A stretch of DNA of 55,208 nt from an uncultured Pseudomonadales bacterium (lineage in GTDB: Bacteria; Pseudomonadota; Gammaproteobacteria; Pseudomonadales; UBA7434). The notes beneath the pieces are model-generated. The model was not told the origin of the DNA. It searched no databases and saw only the letters and a program-made list of their open reading frames with translations. Below, piece after piece: positions 1 to 55,208 of the stretch (positions are counted from its first letter, which is position 1; every line of letters starts with the position of its first letter). Where the stretch lies: positions 1-55,208 of the forward strand of contig CAJQKT010000068.1 of the NCBI GenBank assembly GCA_905478995.1. The letters are read 5' to 3'. The translations under genes were made by a program, and so were the position numbers.

Positions 1-1541
1 GGCGGCTTACTCGACACATCGTAAACAACACGCGACACATGCACAATTTCATTAATTATTCGCCGCGAAATATGCTCAAGCAGATCGTAGGGTAAATGTG
101 CCCAGCGCGCCGTCATGAAGTCAACCGTCTCAACCGCCCGCAACGCAATAACCCATTCATAACGGCGCGCGTCACCCACTACCCCCACCGATTTGATTGG
201 TAAGAAAACGGCAAAAGCTTGACTGGTTTTGGCATACCAACCCGAGTTGTGAAGCTCTTCAATAAAAATATGGTCTGCCATGCGCAGTACATCCGCATAC
301 TCTTTTTTAACCTCGCCCAGTATACGCACACCAAGGCCAGGCCCTGGAAAAGGATGCCGGTGAACCATTTCGGGCGGCAAGCCTAACTCAACGCCTAAAC
401 GACGCACTTCATCCTTAAACAATTCGCGCAGCGGCTCAATCAATTTGAGATTCATATGCTCGGGCAAGCCACCGACGTTGTGGTGGGATTTAATCACATG
501 GGCTTTGCCATGCTTCGATGCCGCCGACTCTATGACATCAGGATAAATGGTGCCCTGCGCCAACCAGTTGGCATTTTCAATCTTCCCTGCTTCGCGCTCA
601 AAAATATCGATGAACGTATTGCCAATGATTTTGCGCTTTTGTTCAGGGTCGGCCACACCGGCCAACTTGCTTAAGAACTCCTCTTCCGCATCAACGCGAA
701 TAACTACCACACCCATGTTGGCAGCAAACATCTCCATTACCTGCGCGCCTTCATTGTGCCGCAGCAAGCCGTTATCAACAAATACACAAGTGAGCTGCTG
801 ACCAATGGCTTTGTGCAAAAGCGCCGCGACTACAGAAGAGTCGACGCCTCCAGACAAGCCCAATATAACTTGATCATTGCCAACGGCCTCGCGCACACTA
901 TCTACTTCTTTTTGCGCGATATTGGCGATACTCCACAGGCCATCACAACCACAAATATCAATCGCAAAACGGGTCAGTAATTCTTGCCCTTTCGCCGTAT
1001 GAGTAACCTCTGGGTGAAACTGCACGCCGTAAAGCTTGCGACTATCGTCGCCCATGGCAGCAATAGGTGCACTGCTCGTGCTGGCCACTAGCGCAAACCC
1101 TGCAGGCAACTGAGTGACTTTGTCACCATGACTCATCCATACATTGAGCGACTCGCCCTCTGCAATTAGGCCATCAGTTAATTCAGAAGAATTTTCGAGT
1201 AGAATTTCAGCATGGCCAAACTCATGCTTAGCCGACGGCTCAACGGCTCCACCGAGCTGCGCCGCCATCGTCTGCATGCCATAGCATATGCCCAATATGG
1301 GTAAGCCCAGCGAAAAGATCGCTAGCGGCGCTGACGGGGCTTCATCACCCACTACCGTTTCAGGACCGCCTGATAAAATAATGCCTTTAACATTGGCTTC
1401 GCTAAAAATAGCGGGATCAACATCCCAAGGAATAATTTCTGAGTAAACACCACACTCACGAATTCGCCGAGCAATGAGCTGCGTATACTGAGAACCAAAG
1501 TCGACAATGAGAATTCGTTGTGACTGAATATTAGCTGGCAT
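1..1541 (-). CDS. guaA: GMP synthase (glutamine-hydrolysing), cut at its C-terminus by the window edge
   Basis: Converts XMP, glutamine and ATP to GMP in the cytoplasm, the last step of guanine nucleotide synthesis. The start is an ATG at 1541. The N-terminal class I glutamine amidotransferase domain has its nucleophile in GICYGMQ (C86) and the HPE motif (HPEVTHT). The PP-loop ATP-pyrophosphatase signature GLSGGVDSS follows, and the reading ends in the conserved YDVSSKPP tail. About 513 codons are present against a usual 525, so only a handful of C-terminal residues are missing beyond position 1. It lies downstream of guaB on the same strand, the usual guaBA order, separated by 126 bp that holds a perfect inverted repeat. 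Identification is secure. Confidence 0.97.
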
Positions 1542-1579
1542 AGTTAAAGGCTTCTTTGATAAATTAAATAATGTGTAAG

Positions 1580-1618
1580 CTCATTACGCTAACAAAATTA
1601 AATCGTTAGCGTAATGAG
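1580..1618. other. Perfect 14-bp inverted repeat between guaB and guaA
   Basis: CTCATTACGCTAAC at 1580-1593 is matched exactly by GTTAGCGTAATGAG at 1605-1618 across an 11-base AT-rich loop. Neither strand has a good U-run directly after the stem, so a standard intrinsic terminator is not well supported. The position inside the guaBA transcription unit suggests an RNA hairpin that protects or processes mRNA, or partial termination between the two genes. Confidence 0.6.
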
Positions 1619-1667
1619 AAAATCAGAAGGCAGCCTACATAGGCCACTGGGGTCTACCAAGAATTAC

Positions 1668-3200
<1,533 letters not shown>

Positions 3201-3234
3201 TCAGCATGAGCTTTTCTTAGCTAATTAACAGTGC

Positions 3235-3263
3235 ATTATAAGTCTCGCGTGATGCTGGGTAAA
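3235..3263 (-). promoter_or_regulatory. Candidate sigma70 promoter for guaBA
   Basis: Read on the minus strand, a -35-like TTTACC (complement of 3258-3263) is followed by a 17-base spacer and a perfect -10 TATAAT (complement of 3235-3240). Transcription would start near 3228 and leave a leader of about 95 nt before the guaB ATG. Confidence 0.5.
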
Positions 3264-3394
3264 TGGGACATTTGCCAACCACACTGGTACGACTTGCCCT
3301 TCACCCGTACAATCACGAACCAGCTTGGCTGATGGTGCTCGAAAAACGCCTCACAGACTAAGTAAAATCAAATCCGCTACCGCGTACAGACAGC

Positions 3395-4792
3395 ATGTCC
3401 GAAACTCTTTACTCAGTCACCGAGCTCAACAAAGTCGCCAAAAATGCTCTCGAGCGGACATTTGCCGGCGTGATGGTTGAGGGCGAAATATCTGATTTAC
3501 TGCAGCACCGCTCTGGACATTGGTACTTCACGCTCAAAGACGATCACGCCCAACTGCGCTCGGCCATGTTTCGCTCGAGCAATCAGCGCGTTGCTTTTAA
3601 TCCAAAAAATGGCCAACAAGTGGTGCTCACTGGGCGATTGAGCATTTATGAAGCGCGCGGCAGCTACCAGTTTATTGCCGAAAAGATGGCTCCAGCGGGC
3701 CTGGGCAAGCTCCAACTGGCCTTTGATGAACTCAAAAGTAGACTCTCTCTAGAAGGCCTATTTGAGCCTGGCATAAAAAAAGAACTCCCTACCCTACCGC
3801 GCCAAGTCGCCGTAATCACATCACCGCAAGGTGCTGCCATTCGTGACATACAAAGTACCTTTGCGCGCCGCTTTGCCGGCATTGAACTCGTCGTTATTCC
3901 AGTAGCGGTGCAAGGCAATGGGGCGGCGCATCAAATTGCCAGCGCCATTGAGCTAGCTAACCAGCTGGCCAACGGTGAGCGCACGATGCCGGCATCCGCT
4001 AAAAACTCAGTCCGGCCTGAAGCCATTATTATTGGGCGAGGTGGCGGCTCACTAGAAGACCTGTGGAGCTTTAACGAAGCTGAAGTAGCGTATGCAGTTT
4101 TCAACTCCAAACTGCCCATCGTAAGCGCCGTAGGACACGAAACCGACTTCACCATAGCTGACTTTGTAGCTGATGCACGCGCTGCAACTCCTACCGCAGC
4201 AGCTGAGCTACTCAGCCCCAACAGTCATGAAATGACCCAGAAACTGCAAGCGATACATGCTCGTCTGGCCAGAGAAATCCACCGCCGCACTCACCAAGCC
4301 GGCATGCGACTTAATCACTTAACTGCGCGACTCAAGCACCCCGGCGAGCGAGTTCAGCAACAGGCTCAGCGTGTTGACCATCTCGACATGCGACTATGGG
4401 GCGCAATGCAGCAGCGGCTAACTATCACTAAAACGGCCTTCACGCGAAGCCAACTTGAACTGCTCCACCTCTCGCCACACAATCGCTTAGTAGCCGCCAA
4501 AACACAACTCAACCAACTCCATAGGCGGCTATTAAGTTCGGCGTCACGCCAGCTCGAAGTACAGCGAGCGCGCAGCTCGCAACTGGCTTCGGCGCTGCAC
4601 TTGGTCAGCCCATTGGCAACGCTGCAACGAGGTTACGCCATTGTGAAGGATGAAAAGGAAGCAGTGATTAGGTCGACCAAACCCGTACATAGCGGCAGTC
4701 AAATTAGCGCACACCTGTACGATGGCACGCTGATCTGTACGGTCAATGAGGTAGTTAACAATACGTTAGAAGACTCTAACGAACCCAACTAG
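3395..4792 (+). CDS. xseA: Exodeoxyribonuclease VII large subunit
   Basis: Large subunit of ExoVII, which with XseB degrades single-stranded DNA to oligonucleotides. The 465-residue protein begins with the OB-fold nucleic-acid-binding domain (about 1-100; VEGEISDLLQHRSGHWYFTL). The central catalytic domain has IIIGRGGGSLEDLWSFNE and VGHETDFTIADFVAD. A long basic helical region and the usual C-terminal LQRGYAIV segment complete it. It is transcribed away from guaB and converges on the CRP-family gene. xseB is not adjacent. Confidence 0.97.
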   Translation: MSETLYSVTELNKVAKNALERTFAGVMVEGEISDLLQHRSGHWYFTLKDDHAQLRSAMFRSSNQRVAFNPKNGQQVVLTGRLSIYEARGSYQFIAEKMAPAGLGKLQLAFDELKSRLSLEGLFEPGIKKELPTLPRQVAVITSPQGAAIRDIQSTFARRFAGIELVVIPVAVQGNGAAHQIASAIELANQLANGERTMPASAKNSVRPEAIIIGRGGGSLEDLWSFNEAEVAYAVFNSKLPIVSAVGHETDFTIADFVADARAATPTAAAELLSPNSHEMTQKLQAIHARLAREIHRRTHQAGMRLNHLTARLKHPGERVQQQAQRVDHLDMRLWGAMQQRLTITKTAFTRSQLELLHLSPHNRLVAAKTQLNQLHRRLLSSASRQLEVQRARSSQLASALHLVSPLATLQRGYAIVKDEKEAVIRSTKPVHSGSQISAHLYDGTLICTVNEVVNNTLEDSNEPN

Positions 4793-4874
4793 GCAAAGCT
4801 GAGAAAATAATAAAAAGATTTACGATTGGGGCGCCGCACAGCGAACGCCCTAAAACACCTAGCACCCAGCAAAC

Positions 4875-5525
4875 TTAGTAATTGGCTGGCAGGCGCCGAT
4901 GAATAACAATGTGGCGGTTTTCAAAGCTGATATAACCACCAATGGTTAGGTCTTTAAGAATTCGCGCCACCATTTCACGCGAGGCGCCAACGCGGTCGGC
5001 TATGTCTTGCTGAGTAAGCTTCTCTTCGACATAAAATTCTTCATTGCGCTCGGTAGCCAAGCTATTAAGCACCTTCGTTACTCGCCCATAGACATCTTGC
5101 AAGGCCAAGCTTTTAACTTTTTCGGTAAGCGCGCGAACTCGTCGCGTAATATTTCGTATTAAGGTTTTAGCAATATTAGGATGCTCATCTAAAACCCGGC
5201 TAAAATCCTGCTTGTAGATGATACAAAAATCGGCTTTTTCCATGGTACGCACCGATGCTGAACGGCGATCGTCGTCTAGTAATGCCAACTCACCAAAGTA
5301 GTCACCACCGCCCAGCGTATTCATAATAAATTCTTTGCCGTTTTTGTCGCTGCAGTATACTTTGACCTTACCCGACTCAATGACATACAGCGAATCCGCC
5401 ACATCATTTTCATTGATGATAACCGTGTTTTTTGGGTAGCTTCTGCGAATGCTTGATTCTTCCAAAGCCGTCAATTCTGTATCTGACAGACCCGCAAAAA
5501 TTTCAACAGTTTTTAACACGCTCAC
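4875..5525 (-). CDS. CRP/FNR-family transcription regulator with cyclic-nucleotide-binding signature
   Basis: A 216-residue DNA-binding regulator. The N-terminal beta-barrel (about 10-115) keeps the phosphate-binding signature of cyclic-nucleotide sensors: FGELALL (G78, E79) and RRSASV (R88, S89). The dimer helix reads ALTEKVKSLALQDV, so the residues matching E. coli CRP T127/S128 are L133/T134. That change may alter base preference. The C-terminal helix-turn-helix has TQQDIADRVGASREMVARIL, with R183, E184 and R188 at the CRP base-contact positions. The start is GTG at 5525 with GGAG nine bases before it. It diverges across 507 bp from an operon encoding a nucleotide cyclase, which makes a ligand link attractive. 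It is clearly not the Vfr/CRP orthologue by sequence. Confidence 0.9.
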   Translation of the reverse strand: MSVLKTVEIFAGLSDTELTALEESSIRRSYPKNTVIINENDVADSLYVIESGKVKVYCSDKNGKEFIMNTLGGGDYFGELALLDDDRRSASVRTMEKADFCIIYKQDFSRVLDEHPNIAKTLIRNITRRVRALTEKVKSLALQDVYGRVTKVLNSLATERNEEFYVEEKLTQQDIADRVGASREMVARILKDLTIGGYISFENRHIVIHRRLPANY

Positions 5526-6032
5526 TATTGTGATCTCCGGATAATTATTTCGGTAATGATATTAGATATAGCCTGCGGCTGCTTGTGCGCGCCCCATCGT
5601 TTTTTCTACTATATATACGTTTTTTTCGCATACAGGCGCCAGCAACTCTTGCATCTGTACTCTTCCCTAACTCTTCCCTGCGCCCGCATAACAAAGCGCA
5701 AAAAGTGCTAACTGGCAGGGAATTGCGCAGCTTAACAACAAGTGCCGCATCGTGCGCGCATTTTCAACGATTTTGCCCTTACATATCAAGACGAAAGTGG
5801 CAAATAAGTACAATTAGTATCATGTATTTTCATCTAACCGCCAATATCAGTCGGGGACGCCAGTTTTATCCAAAAATTAGCCAGCAAACCCGCTGTTCAG
5901 GGGTTATTGCCCGCGCGGATAAGGTTATACTATTTAACCCAAGCCATGCATCCGTTATACATAGCCAACTCAACCCTTAGCACCTCCTTAGTTGGCAATG
6001 CATCGCAATTTTCTAGCTTTTGAGGTTGCTGA
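5526..6032. other. 507-bp divergent intergenic region between the CRP-family gene and the cyclase operon
   Basis: No convincing gene. A weak open frame on the plus strand (5585-5980) has no family signal and no good ribosome site, so I did not call it. The best plus-strand promoter guess is TTATTG (5904-5909), a 16-base spacer and TATACT (5926-5931), about 100 bp before the cyclase gene. A lone CRP-type half site TGTGA lies at 5530-5534, with no matching second half. Confidence 0.45.
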
Positions 6033-7583
6033 ATGACTGAACCCCTACCGATGCGTGAACTGGCAAGGCTCCAAAGCCTGCAGATCAAGGTGGGACAGAT
6101 GCTAGTTAAGAGCAAACTCACCGAAACACTTCGCAGCGACCTGGAAAAGCTTTTTACCGCCCTTGAGCAAAACGTCAGCAAGTTTGATGATTTGCAGTTA
6201 AGGGGCTCGGCGCTAGACGGTATTGAAGATGCCGGCCAAAGGCATGACCTGCGTAACACCATAGGCATCACTCGCGGCTACGCCGAACTCATTCGCGACA
6301 CAGAAGAGTCACCCACAGCGACGCTGAGTAATTTACTCGACAAAGTGATCTTGTGGTCGAACAAAAGCCTCCAAACGCTAGAGAGCACACGCCGTCGCAA
6401 GTCGGTTACTGCTAACGCCTCACCCCATTCATTGACAGCAGAGGCATCAAGCTACAGCGGAAAGATATTAATTCTTGATGACCAACCTGCCAATCGTGAC
6501 CTGCTTAGCCGCTACATCCAACAACTGGGCCTAGACGCCTTTGCTTGCGCAACCGCCACCGAAGCTTTTGAGACGTTGAAGAAACACGATATAGACCTCA
6601 TTTTGCTCGACCTGGTAATGCCTCAGATGAGTGGCCATGAAGTGCTGGCAAAATTAAAGGCCTCCCAAATCTGGAGGGCCATACCGGTTATCGTGATTTC
6701 TGGCCTAGCCGACCAGGCCGAAGTCATACGCTGCATTGAAGCCGGCGCCGACGATTATTTACAAAAACCTTTTAATCGTGTGCTGCTCGAAGCCCGATTG
6801 GCAGCAGGGCTTGATAGAAAGCGCTGGGTCGATACAGAGCGACGCCTCAGCACCGAGCTAGAAAAAAGTCACCGCTTCATAAAAAATACTTTTGGCCGCT
6901 ACCTATCGACAGAAATTGTAAGTAACTTACTCGACAAGCCCGATGGACTCGACATGGGCGGCACTCTGCAAACCGTTACTATTTTAATGGCCGATATTCG
7001 CGGTTTCACCACCATAAGTGAACAGCTTTCGCCGCAAAGTGTGGTTAAACTTCTGAATAACTATTTAGGCGGCATGGCCGATATTATTATGGCCCATGGA
7101 GGCATAGTCGACGAATTTATAGGCGATGCAATTCTCGCTCTGTTTGGCGCACCTGTTACCAGCCAGCAAGACCGAGAAAATGCCATTCGTTGCGCGCTTG
7201 CGATGCAAGAAGCCATGCATACAGTCAACTTGCGTAATGAGGCCGAGGGCCTGCCCGCCATAGAAATGGGGATTGGCTTGAACACCGGCGAAGTGGTTGC
7301 TGGTAACATCGGTTCATCAACACGGGCTAAATACGGTGTGGTAGGCCACGCCGTTAATTTAACCTCGCGCATAGAAGATCAAACGGGCCGCGGTGAGATT
7401 TTAGCTGCTGCATCAACATTACAAGGCACCGAGCTCGAGCTGAAACTCGGCCGAGAATTAGACTTACAACCCAAAGGCGTGTCAGAACGAGTACGCGTGA
7501 GTCAAATCATTCAAATCATTGAACCTGTGCCAGCCGAACGCAGCGATGATGAACCTCAGCAGAATAAGGAGGCCGAGCAATGA
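6033..7583 (+). CDS. Receiver-class III nucleotide cyclase fusion with an H-box-like N-terminus
   Basis: A 516-residue cytoplasmic signalling protein. Residues about 65-115 resemble a histidine-kinase dimerisation helix (QRHDLRNTIGITRGYAELI, H71) but no ATPase domain follows. A receiver domain covers about 143-262 (acidic D149/D150, phosphoacceptor D193 in LLDLVMP, S223, K245 in LQKPF). A class III cyclase domain covers about 312-480. Its metal-binding aspartates are D321 (MADIRGF) and D365 (FIGDAIL), and the transition-state residues are N442 and R446. The two purine-specificity positions are E361 (usually Lys in adenylate cyclases) and G435 (usually Thr or Asp). That Glu/Gly pattern points towards GTP, so cGMP is a reasonable inferred product. 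The stop overlaps the next gene (ATGA at 7580). Confidence 0.9.
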   Translation: MTEPLPMRELARLQSLQIKVGQMLVKSKLTETLRSDLEKLFTALEQNVSKFDDLQLRGSALDGIEDAGQRHDLRNTIGITRGYAELIRDTEESPTATLSNLLDKVILWSNKSLQTLESTRRRKSVTANASPHSLTAEASSYSGKILILDDQPANRDLLSRYIQQLGLDAFACATATEAFETLKKHDIDLILLDLVMPQMSGHEVLAKLKASQIWRAIPVIVISGLADQAEVIRCIEAGADDYLQKPFNRVLLEARLAAGLDRKRWVDTERRLSTELEKSHRFIKNTFGRYLSTEIVSNLLDKPDGLDMGGTLQTVTILMADIRGFTTISEQLSPQSVVKLLNNYLGGMADIIMAHGGIVDEFIGDAILALFGAPVTSQQDRENAIRCALAMQEAMHTVNLRNEAEGLPAIEMGIGLNTGEVVAGNIGSSTRAKYGVVGHAVNLTSRIEDQTGRGEILAAASTLQGTELELKLGRELDLQPKGVSERVRVSQIIQIIEPVPAERSDDEPQQNKEAEQ

Positions 7584-7948
7584 TCGATATTTTAATTGTT
7601 GAAGACAATGAGCTCAATCGCGACATGCTAACTCGTCGACTCGAACGCAAAGGCTACCGAGTCAGTAGCGTAGGCGACGGACAACAAGCGCTCGATAGCA
7701 TTGCCGCTACTCGCCCAGACATTGTTCTTATGGATATGGACCTGCCCGTTCTTGATGGCTGGAGCACCTGCAGTGAACTTCGCAAAAACGAGTCTACCGC
7801 AACGCTACCGGTGATCGCACTCACGGCCCATGCTATGTCTGATGATAAACAAAAAGCTTTGAATGCCGGCTGTAATGACTACACAACTAAGCCCATAGAT
7901 TTTCCCTTACTGCTTGAAAAAATAGAAACACTCACTCAAGCTAATTGA
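7580..7948 (+). CDS. Single-domain response regulator (receiver)
   Basis: A 122-residue stand-alone receiver. The acidic pair is E7/D8 in VEDNELNRDML, the phosphoacceptor is D52 in LMDMDLP, the switch Thr is in ALTAHAM and the conserved Lys is in YTTKPID. This subtype resembles the DivK/'cell-cycle' receivers found beside hybrid kinases. AAGGAGG lies eight bases before the ATG, and the gene overlaps the cyclase stop by four bases, so translation is coupled. It probably shuttles phosphate between the downstream kinase and a partner, possibly the cyclase's own receiver. Confidence 0.93.
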   Translation: MIDILIVEDNELNRDMLTRRLERKGYRVSSVGDGQQALDSIAATRPDIVLMDMDLPVLDGWSTCSELRKNESTATLPVIALTAHAMSDDKQKALNAGCNDYTTKPIDFPLLLEKIETLTQAN

Positions 7949-7976
7949 CAGCCATTTCTTGCGACAATAACGAACA

Positions 7977-10412
7977 ATGCTGAAACTTCCATTTAAGCTT
8001 CCTCGCCTCTCATTGCGACTACGCCTATCCATTTCGATAACGGCAATCGTGGCTCTATTCACTTTAACCAACATCACCTATCAAATAAGCAGTCAAAATC
8101 GCAACCTACGCCTAGACAACCTGCAAAAAGCTGTACAAGGTCAGCTGGCATCGGTCACCACCCGACAACTTTTGCAAAATCAACAAAAAGAAATTTTAGT
8201 GCTCGATGCACTCAAGCAAAGCGGTGAGGAAACGTTGAGTGAAGAGGAGATTGATAATGGCATAAAAAGCCTCGAATCGATTGCCCTCGAAATCAATCGT
8301 CTTGGAACCTATGCCTACCGAGACTCGCTGCAGGTCTTTCAGCAACTGGTCACCAATCATGCTGAGCTCGACATGCTCTGGCAACAGTTTTATACCGGTT
8401 ATAACAGCGATCAAACACCGCTAGCATCAAGCATTGAACTGGTCTACAACACATCGACCACGCTTCTTAGTAACTTCGTGTCTATCGAAATTCAATCTGC
8501 CGAACAACTTACTGACCGACTACAGAAAGTATCGCGATTTAACGATCAGATCACCCTGGGAATTTATTTATTTACTATTGCGCTCACTGTAGGGCTTGGC
8601 TATCTACTCATTCGCTACACGACCAAATCGCTCAACAATCTTAACGTAGGAACTATTCGCATAGGCCGTGGCGACCTTGATTATCACATCCCAGTGACGA
8701 GTTATGATGAAATTGGCGACCTGACTATTGCCTTCAACGAAATGTCGGACAAGCTGCGCAATGCCATGGCTCAGGTGCAGCAGTCAAAAGAAAATGCCGA
8801 TGAAGCCAACCGTGCAAAAACCAATTTTTTGGCCAATATGAGTCATGAGCTTCGCACACCATTAAACGCCATTATTGGTTATAGCGAGATGACAATTGAG
8901 GTGTATGGTGAGGATAATCAACTCGACGAACAACAGGTAATCAATGATCTGCAGCATATTCTTAGCTCAGGGAGACACCTACTGCAGCTCATCAACGATG
9001 TTTTAGATTTAGCAAAAATAGAATCGGGCAACATGACCGTTTTTAATGAAACATTCGACAGCGTAAAAATTATTGAAAACCTAGCCACAACTATGTTGCC
9101 GCTGGCGAAAAAGAACAACAATAAACTTGTTGTAGATGCGGCTAACCCAATCCCCATGCTGTATAGCGACGCGGTCAAGTTCAGACAGATATTTATCAAT
9201 TTGGTGAGCAACGCCTGTAAATTTACGCATGACGGGAAGATCACCATACTAGTGACCTTCAACGCCGAAGCTGATGAGCTGATCTACCATGTTAGCGATA
9301 CGGGTATTGGCATGTCGCCTGAGGCGATGCAAAATATTTTTGAAGCTTTTGTACAAGCCGATTCTGACACGGCGCGCAAGTATGGCGGCACCGGACTAGG
9401 CCTTTCAATCTGCAAGCAATTCGTTGAAATGATGCAGGGGTCGCTAGATTTAACCAGTGCGCCAGGCGCAGGCACGACATTCACCGTTGTTTTACCCATT
9501 AATATTAGGTCGCAACGCAAGACGGATGTCATCCCCACAAAAAACCAGCAAGAGCTAGGCTTAATTGCGCCCGATGCACAATCAGCCGCAACCGCATCGA
9601 GCACCAGTGACGCCGCTGATGGATCAGCCCTACAAGCCAGTAAATCAAGCGCTACGTATATGGCACCAGCGGTCGATGTTTTACTGCTTAGCGAGCAGCA
9701 TGAATCCGAGGCTTTGAGTCAGAACCTTGACGAGAGTAGCTATAACCTATTTCACATTTTAGATACCACGGGATTCGTAGGTGCAAACACTCAGCGAAAG
9801 TATGATTTTTTATTTGGTTATCTAAACAGAAACAACCAGCAAGCGTTTAATGCCGACTGGAAAAACTTACTAAACATGCTGGATGATATTGAGGATTTTG
9901 ACCTCCCTGCACTGCTGCTTTGTTGTGATGTTTCAAGTCAGCATAGCCACCCGCGCTACAAAATGGCCAGCGAGCTGATACAAGGCTTCGACCCCGAAAA
10001 CCGTAAAAGACTCACCATCCCGGTTCGACAAACCAATCCGGTTGCTCGCCGAGGCAATGCATTATTAATTGGCTTTGATACTACTAAGCCAAACGATAAA
10101 TGGGTAAGAGCGGCTCTAATAGAAGAGCTTGGCCAAGAGGCTTGGTATTGCGACAGCTTAGAGGCAGGCCAGTGCTCAGCCCAGAGCGTCACACAAAGCG
10201 CGCCAGACTTAATTTTTATCAGCGCAGCTATTAGCAATGAACAAGCACTGGCGATACTGCTCACACTGAGCAATACCTTTTTAGATGAGGGCGATCAGCA
10301 AAGCAACCGCGAGGCGTCATTGATCGATGTGCCTGGCGTCTTTGTAATCAATGAAAGCGCTTCATCGGGGCGCTGCTTAGATCGCGTTGCTATTGAAATA
10401 AAGCTCGGCTAG
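7977..10412 (+). CDS. Membrane sensor histidine kinase with an atypical C-terminal extension
   Basis: An 811-residue kinase. Transmembrane segments lie at about 17-35 and 193-213 around a helical periplasmic sensor of about 150 residues. HAMP spans about 215-265, then HisKA with H290 in NMSHELRTPLNAIIGYSE, then HATPase with N412, the G1 box D441-TGIG and G2 GTGLG at 471-475. After about residue 515 come some 300 residues that look like two degenerate receiver folds. They start at VDVLLLSEQ and NALLIGFD and lack the phosphoacceptor Asp (PDLIFISAAI where it should be). I read these as pseudo-receivers, with moderate confidence. It follows the single receiver by 28 bp in the same operon. Confidence 0.9.
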   Translation: MLKLPFKLPRLSLRLRLSISITAIVALFTLTNITYQISSQNRNLRLDNLQKAVQGQLASVTTRQLLQNQQKEILVLDALKQSGEETLSEEEIDNGIKSLESIALEINRLGTYAYRDSLQVFQQLVTNHAELDMLWQQFYTGYNSDQTPLASSIELVYNTSTTLLSNFVSIEIQSAEQLTDRLQKVSRFNDQITLGIYLFTIALTVGLGYLLIRYTTKSLNNLNVGTIRIGRGDLDYHIPVTSYDEIGDLTIAFNEMSDKLRNAMAQVQQSKENADEANRAKTNFLANMSHELRTPLNAIIGYSEMTIEVYGEDNQLDEQQVINDLQHILSSGRHLLQLINDVLDLAKIESGNMTVFNETFDSVKIIENLATTMLPLAKKNNNKLVVDAANPIPMLYSDAVKFRQIFINLVSNACKFTHDGKITILVTFNAEADELIYHVSDTGIGMSPEAMQNIFEAFVQADSDTARKYGGTGLGLSICKQFVEMMQGSLDLTSAPGAGTTFTVVLPINIRSQRKTDVIPTKNQQELGLIAPDAQSAATASSTSDAADGSALQASKSSATYMAPAVDVLLLSEQHESEALSQNLDESSYNLFHILDTTGFVGANTQRKYDFLFGYLNRNNQQAFNADWKNLLNMLDDIEDFDLPALLLCCDVSSQHSHPRYKMASELIQGFDPENRKRLTIPVRQTNPVARRGNALLIGFDTTKPNDKWVRAALIEELGQEAWYCDSLEAGQCSAQSVTQSAPDLIFISAAISNEQALAILLTLSNTFLDEGDQQSNREASLIDVPGVFVINESASSGRCLDRVAIEIKLG

Positions 10413-10451
10413 TAAGTCTCTCCGTCTTGGCAACATTGTGCTTTAGGCTCC

Positions 10452-10502
10452 CCATTAAGCTGTAGGCACCATTAAGCTGCAGTCACCATTAAGTTTTAGG
10501 GA
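10452..10502. repeat. Three tandem 17-bp units
   Basis: CCATTAAGCTGTAGGCA (10452), CCATTAAGCTGCAGTCA (10469) and CCATTAAGTTTTAGGGA (10486) lie head to tail between two convergent genes. The third unit contains the stop codon of the GIY-YIG gene, so the repeat grew at or out of that gene's 3' end. Confidence 0.7.
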
Positions 10503-10804
10503 TCAGCATGATCCGAGCCAGCGGCCATAAAGCACCCAGAATCAATCACCTTAATTTTCTCTAAACGCTTTAGCTGCTTGAGCTGGTATTCGGCACTTTG
10601 CGCCGCCGATCGGTCGCCAATGGGTTGGGAAAAAACCATCTTTAAAGGTCCCTTACCCCTGAGCGCTTTAGCTGCCTTAGCTCCACCCTGACGGTGCTCT
10701 AACAGACGTCTTGCAGGGTCAGTTGAAATACCTGTATAAAAACGACCATCCGCACACTCAATAATATACAAAGACCACGTAGGCGCTTGGTTTATATCCG
10801 CCAT
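10496..10804 (-). CDS. GIY-YIG nuclease-superfamily protein (UPF0213/YhbQ-like)
   Basis: A 102-residue protein with the GIY-YIG core: LYIIECADGRFYTGISTDPARRLLEHRQG, then GPLKMVF and a terminal QLKRLEKIKVI helix. Members of this small family are predicted nucleases, and the cellular role is not settled. The start is taken as ATG at 10804 because it overlaps the upstream gene's TAA by one base (TAATG) and gives the family N-terminus. A longer frame to 10840 would add non-conserved residues. It is translated directly after the metallo-hydrolase gene. Confidence 0.88.
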   Translation of the reverse strand: MADINQAPTWSLYIIECADGRFYTGISTDPARRLLEHRQGGAKAAKALRGKGPLKMVFSQPIGDRSAAQSAEYQLKQLKRLEKIKVIDSGCFMAAGSDHADP

Positions 10805-11715
10805 TAACGGCTCGCCGACGGCTGCAGGCACAACTGCCAATAATCTTGCGCAGCAATACTCTGGTTGTCGCGCGGCGAATTATTGTGCGGCAACTCAAAC
10901 CGCCTCACTTTTTGTTCGGATTCTAATTTAAGCAGGTGCGCCAGCAGTGAGTAACAGGCAATAGGATACAACCGGCTATCAACATCGCTATAAACAATCT
11001 GCACCAAGTCTTTAATATTTATGCGCTCACTGGCTTGCTCAGACGTTGCAAGGCTATCTAGTACCTTCTGCTCGCGACCTAATCGATGTGCGATCAAATA
11101 ATCAAGGACCTTCAGTGGTTCCGGCATCAAGTCGCCGTGAGCCGGAGCTATGACGCTCAGCGGATAAGTCGCTAGGCGACGCAGTGACTCAATGTATTGC
11201 GCCATATCGCCTTGCGGCGGCATAATCACAACGGTAGAGCCATTCATAATGTGATCGCCAGCAAGCAGCATGCCATTATCTTCAGCCACGCCACCTTCAA
11301 CCATAAAACAAAAATGATTATCAACATGCCCAGGCGTATGAATAGCGCGAAGATTACAGTCACTAAACTTGAGTAGCTCGTTGTGCTTGAGTAACACATC
11401 AGGAGTGAAGGTGGCATCTTGCAACGCAATATTACTCGAGACTAAACCATACCTAGGTGCCGAGGTCCGTGCAGCGAGCTTAGCTGCCGCAGGCGAGTGA
11501 TCGCTGTGAGTATGAGTCACTAAGATTGCCTCAAGCCGACCGTCGACCTGTTTTAATATGGCCTCGATGTGTGAATCGATAGCTGGCCCTGGATCCACCA
11601 CAACAAATCTATCGCGCCCAAGAATGTAAGTATTGGTTCCAGCACCGGTCATCGGCCCGGGATTGGGCGCCGTAATACGTCGAACATTTTGCGTGAGTAC
11701 CTGCACATCATTCAT
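10804..11715 (-). CDS. Metallo-beta-lactamase-fold hydrolase (LACTB2-like)
   Basis: A 303-residue cytoplasmic hydrolase. The metal-binding motif is THTHSDH (H68, H70, D72, H73), with later ligands in HTPGHVDNHFC, LLAGDHIM and APAHGD. A C-terminal winged-helix-like tail follows (about 210-295). Relatives include LACTB2-type RNases and glyoxalase II-like enzymes, and the substrate cannot be told from sequence. The start ATG at 11715 fits the conserved N-terminus. It forms a two-gene unit with the GIY-YIG protein. Confidence 0.88.
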   Translation of the reverse strand: MNDVQVLTQNVRRITAPNPGPMTGAGTNTYILGRDRFVVVDPGPAIDSHIEAILKQVDGRLEAILVTHTHSDHSPAAAKLAARTSAPRYGLVSSNIALQDATFTPDVLLKHNELLKFSDCNLRAIHTPGHVDNHFCFMVEGGVAEDNGMLLAGDHIMNGSTVVIMPPQGDMAQYIESLRRLATYPLSVIAPAHGDLMPEPLKVLDYLIAHRLGREQKVLDSLATSEQASERINIKDLVQIVYSDVDSRLYPIACYSLLAHLLKLESEQKVRRFELPHNNSPRDNQSIAAQDYWQLCLQPSASR

Positions 11716-11775
11716 CTACAAGCCACTCTTGCCACGCTGAGCAAAAAAACACGCCTAACCATTGAAAGTCGGCAC

Positions 11776-12966
11776 CTAGTTACAATTGTCGATTGCAACG
11801 ACTGAATCAACATCGGCTTCATAATCGACTCCATCAATTTCAAAACCGAACAGGTTCATAAACTCTTTTTGGTATCCAGAAAAATCCGAAATATCGAGCA
11901 AGTTTTCAGAGGTTACCTGTCCCCAAAGCTCTTCAACCGCTTGCTGGACATGAGGTTGCAATTCTTTTTCATCCACACGTAAACGACCCTGTTCATCGAG
12001 TGGCGAATCCTGTGCATACAAGCGATCGGCTAGCAGAGTATAAATTTGCTCGATACAACCTTCATGGGTGCCGTCTTGTTGCATTATTTTAAACAATAAT
12101 GACAAATAGAGCGGCATGATAGGAATAGCCGAACTAGCCTGCGTCACCACCGCTTTGAGCACTGCTACGCGCGCATCACCGCCTAGAGGCGCTAACTGCT
12201 TCCGAATAGCCAATACTCGATTATCTAAATCCTGCTTAGCTCGACCAATCGTGCCATGCCAATAAATATCCCAAGTCACTTTATCGCCAAGATAAGTATA
12301 AGCCGTTGTTTTCGCGCCAGGCGCTAAGACATCAGCCGCCGCCAATGCATCCATCCACATTTGCCAATCTTCGCCACCCATCACCGCTACAGTATTTGCA
12401 ATTTCTTCTTCAGTAGCAGCGGTAAGCGTGACATCTTGAACAACTTTCTTATCGGTATTAACGCCTCGCTGGGTAACATCCTTACCAATAGGCTTTAACG
12501 TCGAGGTAAAGACCTCACCGGTTTTCGGGTGCTGGCGGCGCGGCGAGGCAAGACTGTAAATAACCAAATCAATCTGACCCAGGTCTTCCTTAATCGCAGC
12601 AATTGCCTGCTGTTTTATTTCATCAGAAAATGCATCGCCATTGATGCTACGCGCATACAGTCCTTCGGCCGCGGCAAATTCGTGAAATGCTGCTGAGTTA
12701 TACCAGCCAGCCGTACCCGGCTTTCTTTCAGTGCCCGGCTTTTCAAAAAACAAACCCAGCGTACTCGCCCCGCCAGCAAAGGCTGCTGATATCCGCGAGG
12801 CAAGGCCATAGCCCGTAGAAGATCCGATAATCAAAACGCGCTTTGGCATTGCCGCAATCGGGCCGCGCTCTTTCACATAATCAATTTGATTCTTCACGTT
12901 TTGGCGACATCCCTCAGGATGAGTGGTGACACACATGAAGCCGCGAACCTTAGGCTTAATTACCAT
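11776..12966 (-). CDS. fabV: Trans-2-enoyl-ACP/CoA reductase, FabV type
   Basis: NADH-dependent enoyl-ACP reductase that completes each cycle of type II fatty acid synthesis; FabV enzymes are often intrinsically triclosan-tolerant. The start is ATG at 12966, giving the family N-terminus [10 protein letters not shown] and 396 residues. The upstream in-frame TTG at 13005 is less likely. The nucleotide-binding loop is GSSTGYG (48-54). The FabV catalytic pair Tyr-x8-Lys is present exactly as Y235 and K244 ([11 protein letters not shown]). I see no other enoyl-ACP reductase gene in the window. Confidence 0.97.
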
Positions 12967-13122
12967 AATCAAAAAATCCTTGGAAAAAAATGGAGCGTAA
13001 ATCAATACGCCTTCTTAATAAATCCAGCCAATGGCAGCGCTTGCCCAAAAAAACCAGGATTAATCGACTCAATGCGGGCTACGAGCAATCGTCTAGGTGC
13101 AATCAGTAAGGCGCCACGAGCA

Positions 13123-13152
13123 TTGGATGCTGTTGGGCTGGTGCATTATAAT
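13123..13152 (+). promoter_or_regulatory. Candidate promoter for miaE
   Basis: TTGGAT at 13123-13128, an 18-base spacer and a perfect -10 TATAAT at 13147-13152, about 57 bp before the miaE ATG. The -10 is embedded in the palindrome GCATTATAATGC, so it could also serve the divergent fabV gene. Confidence 0.45.
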
Positions 13153-13208
13153 GCGCTCCGTCAGTTATAACAGCCACAAAAATTGCGCACTGCGTACTCA
13201 GGAAAATC

Positions 13209-13829
13209 ATGTCAGAACCCAAGGACCACGCCTCCCCCATTATCGTTGATCAACCGATTCAACCCCTTCGCTATGCCACACAGACCCGTTGGGTTGATGC
13301 TGTGATGGCCGATTTTGATACGTTTATGCAAGACCATGCCGCTGCCGAAAAGAAGGCTTCGGGCATGGCCATGTCGATGATTTCACACTACCCTGACCGT
13401 ACTAAACTCGTTGAGGCAATGTCAGAGCTTGCGGTAGAAGAGCTGAGCCACTTCCGTGAAGTCGTGCGCTGGATACATCGAAGGGGTAGCCGGCTGGCTG
13501 CCGATCAAAAAGACGCTTATGTGGTGGGCTTTCGCAAACATATCAGACAGGGCAAGGATATTTATTTTTTAGACCGCTTAATCATTGCCGGAATCATTGA
13601 GGCGCGAGGCTGTGAACGATTTGGCTTAGTGGCTGATGCGCTTGAGGACGGCGCGCTAAAGCGCTTCTACAACGGCATCGCACGCTCAGAACAACGACAT
13701 CTTTCACTATTTGATACGCTGGCCAAGCATTACTTTAACTCAGCCGAAGTCGACGAACGAACAGACACATTGCTTGATGTAGAAGCAGAAATCATTGCCA
13801 ACTTACCCATATGCGCCGCGCTGCATTGA
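13209..13829 (+). CDS. miaE: tRNA-(2-methylthio-N6-isopentenyl-A37) hydroxylase
   Basis: Non-haem diiron monooxygenase that hydroxylates ms2i6A37 in tRNAs reading UNN codons. The 206-residue protein has both diiron motifs: E78-LSH-81 (EELSHFREV) and E161-QRH-164 (SEQRHLSLF), plus E131 in IIEARGCERF. The start ATG at 13209 has AGGA a few bases upstream. Its 3' end abuts a glycosyltransferase-like gene on the same strand. Confidence 0.95.
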   Translation: MSEPKDHASPIIVDQPIQPLRYATQTRWVDAVMADFDTFMQDHAAAEKKASGMAMSMISHYPDRTKLVEAMSELAVEELSHFREVVRWIHRRGSRLAADQKDAYVVGFRKHIRQGKDIYFLDRLIIAGIIEARGCERFGLVADALEDGALKRFYNGIARSEQRHLSLFDTLAKHYFNSAEVDERTDTLLDVEAEIIANLPICAALH

Positions 13830-13845
13830 AATCCACCGCCGCTGC

Positions 13846-15213
13846 ATGCCGGCAGGCGACTCACACACTACAGGTTGTTATTACAACGTGAGTGCGCCCT
13901 CCGCTGCCACAGAAAAATACCTAGCTCTATATGCCGAGGCAGAAGCACACTATGTTGTCTCATGCATCCCTAATGCGGTGCACTATGACAATTGCCTGTG
14001 TATTCCTGCTTTTGATGAAAATGCCGAGCTGCTAACCCGTCTAGCGCTATTCGCAAAAAGCCATCTCAAATGCCTATTCATCTTGGTCATCAACCAGCCT
14101 GCGCGTATTACTGCTGCCAGTAAAGCCAACCTAGCACTCGTTGCCACTATCGAAAAAAAACTCGTAAAGCAGCAAAGCCATCATAATCTTAACCTTTATG
14201 CGCTCAACGACGCCAACGACTTGCTGGTCGTTGATCGATATACTCAGGGAAATCAAATACCCAGCTTACAAGGCGTCGGTCAAGCAAGAAAAATAGCTGC
14301 AGATATCGCGCTTCGTTTAATTGCCCTGGAGCGAATTCGCAAGCCTTGGATCTTTTGCACTGATGCCGATGTGACGCTTCCGGCCAATTATTTTTCCGCA
14401 GTAAATGATAAAAACAAAGGCTCAACAAACAACATAGCCGCTTATTTATTCCCCTTTCAACACGTCGCTGAGTCTGAAGGCGCCGATAAAAAGCTCACAT
14501 CGTTCACGCATCTCTATGAGCGCCGCATCAATGCCTATACCGCCGGCTTAACCTTCGCAGGATCGCCTTATGCCTACCATACTCTGGGTAGCACTTTATG
14601 CATTTCAGCCTCGCACTACGCCGTGGTGCGAGGCTTTCCTCGGCGTTCAGCCGGTGAAGACTTTTACCTCCTGAACAAACTACGCAAAACTGGCGAGATC
14701 GCCTTACTGAGCCAACCTGTTATTTTTATTGATGCTCGCCAATCCACACGAACACCATTCGGTACAGGCGCCGCAGTCAAGACAATGCTTAGTGAAACTA
14801 ACGATGAAATGGCCGTATTTTATCATCCAGTATTATTTGATTATTTAAAAACGCTTTTGCAATGGTTCTCGCATTTGAGTGCAACCTACGCCGCAAAAAA
14901 GGCGCCCATTTCAGCTAATGATTGGCAACTAAATTTGCGCAAATTTGGTCTTTTAGCAAACCAAGACGTTGCTCAGCTAGAGGCTATTGAAGAAAGCCTA
15001 AACGCCTTGGATTTTTCGCGAGGTTTTTCGCACTGCCTTAAGCAGACAAAAACAGAGTTGGAATTTTCAAAACAGTTGTTTTATTGGTTTGATGCCTTCC
15101 GAACGTTAAAATGGCTGCATCATCTTCGCGCTAGTAACGTCGCACTGAGCAACCTCAATGAAGACGAGTTTATTAAGCAGTGGTATTTGCTCGACAACAA
15201 ACAGGCCACTTAA
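13846..15213 (+). CDS. Glycosyltransferase-like (GT-A fold) protein
   Basis: A protein of about 455 residues with a GT-A-like core: CLCIPAFDENAELL as the nucleotide-binding start, LQGVGQARKIAADIALRLI, then CTDADVTLP carrying a DxD metal motif. Later SAGEDFYLLNKLRKTGEI matches the acceptor-side ED motif of family 2 transferases. No transmembrane segment is evident. The sugar and acceptor cannot be inferred. I chose the ATG at 13846. A TTG at 13795 would extend it by 17 residues and overlap miaE by 35 bases. No other envelope-sugar genes are nearby. Confidence 0.72.
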   Translation: MPAGDSHTTGCYYNVSAPSAATEKYLALYAEAEAHYVVSCIPNAVHYDNCLCIPAFDENAELLTRLALFAKSHLKCLFILVINQPARITAASKANLALVATIEKKLVKQQSHHNLNLYALNDANDLLVVDRYTQGNQIPSLQGVGQARKIAADIALRLIALERIRKPWIFCTDADVTLPANYFSAVNDKNKGSTNNIAAYLFPFQHVAESEGADKKLTSFTHLYERRINAYTAGLTFAGSPYAYHTLGSTLCISASHYAVVRGFPRRSAGEDFYLLNKLRKTGEIALLSQPVIFIDARQSTRTPFGTGAAVKTMLSETNDEMAVFYHPVLFDYLKTLLQWFSHLSATYAAKKAPISANDWQLNLRKFGLLANQDVAQLEAIEESLNALDFSRGFSHCLKQTKTELEFSKQLFYWFDAFRTLKWLHHLRASNVALSNLNEDEFIKQWYLLDNKQAT

Positions 15214-15252
15214 GAACTCAAAACATCAAAAATAGAGTGGCAAGGTCAATCG

Positions 15253-16233
15253 CTAACGATTCTTTTGCCTAGCCGGCGGAGGTGCGCCAATATGTGGCTG
15301 CTTGCGTTCATTGGCCAGATCAATTTGTTTCTGACGCTCTGCAAAACGCGCTTTTTGCTCATCAGATGACTCGTTGTAACACAGCGGACAACACACTCCG
15401 CGCACATACTCAGGCGCTTGCTTAAGTTCTTCAGTGATTGGGCGACGACAGCCATGGCATTGATCGTAGGAACCCGGTTTAAGGTCATGCTGCACAGTAA
15501 CCCTATTGTCAAAGACGAAACATTCACCACTCCATAAGCTTTCATTCTCTGGGACTTTCTCGAGGTACTTTAAAATCCCGCCTTTAAGATGATAAACATC
15601 AGTAAAACCCTGCTGCAATAAATAAGCCGTCGATTTTTCACATCGAATACCACCGGTGCAATACATAGCAACTTTTTTGTTTTTAGATGGGTCGAGATTT
15701 TCTTCTACGAATTTAGGAAAATCACGAAATGTTTTAGTCTGCGGATTGATTGCTCCAGAAAATGCGCCAATTTCTGCCTCGTAGTCATTGCGAGTATCAA
15801 TAATTGTCACATCGGGGTCAGAAATAAGCGCATTCCACTCTTCTGCCTCGACATAGCTCCCGGTTCTATATTGAGGATTTATATCTGACACACCAAGAGT
15901 TACGATTTCTTTTTTTATTTTCACCTTCATTCGATAAAAAGGAATATTACTATCTAACGATTCTTTACAATCTATGTCAGCAAAGCGTGCATCTAAACGC
16001 AAGTAGGCCAATACAGCATCAACCCCTTGACGACTACCGGCTATCGTGCCGTTAATTCCTTCGCTTGCCAGTAATAACGTGCCCCTTACTTCAGCGGCGA
16101 TACACGCCTCAAGTAGCGGTTCACGCAGCGCGTGATAATCATCCAACTCAACAAACTTATACAATGCCGCCACGACCACAGGTGTGCAAGAATCGTTATT
16201 CGTGGTGGGTGAAAATAATGAGATATCAGACAT
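15253..16233 (-). CDS. trhO: tRNA uridine(34) hydroxylase, rhodanese family
   Basis: Oxygen-dependent 5-hydroxylation of U34 in tRNA (YceA/TrhO family). The 326-residue protein has an N-terminal ferredoxin-like domain (about 15-115), a rhodanese domain (about 130-230) with active-site loop YCTGGIRC (C192, C198), and a C-terminal cysteine-rich stretch (CHGC ... CCPLC). It lies 17 bases downstream of bolA on the same strand, so they probably form one unit. Confidence 0.95.
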
Positions 16234-16250
16234 AAAAAATACAACGCCCT

Positions 16251-16571
16251 CTAACTAGAGCGCGTACTGCCTCCTAAACAATCGGGTGACGTTGGCACGT
16301 GTGCTGAATGCTTGACCCATTCATCCGGCGAATAGGTATGCAATGCTAAGGCATGAACTGGCCCATCTAATTCTTCGGCTAGCTCTTGATAAATCCGCTG
16401 ATGCCTTGCAACTGGACGAATGCCAACAAAGCTCTGAGCCACAATGGTCACTTTAAAATGCGTTTCAGAATTTTCTGGAACCGCATGCATAGCGCTTTCA
16501 TTGACCACATCAAGAAAGTCAGGTTGCATCGCCTGAGTTAACTTATCAATAATTTGCTGCTGCACTAACAT
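16251..16571 (-). CDS. bolA: BolA-family protein
   Basis: A 106-residue BolA-type protein, a partner of monothiol glutaredoxins in iron-sulphur handling and of envelope-stress gene control. Key features are [24 protein letters not shown], the signature R-H-Q-R-IY ([11 protein letters not shown]) and [12 protein letters not shown]. The start is ATG at 16571; the open frame extends further upstream without conserved sequence. It is transcribed with trhO. Confidence 0.93.
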
Positions 16572-16959
16572 GATTGACCATACCTCATTACGAATAAGCC
16601 TTCTGACACTTAATCGCACGTTATAAGAACCTACTATAAAAAACTGCAATACTAAGGAGCCATTCATCTCCTTTACTAACCTTTGCTAATCTTGCCTCAC
16701 TGCTCCGCTAAGCAACCGCAACGCCTAAAGAGGACAAAACAACAGTTGCCAATGAGCGTGCGTATTTTAGCGCAAACGCGGCTTTTTAATGACTCTCAGC
16801 TAGTGTAATCGCTATAATTTACCAAAGCAGACCGGATTTTCGGGGCCAAGTTTTAGGTTTGGCAACGTTTGCCAATCTGGAGTAAGGTGGAGCCACGCTC
16901 GTCCATGAGGCAATCAATGCATAATTTAATGCCCAACTTAACGCAAAGCATCTTTATTT
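16572..16959. other. 388-bp intergenic region with promoter-like and palindromic elements
   Basis: A perfect TATAAT lies at 16813-16818 on the plus strand with only a weak -35 (TGACTC near 16790). Further on, TTGGCA (16859-16864) and TGCCAA (16870-16875) form an inverted repeat around ACGTT. These could drive and regulate the plus-strand gene starting at 16960. No other gene is seen. Confidence 0.35.
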
Positions 16960-17754
16960 ATGACTGATAACAAGACGGTAAGACGATTTGATATTATCTT
17001 CGAAGGCAACACCGTCGACGGTATTGCCGCCAGCGAAGTTAAGCATAATCTTCAGCAATTACTTGCCGCCACTGAAACTGAAATAGAGCGTTTATTTTCG
17101 GGGCAAACCATCGCCATCAAAGAAAATCTAGACCGCCAAACCGCCACTCAACTCCAGCAAGCGCTCATGCGAGCAGGAGCAAAAATTCAATTAGTGCTGC
17201 ATCGTCCATCGGCAGCCACCCCAGTGGCAGCAGCAGAGGAAGCGGATAGCTGGCAGTCAGGCCACACTTCATTCGAGGTGATGCCAGCCGGCACAGCACT
17301 CTCAGAGACGAGCCCCACTAGCACAACCATCCGCACGATTGATACCCAACACTTGCAAACAGTCGAGCAAACACGCTCAGGAGCGGCGATCTTCGAGGTG
17401 CAAGCAAACATTAATATTCGCACCGAATCTAGGTATCCCGGACCCAGCGACATGCAACTTAGTAATATTGAACTGAGCAACAGCTGGGGCCTAGCTGAGC
17501 CAGGTACATTGCTAGCAGCAGTCACTCCGCAGGCAGACAGCCGTATTGACACAGATCACATTGAACTGGCCAAACCAATACAAAACTCTGCTGATGATGT
17601 AGTCAGTTCAGTCGAAAGGCCCGACACCCATAATCAGATCACAGCAAGCACTTTTTCAGTCACCAGCCTAGGGGCAGACCTTCTTCATCCGCATGAAAAA
17701 AAGCCCACCATCGAGGCTAATATCGACACGTCACAATTATCTATACTGGACTAA
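16960..17754 (+). CDS. Hypothetical protein with a conserved small N-terminal domain
   Basis: 264 residues, not assigned to a named family. Residues about 8-85 (FDIIFEGNTVDGIAASEVKHNLQQLLAATETEIERLF, then GAKIQLVL) resemble a compact alpha/beta domain seen at the start of various gammaproteobacterial proteins of unknown function. The rest is low-complexity, Ser/Thr/Gln-rich and probably disordered. It has no signal peptide or membrane segment. The ATG at 16960 lacks a strong ribosome site. The stop is 22 bp from the end of a convergent response regulator. Confidence 0.75.
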   Translation: MTDNKTVRRFDIIFEGNTVDGIAASEVKHNLQQLLAATETEIERLFSGQTIAIKENLDRQTATQLQQALMRAGAKIQLVLHRPSAATPVAAAEEADSWQSGHTSFEVMPAGTALSETSPTSTTIRTIDTQHLQTVEQTRSGAAIFEVQANINIRTESRYPGPSDMQLSNIELSNSWGLAEPGTLLAAVTPQADSRIDTDHIELAKPIQNSADDVVSSVERPDTHNQITASTFSVTSLGADLLHPHEKKPTIEANIDTSQLSILD

Positions 17755-17776
17755 TCTAGCCCGCACTCGCTCCGAC

Positions 17777-18451
17777 TCAATGTGACTCAAGAACATAACC
17801 CGCACCGCGCACAGTACGCAGCAGGGGCACATCGAAGTCTTTATCAATTTTTTGCCGCAAGCGACTGATGTGAACATCAATCACGTTAGTTTGCGGATCA
17901 AAATGATAGTCCCATACATTTTCAAGCAGCATGGTGCGTGAAACAACTTGACCGGCATGACGCATCAAAAACTCTAACAAACGAAACTCTCGAGGCTGTA
18001 ACAGCAGCTTTTTACCGGCTCTAGTCGCCTCATGTGCCAATAGATCAATTTCCAAGTCAGCCACAACCAAGCTTGTCACCCGACTATCCATTTGGCGACG
18101 ACGCACCAAGGCCTGAACCCTGATATACAACTCATCAAAATCGAATGGCTTGGTTAGATAATCATCCGCGCCTATCGTGAGGCCTTGCACGCGATCATCA
18201 ACATGACCCAGCGCACTGAGTACCAAGATAGGTGTGATGTCGCCTGCTTCGCGCAGTGTGTTAATAATGGTTATGCCATCAACTTCTGGCAACATTCTAT
18301 CCACAATTAATGCATCATGACTTCCCGTGCCAGCCAGCTGCAGACCCTGCGCGCCATCAGCCGCATGGACAACGCTATCGCCTTGCTGGGCAAAGCCCTG
18401 ACAAATAAAATCAGCCACACTGGCGTCATCTTCAATGAGTAAAATTTGCAT
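17777..18451 (-). CDS. OmpR/PhoB-type response regulator without a neighbouring kinase
   Basis: 224 residues starting at ATG 18451 (MQILLIEDD). The receiver domain has the phosphoacceptor D51 (LIVDRMLPEVDG) and K101 (LTKPFDF). The winged-helix DNA-binding domain is at the C-terminus (LLLQPREFRLLEFLMRHAGQVVSRTMLLENVW ... IDVHISRLRQKID). Sequence flavour is close to QseB/CopR-type regulators. No histidine kinase is adjacent, so it is an orphan here. A TTG nine bases upstream is a less likely start. Confidence 0.94.
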   Translation of the reverse strand: MQILLIEDDASVADFICQGFAQQGDSVVHAADGAQGLQLAGTGSHDALIVDRMLPEVDGITIINTLREAGDITPILVLSALGHVDDRVQGLTIGADDYLTKPFDFDELYIRVQALVRRRQMDSRVTSLVVADLEIDLLAHEATRAGKKLLLQPREFRLLEFLMRHAGQVVSRTMLLENVWDYHFDPQTNVIDVHISRLRQKIDKDFDVPLLRTVRGAGYVLESH

Positions 18452-18771
18452 TTCAATCAAGTCCCTAATAGGTGCGCTATTTAAAGTTACACAGAGCCGT
18501 CATCACTTGTCACTGCGAACTCAAGGCACAATGCCACCAAGCCTGGCAGACACACAAGCGGATGGATATTGCTGCTGTGATTTTAGATGATAAAGCAGTT
18601 ATACCCATCTTAGTATTGCAAGACGTTCATTTAACCGTCGATAATAGATCACTGAGATACAGCTGCCACGACATGCCGGTATAAACAGCACTCATTTGTT
18701 GATTATGCCTTGCAATAAAAAGCCACTGCCAACCATACGTTTTTTAACCCAACAACGCATCCGAGTTAACC
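18452..18771. other. 320-bp divergent region without a convincing gene
   Basis: It separates the orphan response regulator (minus) from the RDD gene (plus). A 70-codon plus-strand frame starting near 18472 has no recognisable domain or ribosome site and was not called. I see no strong promoter, repeat or terminator. Confidence 0.4.
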
Positions 18772-19275
18772 ATGAATACCACTACCAACGAGCCTATCGC
18801 AGGACTGGGCAGACGCCTATTTGCCATGGTTTATGATGTTTTACTGCTTCTTGCACTACTATTTTGCGTGGCTGGCGCCTATTTCACCGTGTTAACCGTT
18901 ATTGAGGGGAACACAGCAGCCGTCGCAAGTATTGGTGCGGCAAGTACCGGCGATGTAGTGCATGAACTCGAAGTCGTAGAGCCTGGCTGGCTTTTCTACC
19001 CGCTTATGCTGTTTGTTTACTGCGGATTCTATTGCTATTTTTGGTTCCAATCGGGCCAGACTTTAGGTATGCGGGCATGGAAGATCAAACTCGTTGCCGT
19101 AGATGCTCCCCACCCCTCCTTAAGTCAATTAGGCTTGCGCATGCTAACTGCAGTGTTGTCGATAGGCTTTCTGGGATTAGGCTATTTAACGCTATTAATC
19201 AATCGAGATGCAGGCACGTGGCACGATCGCTTGTCAAAAACACGTATCGTAACCTTAGCCTCAAAAGCCTCTTAA
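18772..19275 (+). CDS. RDD-family integral membrane protein
   Basis: 167 residues. The N-terminus GLGRRLFAMVYDVLLLLALLFCV carries the Arg-x-x-x-x-Asp pattern of RDD proteins at the edge of the first membrane helix. Further helices lie at about 62-82 and 118-138, with a periplasmic loop between the first two and the typical QTLGMRAWKIKLV and DAGTWHDRLSKTRIV motifs. Some RDD proteins act in ion exchange, but the role here is unknown. It converges on lptG. Confidence 0.88.
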   Translation: MNTTTNEPIAGLGRRLFAMVYDVLLLLALLFCVAGAYFTVLTVIEGNTAAVASIGAASTGDVVHELEVVEPGWLFYPLMLFVYCGFYCYFWFQSGQTLGMRAWKIKLVAVDAPHPSLSQLGLRMLTAVLSIGFLGLGYLTLLINRDAGTWHDRLSKTRIVTLASKAS

Positions 19276-19310
19276 CGGGGCCGATACACGCTTTCAATAA
19301 TAAGCTTGCG

Positions 19311-20375
19311 CTAACGGGCCTTGTTAAGCATAAGAATTCCAGCGAACACACACAGAAGAATAGGGATTAACACGGCAATCAAAGGCGAAAAACCATAGAT
19401 CAAACTTGCCGGCCCCAACAAGTTTTGCGTGAATTGAAATGCGATTCCCACCACAATGCCCACAAAAACTCTAAACCCCATGGTAGCTGAGCGCAGTGGC
19501 CCAAAGACAAACGACAGTGCTATCAATACCAAGCCAAAAATAGCCACAGGCTGTAAACATTTTTGCCAAAAAGCCAGCTGATAGGGCCCTGCATCTAAAC
19601 CTTGTTCCTGTAAATAGTCGCTGTAATACACCAAGCTTTGCATTGCCAATTCACTGGGCTCATTAACCAAAAAAGCTAACGATGCTGGCGTCAATGTGCT
19701 GTTCCAGATGAGTGTTGTAAGCTCACGGGTGCGTATCGCCGATTGATTAAATTCAGTATCTTTTACATCTTCAAGCAGCCATTGGTCTTTTTGATAAGTC
19801 GCCCGAGTTGCAGTGCGCGCCGTGCTCAGCTCGCCGTCTGAAAATTCAAATAATGTTATGCCATAGAGGACACCTCCTGGCTGCACAACACTGAAATGCA
19901 TGAAGGTATCGCCCTCACGATGCCACAGTCCCGTCCTACCCGACACCATTGAATGCGTTGAGCCCCAGAGCTTTAAATCCTTATGTGTTTTAGCCCAGCG
20001 ATCGGTAGTTGGCGCCACAAACTCACCTACCAGCATCGAAAAAATAATAACTAAAAAAACCGGCCTAAAAGCATAATCAGCAAGCTTAACTAACGAGATT
20101 CCGCTGGCGCGCATGACCACAATCTCACTACTGCTAGCTAACAGCCCCATACCGACCAAACTACCGATCAAGGCCGCCAAAGGCACGTACTCATTAATAC
20201 TTCCAGGAACCGTTAGCAACACATAATAAATGGCCTGAATAAAGGTATAGGCCTCACGAAGATCGCCTAACTGATCGACAATAGCGGCAATAACGTCAAG
20301 CCCCAACACTAATAAAAAAACCAACAAAATACTTCCGCCCACGGTGCTGGCGATGTAACCACTGAGTTTATTCAC
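19311..20375 (-). CDS. lptG: LPS export permease LptG
   Basis: Inner-membrane subunit of the LptB2FG transporter that extracts lipopolysaccharide and feeds the Lpt bridge. 354 residues with three N-terminal helices, a periplasmic jellyroll (about 100-270) and three C-terminal helices. VMRASGISLVKLADY is the typical coupling-helix motif for LptB. The start is GTG at 20375 with GGAGG nine bases before it. It follows lptF by 35 bp. Confidence 0.96.
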   Translation of the reverse strand: MNKLSGYIASTVGGSILLVFLLVLGLDVIAAIVDQLGDLREAYTFIQAIYYVLLTVPGSINEYVPLAALIGSLVGMGLLASSSEIVVMRASGISLVKLADYAFRPVFLVIIFSMLVGEFVAPTTDRWAKTHKDLKLWGSTHSMVSGRTGLWHREGDTFMHFSVVQPGGVLYGITLFEFSDGELSTARTATRATYQKDQWLLEDVKDTEFNQSAIRTRELTTLIWNSTLTPASLAFLVNEPSELAMQSLVYYSDYLQEQGLDAGPYQLAFWQKCLQPVAIFGLVLIALSFVFGPLRSATMGFRVFVGIVVGIAFQFTQNLLGPASLIYGFSPLIAVLIPILLCVFAGILMLNKAR

Positions 20376-20410
20376 GCCAGCGAACCTCCGTGACCAATAA
20401 TATTATTGGA

Positions 20411-21550
20411 TTATCCGCCATTTTCTTCCCCGGGTATGGCTCGATTGAGGTTGTTCAACTGTGTGCTTTGGCTTTTAGTTCGAGAGATAAAACGGCCGAA
20501 ACTATCGAAATAATTGAGTATTAGTGCAAACAGTAAAAACACTACATGCATTAACCAGAGCATCGCCACACCTAACTGGCCACTCTCGATAAAACTCCGC
20601 ACGCCAGACAGGGCAATAATATAAATAAGGTAGAGCAAAATCGCCGGTAGCATTTTGGTATAACGCCCTTTACGCCTATCGGTTTTGCTCAAAGGGACCG
20701 CAAGAATAGCCACAACAATAACCGTGGCCGGTAACGAAAAGCGCCAATGTAATGCAGCATGATGAGATAATTGATCTGAAGCGAAAACATCTAGCGTGGG
20801 TAACGCATCGATTCGCAGCTTGACCTGCTCTGCCTCACGTTGAATACGCATTTTTTCTGCGTAAGAGCCAAACTGCGTCAGTTGATAATCTTTGTGTCCT
20901 ATTACACCTTCATACATGGTGCCGTTCACCAGCTTGATATACAGCGTACTGGGATCCTCTGTTGGCAAAACCTCGCCCGAGTCGGCATGCACTAAGGCAA
21001 TACTCCCATCGTTGCGCTGTTCGACCAATAACACCTCTTCAAAAGAGTGCTTGCTGGGTAAACTTTTAACGTAAACCACGCTACTGCCATCGCGGTCAGT
21101 TTGAAATTTCCCCTCGCGAAATAACGCTAAACCGTGAGAACTGCGGGACTGTTCAAAGAGCCGATCGACCTTAGCCAAGCTAGCCGGCGCAGCCCACAGC
21201 GTAAGAAAAGCCACTAATGTGCTCACAAAGACCGCTGGCACGAGGGTGATCAATAAAATCTTGGTTTGACTGACCCCGCACGCACTCAATACGGTCATCT
21301 CACTATCGACATACAAGCGTCCATAGACCAGCAATATACCAACGAACAGCCCCAGTGGAATAATCAGCGGAAGAAAATCTGGAATGCGAAACAGCACTAT
21401 CTCAAAAACTAAATCAGGAGCAAGGTTGCCGGTGCTAGCCTGCGTAAGATACTTGGCGAGCCTGCCGCTAGTCACAATGAGCAATAGCACTACCGTGACC
21501 CCAAGCGTGGCCTGCAAAATACTAATGCAAAGGTAACGAAACAGCAGCAT
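20411..21550 (-). CDS. lptF: LPS export permease LptF
   Basis: Partner of LptG in LPS extraction. 379 residues with the N-terminal membrane triad (LLFRYLCISILQATLGVTVVLLL), coupling motif TVLSACGVSQTKILL, periplasmic domain, and a C-terminal membrane segment starting at LHWRFSLPATVIVVAILAVPLS. The ATG is at 21550. In many gammaproteobacteria pepA lies divergent to lptF; here the upstream region has no protein gene for almost 800 bp. Confidence 0.96.
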   Translation of the reverse strand: MLLFRYLCISILQATLGVTVVLLLIVTSGRLAKYLTQASTGNLAPDLVFEIVLFRIPDFLPLIIPLGLFVGILLVYGRLYVDSEMTVLSACGVSQTKILLITLVPAVFVSTLVAFLTLWAAPASLAKVDRLFEQSRSSHGLALFREGKFQTDRDGSSVVYVKSLPSKHSFEEVLLVEQRNDGSIALVHADSGEVLPTEDPSTLYIKLVNGTMYEGVIGHKDYQLTQFGSYAEKMRIQREAEQVKLRIDALPTLDVFASDQLSHHAALHWRFSLPATVIVVAILAVPLSKTDRRKGRYTKMLPAILLYLIYIIALSGVRSFIESGQLGVAMLWLMHVVFLLFALILNYFDSFGRFISRTKSQSTQLNNLNRAIPGEENGG

Positions 21551-22340
21551 GAAGACTCTGGAGCTAGAAGTAATAGGGTTAGTAGATTTGTCGGTTCACA
21601 GCACCAAAATAAACCACCTTAGGAACGTGCCGATAGCGAAAACTTACGTTACACCAGCGCGACGTTTATCGCCACAGCAATACTGTGAGAGCTTGCGCTA
21701 TACCTTACTTTTTACCGCGTTTTACAGGTTTGAACACTCACCCTGCCGGTGCTGGAGTAAACAGGTCACGCGCCCCCCATCAACACGCGATTTGGGCACC
21801 CGGCAAAGCGAACAATAAAGAGCCAATAAATTACAATTAGGCAAAAATCGTTCAGTAATTGATCGACTTGGAGGCCTTTAACGGTACAGCTGCTAAGCTC
21901 ATTGCATAGCAGATGTGGTAGTTCGTTGTTGCTATGGATCCAGGTCTGATTTAACTTTTGAGAGCGCCCATGCGGCGCTCTTTTTTTGCCTCAATTTCCT
22001 GCCCTAAATAAGCTGTCGCTTTTCTCAGCACCTCAAAATAATTAAACATTAAGCACCCTTCGGTCGTGCCCAAAAACGGGGCCAAGCCTACCAAACAACG
22101 CTTTTTATTCGCTCTATCTCAGCCCGTACAGCATTCTCGCACCCACCGATTACGGCATGGCTCACCGCGAACCCAAACGCGACGCGCTGTGAAATCGTGA
22201 CGTAAAACGCATTATCAAGATCAAAGTTGCTACCAGGTCACACTCTGGATAGATGCGCATTTAACAATCGAGAAAAGTTCATAAACTTCAGAGTATTACC
22301 TGTTCAGCAGATTGCTTTTTACTCTATTGGGTTACTGTTC
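21551..22340. other. 790-bp gene-poor region upstream of lptF
   Basis: No protein gene is supported on either strand; an 89-codon plus-strand frame starting near 21549 has no family signal. The notable content is a strong plus-strand intrinsic terminator at 21961-21987 with no gene in front of it, so a small RNA of roughly 100-150 nt ending there is possible. Possible promoter elements (TTACAA near 21830, AGTAAT near 21855) are weak. The sequence does not fold as a tRNA by eye and I recognise no known RNA family. Confidence 0.4.
21961..21987 (+). terminator. Strong intrinsic terminator with no upstream gene
   Basis: AGAGCGCC (21961-21968) pairs perfectly with GGCGCTCT (21974-21981) over a five-base loop, followed by seven consecutive T (21981-21987). 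This is a textbook plus-strand terminator. The nearest plus-strand gene upstream ends near 19275, with lptFG antisense between. Confidence 0.85.
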
Positions 22341-24029
22341 ATGAAGTCAATTCCAACTTATTCAAAATTAAGCCGTACTTGCCGCCACCTGGGGGCCGCA
22401 TCGGCCTTGAGCCTGATGTTAATGGGGTGTGGCGACTGGGACTCAAATAATACCAGTACGGAGAATAGCAACGAAGATACGTCGGCCAGCACGGCTTCAT
22501 TGTCGTTAGCGCTAGAGGACAATAACAGCGATGCGCCCAGCATCACCGTCAATGGCGCAGGAATTAAGGGGCCTTTAGCCAACGCTGAAGTCGCTGCTTA
22601 TTTATTAGACCCCAGCCAAATCGACCTCAAGGGGCAAAGAATTTCGCTAGGGCTTACCGATGAACTGGCCCGCCTAGACTTGTCTGTTCCCGCTGAGTAT
22701 GCCGGACAAGGCCCATTTTTAATTGAATACTCCGGTGGCAACGAGTTGAACGGTGAGACACCTTCAATTAGCGTATTAACGACGCTGCTAACCAACGAAC
22801 AACTTAACAACGGCACAGCTGTCTATGCCACGCCACTAACCTCGTTTGTTATTGCTCATGCCTATCAAATTGCAGATCGCTCTAACCTACCCTCTAACCC
22901 CATTCAAGACGGTTTACTGGGTGACAATAATGGCACTGTCTCACTACAAGAATTTTTAGCCGCGCTGCAAACCTCAGCCAACGCAATGAAGTCTACCTTA
23001 GGCTTAGGTCTGCTCTCTGAGCAAATGGATATTTTTACCACCTCGCCTTTACTGGATGGAAGCCAAAGTTCAGATGAATCTTTTGCAATACGCTATACCA
23101 ACGAAGTATTTGCCGCGCTTGTTGGCGAAGTAGCTACCGCAGTAAGTAGCAGTGCTTTACCCCTTAGCGGCTTAACGGTTGTGAAAGCGTTAGCTCAAGA
23201 TTTTAGCGATGGCGTTTTTGACAGCATGGCATGGGTAAATAATGATGGGGTAGCATCACCCATTGTCACATTTGTCGATGTCAATATCGCCAGCATTTTA
23301 GAAACGAATCCAGAGCAACTCACTATCCCGGGTACCAGCACGGCAATAGCAGACCTGAGCCAATTTTTAATGGCAGAAGCCAGCCTTCTCGATCTAAATA
23401 CACCTATTGAACCCAGCCAAACGATCGCTCCTGAGCCCTTGTTAACGACAGTATTTGAGGTGCCCGAATTACCGCCCACAGTATTACCCGCGGATCCTGT
23501 AATTGAAACGCCTGTGGTCACCGAGCCTGAGCCAGAAGCGCCTGTCGTAATCGAACCTGAACCTGAAGTGCCTGTCGTAATCGAACCTGAACCTGAAGTG
23601 CCTGTCGTAATCGAACCTGAACCTGAAGTGCCTGTCGTAATCGAGCCAGAACCAGAAGTGCCTGTCGTAATCGAACCTGAGCCTGAATTGCCTGTCGTAA
23701 TCGAACCTGAGCCTGAAGTTCCTGTAGTGATCGAACCTGAGCCTACTTTTAGCAATGTATTGCTCGACTGGGTTGTACCCACTACTCGCGAAGACGGGTC
23801 TGTATTGCCAATAAGCGAAATAGCCAGCTATGAAATCTATTATTACTTAGACGACGGAACCACTAACGGCACCAGCGTCAGTGTTGCAGCAACCAACGAT
23901 GCTGATGCATTGGTAACGAGCTTTCAGCTGAATAACCTGGCTGAAGGTGACTACTTCTTTTCTATCGCAACCATTGATACACAAGGCAATGTGAGCGAAT
24001 TTGTCGAACCGATCGCACTGTCGATCTAA
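22341..24029 (+). CDS. Lipoprotein with Glu/Pro-rich decapeptide repeats and a fibronectin-like C-terminus
   Basis: 562 residues from ATG 22341. The signal peptide ends in lipobox LMGC (lipidated C30), followed by a Ser/Asn/Asp-rich linker. A globular region (about 60-380) has no family I recognise; it contains ITVNGAGIKGPLANAEV, an opening common in secreted proteins that carry a carboxypeptidase-regulatory-like sandwich. About 7.7 copies of a ten-residue unit of the type EPEPEVPVVI follow at about 391-468. The end (about 473-562) is fibronectin type III-like (NVLLDWVVPTTREDG ... YEIYYYLDDG ... YFFSIATIDTQGN). The repeat is probably a rigid wall-spanning spacer. Outer-membrane anchoring is inferred from the residues after Cys (GDWD). 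Confidence 0.82.
   Translation: MKSIPTYSKLSRTCRHLGAASALSLMLMGCGDWDSNNTSTENSNEDTSASTASLSLALEDNNSDAPSITVNGAGIKGPLANAEVAAYLLDPSQIDLKGQRISLGLTDELARLDLSVPAEYAGQGPFLIEYSGGNELNGETPSISVLTTLLTNEQLNNGTAVYATPLTSFVIAHAYQIADRSNLPSNPIQDGLLGDNNGTVSLQEFLAALQTSANAMKSTLGLGLLSEQMDIFTTSPLLDGSQSSDESFAIRYTNEVFAALVGEVATAVSSSALPLSGLTVVKALAQDFSDGVFDSMAWVNNDGVASPIVTFVDVNIASILETNPEQLTIPGTSTAIADLSQFLMAEASLLDLNTPIEPSQTIAPEPLLTTVFEVPELPPTVLPADPVIETPVVTEPEPEAPVVIEPEPEVPVVIEPEPEVPVVIEPEPEVPVVIEPEPEVPVVIEPEPELPVVIEPEPEVPVVIEPEPTFSNVLLDWVVPTTREDGSVLPISEIASYEIYYYLDDGTTNGTSVSVAATNDADALVTSFQLNNLAEGDYFFSIATIDTQGNVSEFVEPIALSI
23511..23743 (+). repeat. 30-bp tandem repeat inside the lipoprotein gene
   Basis: Seven complete and one partial unit, starting at 23511, 23541, 23571, 23601, 23631, 23661, 23691 and 23721. 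Units at 23541, 23571 and 23601 are identical; the outer ones diverge mostly at silent positions. Near-identity at DNA level suggests recent expansion and possible length variation between strains, always in frame. Confidence 0.93.
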
Positions 24030-24042
24030 ACAGTTGGCCGTT

Positions 24043-24071
24043 AAAAAAGGGCTAGCTAATAAAGCCAGCCC
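24043..24071 (-). terminator. Intrinsic terminator for cinA
   Basis: On the minus strand a stem GGGCT-x-GCT / AGC-x-AGCCC (complement of 24049-24071) is followed by six T (complement of the A-run 24043-24048). It lies eight bases beyond the cinA stop. It may also act weakly on the convergent lipoprotein gene. Confidence 0.8.
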
Positions 24072-24079
24072 TCACCCGA

Positions 24080-25351
24080 CTAGGGGCGCTTACCTCGAAA
24101 ATAGTTAGGCACTTCATCAATATTTTGCAGTTGACGCCGCAGTAAATCTAACCCAACGGCTGTAATCATAGTTTGAAAACGGCTTCGGGCGACCCCATAG
24201 CAAAATTTCTCGACCTTAAGATTGTCGCTACTTCCCCAAGCGATCCAAACAGTGCCTACAGGCTTTTCGTCACTGCCGCCCCCGGGGCCAGCAATGCCGG
24301 TCACTGCTATAACAAAGTCAGCGGCACTCAATCGCAGCGCACCGCGAGCCATGCTCAGTGCCACATCACGACTTACCGCCCCTTCGCGCGCTAATACTTC
24401 AGTAGGAACATCCAGTACGCGATGCTTAATGGCATTCGAATAGGAGACGATCCCGGCATCAAAAACATCAGAAGCACCGGCCACTGAGGTAATTTGAGCA
24501 GCGATTGCGCCTCCGGTGCAGGACTCGGCCAATGTCAATTTTTGACCCTTCGCTTTTAACAATGCAACCACTATCTCAGCTAAAGTCTCGTCATTTTCGC
24601 CAATGATGTAGTTGCCAAATAACGCGCGTAACTGATGCTCACACTGGGCGCGCAAGGGTAATGCCTTGTCAGACTCAACCTCGAGTTTGAGCTCAAGCAG
24701 TGGCAGACCGGCTCTAAAACCAATCTGCACTTGCTCAGGCCAACTTGGAATGTCATCGACTACTCTTTGTTGTACTTGAGATTCACCCAGCCCAAATATT
24801 TTCAGTCGCCTGATCAAGCGCGCCTTAGCATCAGGAAACTTCTTATGCAAAGCCGTGATCACATCGCCGGCAAGCATAGCGCGCAATTCACTCGGTACCC
24901 CGGGAGTAGTTAAAATTGTGCACCCATCATAATCGACCGCAAAACCCACCGCACTGCCCACGGGATTAGCAAGGACATGCGCACCAGCTGGCAGCAACGC
25001 TTGCTTAAGGTTGGCCTGATTCGAGGTATAGCCACGCTTAATACACCATTCATCCAAATGCTTACGCGCATCCGGATGCTCAACCAGTGGCAAGCCGCAA
25101 AGAGAGGCAACAACCAACGACGTTAAATCATCGATTGTAGGACCAAGGCCACCATTAACAATAATGACCGGATATCGGCTCGCCAATTGTTTCAGCTCTT
25201 CAATCAATAAACTCTGACTGTCGCCCACTGTTACCTTATGTACAACATCAAAGCCATCACTGGCTAAACGCTGAGCGATCATCGCTGAATTGGTATCAAC
25301 GGTATCACCCGTCATCAATTCATTACCGGTTAAGAGCAAAGCAATATGCAA
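24080..25351 (-). CDS. cinA: CinA: nicotinamide-nucleotide amidase with N-terminal CinA/MoaB-like domain
   Basis: 423 residues. The N-terminal MoCF-like domain (about 1-170; LLTGNELMTGDTVDTNSAMIAQRL, VNGGLGPTIDDLT, TTPGVPSEL) is the pyrophosphatase-type half. The C-terminal PncC amidase domain (about 260-415; TLAESCTGGAIAAQITSVAGASDVFDAGIVSYSN, AVTGIAGPGGG) deamidates nicotinamide mononucleotide in NAD salvage. The start is TTG at 25351 with GAGGA six bases before it; no ATG gives the conserved N-terminus. Full-length two-domain CinA is present rather than PncC alone. recA is not adjacent. Confidence 0.95.
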   Translation of the reverse strand: MHIALLLTGNELMTGDTVDTNSAMIAQRLASDGFDVVHKVTVGDSQSLLIEELKQLASRYPVIIVNGGLGPTIDDLTSLVVASLCGLPLVEHPDARKHLDEWCIKRGYTSNQANLKQALLPAGAHVLANPVGSAVGFAVDYDGCTILTTPGVPSELRAMLAGDVITALHKKFPDAKARLIRRLKIFGLGESQVQQRVVDDIPSWPEQVQIGFRAGLPLLELKLEVESDKALPLRAQCEHQLRALFGNYIIGENDETLAEIVVALLKAKGQKLTLAESCTGGAIAAQITSVAGASDVFDAGIVSYSNAIKHRVLDVPTEVLAREGAVSRDVALSMARGALRLSAADFVIAVTGIAGPGGGSDEKPVGTVWIAWGSSDNLKVEKFCYGVARSRFQTMITAVGLDLLRRQLQNIDEVPNYFRGKRP

Positions 25352-25457
25352 AGTGATTCCTCAATGAAAATTAGCTAACAGGGCGACATAGAGCATGAGC
25401 GCTCTATCGAACAAAGGCACAGAAGCGTACGATTTATCCTTCGAACTTACATTTTCT

Positions 25458-26177
25458 TTAACGCTCATGAGTGCCATGCCGTGCACTATCGGTTGATGGC
25501 GCTTGTAAGCCTGCCACCATGAAATCTATCAAATTTCGCGTACGCCATTGCAACGCTTCACTATCAAGTTCGATAATATGCTTACGTCGCGCCTCATCCC
25601 ATTCAGCAACAGAGCTCACAGTCTGGCGGCCCATCAACTGTAATCGCAAATGAATAACTCTAACGGGTAAGGGCGCCAATGTTTTTATGAGCAATGAGGT
25701 AATGTCATGTAATGCGCGCGCCCTGACCTTGTTTTTTGCAAACAGCTCTCGCCCTGCTTGATATGCATATAGCTGAGCCAACAGTGAAACATAATAGGTG
25801 TCTTCAATGGGCTTAAGTAATTCACTAGCAAATGGTTCAATGAAAACCTCTACCAGCTTACGTGTACTAGGCAGCCTAGATTGACTCTTAAGATGCTGCA
25901 AACGCAACAAGCGCTGCTGATTAACCGGAGTCACTCGGTAATCAAGAATCGCCTCAATTAATCCCTCGCGATTTTTAAAATGGTATTGCAGTGCTGAGTT
26001 ATTCTTTTGACCCGATGCTCGCGATATCATTCGGGTAGAAACCCCTTCCAAGCCATGCTCAGCTATTAGTTGCTCGGCACAACATAATATTTTTCGAGCC
26101 GCTAAACCAAGCGGCTGCGCATCAACTAAGCTCGCTGTCTTATTCAATGGATAATCCCAACCTATATACCGATACAT
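25458..26177 (-). CDS. TetR-family transcription regulator
   Basis: 239 residues from ATG 26177. The helix-turn-helix spans about 25-75 (ARKILCCAEQLIAEHGLEGVSTRMISRASGQKNNSALQYHFKNREGLIEAIL). The HTH loop AGQKNNSALQYHF is of the type seen in regulators of membrane or lipid functions. The ligand-binding domain (about 80-230) is not assignable. The closest genes are cinA downstream and a DUF3301 gene across a 350-bp gap, and neither is an obvious target. Confidence 0.88.
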   Translation of the reverse strand: MYRYIGWDYPLNKTASLVDAQPLGLAARKILCCAEQLIAEHGLEGVSTRMISRASGQKNNSALQYHFKNREGLIEAILDYRVTPVNQQRLLRLQHLKSQSRLPSTRKLVEVFIEPFASELLKPIEDTYYVSLLAQLYAYQAGRELFAKNKVRARALHDITSLLIKTLAPLPVRVIHLRLQLMGRQTVSSVAEWDEARRKHIIELDSEALQWRTRNLIDFMVAGLQAPSTDSARHGTHER

Positions 26178-26527
26178 AGTTCACAGGGCTTAATGACACC
26201 CCATACCCGAGCCATGAACCATGAGCCATGTAATAGCGCATCTAGCAACCCTGCATTCCAAGAGACATTATTATAACGTAGAAATCAAAACACCTATCAC
26301 TGGCTATCACTCTAAAATCGACACCGTTGATAACTACCCCAAAGCAACCTTAAAGCCGCCGATACACCGAGCCCTCGTCAATTCCAGCCAACCTTTATTT
26401 AGGCTGGCCTCGGCCCCTCCGGCAGGCTAATATATGCCTGCCATATCGCAGCAAAATCTTAATTATCTGACCAAGGGCTTATGCAACCGCAACCTCGCAG
26501 TAAACAACTTTACACGCTGCACAAAAA
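26178..26527. other. 350-bp intergenic region with two adjacent hairpins
   Basis: CCAGCC (26384-26389) pairs with GGCTGG (26402-26407), and GGCAGGC (26421-26427) pairs with GCCTGCC (26436-26442) over an eight-base AT loop. Near the left end the heptamer CCATGAR is repeated (26214-26231). No protein gene is supported; a 69-codon plus-strand frame here has no family signal. Confidence 0.45.
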
Positions 26528-26857
26528 ATGCTGCTGAAAGTACTCCTGATTAGTTTGGGTAGCTTTGCGGCGCTCTATTTTTATAGCTCACTACGCATTA
26601 AAGAGTTCGCCGCGTTAGCTGCACGCCAACATTGCAAGCAAGCAGGCGTTCAGCTTCTAGATCAAAGCGTAAGTGTTGAAAAGGTACGCATCACGGTCAC
26701 TACGAATGCCAATCATCGTCGCAGCTTAGCTATTGTGCGGCAGTACTCATTTGAATTCACATCAACCGGCGATGAACGCTATGCCGGAGAGATCATTATG
26801 CAGGGCGCTCGAATTACGCGCATTCAACTGCAGGCCCACCGTATACCTAATGAATAA
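26528..26857 (+). CDS. DUF3301-family membrane-anchored protein
   Basis: 109 residues. An N-terminal membrane helix (about 2-20, LLKVLLISLGSFAALYFYSSL) is followed by the conserved core AARQHCKQAGVQLLDQSV and the segment RQYSFEFTSTGDERYAGEIIMQGARI. This matches DUF3301, a small gammaproteobacterial family of unknown function. The short cytoplasmic or periplasmic domain has a possible functional Cys in QHCK. It lies about 120 bp before the metallopeptidase gene. Confidence 0.85.
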   Translation: MLLKVLLISLGSFAALYFYSSLRIKEFAALAARQHCKQAGVQLLDQSVSVEKVRITVTTNANHRRSLAIVRQYSFEFTSTGDERYAGEIIMQGARITRIQLQAHRIPNE

Positions 26858-26979
26858 TCTACTCAGCCTACATCACTTGTCTCTCGTCCCACCACTCAAC
26901 CGAGCCATGAGTCATCCGGTTTTTTTGTAGGATAGAAAACGACTTATTAGCCAATGAACGCTCTCCCATAGGCAACCCG

Positions 26980-27813
26980 ATGCAACTCATATTACCTTTG
27001 CTCAATGACGACAGCCCAACTGAAAAAATCGCGCCGCCAGTGACCCCGCCGTTACCCACTTCCGCTGCGGATAAAATACCAAGCATCATTGATGATGCTG
27101 ATTACCAACTGATTCGAAGCAAGCGAAAAACGCTTGCTGTTAGTGTTCTTGACGGGAAAGTCACTGTGCGCGCGCCGTTTCGCATGCCTAACTATTTGAT
27201 CACTATTTTTATTCAAGAAAAATCAAACTGGATCAATAAACAAGTTACTCGGCAGCGCGTACAACTCACTCAAACTTTAGAAATTGTCGATGGTGCGGAG
27301 TTTAGCGTATTAGGAGAACCTTGCTTTATAAACATAGAACATAGCATTCAAAGGCCTCACCGCAAACGAGCCAATATACTGCTACGAAAAAATCAGCTGC
27401 ACATACAACTTACGGCTGATGCAAGCAGTCATTCCGAAAGATCTCATGCTCAGGCAAGAAAGTTGTTTTGCCACTGGCTAAAAGCCCATGCTAGTGCCTA
27501 CATGGTAACGGCCACCCATCAACTAGCCAGAGCAATGGGCCTATTCGATAAGCTCGGCGTCATTAATTATCGCTACACCCGCACCAAATGGGGCCATTGC
27601 ACCAGCGAAGGTAACATTCAATACAATCCATCCATTAGTTTAGCGCCGCTTTTCGTTATCGATTACATTATTGCGCATGAAGTTTGCCACTTGCGCCATC
27701 GCAACCACTCAAAAAGCTTTTGGCAGCTAGTAGAAAAAGTTTGCCCCGATTGGCAACAGGCCGAAAAATGGCTCAATACCGAAGCCCATCGAATTGCAAT
27801 TGGCCCGGGCTAA
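26980..27813 (+). CDS. YgjP-like (DUF45, M48-related) zinc metallopeptidase
   Basis: 277 residues. The zinc-binding HExxH motif is H233-EVCH-237 in IIAHEVCHLRHRNHSKSFW, preceded by the family signature RYTRTKWGHCTSEGNIQYNPSI. The N-terminal half (about 38-140) is the family's accessory beta-rich part. YgjP/DUF45 proteins are predicted metal-dependent hydrolases with a SprT-like catalytic core, and the physiological substrate is unknown. The ATG at 26980 has no strong ribosome site. Confidence 0.88.
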   Translation: MQLILPLLNDDSPTEKIAPPVTPPLPTSAADKIPSIIDDADYQLIRSKRKTLAVSVLDGKVTVRAPFRMPNYLITIFIQEKSNWINKQVTRQRVQLTQTLEIVDGAEFSVLGEPCFINIEHSIQRPHRKRANILLRKNQLHIQLTADASSHSERSHAQARKLFCHWLKAHASAYMVTATHQLARAMGLFDKLGVINYRYTRTKWGHCTSEGNIQYNPSISLAPLFVIDYIIAHEVCHLRHRNHSKSFWQLVEKVCPDWQQAEKWLNTEAHRIAIGPG

Positions 27814-27996
27814 GTAGCAAGGCCGCCTTATCGCCGAGCCTATCGTTCCATTCATGTTGTTAGTAAAAGGACAAAGGTATCGTGATTCAACCGGTAAAAA
27901 GCCTAAACCTATGAGTAACTGTATATAATAGATCGCAAAGAAGACCACCCCATCCGAACCCCTCGTGCGACAAATTGAACACAGCGGACTGATAAG

Positions 27997-28731
27997 ATGC
28001 GACTCGTTCTTTACAATATTTGTTATGGTATTGGCGTAGCTAACCGAAAAAACTTAGCACTGCATGGCGCACGTTATTTACTAGGCAATCAAAAAAATGT
28101 TCTGAAAATTGCTGACTTTATCGCTGATTTAAAGGCTGATGTTATTGGGCTAGTAGAGGTTGATAGTGGCTCACTGCGGGCACGAAAAATCAATCAGGCT
28201 AAAGTCATTGCCGATCAACTGGGCCACTACACCGCTTATGAATGCAAATATGGAAAACAATCCATTAATCAATACCTGCCAATCCTACGCAATCAAAGCA
28301 ACGCATTTTTAGCCACCGACACAATCCATGGCGAGCGCTTCCACTATTTTGATGACGGCGTAAAGCGACTGATCATTGAGCTTGAAATGGAGCACTACGC
28401 TATTTTTCTTGTGCACCTCTCACTGCAATTTAAACAGCGGCAGATGCAGCTTAAAAGCTTATATGAACTCATAAAAACGGTCGAAAAACCTGTTATTGTC
28501 GCTGGCGATATGAATACTTTTGCTGGAGCGCGCGAACTGACTTTATTTAAAGAAGCAACAGGCTTACGCAGCGCTAACAAACACAACCAGCCCTCTTTTC
28601 CTAGTTGGCAACCCAAGCTTGAGCTCGATTTTGTTTTATATCAAGATGGCATTGAGATCAGCAATTTCGAGATCCCGCACACACTATTATCTGATCATCT
28701 GCCATTAGTCTGTGACTTTTCTATTCGCTAA
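27997..28731 (+). CDS. Endonuclease/exonuclease/phosphatase (EEP) family hydrolase
   Basis: 244 residues. EEP motifs run in order: LYNICYG, DVIGLVEVD (metal Glu), VAGDMNTF (catalytic Asp-x-Asn), LDFVLY and the terminal SDHLPLVCDF (Asp-His). There is no signal peptide, so it acts inside the cell. Substrates in this family range from DNA to phospholipids and inositol phosphates, and this one cannot be placed more exactly. It ends only seven bases from the stop of the convergent mltD. Confidence 0.9.
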   Translation: MRLVLYNICYGIGVANRKNLALHGARYLLGNQKNVLKIADFIADLKADVIGLVEVDSGSLRARKINQAKVIADQLGHYTAYECKYGKQSINQYLPILRNQSNAFLATDTIHGERFHYFDDGVKRLIIELEMEHYAIFLVHLSLQFKQRQMQLKSLYELIKTVEKPVIVAGDMNTFAGARELTLFKEATGLRSANKHNQPSFPSWQPKLELDFVLYQDGIEISNFEIPHTLLSDHLPLVCDFSIR

Positions 28732-28738
28732 AAAAATC

Positions 28739-30361
28739 TTAGTCACTCCCTGCCACAGCTACTCTTACCGTCAGCGCCTGCCCCGGCTTTAAATATTTCT
28801 GCGTTTCAATATCATTCCAATTGCGTAGCTGATCGATACTCACATCATAGCGCGATGCAATGAGTGACAAATTCTCACCACTCTTGACGGTATAGGTAAA
28901 GCTGCGTGAGATGGTATCGCGACTGCTGGTATTTTTTGTCCACACGACTAAGCGCTTTCCAGGCATCAGCAAATCAGCTGCCGCCTTACCATTCCATTTC
29001 GCTAATGTCTGCGACGAAACGTTGAACTGCCTTCCAATTTTCCACCAACTATCGCCAGGTTTGACTGTGTAATAATTTTTTTCCCTTCCCCGCTTGCGGC
29101 TACCCAGTGCAAGCTCTCTCTGATCTGCACTTAACACATAGTGCGAACTCGCCTCGCTCGCTATAGGAACCATCAATATCTCGCCCACTTTAATCTGACT
29201 AGAATCCAAATTATTCGCTTGTGTAATGAGGTCATGTCGTGACGAGAAGTCACGAGCTATACCTGAAAGCGTGTCGCCTTTTTGAACCGTATAACGCTCC
29301 CATCGCAGGCGATCAGCGCTGTTAGTCTTCGACCAAGCCTCGGTAAAAGAAGCCACCGCATCGACAGGAAGAAGTAAAGTATGTGGCCCTTCAGGTGGTG
29401 TAGCCCAACGGCTAAAACCGGGGTTGAGTCGGTAAAGCACATCCATCTCAATCCCAGCCATTTTCGCGGCCTGCGCTAAATCAATTTGTGAATCGACATC
29501 CACTTTTTGAAAGTGCGGCATGTTTGGTACGGGATGCGGCGACATCCCATACAGCTCAGAATTCGCTAGTACTTCTCGAATCGCCAGTAAACGCGGTACA
29601 TAGTGCCGCGTTTCTCTAGGCAGTGAGAGTGACCAATAATCTGTTTTTAAACCTGCATTACGATTCTTTTTAATCGCACGGCTCACTCGAGCTGGCCCTG
29701 CATTATATGCAGCTAGCGCCAGTAACCAGTCGTCAAATCGCTGGTGTAAACGACTCAAATAAGTGAGCGCCGCATCTGTGGACATATAGGCATCACGACG
29801 CCCGTCATACCACCAGTTTTGCTCTAAACCGAAATGTTTGCCTGTAGCTGGTATAAATTGCCACAAGCCGGTAGCTCGGCCCGGAGAGTATGCGAATGCA
29901 TCGTAGGCACTTTCAATAAATGGCACTAACGCAAGTTCAACAGGCAAACCGCGCTCAATGCATTGTTGAACGATATAATAAGCATAGGGCTCAGAGCGCC
30001 TTGTTACGCTCTGGATATAATTCGGATTGCGCTTAAGCCAATCTAATTCGCGGTCAATCGCTTTTGTTTGGTCGACTACTAAAAAATCCACATCCCGACC
30101 AAAATTCTCTGCCGCTACAGACCATAACAAGAAATCTTCTTGCTGTATTTCAACACTAGAAAGGTTTGCTCGAGCATTGTCGTTGGTTGGCAACGTAGAA
30201 AACTCTGCAGCGACATCCGCACTGCATAAACACAACCCTAGTGTCAGCGGTATGAATTTGCGCACACCATGCCTCCGCCTTTGAACCAACCAGTGATTGA
30301 TTGCTACTAGCGCCAAAATAGACCGGCCAACATGATTGCGATACCGTAGCAGACTAAACAT
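28739..30361 (-). CDS. mltD: Membrane-bound lytic murein transglycosylase D with three LysM domains
   Basis: Cleaves peptidoglycan glycan strands to 1,6-anhydro products in the periplasm. From ATG 30361 it is 540 residues; this start overlaps the preceding gene's stop by eight bases. The transglycosylase domain has catalytic Glu in LVPFIESAYDAF, then GRATGLWQFIPATGKHFGL and ALAAYNAGPARV. Three LysM repeats end the protein, each opening YTVxxGD/E. The N-terminal hydrophobic stretch (FIPLTLGLCLCSADVAA) can serve as signal peptide. No clear lipobox is visible at the usual spot, so lipidation is doubtful. An in-frame ATG at 30445 would lie inside the upstream gene. Confidence 0.92.
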   Translation of the reverse strand: MFSLLRYRNHVGRSILALVAINHWLVQRRRHGVRKFIPLTLGLCLCSADVAAEFSTLPTNDNARANLSSVEIQQEDFLLWSVAAENFGRDVDFLVVDQTKAIDRELDWLKRNPNYIQSVTRRSEPYAYYIVQQCIERGLPVELALVPFIESAYDAFAYSPGRATGLWQFIPATGKHFGLEQNWWYDGRRDAYMSTDAALTYLSRLHQRFDDWLLALAAYNAGPARVSRAIKKNRNAGLKTDYWSLSLPRETRHYVPRLLAIREVLANSELYGMSPHPVPNMPHFQKVDVDSQIDLAQAAKMAGIEMDVLYRLNPGFSRWATPPEGPHTLLLPVDAVASFTEAWSKTNSADRLRWERYTVQKGDTLSGIARDFSSRHDLITQANNLDSSQIKVGEILMVPIASEASSHYVLSADQRELALGSRKRGREKNYYTVKPGDSWWKIGRQFNVSSQTLAKWNGKAAADLLMPGKRLVVWTKNTSSRDTISRSFTYTVKSGENLSLIASRYDVSIDQLRNWNDIETQKYLKPGQALTVRVAVAGSD

Positions 30362-30923
30362 ATTTTCCGCGATAGTCGCTGAAGTATTCGACAATTTCAG
30401 CCAGCTGAGTATCAATTTCACCTTCGGGATAAACGAGCGGTCCAAAGGTCATGGTCTTTGATGGGTAATCAAATGCTAGCGTAACAATAGGCACATTGGC
30501 ACTGTGCGAGATTCGTAAAAAACCGGATTTCCAGCGTTTCACTTTTGAGCGGGTACCTTCGGGAGTTACGACTAACCAGCATTCATCAGAATCGCGCATC
30601 AAATCTATTGCATCGCTCAACACACTGCGCCCCGCTTGACGATCGGTAGGAACAAAACCCAACCAGCGCCAAAGTTTGTCAACCGGCCAAAAAAACGCCT
30701 CTTTTTTCATCATGATACAAACTTTAATACCGTATCTAAGAATAAACGATGCCGCGTGCACGAAATCCCAATTGGTGGTGTGCGGTGCCACACAAATAAT
30801 TAATTTACTCTCATTGGGCATATCGCCTACCAACTTCCAGCCCGATAACTTGAGAAAAAATCCAGCTAACCCAGATAAAGCCATGCTATCTCGACGTGGC
30901 ATTTTTTCTGAAAAATTGATCAT
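30354..30923 (-). CDS. PlsC-like lysophospholipid acyltransferase
   Basis: 189 residues. The acyltransferase HX4D motif is PHTTNWDF and the second motif is VVTPEGTRSKVKRWKSGF. The short form without an N-terminal membrane helix matches a group of small 1-acylglycerol-3-phosphate acyltransferase-like proteins. The exact acceptor is unknown. It lies between sbcB and mltD on the same strand and overlaps mltD by eight bases. Confidence 0.87.
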   Translation of the reverse strand: MINFSEKMPRRDSMALSGLAGFFLKLSGWKLVGDMPNESKLIICVAPHTTNWDFVHAASFILRYGIKVCIMMKKEAFFWPVDKLWRWLGFVPTDRQAGRSVLSDAIDLMRDSDECWLVVTPEGTRSKVKRWKSGFLRISHSANVPIVTLAFDYPSKTMTFGPLVYPEGEIDTQLAEIVEYFSDYRGKYV

Positions 30924-30996
30924 CTTATGTGAAATTCCTGGCTCTTATTGACACGAAAACCCTAGCTCACCAGTTTAACTCAATCAGATAGCGCGT

Positions 30997-32427
30997 TTAT
31001 GCACCTAATAATCTGTATTTTTCCAGTAGATAGTCGCGAAAAGAAACCAACAGTTCTTTCGAGTGCCCGCTCTCAGCCCCGGCTATTAATTGCGAAACCT
31101 CTTCAAGCTCGCTTTCCAGAGGCTGACTTTCTGGCTTGAGTAGCTTGTCACGACAGTATTCTAGCCACTCCTGCTCTTCGGTCGGATTCAAACTACTTGG
31201 GAAATTACGCGCTCGATAACGAAAAAGCATTTCAGGCAGCCTTTCATCTTTGAACGAAAAACTCTGTGCGGCAAGTTCTGAGCCGTTTAATGGCACAATC
31301 TCACGCAGAGCCACTTTGTCTTCGTTAGGTATGAAGCCACCGTACAATTTTGCTTCAGCTGCTTTATCAGCGTCGTCGAATTTTTTCAGTGTCATCATCG
31401 AGCGCAACTTTTGTGCTAACGGCTTGTAAGCAAGCAACTGCTGTCGATGCTGCTCACACTGCTTGAGATTTAAATTTAGGCGCGAAGCCACAGTTTCATC
31501 AATCAACCCCGGACTCAACACTACTGGACTACGATTGATATGCACTGACTTTAATGGGATCCGATCAATGCCCGGCGGTAAATCTGAAAGCTTAGTAAAC
31601 AATAAGTCATTTAACTGTTGCGCAGAACAATCAAGTAATGATTGGGGCGAATAACGCAAGTCAACACACATAACTTCATTTTTATTACTCGGGTTCTCAG
31701 CAACAGGAAGGATCAGTGAACCACAGGCATTCTCGGATCCAAATCGTGATGAGATATGAAATTTAGGTTTACAGCTGCCTAGCTCTAATGCCTGCTGAGC
31801 AGCCTGTTTGTGTCGCAAGCCAAAAACATGAGCAAAAAGCTTAGGTTGTCGCTGCTTAATAAGGCGAGCAAGATTGATCGTGGCATAGACATCAGATAGC
31901 GCATCGTGGGCGGCCTCGTGTGATAAGCCATTAGCCGCTGTTAATTCTTCAAGTCGAAAGCTCACCACCCCATCATCGCGTGTAGGCCAAATAAAATCAT
32001 CCGGACGAACCGCATAGCAAAGCCTAACCATATCAATAATATCCCAGCGCGTATTACCATGCTGCCATTCGCGCGCATAGGGGTCGTAAAAATTTCGGTA
32101 TAATCCATAACGCGTCACCTCGTCATCAAACCGAATGCTGTTGTATCCAACCCCACAAGTTCCCGCTTGAGCCAGCTGACTATGAATAGCCGAAAAAAAA
32201 TCGCGCTCGGCCAGCCCTTGAGCCTCCGCGTGAGAAGGCGTAATGCCAGTAATCATACAGGCGGCAACACGTGGCAGCGTATCGAGCGCCGGCTTACAAT
32301 AGATATTGAGTGGCTCACCCAGTATATTAAAATCTTGGTCCGTTCTTACACCTGCAAACTGCGATGGCATGTCCTCGGATGGATTTACTCCCCAAGTTTC
32401 ATAATCATGCCAATAAAAACTTTCCAT
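30997..32427 (-). CDS. sbcB: Exodeoxyribonuclease I
   Basis: 3'-5' single-strand DNA exonuclease that works in mismatch repair and recombination. 476 residues, the usual length. The DEDDh nuclease starts YWHDYETWG (D8, E10) and continues with VGYNSIRFDDEVTRYG and the late His-Asp in SHEAAHDALSDVYATI. The SH3-like and helical C-terminal domains follow (YGGFIPNEDK, MLFRYRARNFPSSLNPTE). It is downstream of the MsbA-type gene by 55 bp. Confidence 0.96.
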   Translation of the reverse strand: MESFYWHDYETWGVNPSEDMPSQFAGVRTDQDFNILGEPLNIYCKPALDTLPRVAACMITGITPSHAEAQGLAERDFFSAIHSQLAQAGTCGVGYNSIRFDDEVTRYGLYRNFYDPYAREWQHGNTRWDIIDMVRLCYAVRPDDFIWPTRDDGVVSFRLEELTAANGLSHEAAHDALSDVYATINLARLIKQRQPKLFAHVFGLRHKQAAQQALELGSCKPKFHISSRFGSENACGSLILPVAENPSNKNEVMCVDLRYSPQSLLDCSAQQLNDLLFTKLSDLPPGIDRIPLKSVHINRSPVVLSPGLIDETVASRLNLNLKQCEQHRQQLLAYKPLAQKLRSMMTLKKFDDADKAAEAKLYGGFIPNEDKVALREIVPLNGSELAAQSFSFKDERLPEMLFRYRARNFPSSLNPTEEQEWLEYCRDKLLKPESQPLESELEEVSQLIAGAESGHSKELLVSFRDYLLEKYRLLGA

Positions 32428-32482
32428 TATTCGATCCTTTTTCCGTAAATTATTAATTCACTCAAAAAATGCTGTTAGAAAT

Positions 32483-34288
32483 TTATACAGTTTGATCACC
32501 AAATTGATAACTAGCTAATTTTGCATAAAGCGGTGAACGCAGTAACAACTCATCATGTGTACCAGAAGCCACCAGCCGACCTTGTTCAAGCACGCAAATA
32601 CTATCCGCATGTAAGATCGTTGATAAGCGATGCGCAATAATAAGCGTGGTACGATTTTGAACCAAGGCGGTGAGCGCCTGCTGCACATGAAACTCACTTT
32701 CAGAATCCAGTGCACTGGTCGCTTCATCTAGCATGAGGATACTGGGGTTTTTAAGAACCGCCCGCGCAATAGCAATACGCTGCCGCTGCCCTCCAGACAA
32801 GCGTACCCCCTGCTCACCCAAGAAGGTTTGATAGCCTTGCGGCAGTTGAATAATAAAATCATGCGCATGAGCCGCCACTGCAGCATCGATAACCTCAGCA
32901 TCGGTTGCCTCAGGATTACCATAACGAATATTGGTTGCAACGTCGGCAGTAAATAAAGCAGGCTGCTGAGGAACCACTCCAATCTGAGCACGCAAAGCCT
33001 GCGGATCCAGTTGCCGTATATCAGTATCACCCAGCTTGATAGCACCTGACTGCGGGTCATAAAAGCGCTGTAATAATTCAAAAATAGTGGACTTACCCGC
33101 CCCCGAAGGACCGACGAGCGCCACGCACTTACCTTCGGGAACCACTATTGAAAAATCACTTAAAGCTGCAGCCTTTGGGCGCGATGGATAACGAAAACAA
33201 ACCTTATTAAAACTTACCGTGGGCCGTGTTTGATCTGCAGCAACATTAATCGGTGGATTGGCGGGACCCACGATAGCCTGCTTAGCAGCGAGCAGCTCGA
33301 CAAGCCGATCAGTTGCACCGGCAGCACGCTGCAATTCACCCCAAACCTCTGAAATGGTTGCTACACCCATACCTACTAGTAGCGCATAGAAAACAAATGC
33401 AGCCAGATCGCCGCCACTCATATGGCCCATTATGACGTCTCGGCCGCCTATCCAAAGCATTATGGATAGAAGGCTAAACACCAACAGCATAACTACCGAC
33501 ATCATCATTGCACGGGTTTTCATGCGTTTTTTGGCAACAGAAAAAGCTGTTTCGACCTGGCGGGCAAACGCTTTTTTCTCAAAGTTCTCTTGAGTATAAC
33601 TCTGCACAGTTTTTATATGCTGAATAATCTCGCCTGCGTAACTGCCTACATCAGCCACTGAGTCCTGGCTGTCACGTGAAAGTCTTTTAACTTTTTTACC
33701 GAACAACAGCAAAGGTAATAGCACTAAGGGGACTGCAATCACCACTATCAGCATCAACTTTACATTAGTCACAAATAACATAACCAAACCACCGACAGCC
33801 GTTAAACTACTGCGCAGAGCCATTGACAAAGAACTACCAATAATTGTTTGCAGCAAAGTGGTATCGGTAGTGATACGCGAAACAATTTCACCACTGCGAT
33901 TGGTTTCAAAAAATCCTGGGTGCAAAGTAACAATGTGACTAAACACTGCCTTGCGTATATCTGCACTCACGCGCTCGCCCAGCCACGACACTAAGTAAAA
34001 ACGAACAAACGTTCCCAACGAAAATAAAACTGTCAGTCCCAGCAAGACAACCACCGACTGATTAAGCAGTTCAATTGAGTTTCGCCCAAATCCGCTATCA
34101 ATTAATAATTGAATACCTCGACCCAACATGAGTGTCATTGAGGCAGTGAATATCAGTGCCAGTAATGCTGCCAATCCACGAACCTTATAGACAGATAAAT
34201 ACAGCCATAAATGGCGCAGAGAGGATAGCTCTGCTCGAGAATCAGACTGCACCTGACTGGCCTTACTTTTAAGAACCGCGCTATTCAA
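32483..34288 (-). CDS. MsbA-type ABC exporter (fused membrane and ATPase domains)
   Basis: 601 residues. Six membrane helices in the first ~330 residues include YKVRGLAALLALIFTASMTLML and the coupling region TDTTLLQTIIGSS. The ATPase domain has Walker A GPSGAGKST (about 393), Q-loop, signature LSGGQRQRIAIARAV and Walker B ILMLDEATSALD. The start is TTG at 34288 with GGAG seven bases upstream, since no ATG gives the N-terminus. The subfamily (ABCB; lipid or drug exporters) is clear, the cargo is not. It may be the true lipid A flippase or one of several paralogues. Confidence 0.88.
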   Translation of the reverse strand: MNSAVLKSKASQVQSDSRAELSSLRHLWLYLSVYKVRGLAALLALIFTASMTLMLGRGIQLLIDSGFGRNSIELLNQSVVVLLGLTVLFSLGTFVRFYLVSWLGERVSADIRKAVFSHIVTLHPGFFETNRSGEIVSRITTDTTLLQTIIGSSLSMALRSSLTAVGGLVMLFVTNVKLMLIVVIAVPLVLLPLLLFGKKVKRLSRDSQDSVADVGSYAGEIIQHIKTVQSYTQENFEKKAFARQVETAFSVAKKRMKTRAMMMSVVMLLVFSLLSIMLWIGGRDVIMGHMSGGDLAAFVFYALLVGMGVATISEVWGELQRAAGATDRLVELLAAKQAIVGPANPPINVAADQTRPTVSFNKVCFRYPSRPKAAALSDFSIVVPEGKCVALVGPSGAGKSTIFELLQRFYDPQSGAIKLGDTDIRQLDPQALRAQIGVVPQQPALFTADVATNIRYGNPEATDAEVIDAAVAAHAHDFIIQLPQGYQTFLGEQGVRLSGGQRQRIAIARAVLKNPSILMLDEATSALDSESEFHVQQALTALVQNRTTLIIAHRLSTILHADSICVLEQGRLVASGTHDELLLRSPLYAKLASYQFGDQTV

Positions 34289-34510
34289 ACAACTTCTCCA
34301 AAAATATTGATATGCTCGACGTAACTATCAAACACTTTATTTTATATCTACTACAATTACCCAATGATCGTTTTCAAATAGCATTTTCACCGCACTATTA
34401 GATTAAAAAAAGTACGATTTACATTTGAAAAACTACAAATAAGTAGTCGTTATTACAGCAAGAGAGTAAAAAACAAACTCTCACCTTTTAAAGTGGGTAG
34501 CTCTAAAGCC

Positions 34511-35557
34511 ATGGCTAAAAACCTTACCATTTCAGAATTTATGACAACTAATGTTGCTCATGTAGATGCCGATGAAAAAATATTAGCTATCGCAAAAAAG
34601 ATGCGCAGGAAAAATATCTCCTGTGTCATGGTGCTAGAAAAAAAAGCTGAGACATCACAAGAAAATATCAGCCCGGGCATACCCCTAGGTATTATCACTG
34701 AGCGCAACATCATACACTTCATTGCTGATAATGCAGGGCATGGTCTTGACCATGTCACGGCAAAAGCAATCGTGCCATCAACATTGATATCGATTGATCA
34801 AAGTCACTCATTATTTGAAGCGATGGTTCTGTTCAGAAGCCAACGCGTAAAACAGTTAGCCGTACTTGACTCAGAACAACGCTTGACCGGCATCATCAAC
34901 TACTCTGATTTAATTGATGCTTACTACAACCAAATCGAATTACAATCAGAGCTAGGTGGCAATAACTGCATTGACGACGACAGTCCGATCAATACCCATT
35001 TGCTGGAGCTAAGCCTTACTGACCCAATGCTTAAAATAGGCAATCGGCGCTCAATGGAAATTGACCTTAAGCAAACTTACGAATTAGCCCTTCGTTACCG
35101 CCGACCTTACAGTATTGCCCTTATCGATATTGATTATTTTAAGAAATACAACGATAACTACGGCCATCAATCAGGCGATACTGCATTAATAGAAACGTGC
35201 AATGTCATCAATAACGCTACCCGTGGTAGCGATCGGTTATATCGCTATGGAGGCGAAGAGTTTTTACTTCTCATGCCGGAAACTAATGCCGAGGAAGCTA
35301 AAAAAGCCATTCAGCGTTTAAATATATGCGTTAGTGATAGCGCTATCACGCATGAGTATTCTCCTTTTGGCAAGATTACAGTGAGTATTGGTGCTTACTC
35401 GTTCAGCCCAGAAAAAGACATGGACTCTAGCGACTCACGTGAACTTTATCTCAATGAAATAGAAGAAAATTGCCGCCAATGCATAGCATATGCTGACGAT
35501 GCGCTCTATGCTGCAAAGTCAGATGGACGCAACAAGACATTTTCTGTTGCTGCTTGA
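34511..35557 (+). CDS. CBS-pair diguanylate cyclase
   Basis: 348 residues from ATG 34511; an in-frame GTG at 34493 is the alternative. Two CBS motifs (about 8-135: MTTNVAHVDADEKILAIAKKMRRKNISCVMVLE and IVPSTLISIDQSHSLFEAMVLFRSQRVKQLAVLD) precede a GGDEF domain whose active site is GGEEF at 247-251. An intact inhibitory site R-x-x-D (RGSD, 238-241) lies five residues before it. This predicts c-di-GMP synthesis with product feedback, tuned by nucleotide binding to the CBS pair. Cytoplasmic. It diverges from the MsbA-type gene. Confidence 0.92.
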   Translation: MAKNLTISEFMTTNVAHVDADEKILAIAKKMRRKNISCVMVLEKKAETSQENISPGIPLGIITERNIIHFIADNAGHGLDHVTAKAIVPSTLISIDQSHSLFEAMVLFRSQRVKQLAVLDSEQRLTGIINYSDLIDAYYNQIELQSELGGNNCIDDDSPINTHLLELSLTDPMLKIGNRRSMEIDLKQTYELALRYRRPYSIALIDIDYFKKYNDNYGHQSGDTALIETCNVINNATRGSDRLYRYGGEEFLLLMPETNAEEAKKAIQRLNICVSDSAITHEYSPFGKITVSIGAYSFSPEKDMDSSDSRELYLNEIEENCRQCIAYADDALYAAKSDGRNKTFSVAA

Positions 35558-35631
35558 TAACCGACGGCTAAAAACTATAAAAAGCATGCCTTGACGTTAT
35601 TTGTTCTTCAACGTGCTGTTTTTTTGCTGCC

Positions 35632-36525
35632 TTATAAAGTCAGCAATTTCCGCAATAGTCCATCATTAGGTTTTTGCTGACTCTGTAATAACAGCAACTC
35701 AGCCAAGACACCCTCTAACGAGTCCGATACTTTTTTTCGTAAACGCAGCTGTACGGACTCACTAAGCTCTTGCCCTTTATATTTACTCAAATCAATGGGT
35801 TGTCCCAAGCCCATATAAGAACGCTCCGGTTTCGGCAAGAGTGTCCCAAAAACGCCCTTAGGAATAGGTGGTGCCAAATCGGAATGCAGTAACTCATCGC
35901 TAACCCCAGCGCGCATTAATAACTTGCCAAGCATGGAGTTTGCCAAGTCATCACGCTCAATATAGCGGCCGTACCATTCATCCGGACCAACTAAGCCAAG
36001 CGGAACAATAGTATAACCATGACGTGCAGCTAACCGAATAAAACCGGTTCTTTTCTTCCAATGCAAGGTATATCGCTCTTCAACACGCTTATTTGCTTCA
36101 TGGGCGCCTCCAGGAAACAATAGCAAATCTTTACCCGCCTCCATAAAAGCATCGCCAATTTTTTGATCACCCATGATCCCGCCTGTTGCTACAACAAACT
36201 TTCTGATTGTTGGGTTTGCGTAAAGAAACTCATCGGCCATAGCTCGTGCACAGCGGCCAAATTCGTGCAGCAACACCGGCACAACAAAAAAACCATCAAC
36301 CGCGAGCGTTGCATGATTAGCAACAAACAACACAGGTTTATCAGGCAGGTTTTCTCTACCAATAATAGTCGGCTTAGTCATCCACTTAATTATCTGGTAA
36401 AGAGGAGTCAGTTTTTCAAATAGTTCCTGCTCATCAACAGCCAAGCCATCATCAATTATTTCTTGAATGATTTCAGGGGCCATACTTTTCCGTTTTCTAC
36501 TCTTATTACTACTATTAACCGTCAT
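35632..36525 (-). CDS. Lysophospholipid/diacylglycerol acyltransferase (TMEM68-like)
   Basis: 297 residues. The acyltransferase signature is FVANHATLAVDGFFVVPVLL (His-x5-Asp, a spacing typical of the TMEM68/plant phytyl-ester acyltransferase branch). Later motifs are LLLFPGGAHEANKR and TIVPLGLVGPDEWY. It is probably a peripheral membrane enzyme acting on neutral or polar lipids. It sits alone between the CBS-GGDEF gene and the SOS cassette. Confidence 0.85.
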   Translation of the reverse strand: MTVNSSNKSRKRKSMAPEIIQEIIDDGLAVDEQELFEKLTPLYQIIKWMTKPTIIGRENLPDKPVLFVANHATLAVDGFFVVPVLLHEFGRCARAMADEFLYANPTIRKFVVATGGIMGDQKIGDAFMEAGKDLLLFPGGAHEANKRVEERYTLHWKKRTGFIRLAARHGYTIVPLGLVGPDEWYGRYIERDDLANSMLGKLLMRAGVSDELLHSDLAPPIPKGVFGTLLPKPERSYMGLGQPIDLSKYKGQELSESVQLRLRKKVSDSLEGVLAELLLLQSQQKPNDGLLRKLLTL

Positions 36526-36772
36526 AAATTAATATCCAAAGAACTGGCACAAGCTATCCGCTAGGTACTCACATAAGCAGAAACTATAACAGCCACGGTA
36601 AAACCAGGCTATGCGAGTCATCACCAAATAATATACCTGCTTAGGCAATCAGTCAGCGCCCTATGCCTATCGATTAATTTTATCCAAATCATGGCCATAA
36701 AAAACCAGAGCTTAAGCAAATCAATAAGTTAGGCCCTCACTCACTAAATGCTGTACAAGCCGCCCTTTTATA

Positions 36773-36788
36773 CTGTATATTTATACAG
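36773..36788. promoter_or_regulatory. LexA (SOS) box upstream of imuA
   Basis: CTGTATATTTATACAG is a full CTGT-N8-ACAG operator with an AT-rich spacer, matching the gammaproteobacterial LexA consensus. It lies 138 bp before the imuA ATG and is the only clear LexA box I noticed. It also overlaps TATA-rich -10-like sequence, so LexA would occlude the promoter. Induction of imuA-imuB-dnaE2 by DNA damage follows. Confidence 0.88.
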
Positions 36789-36926
36789 TAGTTCGACGGT
36801 TTGAAAAGTCCTCACGGCCGCCTTCACCCCTTTATAAATACGCCTAGGAACCGAGTGCCGCCACGAACAATTAACAAATGACTGTTTAGTCACTTGATCG
36901 CTCATACATTAAGCACAACTCTACCA

Positions 36927-37877
36927 ATGACTAAAAATACATCGATTAAAAAAAGACAGGAGCTATCACTAGCCAATCAAAAGCAGAACGTTGAAGCCCT
37001 ATTGCAGCACCCTTATTTATGGCGAGCATCACAAGCTCCGCCCACTTCAGAGCAGCAAGCCAACTCGAATAGTGTAATCAAAAGCGGCTTTAGCCAAGTC
37101 GATAAATTGCTATGCAATAATGGCTGGCCTCTTGGCAACCTGATTGAATGCCTGGCACCACTATCATCGAGCCATCATTTTAAATATGGCTCTGTACAAC
37201 ATAATTCACTCTCGCAAAACAACAACATAATGCAGGGAGCACTCCATCTATTTTTACCGGCTATTCGTCAATTAGCTTCAAAAAAACGCCCTATTATATT
37301 AGTGGCTCCGCCCTATGTACCCTACTTGCCTGGCTGGCACATCAACACCGATTCGACACAGGCCTCTCCTTTATGGGTAGTATCACCAGACACAACTACC
37401 CATTTGCTGTGGGCTTGCGAACAAATACTACGCAGTAATAGTGCAAGTACCGTACTGATCTGGCTCAATCCATTAAAGAAACAGCAACATGGAGAATCTC
37501 AAAAAAAAAACCACTACCACTTGCGCAGTGTACATTTAAGAAAATTACAACTAGCCGCACGCCGTAGTCAAAGTTTGGTGGTTGCTTTGCGAGATATCAA
37601 TAATCAGCAAAAATCTTCGCCAGCGCCCTTACGTATTTGTCTAGAGCCGACGGCCTACAAACAAAAAACACGCTTACAAGTACACTTCCTTAAACAACCC
37701 GGTAGCTGGGGCGGTCAGAAAACCACGATTGCTTGGCATAATCGCTTACAGACAGCTGCTATCGCAGCCAATCAGTGGCCTGTTTATAACCCTACACAAG
37801 ACCTATTGAATAACTATAGGCAAGAAAAAAATGACAACCTAGCACAATCAACCACCTCAACCGCTAAGTGGTCATAG
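36927..37877 (+). CDS. imuA: ImuA, RecA-like component of the SOS mutasome
   Basis: 316 residues from ATG 36927, which gives the best N-terminus; an in-frame TTG lies at 36894. The protein shows the ImuA/SulA-like RecA-fold pattern: HPYLWRASQ near the start, SGFSQVDKLLCNNGWPLGNLIECLAP, PIILVAPPYVPYLPGW, then RRSQSLVVALRD and the C-terminal GSWGGQKTTI. It is thought to assist ImuB/DnaE2 in translesion synthesis. The Walker A-like region lacks the usual GKT. The gene is visibly AT-richer than its neighbours. Confidence 0.9.
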   Translation: MTKNTSIKKRQELSLANQKQNVEALLQHPYLWRASQAPPTSEQQANSNSVIKSGFSQVDKLLCNNGWPLGNLIECLAPLSSSHHFKYGSVQHNSLSQNNNIMQGALHLFLPAIRQLASKKRPIILVAPPYVPYLPGWHINTDSTQASPLWVVSPDTTTHLLWACEQILRSNSASTVLIWLNPLKKQQHGESQKKNHYHLRSVHLRKLQLAARRSQSLVVALRDINNQQKSSPAPLRICLEPTAYKQKTRLQVHFLKQPGSWGGQKTTIAWHNRLQTAAIAANQWPVYNPTQDLLNNYRQEKNDNLAQSTTSTAKWS

Positions 37878-37897
37878 GGAATAGATAAGCAACTGCT

Positions 37898-39508
37898 ATG
37901 TATTGGTTATGTATTTATCTACCCGCCTTGCCCCTGGAGGTTTTTGAGCCGAGCAAACAAGCCGTCGCCATTATAGAAAATCAGCAGGTATTACTTTGCA
38001 ATGATGTTGCTGCAAAGCAAGGCATAGAGCCTGGCTTAACAGCCAGTACATCATTAGCGCTATCGAGCACTATAGTGCTCATTAATAGAGAACCAGAAAA
38101 AGAGCAGCAGCTAATTAAACATTTAGCCGAACAGATATATCAATTTAGCTCTCAAGTAGTTGCTTACAAAAATTACAACCAAAAGCAAAGCGTATTACTA
38201 GAAATAGGCAGTAGCTTGCGGTTATTCAATGGGGCTGATTCATTACTCAAGAAGCTTCATACAATGCTATATAAAAACCCACTTAGCGAAACGGGCTTCC
38301 AACATTTTTTTGGCCTGGCTCAAACGATTAAAGCAGCAGAGCTTTTAGCACGCTGCTCTAAGGGATATTCACTTGCGCAAGAAAAAACCTATCACGGAGC
38401 AGAGAATAAAAAAAAACACACACACCCTTTTGTCCAGCACAATCACTGGCATGACGTCATGCAAGCACCCGTACAGAAACTAGACTGCCAAGAAAAAATA
38501 ATTAGGCAATGTCTTGATATGGGATTTAATAAGATTGGCGAAATATTAGCGCTGCCCACCAGCACATTAACGAAAAGATTCAACCTCAACTTCATCAACT
38601 ATCTCGATAAATTACAAGGAAAGACTCAAGATCCTCAAATTTGGTTCACACCAAAAGAGTATTTTCACCGAGAAATTTTTTCTATCGATGGGCTACGCAG
38701 TCATGCCGATCTCCAGCAACCTATAAAAAAATTATTAACTATGCTATGCGACTACCTACTACAGCGACAGCTTAAATGCACGGATATAACATGGATATTC
38801 ACACGCTTTAGCAAAAACAAAAACACACTAGAAATCAACCTCTCGCAGCCTCAATCAAGCTATGAAAATCTACTCGAACTAAGCAAAATACACCTCGATC
38901 AACTGCCTATGGATTCACCGGTTGAAAATATTTTTTTATCTAGCAAGAATTTTATTAAAAAAAATAGTCGCCACACCGATTTATTTTCATCACATGAAAA
39001 GTGCGGCGAATTTAGTCTATTAGCCGATAAAATAAAAAGCAAACTAGGCGATATGTCGCTATGGCAATTAAAAACCAAAGAAAGCCACTTACCTGAAAAA
39101 TCCAACAGTATGGAATATTTCGGAAAGCAATATCTCAACAAAATTAAAAATAACGAAATGAACATTGTCAACGACAACGATTATCGCCCAGCATGGCTTT
39201 TACAAACACCAGTGCCTTTAAAAGAAAAAAATAAATGCCTTTTATTTAACAATAACAAATTGCATCTAATTAAAGGGCCGGAAAGGATTCAATGCGACTG
39301 GTGGTCAAATAGAGACAGCCGAGACTACTTTATAGCTGGCCTAGCCAATAAATCAGACTACCTAAAAAAAACATCATCAATCAATGAGAACCCAAACGAA
39401 CAAACAATCATAAATAGTTATGAGAATGTAGGCTGCTGGGAATCTTTTTATTGGATTTATTACGACCGAATAAAAAAAACATGGTACTTACAGGGTGAGT
39501 TTTCATGA
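37898..39508 (+). CDS. imuB: ImuB, catalytically degenerate Y-family polymerase-like protein
   Basis: 536 residues, beginning with the family start MYWLCIYLPALPLEVF. Y-family palm/thumb remnants follow (AVAIIENQQVLLCNDVAAKQGIEPGLTAS; CLDMGFNKIGEILALPTSTLTKRFN; WFTPKEYFHREIF). ImuB proteins lack the catalytic acidic residues and act as the adaptor linking DnaE2 to the beta clamp. The C-terminal half is lysine/asparagine-rich and poorly conserved, and I could not point to a sure clamp-binding motif. It follows imuA by 20 bp. Codon choice is strongly AT-biased. Confidence 0.9.
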   Translation: MYWLCIYLPALPLEVFEPSKQAVAIIENQQVLLCNDVAAKQGIEPGLTASTSLALSSTIVLINREPEKEQQLIKHLAEQIYQFSSQVVAYKNYNQKQSVLLEIGSSLRLFNGADSLLKKLHTMLYKNPLSETGFQHFFGLAQTIKAAELLARCSKGYSLAQEKTYHGAENKKKHTHPFVQHNHWHDVMQAPVQKLDCQEKIIRQCLDMGFNKIGEILALPTSTLTKRFNLNFINYLDKLQGKTQDPQIWFTPKEYFHREIFSIDGLRSHADLQQPIKKLLTMLCDYLLQRQLKCTDITWIFTRFSKNKNTLEINLSQPQSSYENLLELSKIHLDQLPMDSPVENIFLSSKNFIKKNSRHTDLFSSHEKCGEFSLLADKIKSKLGDMSLWQLKTKESHLPEKSNSMEYFGKQYLNKIKNNEMNIVNDNDYRPAWLLQTPVPLKEKNKCLLFNNNKLHLIKGPERIQCDWWSNRDSRDYFIAGLANKSDYLKKTSSINENPNEQTIINSYENVGCWESFYWIYYDRIKKTWYLQGEFS

Positions 39509-39583
39509 GTTTTAATTACATCATACAAACTATGCCATCAACCTCAACATCAACCTAGACAAGCCAAAAAAATAACGCATCAT

Positions 39584-42500
39584 ATGTCTTACGCCGAACT
39601 TCACTGCATTAGCAACTTTACTTTTCTTCGCGGAGCATCGCGCCCCGAAGAGTTGGTTAATACCGCTTGCGAATTAGGCTATCAAGCAATTGCTATCACT
39701 GATGAATGCTCACTAGCCGGCGTTGTCAAAGCACATGTCAAGGCCAAACAATTAGAAAAAGAAGGTCGACATATAAAATTAATTATTGGTAGTGAATTTA
39801 AACTGCCTGATTCATCAACGTTAATTGCACTGGCCACCAACAAATCACGCTACCAAGAACTGTCGGCATTTATAACCTTGTGTAGAAAACGGAGTATTAA
39901 AGGCGAGTACCAATTACTACTTAATGACCTAAATATACACCTTGAACACTGCTTACTTATTTATGTTCCCGGCGCCAACAAAAACCCTCTTACCTCTCCT
40001 AATACATCACAAGATGTCCAGCTTTTACTTAGCCATCATGAAAACCTGTGGGTCGGCTATCAACGACTATACCAACATGATGACGAAAGCCGCTATCAAA
40101 AGGCTTATCAGTTAGCAACCACAATGAACAAACCTATGGTTGCCTGTGGCAACGTGCACATGCACTGCCATAAACGCAAACCACTACAAGACACATTAAC
40201 GGCTATTAAAAAAAATACTGCTCTTAGCTTGCTGGGCAATCAGTTGTTTAGTAATAGCGAAAACTATTTACGTCCACTCGATAAGCTAAAAAAAATTTAC
40301 CCTCCGGCACTACTTAATGAAACCCTTAACATCGCTGATCGCTGCCATTTTTCACTTGAAGAACTGCGCTATGAATATCCACATGAATTAGTACCCCCCA
40401 ACCTTAAAGCCGATCAATACTTACTACAACTTGTTACTCAAGGTGCCAACAAACGTTGGAACAATCAAGTTCCTGAAAAAATACAGCAACAAATTAAACG
40501 CGAATTGACGCTTATAAAAGAGCTTAATTACGAATACTTCTTTTTAACCGTGCATGACATTGTCTGCTTTGCACGCCAAGAAAATATATTATGCCAAGGG
40601 CGCGGATCAGCAGCTAACTCTGTCGTTTGTTACTGTCTTTTTATTACCGAAGTAGACCCTTCACGAATTGCTGTCTTGTTCGAGAGGTTTATTTCTAAAG
40701 AACGAAACGAGCCACCCGACATTGATGTCGATTTTGAACACGAAAGACGTGAAGAAGTCATCCAATACATCTATAAAAAATATTCGCGCGAACGAGCGGC
40801 ATTAGCCGCAACTGTTATTAGCTACCGCAGTCGTAGTGCCATCCGTGATGTCGGTAAAGCACTCGGTTTAAACACCCAAATCACCGAAAAATTATCTCGA
40901 TCACTGGGCTGGTGGGATAAACCCGACGAGCTTCAACAGCAATTTTACAAATGCGGGCTTGATGCCGATATTAATCACCCCAACCTAACGCACGCGTATC
41001 AATCTGGGAAAACACACGACAATCATGCTTCGATAGCCACGCTTTTCATGCAACTTGTGCACGAGATAATGGGCTTTCCACGTCATCTCTCACAACATGT
41101 TGGTGGATTTATTATTAGTAATGGACCGCTTAGCCGACTAGTACCTATAGAAAATGCAAGCATGCCTGAGCGCACAGTGATTCAGTGGGACAAAGACGAC
41201 ATAGAGGCACTTGGCTTATTAAAAGTAGATATTCTTGCTTTAGGTATGCTCAGCGCTATACAAAAGATGCTGGCGCTAGCGAATAATTACCCTCTAAAAA
41301 ACACACCCAATAATAGCTCGACACCTCCTCCTATCACCCTAGCTAGCATTCCAGATGGTGACCGTGCCACCTATGACATGCTTTGTAACGCCGACAGCAT
41401 TGGTGTATTTCAAGTTGAATCGCGGGCTCAAATAGCCATGCTGCCACGCCTAAAGCCGCGAGTTTTTTACGACTTAGTCATCCAAATTGCGCTTGTCCGA
41501 CCCGGACCGATTCAAGGTGAAATGGTGCATCCTTTTTTACGTCGTCGAGAAAAAAGAGAACCTGTTAGTTATGAGAATGAAGCGATACGCACAGTATTAG
41601 AACGCACATTGGGTGTACCCATTTTTCAAGAACAAGTGATTAAACTGGCCATGGTGGCAGCAGGTTTTAGTGGGGGGGAAGCGGATCAATTAAGGCGTGC
41701 GATGGCCAGCTGGGGTAAAAATGGCACACTCTGGCAGTTTCGTGAAAAACTGCTGGATGGCATGCTTTCTCGCAATTACAGCAAAGACTTTGCCGAGCGC
41801 ATTTTCGAACAAATGAAAGGCTTTGGCAGTTACGGTTTTCCAGAATCACACGCGGCTAGCTTTGCCTTACTGGTATACGTATCTGCTTGGCTCAAATGTC
41901 ACTACCCTGCAGCGTTTTATGCGGCTCTTATCAATAGCCAACCCATGGGCTTTTATTCACCCTCGCAACTAATACAAGATGCACAGCGTCATCATATCGA
42001 CATTTTGCCTATTGATGTGCAACTTAGCGATTGGGATTGCAGCTTGCATTTTTCATCAACCCATAAGCCCTTATCTCAGCCAGCCTTGCGGCTAGGCTTA
42101 CGTTTAGTCAAAGGTTTATCGATGGCTACAGGTAAACGTATTGAAGCTGCTAGAGCAATGCATTCATTTCGTCATTTAGCTGATGTTATCGAGCGAGCTC
42201 AACTCAACCAAAGTGATCGATTAGCATTAATAAGAGCTGATGCGACAGCCTCTTTATCGGGTCATCGCCACCAAAGCCATTGGCAAAACCTGGCTGCAGA
42301 CGCTGAACCCATAATGTACGAGAGAACTAACGCTAATAATAATAAAACAAACCAAGATAATAATAGAAGTAAAGCATCGCTGGCAGCCAACACACATGAT
42401 ACAAGACAAGATTTAAACGATAACATCACCCTACCAGAGCCTAGCGAAATACAAGATATTCAAGCTGATTATCGACATACCGGTCTCACTCTGAGGCGTC

Positions 42501-42862
42501 ACCCAATGGCTCTATTGCGTGAACACCCTCCGTTTAGTCGGTGCAAACGCTGTATTGACCTCAATTTACTGCAACATAAACGCTTTGTCGTGATCGCAGG
42601 TATCGTAACCGGCCGTCAACAACCTGGCACTGCATCGGGCGTTATTTTTTTAACACTAGAAGATGAGACAGGCAACATCAACGTCATCGTATGGAAAAAC
42701 CGGCAAGAGCAGTATCGTGAGGAATTATTAAAAAGTAAGCTGCTATTAATTAAAGGGGTGGTAGAGAGGAATGCATCCGTCATTCATATTATTGCGGGGC
42801 AGCTCGTCGACTGTAGTAATGCTTTGCAAGGTTTGCTATTGCCCTCACGCGATTTTCATTGA
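39584..42862 (+). CDS. dnaE2: Error-prone DNA polymerase DnaE2 (ImuC)
   Basis: C-family translesion polymerase. 1092 residues: the PHP domain (YAELHCISNFTFLRGASRPEELV) starts at residue 3. The palm has PPDIDVDFEHERREEV with the catalytic aspartates at 381 and 383, and the third at D549 in LGLLKVDILALGML. Helix-hairpin-helix sequence follows, then a C-terminal OB fold (RFVVIAGIVTGRQQPGTASGVIFLTLEDETGNINVIVW). DnaE2 lacks the C-terminal clamp and tau-binding region of DnaE1, in keeping with its length. It is the third gene of the SOS cassette; the ATG is 75 bp after imuB. Confidence 0.96.
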   Translation: MSYAELHCISNFTFLRGASRPEELVNTACELGYQAIAITDECSLAGVVKAHVKAKQLEKEGRHIKLIIGSEFKLPDSSTLIALATNKSRYQELSAFITLCRKRSIKGEYQLLLNDLNIHLEHCLLIYVPGANKNPLTSPNTSQDVQLLLSHHENLWVGYQRLYQHDDESRYQKAYQLATTMNKPMVACGNVHMHCHKRKPLQDTLTAIKKNTALSLLGNQLFSNSENYLRPLDKLKKIYPPALLNETLNIADRCHFSLEELRYEYPHELVPPNLKADQYLLQLVTQGANKRWNNQVPEKIQQQIKRELTLIKELNYEYFFLTVHDIVCFARQENILCQGRGSAANSVVCYCLFITEVDPSRIAVLFERFISKERNEPPDIDVDFEHERREEVIQYIYKKYSRERAALAATVISYRSRSAIRDVGKALGLNTQITEKLSRSLGWWDKPDELQQQFYKCGLDADINHPNLTHAYQSGKTHDNHASIATLFMQLVHEIMGFPRHLSQHVGGFIISNGPLSRLVPIENASMPERTVIQWDKDDIEALGLLKVDILALGMLSAIQKMLALANNYPLKNTPNNSSTPPPITLASIPDGDRATYDMLCNADSIGVFQVESRAQIAMLPRLKPRVFYDLVIQIALVRPGPIQGEMVHPFLRRREKREPVSYENEAIRTVLERTLGVPIFQEQVIKLAMVAAGFSGGEADQLRRAMASWGKNGTLWQFREKLLDGMLSRNYSKDFAERIFEQMKGFGSYGFPESHAASFALLVYVSAWLKCHYPAAFYAALINSQPMGFYSPSQLIQDAQRHHIDILPIDVQLSDWDCSLHFSSTHKPLSQPALRLGLRLVKGLSMATGKRIEAARAMHSFRHLADVIERAQLNQSDRLALIRADATASLSGHRHQSHWQNLAADAEPIMYERTNANNNKTNQDNNRSKASLAANTHDTRQDLNDNITLPEPSEIQDIQADYRHTGLTLRRHPMALLREHPPFSRCKRCIDLNLLQHKRFVVIAGIVTGRQQPGTASGVIFLTLEDETGNINVIVWKNRQEQYREELLKSKLLLIKGVVERNASVIHIIAGQLVDCSNALQGLLLPSRDFH

Positions 42863-42947
42863 CCGGTGATCAACGTGGCGCTGGCAGGCGACAAAAAAAT
42901 TTGTACACCGCAAGAACGACCAACCGCAAAAGATATTAGCTTTACAA

Positions 42948-43295
42948 CTATGACTTCGAAGTTGCAGGTTTTATAGACGGCTTACGAGACAGCGGACTCT
43001 CCGCTGCCACTCTATCAACACAGTAATTTCGCTTCATCCACCAGACACCCAGATTAATCCGATCCGATCGACGTTCATTGCGACGTCGACAGCCTGACGA
43101 GGGTATGGCCAATTCATTACTCTTTGATCGACGGTCAGATTTATCACGCGGATCCTGAAAAATCGGGCCTTGACTCTCGCCATCAATCCGACGCCAGCGA
43201 ACTTGCTGATTGCTCGACACGCTCTTTTTAGAAGAATAACTCTTCCCCTGCACAGAGCGCACAGTACCACTTCCATTGTAATTTCTGTTGGCCAT
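42948..43295 (-). CDS. Small basic Arg/Ser-rich protein of unknown function
   Basis: 115 residues from ATG 43295. Highly basic and low in complexity, with repeated R-R-x-x-x-R-R clusters (DKSDRRSKSN, GCRRRNERRSDR) and a single conserved-looking aromatic segment GVWWMKRNYC. Similar small Arg-rich proteins with a WW..KR.Y element occur in gammaproteobacteria without known function. It could bind nucleic acid, but this is inference from charge only. It is convergent with dnaE2. Confidence 0.6.
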   Translation of the reverse strand: MANRNYNGSGTVRSVQGKSYSSKKSVSSNQQVRWRRIDGESQGPIFQDPRDKSDRRSKSNELAIPSSGCRRRNERRSDRINLGVWWMKRNYCVDRVAAESPLSRKPSIKPATSKS

Positions 43296-43712
43296 CGAAA
43301 TATAATTCCCTAACAATCGACACGAGTAATCTGTTACCCCCGCTGCGAGATTTTAAATGCACAGCACATTTTGAAGGAGTAGAAGGTGTAAAAATTTAGC
43401 TAATGGTTGGCTAGTGAAGCCCAACTAAACTGCGGAAGTCGCTTCTCATCGCTGGCGAAAAATTACGCAACCATGAGACTTACGGCTAAGAAAATAACCC
43501 TCGAATAGGTCTTCTCACCTCACCGCTGTAGAGGTGATATTTTGTACGGATGAAGTAAAGAAGTCAAACTTCGCGCAAGCCAACTTGTGACTAAAATCAG
43601 TTAATTAGCAACTAATCCTATGTTATTTATGGGTTTTTATCTGTTACAAACTTTTAGAAGTGATTCCGATAATTGGTTGATTAATGTACGAAGCATCAAC
43701 GATCAGCCACCT
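43296..43712. other. 417-bp intergenic region with one perfect hairpin
   Basis: TCACCTC (43515-43521) and GAGGTGA (43531-43537) form a perfect seven-base stem with a nine-base loop, followed by TATTTTGT on the plus strand. It could be a weak terminator. Otherwise the sequence is AT-rich and I see no gene. Confidence 0.4.
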
Positions 43713-44705
43713 CTAACGGTATTGAGGCAGCGCTAAAGCAGGCTCTTGTAGACCACTCAAAACCTCTTTGAGCTCAAGAATGTGCTCAGACCAATAGCGC
43801 GGAGTATTAAACCAAGGAAAGCTAATCGGAAATGCAGGGTCATCCCAACGCTTGGCTAACCATGCATTAAAATTGAGTACACGCAGCGCACGGAGAGGCT
43901 CAATAAGCGCCAACTCACGCTGATCAAAACGCCCAAACACTTCATAGCCCTCAATAATTTCTGACATTTGGCGCTGCTTGCTATGCCGATCGCCCGACAG
44001 AAGCATCCACAAATCCTGAATAGCCGGCCCCGTTAAAGCATCATCAAAATCAACAAAATGCGGTTTATCATCACGCCACAGCACATTACCCGGGTGGCAA
44101 TCTCCATGCAGGCTAATTTGCTCATAGGCGCTGAGATCCCAATTGTCGAGCACCTCTAACACATTGCGCGCAATCACCTCATAAGGGTGACGCAAATCAC
44201 TAGGAAGGAAATCGTGCTCTAAAAGGTACTCTACACTGGCATGACCGAAGCTTTGGACGGCAAGTGTTATGCGGTGTTTAAACGGAAAGCTTCTGCCCGC
44301 CTCGTGTAGCCGCCCAATAAACTGACCTAGCTGGTAAAGATGCTCAAGATTATCGAGTTCTGGGGCTCGACCGCCTTGACGTGGATATAACGCAAAGCGA
44401 AATCCTGCGAAGGTGGACAACGTGCCATACGCCTCTTGCAGCGGTGGCACAACAGGAATATCGAGATCGTATAGATAGCGTGTGAAAGCATGCTCTTCAA
44501 ATATCTGCTCATCTGACCAACGTGCAGGTCGATAAAATTTTGCAATGATGGGCTGCTGATCTTCAATGCCTACTTGATAAACACGATTTTCATAACTGTT
44601 CAGCGCAAGTATACGGGCATCCGATAAACGACCGGTGCTTTCAACAGCATCGATCACAACATCGGGGGTTAATGTCTCATAGGGGTGGACTAAGCTTTTT
44701 GTCAT
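43713..44705 (-). CDS. srkA: SrkA/YihE-type stress-response Ser/Thr protein kinase
   Basis: 330 residues of the APH-like kinase fold. ENRVYQVGIEDQQPIIAKFYRPARWS carries the ATP-binding Lys. The catalytic loop is LHGDCHPGNVLW (200-210) and the metal-binding loop is HFVDFDDALTGP (D219). SrkA (RdoA) protects E. coli from envelope and antibiotic stress. Unusually, its ATG directly follows the TAA of btuF (TAAATG), making it the last gene of a B12-uptake unit. Function in B12 handling is not known; co-transcription may be incidental. Confidence 0.92.
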   Translation of the reverse strand: MTKSLVHPYETLTPDVVIDAVESTGRLSDARILALNSYENRVYQVGIEDQQPIIAKFYRPARWSDEQIFEEHAFTRYLYDLDIPVVPPLQEAYGTLSTFAGFRFALYPRQGGRAPELDNLEHLYQLGQFIGRLHEAGRSFPFKHRITLAVQSFGHASVEYLLEHDFLPSDLRHPYEVIARNVLEVLDNWDLSAYEQISLHGDCHPGNVLWRDDKPHFVDFDDALTGPAIQDLWMLLSGDRHSKQRQMSEIIEGYEVFGRFDQRELALIEPLRALRVLNFNAWLAKRWDDPAFPISFPWFNTPRYWSEHILELKEVLSGLQEPALALPQYR

Positions 44706-45833
44706 TTACGGCTCCAGCACTCTTTCCACGGCGCTTGATACACGGTGCGCAGCCGTATTTTTTTGAGTACTGCCTCTAAAGCGCCGCGCATTATCAATGT
44801 ATTCACACAATAACGCTACGCCTTGTGCAACACGCAGAGTGTGTCGCGACATCCAATCACCCGGAATAAAATATACCTGCCGGTTGATTACCGCGCGCAT
44901 TGACGGCCACTGTTGCCAATCATCCAACCATGCAGGCTCTAGATTATCACTAGAGCTAGCAATAATAATCTCGGGGTTGTACGCGAGTACCGATTCAATG
45001 TTAACTACTGGTGCCAGAGCAACCGCATCGGCAAAAATGTTTTTTCCTGAACACAACTCTATAGCGGCACTCACTAAATGGTCGCCATTGAGTGTTTGCA
45101 ACGGGTCTGGCCATATCTGGTAAAACAATTGCACCACTGGCAGTCCATCCGCTGAATACTGCTCGCGCAACCGCGCTAAACGCTCAGTAAATCCCTTGAG
45201 CGCGGGGGAAACTGTACTTGCCGTATCGCCTAATACAGCCAAATCACTTATTGAACGAGTGATATCGCTAAGCACACGAGGGTCGTCGGCATACACGGGT
45301 ATCCCCAGCTGTTCCAAACGCGCGACCAATTGACCAAAGCCTTTATAACCCGAAGCCCAACCCACCACCAGATCTGGCTGATAGGCGACAATTGCCTCAA
45401 CACTAAAATTACTGTGCCCGCCAATACGTGAAATATTGGCCGCTGCAGCCGGATAATCAGCGTAATCGACGGCGGCAACGATGCGCTCGCCCAGACCTGC
45501 GCTGTAGAGGTTTTCAACAATATGCGGTGACAAAGCCACAATACGCTGAGCAGGCTTTAATAATTGCACCTTACGATCTAAATAATCGACCACTTCAATG
45601 GCCACCACTCGATCAGTTGACGGCCTTCTTTCTAGTTCGACCAAATGAGTCGTATCCACCAACGTCTCATTTGAATTCAGTGAGGCGGTTGTATCACCAC
45701 AGCCGCTTAATGCCAGACAAGCCAAAATAAAAAGCATCATGCGCGGTAAAAGACCAGTCTTTAGGGCGCACTTAAAAGCTTGCCTATCAATGTCACGGGC
45801 CATCAACATCACTACCGATTTTTTATTGACCAT
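44706..45833 (-). CDS. btuF: Cobalamin-type ABC transporter substrate-binding lipoprotein
   Basis: 375 residues. The signal peptide ends in lipobox ALSGC (lipidated C45) when counted from ATG 45833; a shorter start at the MMLF pair would place it more conventionally. A BtuF/FecB-type fold follows: RIVALSPHIVENLYSAGLGERIVAAVDYADYP, PDLVVGWASGYKG, YNPEIIIASSSDNLE, and a terminal RVAQGVALLCEYI. It would deliver corrinoid to BtuCD. The family also binds haem or siderophores; the B12 assignment comes from cobO upstream and from the B12 operon nearby. Confidence 0.85.
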   Translation of the reverse strand: MVNKKSVVMLMARDIDRQAFKCALKTGLLPRMMLFILACLALSGCGDTTASLNSNETLVDTTHLVELERRPSTDRVVAIEVVDYLDRKVQLLKPAQRIVALSPHIVENLYSAGLGERIVAAVDYADYPAAAANISRIGGHSNFSVEAIVAYQPDLVVGWASGYKGFGQLVARLEQLGIPVYADDPRVLSDITRSISDLAVLGDTASTVSPALKGFTERLARLREQYSADGLPVVQLFYQIWPDPLQTLNGDHLVSAAIELCSGKNIFADAVALAPVVNIESVLAYNPEIIIASSSDNLEPAWLDDWQQWPSMRAVINRQVYFIPGDWMSRHTLRVAQGVALLCEYIDNARRFRGSTQKNTAAHRVSSAVERVLEP

Positions 45834-45842
45834 AAAAATCCG

Positions 45843-46655
45843 TTAGACTATTACCGGAAGACCGCTTGAAGGGTTTCGTACAACATCTACAGTGATACCA
45901 AACAGTGCATGCATCATCTGCGGCTGCATAATAGCTTCTACGCCACCCTCGAACTTCATACACCCGCCGACTAATCCAACTATTTTTTGTGAATACTGTG
46001 CCGCAAGATTCACGTCATGCATCACTTGTATAACCGCGACACCCTGCTTAGCGAAGTTCTGAATCGCCTGCATAACATCATACTGATGCTTATAATCGAG
46101 CGAGCTAGTAGGCTCATCCAATAACAACACACGAGGCTCATGCCCCTGCTCTGCCCAAAGCTGAGCAAACACACGTGCTAGATGTACACGCTGTTTCTCA
46201 CCGCCAGAAAGCTGCGTATAGTTTCTGCTTAAAAGATGCGTTAGATCCATCATCTCCGCAACTTGAGCAACAATGCGCCGATCTTCTGTGTCGCCTGTAC
46301 TATGCGGCGCCCGACCCATCAAAATAACTTCAAAAACAATAAATGGAAAATTCAAACTGCTAAACTGTGGCAAAAAGCTTACATGACGAGCCTTATCTGC
46401 AATTGGCCATTGGTCAAGCGCCCGACCTGCTAATTGAACATCACCGCTCACCCTATGGCTCGTATGAAAAAAATCACCAGCAATAGCTCGCAACAAAGTC
46501 GTTTTTCCCGCTCCGTTAGGGCCAATAATACTAACGATTTCTCCCTGCTCTATCTGTAAATCAATGTCACTTAATAGCTGGGCAGCATCAATAGCGACAT
46601 TAAGTCGCTCGACAGTTAGTATACTGTGCGCAAAATCAATCAAGCTAAAACCCAT
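45843..46655 (-). CDS. btuD: Cobalamin/haem-type ABC transporter ATPase
   Basis: 270 residues from ATG 46655, overlapping the permease stop by 11 bases; the longer frame has no conserved extension. Walker A is GPNGAGKTTLLRAIAGD, signature QLSGGEKQRVHLARV, Walker B VLLLDEPTSSLD, with the switch His in VMHDVNLAAQY. It is closest in flavour to HmuV/BtuD. It energises the FecCD-type permease next to it. Confidence 0.88.
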   Translation of the reverse strand: MGFSLIDFAHSILTVERLNVAIDAAQLLSDIDLQIEQGEIVSIIGPNGAGKTTLLRAIAGDFFHTSHRVSGDVQLAGRALDQWPIADKARHVSFLPQFSSLNFPFIVFEVILMGRAPHSTGDTEDRRIVAQVAEMMDLTHLLSRNYTQLSGGEKQRVHLARVFAQLWAEQGHEPRVLLLDEPTSSLDYKHQYDVMQAIQNFAKQGVAVIQVMHDVNLAAQYSQKIVGLVGGCMKFEGGVEAIMQPQMMHALFGITVDVVRNPSSGLPVIV

Positions 46656-47835
46656 ATTCGTGACGATAACGCAACAACGATATGAAAAATGGCGCACCCA
46701 ATACCGCAGTAATAATACCCACCGGCAGTTCTGCAGGCGCAATGACTATACGCGCTAAACAATCAGCAATAACCAGTAAAATCGCGCCGCCCAGTGCTGC
46801 CAACGGCAGTAAGTAGCGATGATCCGGCCCTACCAGCATGCGCATAATATGCGGCACGATTAAGCCAATAAACGCAATAGAGCCAGCTAACGCCACCGAC
46901 ACACCTACCGCGAGCGCAACCAGTACGATCAGCACCAGCTTAAGCCGCTCGACATCTACGCCTAAATGCCTCGCTTCCGATTCGCCCAGTAATAATAAAT
47001 TGAGTGCGCGAGCGCAACGTGGCAGCACCATAGCAATGATCGCCAGGCAACTAGCGGCAAGTATGAGACCCGCATAATTTGCCCCATCCAAACCGCCCAT
47101 GCGCCAAATGCTAATTCGCCTCAACATGGTATTGTCTGCAGTAAATTCCAACCAACTGCTCAAGCTGCCCGTTAATGCTGTAATCGCTATACCTGCTAGT
47201 AACATGGTGGACACTGATGTGCCTGCAGAGGTCGTGGCCAATCGATAGACCAGCCATACCGTCAGCGAACCTCCGGCACAAGCACCCAGCGAGACTAAAG
47301 TCATGCCGGCAATTGCCCCGCCGGCAAATAATTCAGCGGGCAGCCATCCAATAAAAAAATCAGCTGAGCCAAACACAATAATCAAACTGGCTCCTGCAAT
47401 GGCTCCGGCGGTAACTCCAATCAGTGAAGGGTCTGCCAGTGGATTGCGAAACAAACCCTGCATCACGGCGCCGCTAATACCGAGCATGGCGCCAATACAA
47501 GCGGCCAGCAATACACGAGGCAAGCGCAACTCCTGCACAATAATTTGCACCTGAAACTCGCTAATTTCATTAGTACCTAAAACATGAATAGGCGCTTTAG
47601 CACTATCATCAAAGCCAAATAAGGCCGCATGCACACTACTCAAAGGCAGCGCAACCGAGCCCATAGCAATGGCCGCCAGAATCGCAAGCAGCAATAAAAA
47701 TCCGCAGCCGATACCGAGCTTAATCGGATTAATTCGATGTGCTGCAAGGGATCTCAACGAAGAGCGCTCACAATGAAATACAGCGCCACTAGTAATCAAC
47801 GCCCTTGCGTGCAGTAATACCTTGAGCGTAAGCAT
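46645..47835 (-). CDS. btuC: FecCD-family corrinoid permease
   Basis: 396 residues in the open frame from ATG 47835; this is some 40 residues longer than usual, so the true start may be further in. Ten-helix FecCD core: LPRVLLAACIGAMLGISGAVMQGLFRNPLADPSLIGVTAGA, LLLGESEARHLGVDVERLKL, GSIAFIGLIVPHIMRMLVGPDHRYLLP. It overlaps cobO by 47 bases if the first ATG is used. It imports corrinoid across the inner membrane together with BtuD/BtuF. Confidence 0.88.
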   Translation of the reverse strand: MLTLKVLLHARALITSGAVFHCERSSLRSLAAHRINPIKLGIGCGFLLLLAILAAIAMGSVALPLSSVHAALFGFDDSAKAPIHVLGTNEISEFQVQIIVQELRLPRVLLAACIGAMLGISGAVMQGLFRNPLADPSLIGVTAGAIAGASLIIVFGSADFFIGWLPAELFAGGAIAGMTLVSLGACAGGSLTVWLVYRLATTSAGTSVSTMLLAGIAITALTGSLSSWLEFTADNTMLRRISIWRMGGLDGANYAGLILAASCLAIIAMVLPRCARALNLLLLGESEARHLGVDVERLKLVLIVLVALAVGVSVALAGSIAFIGLIVPHIMRMLVGPDHRYLLPLAALGGAILLVIADCLARIVIAPAELPVGIITAVLGAPFFISLLRYRHEYGF

Positions 47836-48400
47836 GCTTAATATCTTTTACTTCGGATACCGTATCAACCACGTCTTTGAGGCGCGCACCGCCCCCTCGA
47901 CCTGTAACCACAACACTTTGATTGGCGGGTCTATTTTTTATTGCCTCTATGACCTCATCTTCAGCCAGATAGTCGTAGGCCAGCATATAAGTCAACTCAT
48001 CAAGCACAACCAGATGGTAGCTATCGTCTTCTAGCATTGGTTTGGCAATCGCCCAGGTTTTTTTTGCAGCTGCCATATCGGCACTACGATCCTGCGTATC
48101 CCAAGTAAAGCCGGTACCCATTTGATAAAAAGTCACGTCGGGGCACTTATCGCGTATGTATAACTCTTCACCTGAAAGCTGAACACCTTTGATAAATTGC
48201 ACGACACCGACTTTATAGCCATAGCCTAGCGCGCGCATGACCATGCCAAAGGCTGAACTGGTTTTGCCCTTACCGTCGCCGGTAAGTAATATGCCAACAC
48301 CTCGCTCAGTACTCGCCGCCGCAATACCGGCATCAACCTGCTCTTTTTGCTTCTGCATGGCTTTTTTGTGTTTTGCATCGCGCTTTGCATCATCAGACAT
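47789..48400 (-). CDS. cobO: Cob(I)yrinic acid a,c-diamide / cobalamin adenosyltransferase
   Basis: Transfers the adenosyl group of ATP to cob(I)alamin or cobinamide (BtuR/CobO/CobA family). 203 residues with P-loop GDGKGKTSS (41-49), VGVVQFIKG, HLVVLDELTYMLAYDYL and VVTGRGGGARL. As first gene of cobO-btuC-btuD-btuF-srkA it links import to coenzyme formation. No cobalamin riboswitch was found directly upstream on the minus strand, unlike btuB. No de novo cob genes are in the window, so salvage is the likely mode here. Confidence 0.95.
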   Translation of the reverse strand: MSDDAKRDAKHKKAMQKQKEQVDAGIAAASTERGVGILLTGDGKGKTSSAFGMVMRALGYGYKVGVVQFIKGVQLSGEELYIRDKCPDVTFYQMGTGFTWDTQDRSADMAAAKKTWAIAKPMLEDDSYHLVVLDELTYMLAYDYLAEDEVIEAIKNRPANQSVVVTGRGGGARLKDVVDTVSEVKDIKHAYAQGITARKGVDY

Positions 48401-48735
48401 AGAATAGGTTCCAAAAGGATAGGATAATCATTAACAAAATTAAGGCTTTTATTTCATGGCTCTTACTTGCTGGCTCTTACTTGCTGGTTCTTACTTGCTG
48501 GCTATCGTTTAATGGCTATCGTTTGACAGCCATTAATGATTGCCTCATGGGTAAAGCCGGAGCCCGCTTACCGGTGGAAGCAACAGCCAAAGCACAGCAG
48601 CGCCACCGTTTTTACTTCATCACTTAACCAATCAAGCATATCATAGGGTGCGCTGCTGACCTAAATCGGCTCTTCGGTCAATATGAAAAAAAATTTGATC
48701 TTGACCCTCACTTTAATCGATAGCTACTTTCCTTC
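48401..48735. other. 335-bp divergent region between cobO and the ModF-like gene
   Basis: It holds the tandem 14-bp repeats at 48457-48526 and a hairpin-prone GC-rich stretch at about 48551-48575 (GGTAA ... TTACC arms). I searched it for the B12 box and GCCACTG-type core on the minus strand and found none. No promoter stands out. Confidence 0.45.
48457..48526. repeat. Five tandem 14-bp units in two subtypes
   Basis: TGGCTCTTACTTGC occurs twice (48457, 48471), TGGTTCTTACTTGC once (48485), then TGGCTATCGTTTAA (48499) and TGGCTATCGTTTGA (48513). All are head to tail with no gaps. The array lies upstream of the cobO start and could alter spacing or regulator binding there. Confidence 0.85.
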
Positions 48736-50298
48736 ATGTCATTACTTTTTAACATTGATCAATTCACCTGCTACCGCCATGCCGGCGCGCATATTGCCCA
48801 GAGCGACTTACAGCCACTACTTTATATTCCAACATGGCCAATTCACAGCGGCCAGCATTGGGGCGTGATTGGCGGCAAAGAAGAGCAGCGCTCTGCACTG
48901 CTTGATTTATTGCACGAAAAAAATTCGCTGTTAAAAAACCCAATGAGAGTGAGTGAAATATCACTAGCAGAGCAACAGCGACGTATAAGCAGTGAGCTTA
49001 TCAAAAGTAAAACTGGGGTCGCTGACGAAATTTTTGCCGGCACTCCGGTCCATCAAATCCTGACCGATGCGATTCAATCAAGCGATTCAATGAATAAGAA
49101 TTCTGCACAACCTACCAGCACAAGCAGCCCGCTACTTGAACAGCTGATCGATACGCTCAACTTCTCCAACTGCCTTCACAAACATTTTCGCGAACTATCA
49201 TCAGGAGAAACGCGACGACTGCTTATTATTGTTGGGTTGATCAGCGCACCAGAGCTATTATTACTACACGATCCGTTGGAGGGACTAGACAGCTTCACTC
49301 GGCCTATTGCGGGCGAACTGATCAACCAAGCATTACAAAGCCCAAACAAGCCCATGAAAACCGCCAGCAACTTGAACAGCTGGGCTCCAGCCACGATTCG
49401 ATGCAGTATTTTTGCAGCGAGTCGAGCCGAGCAATTACCTTCTCACACCACTCATTTAGCTTATATCGATCAGCAAACCCTGCACTTGATCAATCTAAGC
49501 ACCTCACATTCTCTACCTCAGGCGTTAAGCGCACTAGCCTCACGCCTTACCCATGCCGCGCCCATTGACATCCCGGAATTGCCACAAGATCACCCTTTTC
49601 ATCAGCACAAACAGCTCAAAGCCGATCAACCTCTCGTGAGTATGCGTAACGTCACCGTGAGTTATGCCGGAGAATCTAAACCCGTATTCAAAGATCTCAA
49701 CTGGGCTGTACAGCCCGGCCAACACTGGCGTATCAGCGGCGCCAACGGCAGCGGCAAAACCACCTTACTCAAATTAATTACCGGCGATCATCCGCAGGTC
49801 TATAACAATGCTATTGAAGTATGTGGCTTTCGGCGTGGCAGTGGAGAGAGTATTTGGGAGGTTAAGCGACATATCGGTTACATGAGCAGCGAAATGCTTT
49901 GGTCTTATCGCGGCTCAGGTCAACTTGCTGGAAAAACGCTTAGCGTAGTGATGTCAGGCCTCTACGATAGTATAGGCCTGTACGCCGCGCCCAATGCGGC
50001 CGACAAAAAAGCCGCTAGCCAGTGGCTCGACTTGTTTGAAATAAGTGATTTAGCGAGTCGGCGCTTTCAAACGCTGGGGCTTGCCGAACAGCGCTTGGTA
50101 TTAATCGCCCGCGCGATGATCAAGCGGCCCTCTCTACTTATTCTCGACGAACCCTTGCAAGGCCTTGATGGAGACGATCGTAAACGAGTGCTAGCCGTTA
50201 TAGAAAAGCTCATCAGCTCTAACGCATCGACTTTGCTTTATGTATCGCACCATGATGATGAACAAGTCATCGGTGCCAACAACACGCTCACTTTATAA
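48736..50298 (+). CDS. Twin-ATPase ABC protein, ModF/PhrA-like
   Basis: 520 residues with two ABC ATPase halves and no membrane segment. The second half is intact: Walker A SGANGSGKTT (about 334-343), LAEQRLVLIARAM and Walker B LLILDEPLQGLD. The first half has signature ELSSGETRRLLI and Walker B LLLHDPLEGLD, but its Walker A is degenerate (GVIGGKEEQRS near 42-52, no GKS/T). Layout and length match ModF, whose precise role in E. coli is unclear. No molybdate genes are nearby. It is followed by the riboswitch region. Confidence 0.82.
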   Translation: MSLLFNIDQFTCYRHAGAHIAQSDLQPLLYIPTWPIHSGQHWGVIGGKEEQRSALLDLLHEKNSLLKNPMRVSEISLAEQQRRISSELIKSKTGVADEIFAGTPVHQILTDAIQSSDSMNKNSAQPTSTSSPLLEQLIDTLNFSNCLHKHFRELSSGETRRLLIIVGLISAPELLLLHDPLEGLDSFTRPIAGELINQALQSPNKPMKTASNLNSWAPATIRCSIFAASRAEQLPSHTTHLAYIDQQTLHLINLSTSHSLPQALSALASRLTHAAPIDIPELPQDHPFHQHKQLKADQPLVSMRNVTVSYAGESKPVFKDLNWAVQPGQHWRISGANGSGKTTLLKLITGDHPQVYNNAIEVCGFRRGSGESIWEVKRHIGYMSSEMLWSYRGSGQLAGKTLSVVMSGLYDSIGLYAAPNAADKKAASQWLDLFEISDLASRRFQTLGLAEQRLVLIARAMIKRPSLLILDEPLQGLDGDDRKRVLAVIEKLISSNASTLLYVSHHDDEQVIGANNTLTL

Positions 50299-50465
50299 CT
50301 ACTAACCTACCTACTGTTTAAAAGCGCGGCACGGCAATCAGAGGTGGTGCGGATCAATGACAGCCAAATAAAAACAGCCAACCACTATGAACCAGCAGCC
50401 CCGAGCGAATTTAGATTGAAAAACAATCATTTGTTTGCTAAGGTCGCGGCCTGATCAAATTGTCC

Positions 50466-50641
50466 TTAGGTTTTTGGTGAATCGTCAGGATGCGATACCA
50501 AAATTAAACGGGAAGTTGGTGCGCAAAGCCTAGTAAGGCTAAGCAACTCCAACACTGCCCCCGCAACGGTAAATGACTGGTTAGTAAGCCTTACATAGGC
50601 TGACTTCCTTAAATTAAGTCATGAGTCCGGAACCGGCCTAA
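50466..50641 (+). ncRNA. Cobalamin (AdoCbl-type) riboswitch controlling btuB
   Basis: The conserved core is easy to read: closing stem TTAGG (50466-50470) with CCTAA (50637-50641), GGGAAGTTGGTGC, CAACACTGCCCCCGCAACGG, and the B12-box variant GAGTCCGGAACCGGCC (50623-50638). Its position directly before a TonB-dependent receptor fits btuB leaders. Cobalamin binding should lower expression of the downstream operon. Confidence 0.95.
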
Positions 50642-50655
50642 ACGACACCACATAA

Positions 50656-50675
50656 CCATCGCGGAGGGCGATATG
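50656..50675 (+). promoter_or_regulatory. Hairpin hiding the btuB ribosome-binding site (riboswitch expression platform)
   Basis: ATCGC (50658-50662) pairs with GCGAT (50668-50672), leaving GGAGG (50663-50667) in the loop five bases before the ATG at 50673. The same arrangement is typical of proteobacterial B12 riboswitches that act on translation initiation. Confidence 0.8.
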
Positions 50676-52886
50676 GGATGTTTGTCTGGCCATTGCGCCG
50701 GGGTTTGGCGCGCTTGCCTGCCTCATTCAAACCGCTCAATTGGCGAATCACTCGTCAGCGTTACCAAGATTGCAGCTTTAGGCCTACTGATGCTTGTGCT
50801 AGCCGCGCGCGTGGGCGATGCGAGCGCACTAACGCCCAATACCAGTGGCACCGACTCTCTGCACCTGCAAGAAATCGTTGTCACTGGCACCACGCCCATC
50901 CCATTATTTGATCTGCCACGCAGTGCTTCGATCATCACTGCCCGAGACATTGAAAGCAGCGGTGCGGCCAACTTGGCTGAATTAATTGCTCGCCAAGCTA
51001 ACGTCACACTGACCTCTTACACCGGCAACGAGAAGTTCAGCCAACTGGATATTCGTGGTTCGGGCGACACCTCATCTAGCAATGTATTAATTTTAGTGGA
51101 TGGCGTACGCAACAATTTACTCGACCTTTCGGGCGCCGACTTATCGCTCATTGCCCTGCAACAAATTGAGCGCATTGAAATCATTCGCGGCGCCAATACC
51201 GTGCGCTATGGTAGCGGCGCTTCGCAAGGCGTGATTAATATTATCAGTAAAAAAAGTGAGCCTGGACTTCAGGGAAAATCCGATGCGCGCTATGGCAGCT
51301 ACCATCAAACACTGCTTTCACAAGACATTAGCATCACCAGCCAAAAGCATTCTTTGCTGCTCAACGCTTCTTACTCGGATAGCGATGGTTATCGCGATAA
51401 CAACGCATTACGCAGCGAAAACTATGCCCTTACTTGGAAAACCACTGCACAAGATCAATTATCGGTAAGCCTAACCAGTCGATTGCATCGCGATGATTTT
51501 GAATTACCCGGCCCGCTTGCACGCGATTTAGTGAACGAAAATAACAGTATTCGGCGAACGTCTAATCCGGCTCGAACCAGTGCCGGATCAACTCAAGATG
51601 AAACCCAGCTACTGCAAATTTCACTGCAACCGCTGAAAGACTTCGTATTGCACAGCAACCTGTATTATCGCGAACGCCGCAATCCTTTTGTCATGTCCAG
51701 CTCAACAGTCATACCTGCGCAACTCTCATCAGTGCCTAAAGACCAGCAAGATCACATTAACACCCGCATAAAAGGCGGCGAATTATTGGGCTCATGGTCG
51801 TCCAATACCTTAGCGTTGACCCTCAATGGCGGCTTGACCTACTCCGACAACACCTATTCTAGAACTGATGGCGGTGAAAAAATTGAAGGCCGTATCAAGA
51901 ATCAAGGCACGGTCATGACTCGCGCAGCTTATGTGTATAGCGAACTTGATGCCAGCAAAGACCTGCAAATCAACTTCGGTTATCGCCGCGAGTCGGCGCA
52001 AAACCAATATCTGAAAACACAACTTAGCCAAGACGAGTCGTCTGCCGACTGCACGCGTACCGACTATGAGACAGTTGCAGGAACACTTGTCACGATTGTG
52101 GACAACTGCCCACTGCAGGAGCTTGCTTTACAGAGCGTTGCTAGCACATGGCGCAATGAAGCGTTCGAATACGGTTTTGTCGCTAAGCTGCCCCATCAAA
52201 TAACCATTTACGGGAGCTATGCGCGCACCTTTCGCAACCCCAACGTAGATGAGCTGGCGCTAACCGATCCACAAAACCCAGTATTAATTCCGCAACAGGC
52301 TGAGCGCTTTGAAACAGGGGTTCGGCTCCAAACGCAGTCCACGGCCTTAAGCGCCGCACTTTTTGATTCTCGCACATCCAACGAAATCATTTTTCGCAGT
52401 ACAGATCCGAGTGATGGACCCACACCCTTAGTCAATAAAAACTTCAGCCAGCCCATTGAGCGTCGCGGGCTTGAGTTGCAAGTTAACCGGCAATACGAGC
52501 GAGTCAGCGTTACTTCCAACCTAGGCTATACCGAAGCAAAAACGCCTGATGAACGACGCATCCCATTGGTACCGCGCATCAATGCCGCACTGAACGTCGA
52601 CTGGAATATCAACTCGGCCACCTCTTTGAATATGAATTGCCAATACATAGGCGATCGACTTGATGGCAACAGTTTTGAACAAAATGATTACGAAAAGCTA
52701 TCCAGTTATGTCGTTACCAATGCGCGCATCAATTGGGCTATTCGGCGAGAACACAGCAAGCCCATTAATCTGTATATAGGCAGTAACAATTTGTTTAACG
52801 AACAATATTTCAGTACCTCCTACAGCGCGTTTGCCTACCCAGCGGCTGAGCGCAGTTTTTACGGAGGCGTTAGTTTTGAAATCTAG
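50673..52886 (+). CDS. btuB: TonB-dependent cobalamin receptor
   Basis: Outer-membrane receptor predicted to import cobalamin with TonB-ExbBD. 737 residues: an unusually long n-region, then a hydrophobic signal core (AALGLLMLVLAARVGDASA), TonB box LQEIVVTG, plug domain (ITARDIESSGAANLAELIARQANVTLTS ... ILVDGVRNNL ... RIEIIRGANTVRYGSGASQGVINIISKK) and a beta-barrel. It ends GVSFEI rather than in Phe, a mild oddity. The start is fixed by the sequestered GGAGG at 50663-50667. The B12 specificity follows from the riboswitch, since the barrel itself is not diagnostic. Confidence 0.93.
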   Translation: MGCLSGHCAGVWRACLPHSNRSIGESLVSVTKIAALGLLMLVLAARVGDASALTPNTSGTDSLHLQEIVVTGTTPIPLFDLPRSASIITARDIESSGAANLAELIARQANVTLTSYTGNEKFSQLDIRGSGDTSSSNVLILVDGVRNNLLDLSGADLSLIALQQIERIEIIRGANTVRYGSGASQGVINIISKKSEPGLQGKSDARYGSYHQTLLSQDISITSQKHSLLLNASYSDSDGYRDNNALRSENYALTWKTTAQDQLSVSLTSRLHRDDFELPGPLARDLVNENNSIRRTSNPARTSAGSTQDETQLLQISLQPLKDFVLHSNLYYRERRNPFVMSSSTVIPAQLSSVPKDQQDHINTRIKGGELLGSWSSNTLALTLNGGLTYSDNTYSRTDGGEKIEGRIKNQGTVMTRAAYVYSELDASKDLQINFGYRRESAQNQYLKTQLSQDESSADCTRTDYETVAGTLVTIVDNCPLQELALQSVASTWRNEAFEYGFVAKLPHQITIYGSYARTFRNPNVDELALTDPQNPVLIPQQAERFETGVRLQTQSTALSAALFDSRTSNEIIFRSTDPSDGPTPLVNKNFSQPIERRGLELQVNRQYERVSVTSNLGYTEAKTPDERRIPLVPRINAALNVDWNINSATSLNMNCQYIGDRLDGNSFEQNDYEKLSSYVVTNARINWAIRREHSKPINLYIGSNNLFNEQYFSTSYSAFAYPAAERSFYGGVSFEI

Positions 52887-53748
52887 CTATTTACTCGCTG
52901 CGCTGACCTTTTTATGTGCACCATGCTCAGTCCTTGCAGGACCTTTTGCACCCGCCGCCGGTTTGAGCGGATCAGAAGCGCTGGCAGCTAATGATCCTGC
53001 CATTAAGGCGTGGGCTGTTGCGGCTAGCCAATACAGCGCAGGCACTGATGTTGATACGCAATTTCAAGATGTTAATAAAGCCGTTGGACCCGCAGGCAAT
53101 TCTAATGGAAGCAACGCCGGCTACACATTTGATATTGTTTCGCTAGGTCGCGGCGGCAGCATCACGCTGACGTTTGCACAACCTATCGCCAATGGCAACG
53201 GTTTTGACTTTGCCGTGTTCGAAAACAGTTTTGGCGATGGGTTTTTAGAGCTGGCATGGGTAGAAGTCTCTTCCGATGGCATCAATTTTACTCGCTTCAG
53301 CGGTTATTCACTAACACCCAACCCAATTGGGCCCTTCAGCTCAACGGTTGATCCAACCAACATAGAAGGGCTTGCTGGTAAGTACCGCGGCGGTTTTGGT
53401 ACGCCGTTTGATCTAGCGTTGCTAGAGGCGGCTCCCCTGCTTGATATTAATGCCGTCACCCATGTGCGTCTTGTCGATATCGTCGGAGACGGCAGCCAAC
53501 AAGATAATTTTGGCTCACCCATAGGGCCCAACCCCATCTATGACCCCTACCCGACATCCGGTAGCGCCGGCTTTGACCTGGATGCCATCGCAGTGCTCCA
53601 CCCAATGCCCGGTGTAGTCTCTGAAAATGTACCAATCCCTTTTGGGGCATTACTCATGCTCGGCGCCTTGCTGACCTTGCTGGTGAGTCAACGCCCAACA
53701 CAACCCAACAATCCAGCAACCCAACAACCCAACAAATTAAGTAATTAA
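52876..53748 (+). CDS. Secreted 'cell surface protein' of B12 loci with C-terminal VPxP-membrane tail
   Basis: 290 residues from TTG 52876. That start is chosen because GGAGG at 52863-52867 lies eight bases before it, inside the btuB end, and because it gives a clean signal peptide (KSSYLLAALTFLCAPCSVLA, cut near residue 22). The mature domain is beta-rich: GRGGSITLTFAQPI, FDFAVFENSFGDGFLELAWVEVSSDGINFTRF, HVRLVDIVGDGSQQ, GFDLDAIAVL. I recognise this as the unnamed surface protein often found beside cobalamin receptors in Bacteroidetes-type loci. VPIP at about 252, a hydrophobic segment and an Arg form a PEP-CTERM-like tail. It overlaps btuB by 11 bases, so it is translationally coupled. Confidence 0.8.
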   Translation: MKSSYLLAALTFLCAPCSVLAGPFAPAAGLSGSEALAANDPAIKAWAVAASQYSAGTDVDTQFQDVNKAVGPAGNSNGSNAGYTFDIVSLGRGGSITLTFAQPIANGNGFDFAVFENSFGDGFLELAWVEVSSDGINFTRFSGYSLTPNPIGPFSSTVDPTNIEGLAGKYRGGFGTPFDLALLEAAPLLDINAVTHVRLVDIVGDGSQQDNFGSPIGPNPIYDPYPTSGSAGFDLDAIAVLHPMPGVVSENVPIPFGALLMLGALLTLLVSQRPTQPNNPATQQPNKLSN

Positions 53749-53771
53749 CCCACTGCAGAGGTAGTAAAACT

Positions 53772-54587
53772 ATGACCACTTTAAGACACACACTAGGCGC
53801 GCTAACCAGCGCACTATTAATAACACAAGCTCAAGCAGCTATCGTTACGTTCGACGATTTAACACTCGCAACGAACTCGGTCTATGATCCACAAGTGAGC
53901 AGCCAATTTATATCGGGAGGACTAACCTTCGAACATGTCTATGAATATAGCTGCTGCTGGGCAGGCTTTACCTACTCTAATAAAACCGATACCAGCACCG
54001 CAGGCTTTGCCAATGATCGCAGTGCCATCACCGGTGATGGCGCAGGGGCAGGAGAAGATAATTATGCGGTGTTCACTAACGCCTACTCCGTAGCAACAAC
54101 CTTGCAGTTCGCGCAAAGCACACAGGTCAACAGTGTCGATCTAACCAACACTACCTATGCCTACCTTGCCATGGCTAACGGCGACGATGGCAACCCATCC
54201 CCCTTTGTCAAAGGCCCTTTTCAAGATGCCGACCCCGCCAATAATATTGAAGCCGATTTCTTTCGACTCACTATCAACGGTTTAGATACCGCAGGCAACA
54301 CCCTTAGCAGCACGGTTTTTTCGTTAGCAGAGGGCAGCGATGTTCTATCAACGTGGAGTACCGTCGATTTGAGCGGGCTAGGCGCCGTTAATGGCCTATC
54401 GTTTGATTTTTCCAGCTCTGACTCAGCCGGTGGTTTTGTCAACACACCCACTTACGTCGCGATCGACAATATCAGTTATCAAGCGGTGCCGGTTCCTGCA
54501 GCCGCCTACTTGTTTTTCTCGGGTCTTGTAGCGTTGGCTTCGCGCAAAGTTATAGCGGCCCACAGCGCCCAAAAAGTACAAATCTAG
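53772..54587 (+). CDS. DUF4465 protein, BtuH-like, with VPxPA-CTERM-type sorting tail
   Basis: 271 residues with signal peptide (LGALTSALLITQAQA). The DUF4465 core is clear: VTFDDLTLATNSVYD, FEHVYEYSCCWAGFTYSNKTDTSTAGFANDRSAITGDGAG, NTTYAYLAMANGDDG, DFFRLTINGLDTAGN, WSTVDLSGLGAVNGLSFDFSSSDS and NTPTYVAIDNISY. Some Bacteroides DUF4465-type lipoproteins (BtuH) bind cobamides at the surface; I cite this from memory. VPVPAAAYLFFSGLVALASRK starting at 239 is a VPLPA/PEP-CTERM-like signal for exosortase processing. The GAGG before ATG 53772 and position 23 bp after the previous gene place it in the riboswitch operon. Confidence 0.88.
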   Translation: MTTLRHTLGALTSALLITQAQAAIVTFDDLTLATNSVYDPQVSSQFISGGLTFEHVYEYSCCWAGFTYSNKTDTSTAGFANDRSAITGDGAGAGEDNYAVFTNAYSVATTLQFAQSTQVNSVDLTNTTYAYLAMANGDDGNPSPFVKGPFQDADPANNIEADFFRLTINGLDTAGNTLSSTVFSLAEGSDVLSTWSTVDLSGLGAVNGLSFDFSSSDSAGGFVNTPTYVAIDNISYQAVPVPAAAYLFFSGLVALASRKVIAAHSAQKVQI

Positions 54588-54611
54588 ACAATACCAGCGG
54601 CCTGCCCTGAA

Positions 54612-54635
54612 AGCCGGTAAATTCTATTACCGGCT
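54612..54635 (+). terminator. Hairpin ending the btuB operon
   Basis: AGCCGGTAA (54612-54620) pairs perfectly with TTACCGGCT (54627-54635) over six bases, followed by a T-rich tract (GTTCTTGTTATAATTTT). It lies 25 bp after the DUF4465 stop. The T-tract is interrupted, so termination may be partial. Confidence 0.7.
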
Positions 54636-54755
54636 GTTCTTGTTATAATTTTAAACCCGTGCACCCTACCTACCCACTGCGTAAATAAGCGCATCCCTGC
54701 CGGCATCCTGCCTAATCCATACATGCATAATATGACGCTATTAACGACACGTCTT

Positions 54756-54779
54756 TACTAGATACATATACATGTAGTA
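54756..54779. promoter_or_regulatory. 24-bp imperfect palindrome, operator candidate for the WYL regulator
   Basis: Outer arms TACTA (54756-54760) and TAGTA (54775-54779) enclose symmetric AT, ATAT, AT steps; 18 of 24 positions are self-complementary. It lies 38 bp before the start of the WYL-family gene, where BrxR/CapW-type regulators bind inverted repeats and repress their own transcription. Confidence 0.5.
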
Positions 54780-54816
54780 TTTTCAGGCACACAATCTACG
54801 AAAACGGGGAATGACT

Positions 54817-55208
54817 ATGATGAATAAAGAGTGGCCACTGCGTTGGGACCTATTGCTTCGTTACCGCCTTATTGAAATTATTGTCTTCTGGGAAGGAAGA
54901 CTAACGACAAATCATCTAATCGATACCTTTGGTATTGGTCGGCAACAAGCCTCGAAAGATATCAACAATTACAACAACAAAGTCGGCGTGGGGAATCTGG
55001 TCTATGACAAGTTTCTTAAAGGCTATAAACCTACACCTCAATTTAAGCCTGCTGTGACTTCAGGCACCGCAGACGAATACTTGCACTTACTCAACCGTAA
55101 CAATGATCTAAGCCAAACCTTTGACACGCTGCCCTTGGCCACGGGAAATACCGAAATACTGCACGTGCCAGTGCGCAACATTGACCCTTCAATCATTCGG
55201 GCCATTGT
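54817..55208 (+). CDS. BrxR/CapW-like WYL-domain transcription regulator, cut at its C-terminus by the window edge
   Basis: Only the first ~130 residues are present. The N-terminal winged helix reads WPLRWDLLLRYRLIEIIVFWEGRLTTNHLIDTFGIGRQQASKDINNY. It is followed by GNLVYDKFLKGYKPTPQFKP and the start of the linker before the WYL domain. This opening is characteristic of the BrxR/CapW group that sits at the head of BREX, CBASS and other defence loci. The ATGs at 54811, 54817 and 54820 compete; GGGGA at 54806-54810 best fits 54817. It starts a new unit after the btuB-operon hairpin. Confidence 0.82.
   Translation, partial: MMNKEWPLRWDLLLRYRLIEIIVFWEGRLTTNHLIDTFGIGRQQASKDINNYNNKVGVGNLVYDKFLKGYKPTPQFKPAVTSGTADEYLHLLNRNNDLSQTFDTLPLATGNTEILHVPVRNIDPSIIRAI

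Follow-up and report, generated by a model that had tools for sequence, protein, structure and literature searches.

A probable small RNA gene beside lptF, with a conserved candidate seed and probable sibling loci, in a genus of uncultured Pseudomonadales

The intergenic region upstream of lptF in an uncultured member of the Pseudomonadales carries a short conserved unit consisting of a -10 box, a 5' hairpin, an invariant unpaired motif and an intrinsic terminator. The unit lies in a window of 55,208 nucleotides (contig 68 of the genome referred to here as G000), which is the whole stretch of DNA analysed, and recurs in 10 of the 12 genomes that make up the genus set. A free-standing sRNA gene, as the earlier note had proposed, is the best reading of this sequence: all ten copies keep the -10 box, the 5' hairpin and the motif UCCAGGUC. 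The genus thereby gains a defined probable sRNA gene with a clear candidate seed. The features of the locus (locus A) and its neighbours are as follows.

Ending at 19275, plus strand: RDD-family ORF, the nearest upstream plus-strand gene, 2.7 kb from the terminator
19311-20375, minus strand: lptG-like ORF, between the upstream plus-strand gene and lptF
20411-21550, minus strand: lptF, the divergent neighbour, outside the RNA (PF03739, E 5e-64)
21891-21899, plus strand: probable extended -10 box TGC TAAGCT of the sRNA promoter, without a good -35 in G000; CTAnnnT in 10/10 copies
21905-21987, plus strand: probable sRNA gene (locus A), about 83 nt; conserved unit in 10/12 genus genomes
21906-21935, plus strand: 5' hairpin with arms ATAGCA (21906-21911) and TGCTAT (21930-21935); 55/60 cells paired over ten species
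21939-21946, plus strand: invariant core TCCAGGTC, probable seed; identical in 10/10 copies
21961-21987, plus strand: intrinsic terminator with an 8-bp stem, a 5-nt loop and seven T; stem sequence varies by species, pairing kept
22341-24029, plus strand: downstream lipoprotein-like gene, an ORF with no Pfam family over cut-off

The terminator is real. Its stem is formed by AGAGCGCC and GGCGCTCT (21961-21968 and 21974-21981), closed by the loop CATGC and followed by seven T (21981-21987), so that the perfect GC-rich 8-bp stem reported in the earlier note is confirmed. Under a strict rule (eight or more perfectly paired bp, five or more of them G-C, followed by six or more T) it is the sole match on both strands of the window, and none was found in 60 windows simulated with a first-order Markov model. 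A laxer scan of 18500-25500 shows no excess, with 9 terminators found against 8.0 expected. Over the ten copies of locus A the U tail ranges from seven to nine T, and four of nine stem pairs show changes on both sides. The terminator is also an orphan, as first described: no plus-strand gene lies directly upstream, and the lptG-like ORF and lptF occupy the minus strand over the intervening 2.7 kb. Of 77 LptF loci from named records (80 less three without enough flank), one has a terminator with a perfect stem directed away from lptF and no more than 700 bp from it, namely the record of the sister species G007. The second record from the genus (L044) escaped the strict scan because its stem is imperfect.

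A -10 box of the form TAnnnT preceded by C is found 37-50 nt 5' of the core in all ten copies. The -35 element is less uniform. Five copies (G009, G002, G010, G005 and G003) have one with at least four of six matches at a spacer of 16-17 nt, and it is weaker in the remaining five and poor in G000 and G007; the best match in G000 is 3/6 at a 19-nt spacer. The conserved layout of -10 box, hairpin, core and terminator indicates that transcription in G000 probably starts near 21904-21906, giving an RNA of about 83 nt. The earlier suggestion of a start at 21840-21870 is thus not supported. An RNA folded from 21840 is strongly structured (z -2.78) and pairs the core with the upstream stretch GACTTGGA, and a similar stretch is kept in G007. 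By eye, no such complement is present upstream in the sequences of the other species, and for this reason the longer RNA is not preferred. Sequence 5' of the terminator hairpin, whose lack of conservation, together with the absence of a transcript, had been named beforehand as evidence against an sRNA, is conserved in 10 of 10 copies.

The 5' hairpin shows compensatory changes at three of six pairs in a hand alignment of the ten species. Pair 1 occurs as A-U, G-U and G-C, pair 6 as A-U or G-C, and pair 4 as G-C or A-U, but as A-C in three species. These counts were made on the hand alignment because MAFFT placed the 5' arm of the species with short hairpins elsewhere, and that alignment leans towards the structure. 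The 3' arm ends 2-4 nt ahead of the core in every copy. When the segment from the start to the core is folded alone, it beats shuffled sequences at the 5% level in seven species, and does not in G002, G010 and G003. For the 5' hairpin and the terminator helix, the percentage paired, the number of double-change cells and the covariation score exceed all 500 column shuffles, while two of the five measures do not beat them (double-change pairs, 178/500; pair types, 498/500); such shuffles ignore the relatedness of the species. The motif UCCAGGUC is invariant in the ten copies, and the linker 3' of the core reads ATAACCTC in seven of them. The lowest-energy fold of the G000 RNA takes up part of the core, which could thus be free only with the help of a chaperone or of cotranscriptional folding.

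The ten copies initially came to light through similarity at the DNA level, a pattern and synteny. Every genome in which the lptF flank is assembled, nine in all, carries the element upstream of that gene (G000, G007, G009, G002, G010, G001, G005, G008 and G006). The tenth copy, in G003, was placed by the adjoining lipoprotein-like gene near a contig end, no lptF having been found in that assembly. The other two genomes were left out of the judgement, G004 with a contig ending inside lptF and G011 with a weak LptG-like match only. In a search of 57 genomes at the DNA level, G007 matched at 89%, while G003 and G052 gave short matches, that in G052 covering the terminator only. In a blastn comparison of the whole intergenic region with eight more distant loci, the element alone was matched, in G009 (71.5% over 130 columns) and G003; in the other six loci its identification relies on core, -10 box and structure. 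A covariance model (R1) trained on the ten copies of locus A recovers, out of the 12 genomes, the ten that carry them, and its eight weaker matches within the genus are without the core. The nearest named records of LptF are from uncultured Pseudomonadales, at 95% and 67% identity.

The genomic context does not tie the element to a fixed downstream gene. In G000, G007, G009 and G003 the lipoprotein-like gene follows on the same strand, and in the other six (G002, G010, G001, G005, G008 and G006) the next gene is a convergent one encoding a DUF2288 protein. This change of neighbour between species, with lptF divergent on the other side, argues for an independent unit and not a leader. In those six genomes the DUF2288 gene ends close to the sRNA terminator; in G000 there is none between the sRNA and the lipoprotein-like gene. 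Homologues of the latter sit farther on in G002 and G010, and the product of 22341-24029 contains many tandem repeats of the type PVVIEPEPE.

Two further loci in G000 are probable siblings of locus A, to judge by their arrangement. This genome contains 28 copies of the core's complement, counting locus A, and two of the others, both on the minus strand, directly precede a terminator: locus B (C14:24477-24525) and locus C (C1:47332-47375). For two extra sites of 27 to fall before strong terminators by chance looks unlikely. Both loci are also present in the sister species G007, and both have a -35 box TTGACC followed after 17 nt by a -10 box (TATTTT in G000 and TAATTT in G007 for B, TAGATT in both genomes for C). 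In G000, B and C share CGTATTGACC, and B shares TCCAGGTCTGATTT with locus A. In G007, B adjoins the same ORFs, its terminator is changed but still paired, and the arms of its 5' hairpin read TTGTGT/ACACGA against CTGTGT/ACACAG; the core of C there reads TCCAGGAC, with one base changed. Locus B lies upstream of a rhodanese-like ORF on the same strand and could also be a leader. Locus C is preceded by a gene set with ArsR-, ArsC- and arsenite-transporter-like members, and the gene on its other side is convergent with it (names given by eye). A second model (R2), built from A, B and the G000 copy of C with terminator pairs only, finds B and C in two of the 12 genus genomes, G000 and G007; in these two, therefore, more than one locus per genome places the motif before a terminator. 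One alignment (A5), in which locus B was out of register, was left out.

When the genus was searched for TCCAGGTC followed by six T, four matches beyond locus A showed what by eye is a terminator stem: locus B in both G000 and G007, locus C in G000, and a further site in G005. The other matches listed for the genus do not resemble terminators. In the extra G005 copy (L241 1037-1080, minus strand, from G005:C167), TCCAGGTC and a terminator precede a same-strand mraZ-like ORF; this single, unconfirmed copy is possibly a leader. A further G000 place (G000:C79, L252), in which the core follows a GGGGAGC/GCTCCCC hairpin and precedes a T run without a terminator stem, was not counted as a sibling.

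Outside the genus the covariance models find little that resembles locus A. At E up to 0.1 R1 matches 75 of 390 genomes, and at E up to 0.02 R2 matches 63 of the 390; each total includes ten genomes of the genus. Among the 15 + 6 R1 matches listed from outside the genus, the exact core is present in two (G103 and G354), both directly after a gene, and among the 20 R2 matches listed the core is found only in the same two. As far as they were inspected, the outside-genus matches in the order appear to be ordinary terminators, with the exception of G103 and G354. Run on 38 of the 80 LptF loci, R1 finds only two loci at E below 1, both from the genus. Order-wide counts of TCCAGGTC followed by six T include coding sequence and count single T runs several times. 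Of seven such places checked outside the genus, three overlap or directly follow coding frames; the others include places in G218/G199 and G134. In G218:C161 and G199:C30 (L246 and L247) one shared intergenic TCCAGGTC precedes a terminator, and R1 gives 21.8 bits in L246; these copies differ too little from each other for conservation of the place to be judged. A Dasania-like pair (L267 1509-1569 and L268 1500-1565, both minus strand), which includes the G134 place, has an intergenic CTCATCCAGGTCTT and a terminator near a BolA-like gene. In this pair the core and the terminator are kept against an intergenic background that is 74% identical, in 2 of 10 family genomes with the query genome included; R1 gives 14.2 bits in one member and no match in the other. 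As a possible relative of locus A the pair is suggestive only.

The unrelated sites at which the motif and its architecture are kept, while promoters and helices change (lptF, the arsenic-resistance-like set, the rhodanese-like and the bolA-like genes), raise the idea of an sRNA regulon that predates the genus and has UCCAGGUC as its seed, with one target set wired to several signals. We regard this wider reading, for which the Dasania-like pair is the ground and a weak one, as doubtful.

As to function, we think it probable that locus A encodes an independent sRNA of about 83 nt that has its own promoter and acts in trans with Hfq, using UCCAGGUC as its seed. The RNA would be transcribed away from lptF and would end at the 21961-21987 terminator, and so would consist of the 5' hairpin, the stretch with UCCAGGUC and the U-rich terminator. 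Hfq may hold it by the U tail, and UCCAGGUC may pair in trans with mRNAs and alter how they are translated or how stable they are. As probable siblings, loci B and C would share the motif, each with its own promoter. The anatomy, the conservation, the terminator and the Hfq gene are read directly from the sequence; transcription, its start, Hfq binding, pairing and targets are what we infer from them. The Hfq gene of G000 is clear (PF17209, 98.4 bits against a cut-off of 27).

The complement of UCCAGGUC, GACCUGGA(G), contains the ribosome-binding core GGA(G), which makes the blocking of translation starts a natural guess. The target search covered exact 8-nt sites in one genome (the 28 complements in G000) and two genes, murE and lptF. 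In G000, no ORF of at least 70 codons starts within 35 nt after an exact 8-nt site, unless its frame is open for at least 31 codons upstream. Two ORFs named by eye have an exact site just inside them: in an NRDE-like ORF it falls at codons 4-6, and in a murE-like one at about codons 6-8. The murE candidate was rejected: the site is present in one of 11 genomes with a murE match, and the pairing is no better than shuffles in the nine computed. Pairing with the lptF translation start is likewise no better than shuffles in six of seven genomes, and beats them in G005 alone (0.03). The link to LPS genes considered in the earlier note is accordingly not supported, lptF being the sole LPS gene tested, and this locus adjoining lptF offers no evidence for control of LPS export. 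If the shared motif is the seed, targets could be traced through cross-species mRNA pairing or Hfq-linked RNA capture.

Other explanations of the locus also have to be considered. An independent sRNA could use UCCAGGUC to bind a protein or another RNA, as in titration or a sponge, in place of mRNA targets. In its favour are the single short invariant motif in RNAs that otherwise vary, and in their siblings, and the lack of a conserved mRNA target among the exact 8-nt sites of G000 and in murE and lptF. However, that search was narrow, and one motif per RNA in an unstructured setting would seem to fit a seed better than a titrating array; we therefore consider this explanation unlikely. It is quite improbable that the element acts in cis, as a leader or attenuator, on the lipoprotein-like gene downstream. 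Four genomes do have that gene on the same strand, and locus B and the G005 copy likewise precede same-strand ORFs (rhodanese-like and mraZ-like by eye), but the RNA is equally conserved in the six genomes where the convergent DUF2288 gene comes next, and in G000 some 350 nt separate the end of the terminator from the gene.

The constant position upstream of lptF, in 9 of 9 genomes with the flank assembled, could also mean that the element belongs to the minus strand, for instance to the leader or promoter of lptF, and only mimics a plus-strand RNA. This is very improbable, since the T run and the -10 box are on the plus strand in 10 of 10 copies and loci B and C are not next to lptF. There is least to be said for a small coding gene or for a chance terminator without function. 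An ATG in G000 opens a frame of six codons across the core, but it is lost in species such as G010, which reads CTATCAATCC there, and chance does not give the conservation observed. A trans-acting sRNA with UCCAGGUC as its seed is thus the explanation we prefer, and the case illustrates how following up a single orphan terminator can bring a set of probable siblings to light.

At locus A there are only weak Rfam matches, none of them reaching the gathering cut-off of its family; the earlier note had likewise recognised no known family. In STnc130 (RF02084; 17.9 bits on the opposite strand, cut-off 55) and SSRC38 (RF02527; 16.6 bits against a cut-off of 80) a terminator-like hairpin alone is matched, and the RNA is a member of neither. 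No family matches at E up to 1 at loci B and C, the G005 copy or the Dasania-like pair. The sole Rfam match at gathering cut-off in the window is a cobalamin riboswitch (RF00174) at 50452-50655 on the plus strand (64.7 bits). No description of the locus A RNA was found in the titles and abstract openings of the papers listed by literature searches.

The Hfq-dependent trans-acting sRNAs are a class that includes RyhB and Spot 42. The locus A RNA resembles them in its own predicted promoter, its length of about 80 nt, its unpaired conserved stretch, its long U tail and the presence of an Hfq gene in the genome; unlike them, it has no homology that we could find to any described family. Sibling trans-encoded sRNAs are also known, namely the sibling sRNAs of Neisseria (PMC5362039, PMC9973317), AbcR1/2 of Brucella (PMC5461406) and LhrC1-5 of Listeria (PMC5880928). 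Loci A, B and C are similar in having several loci per genome, a common short motif and terminators, and differ in sequence and host, in lying at unlinked loci and in being predictions from sequence. Sibling sRNAs are thus a known kind, of which the set formed by A, B and C appears to be a new example.
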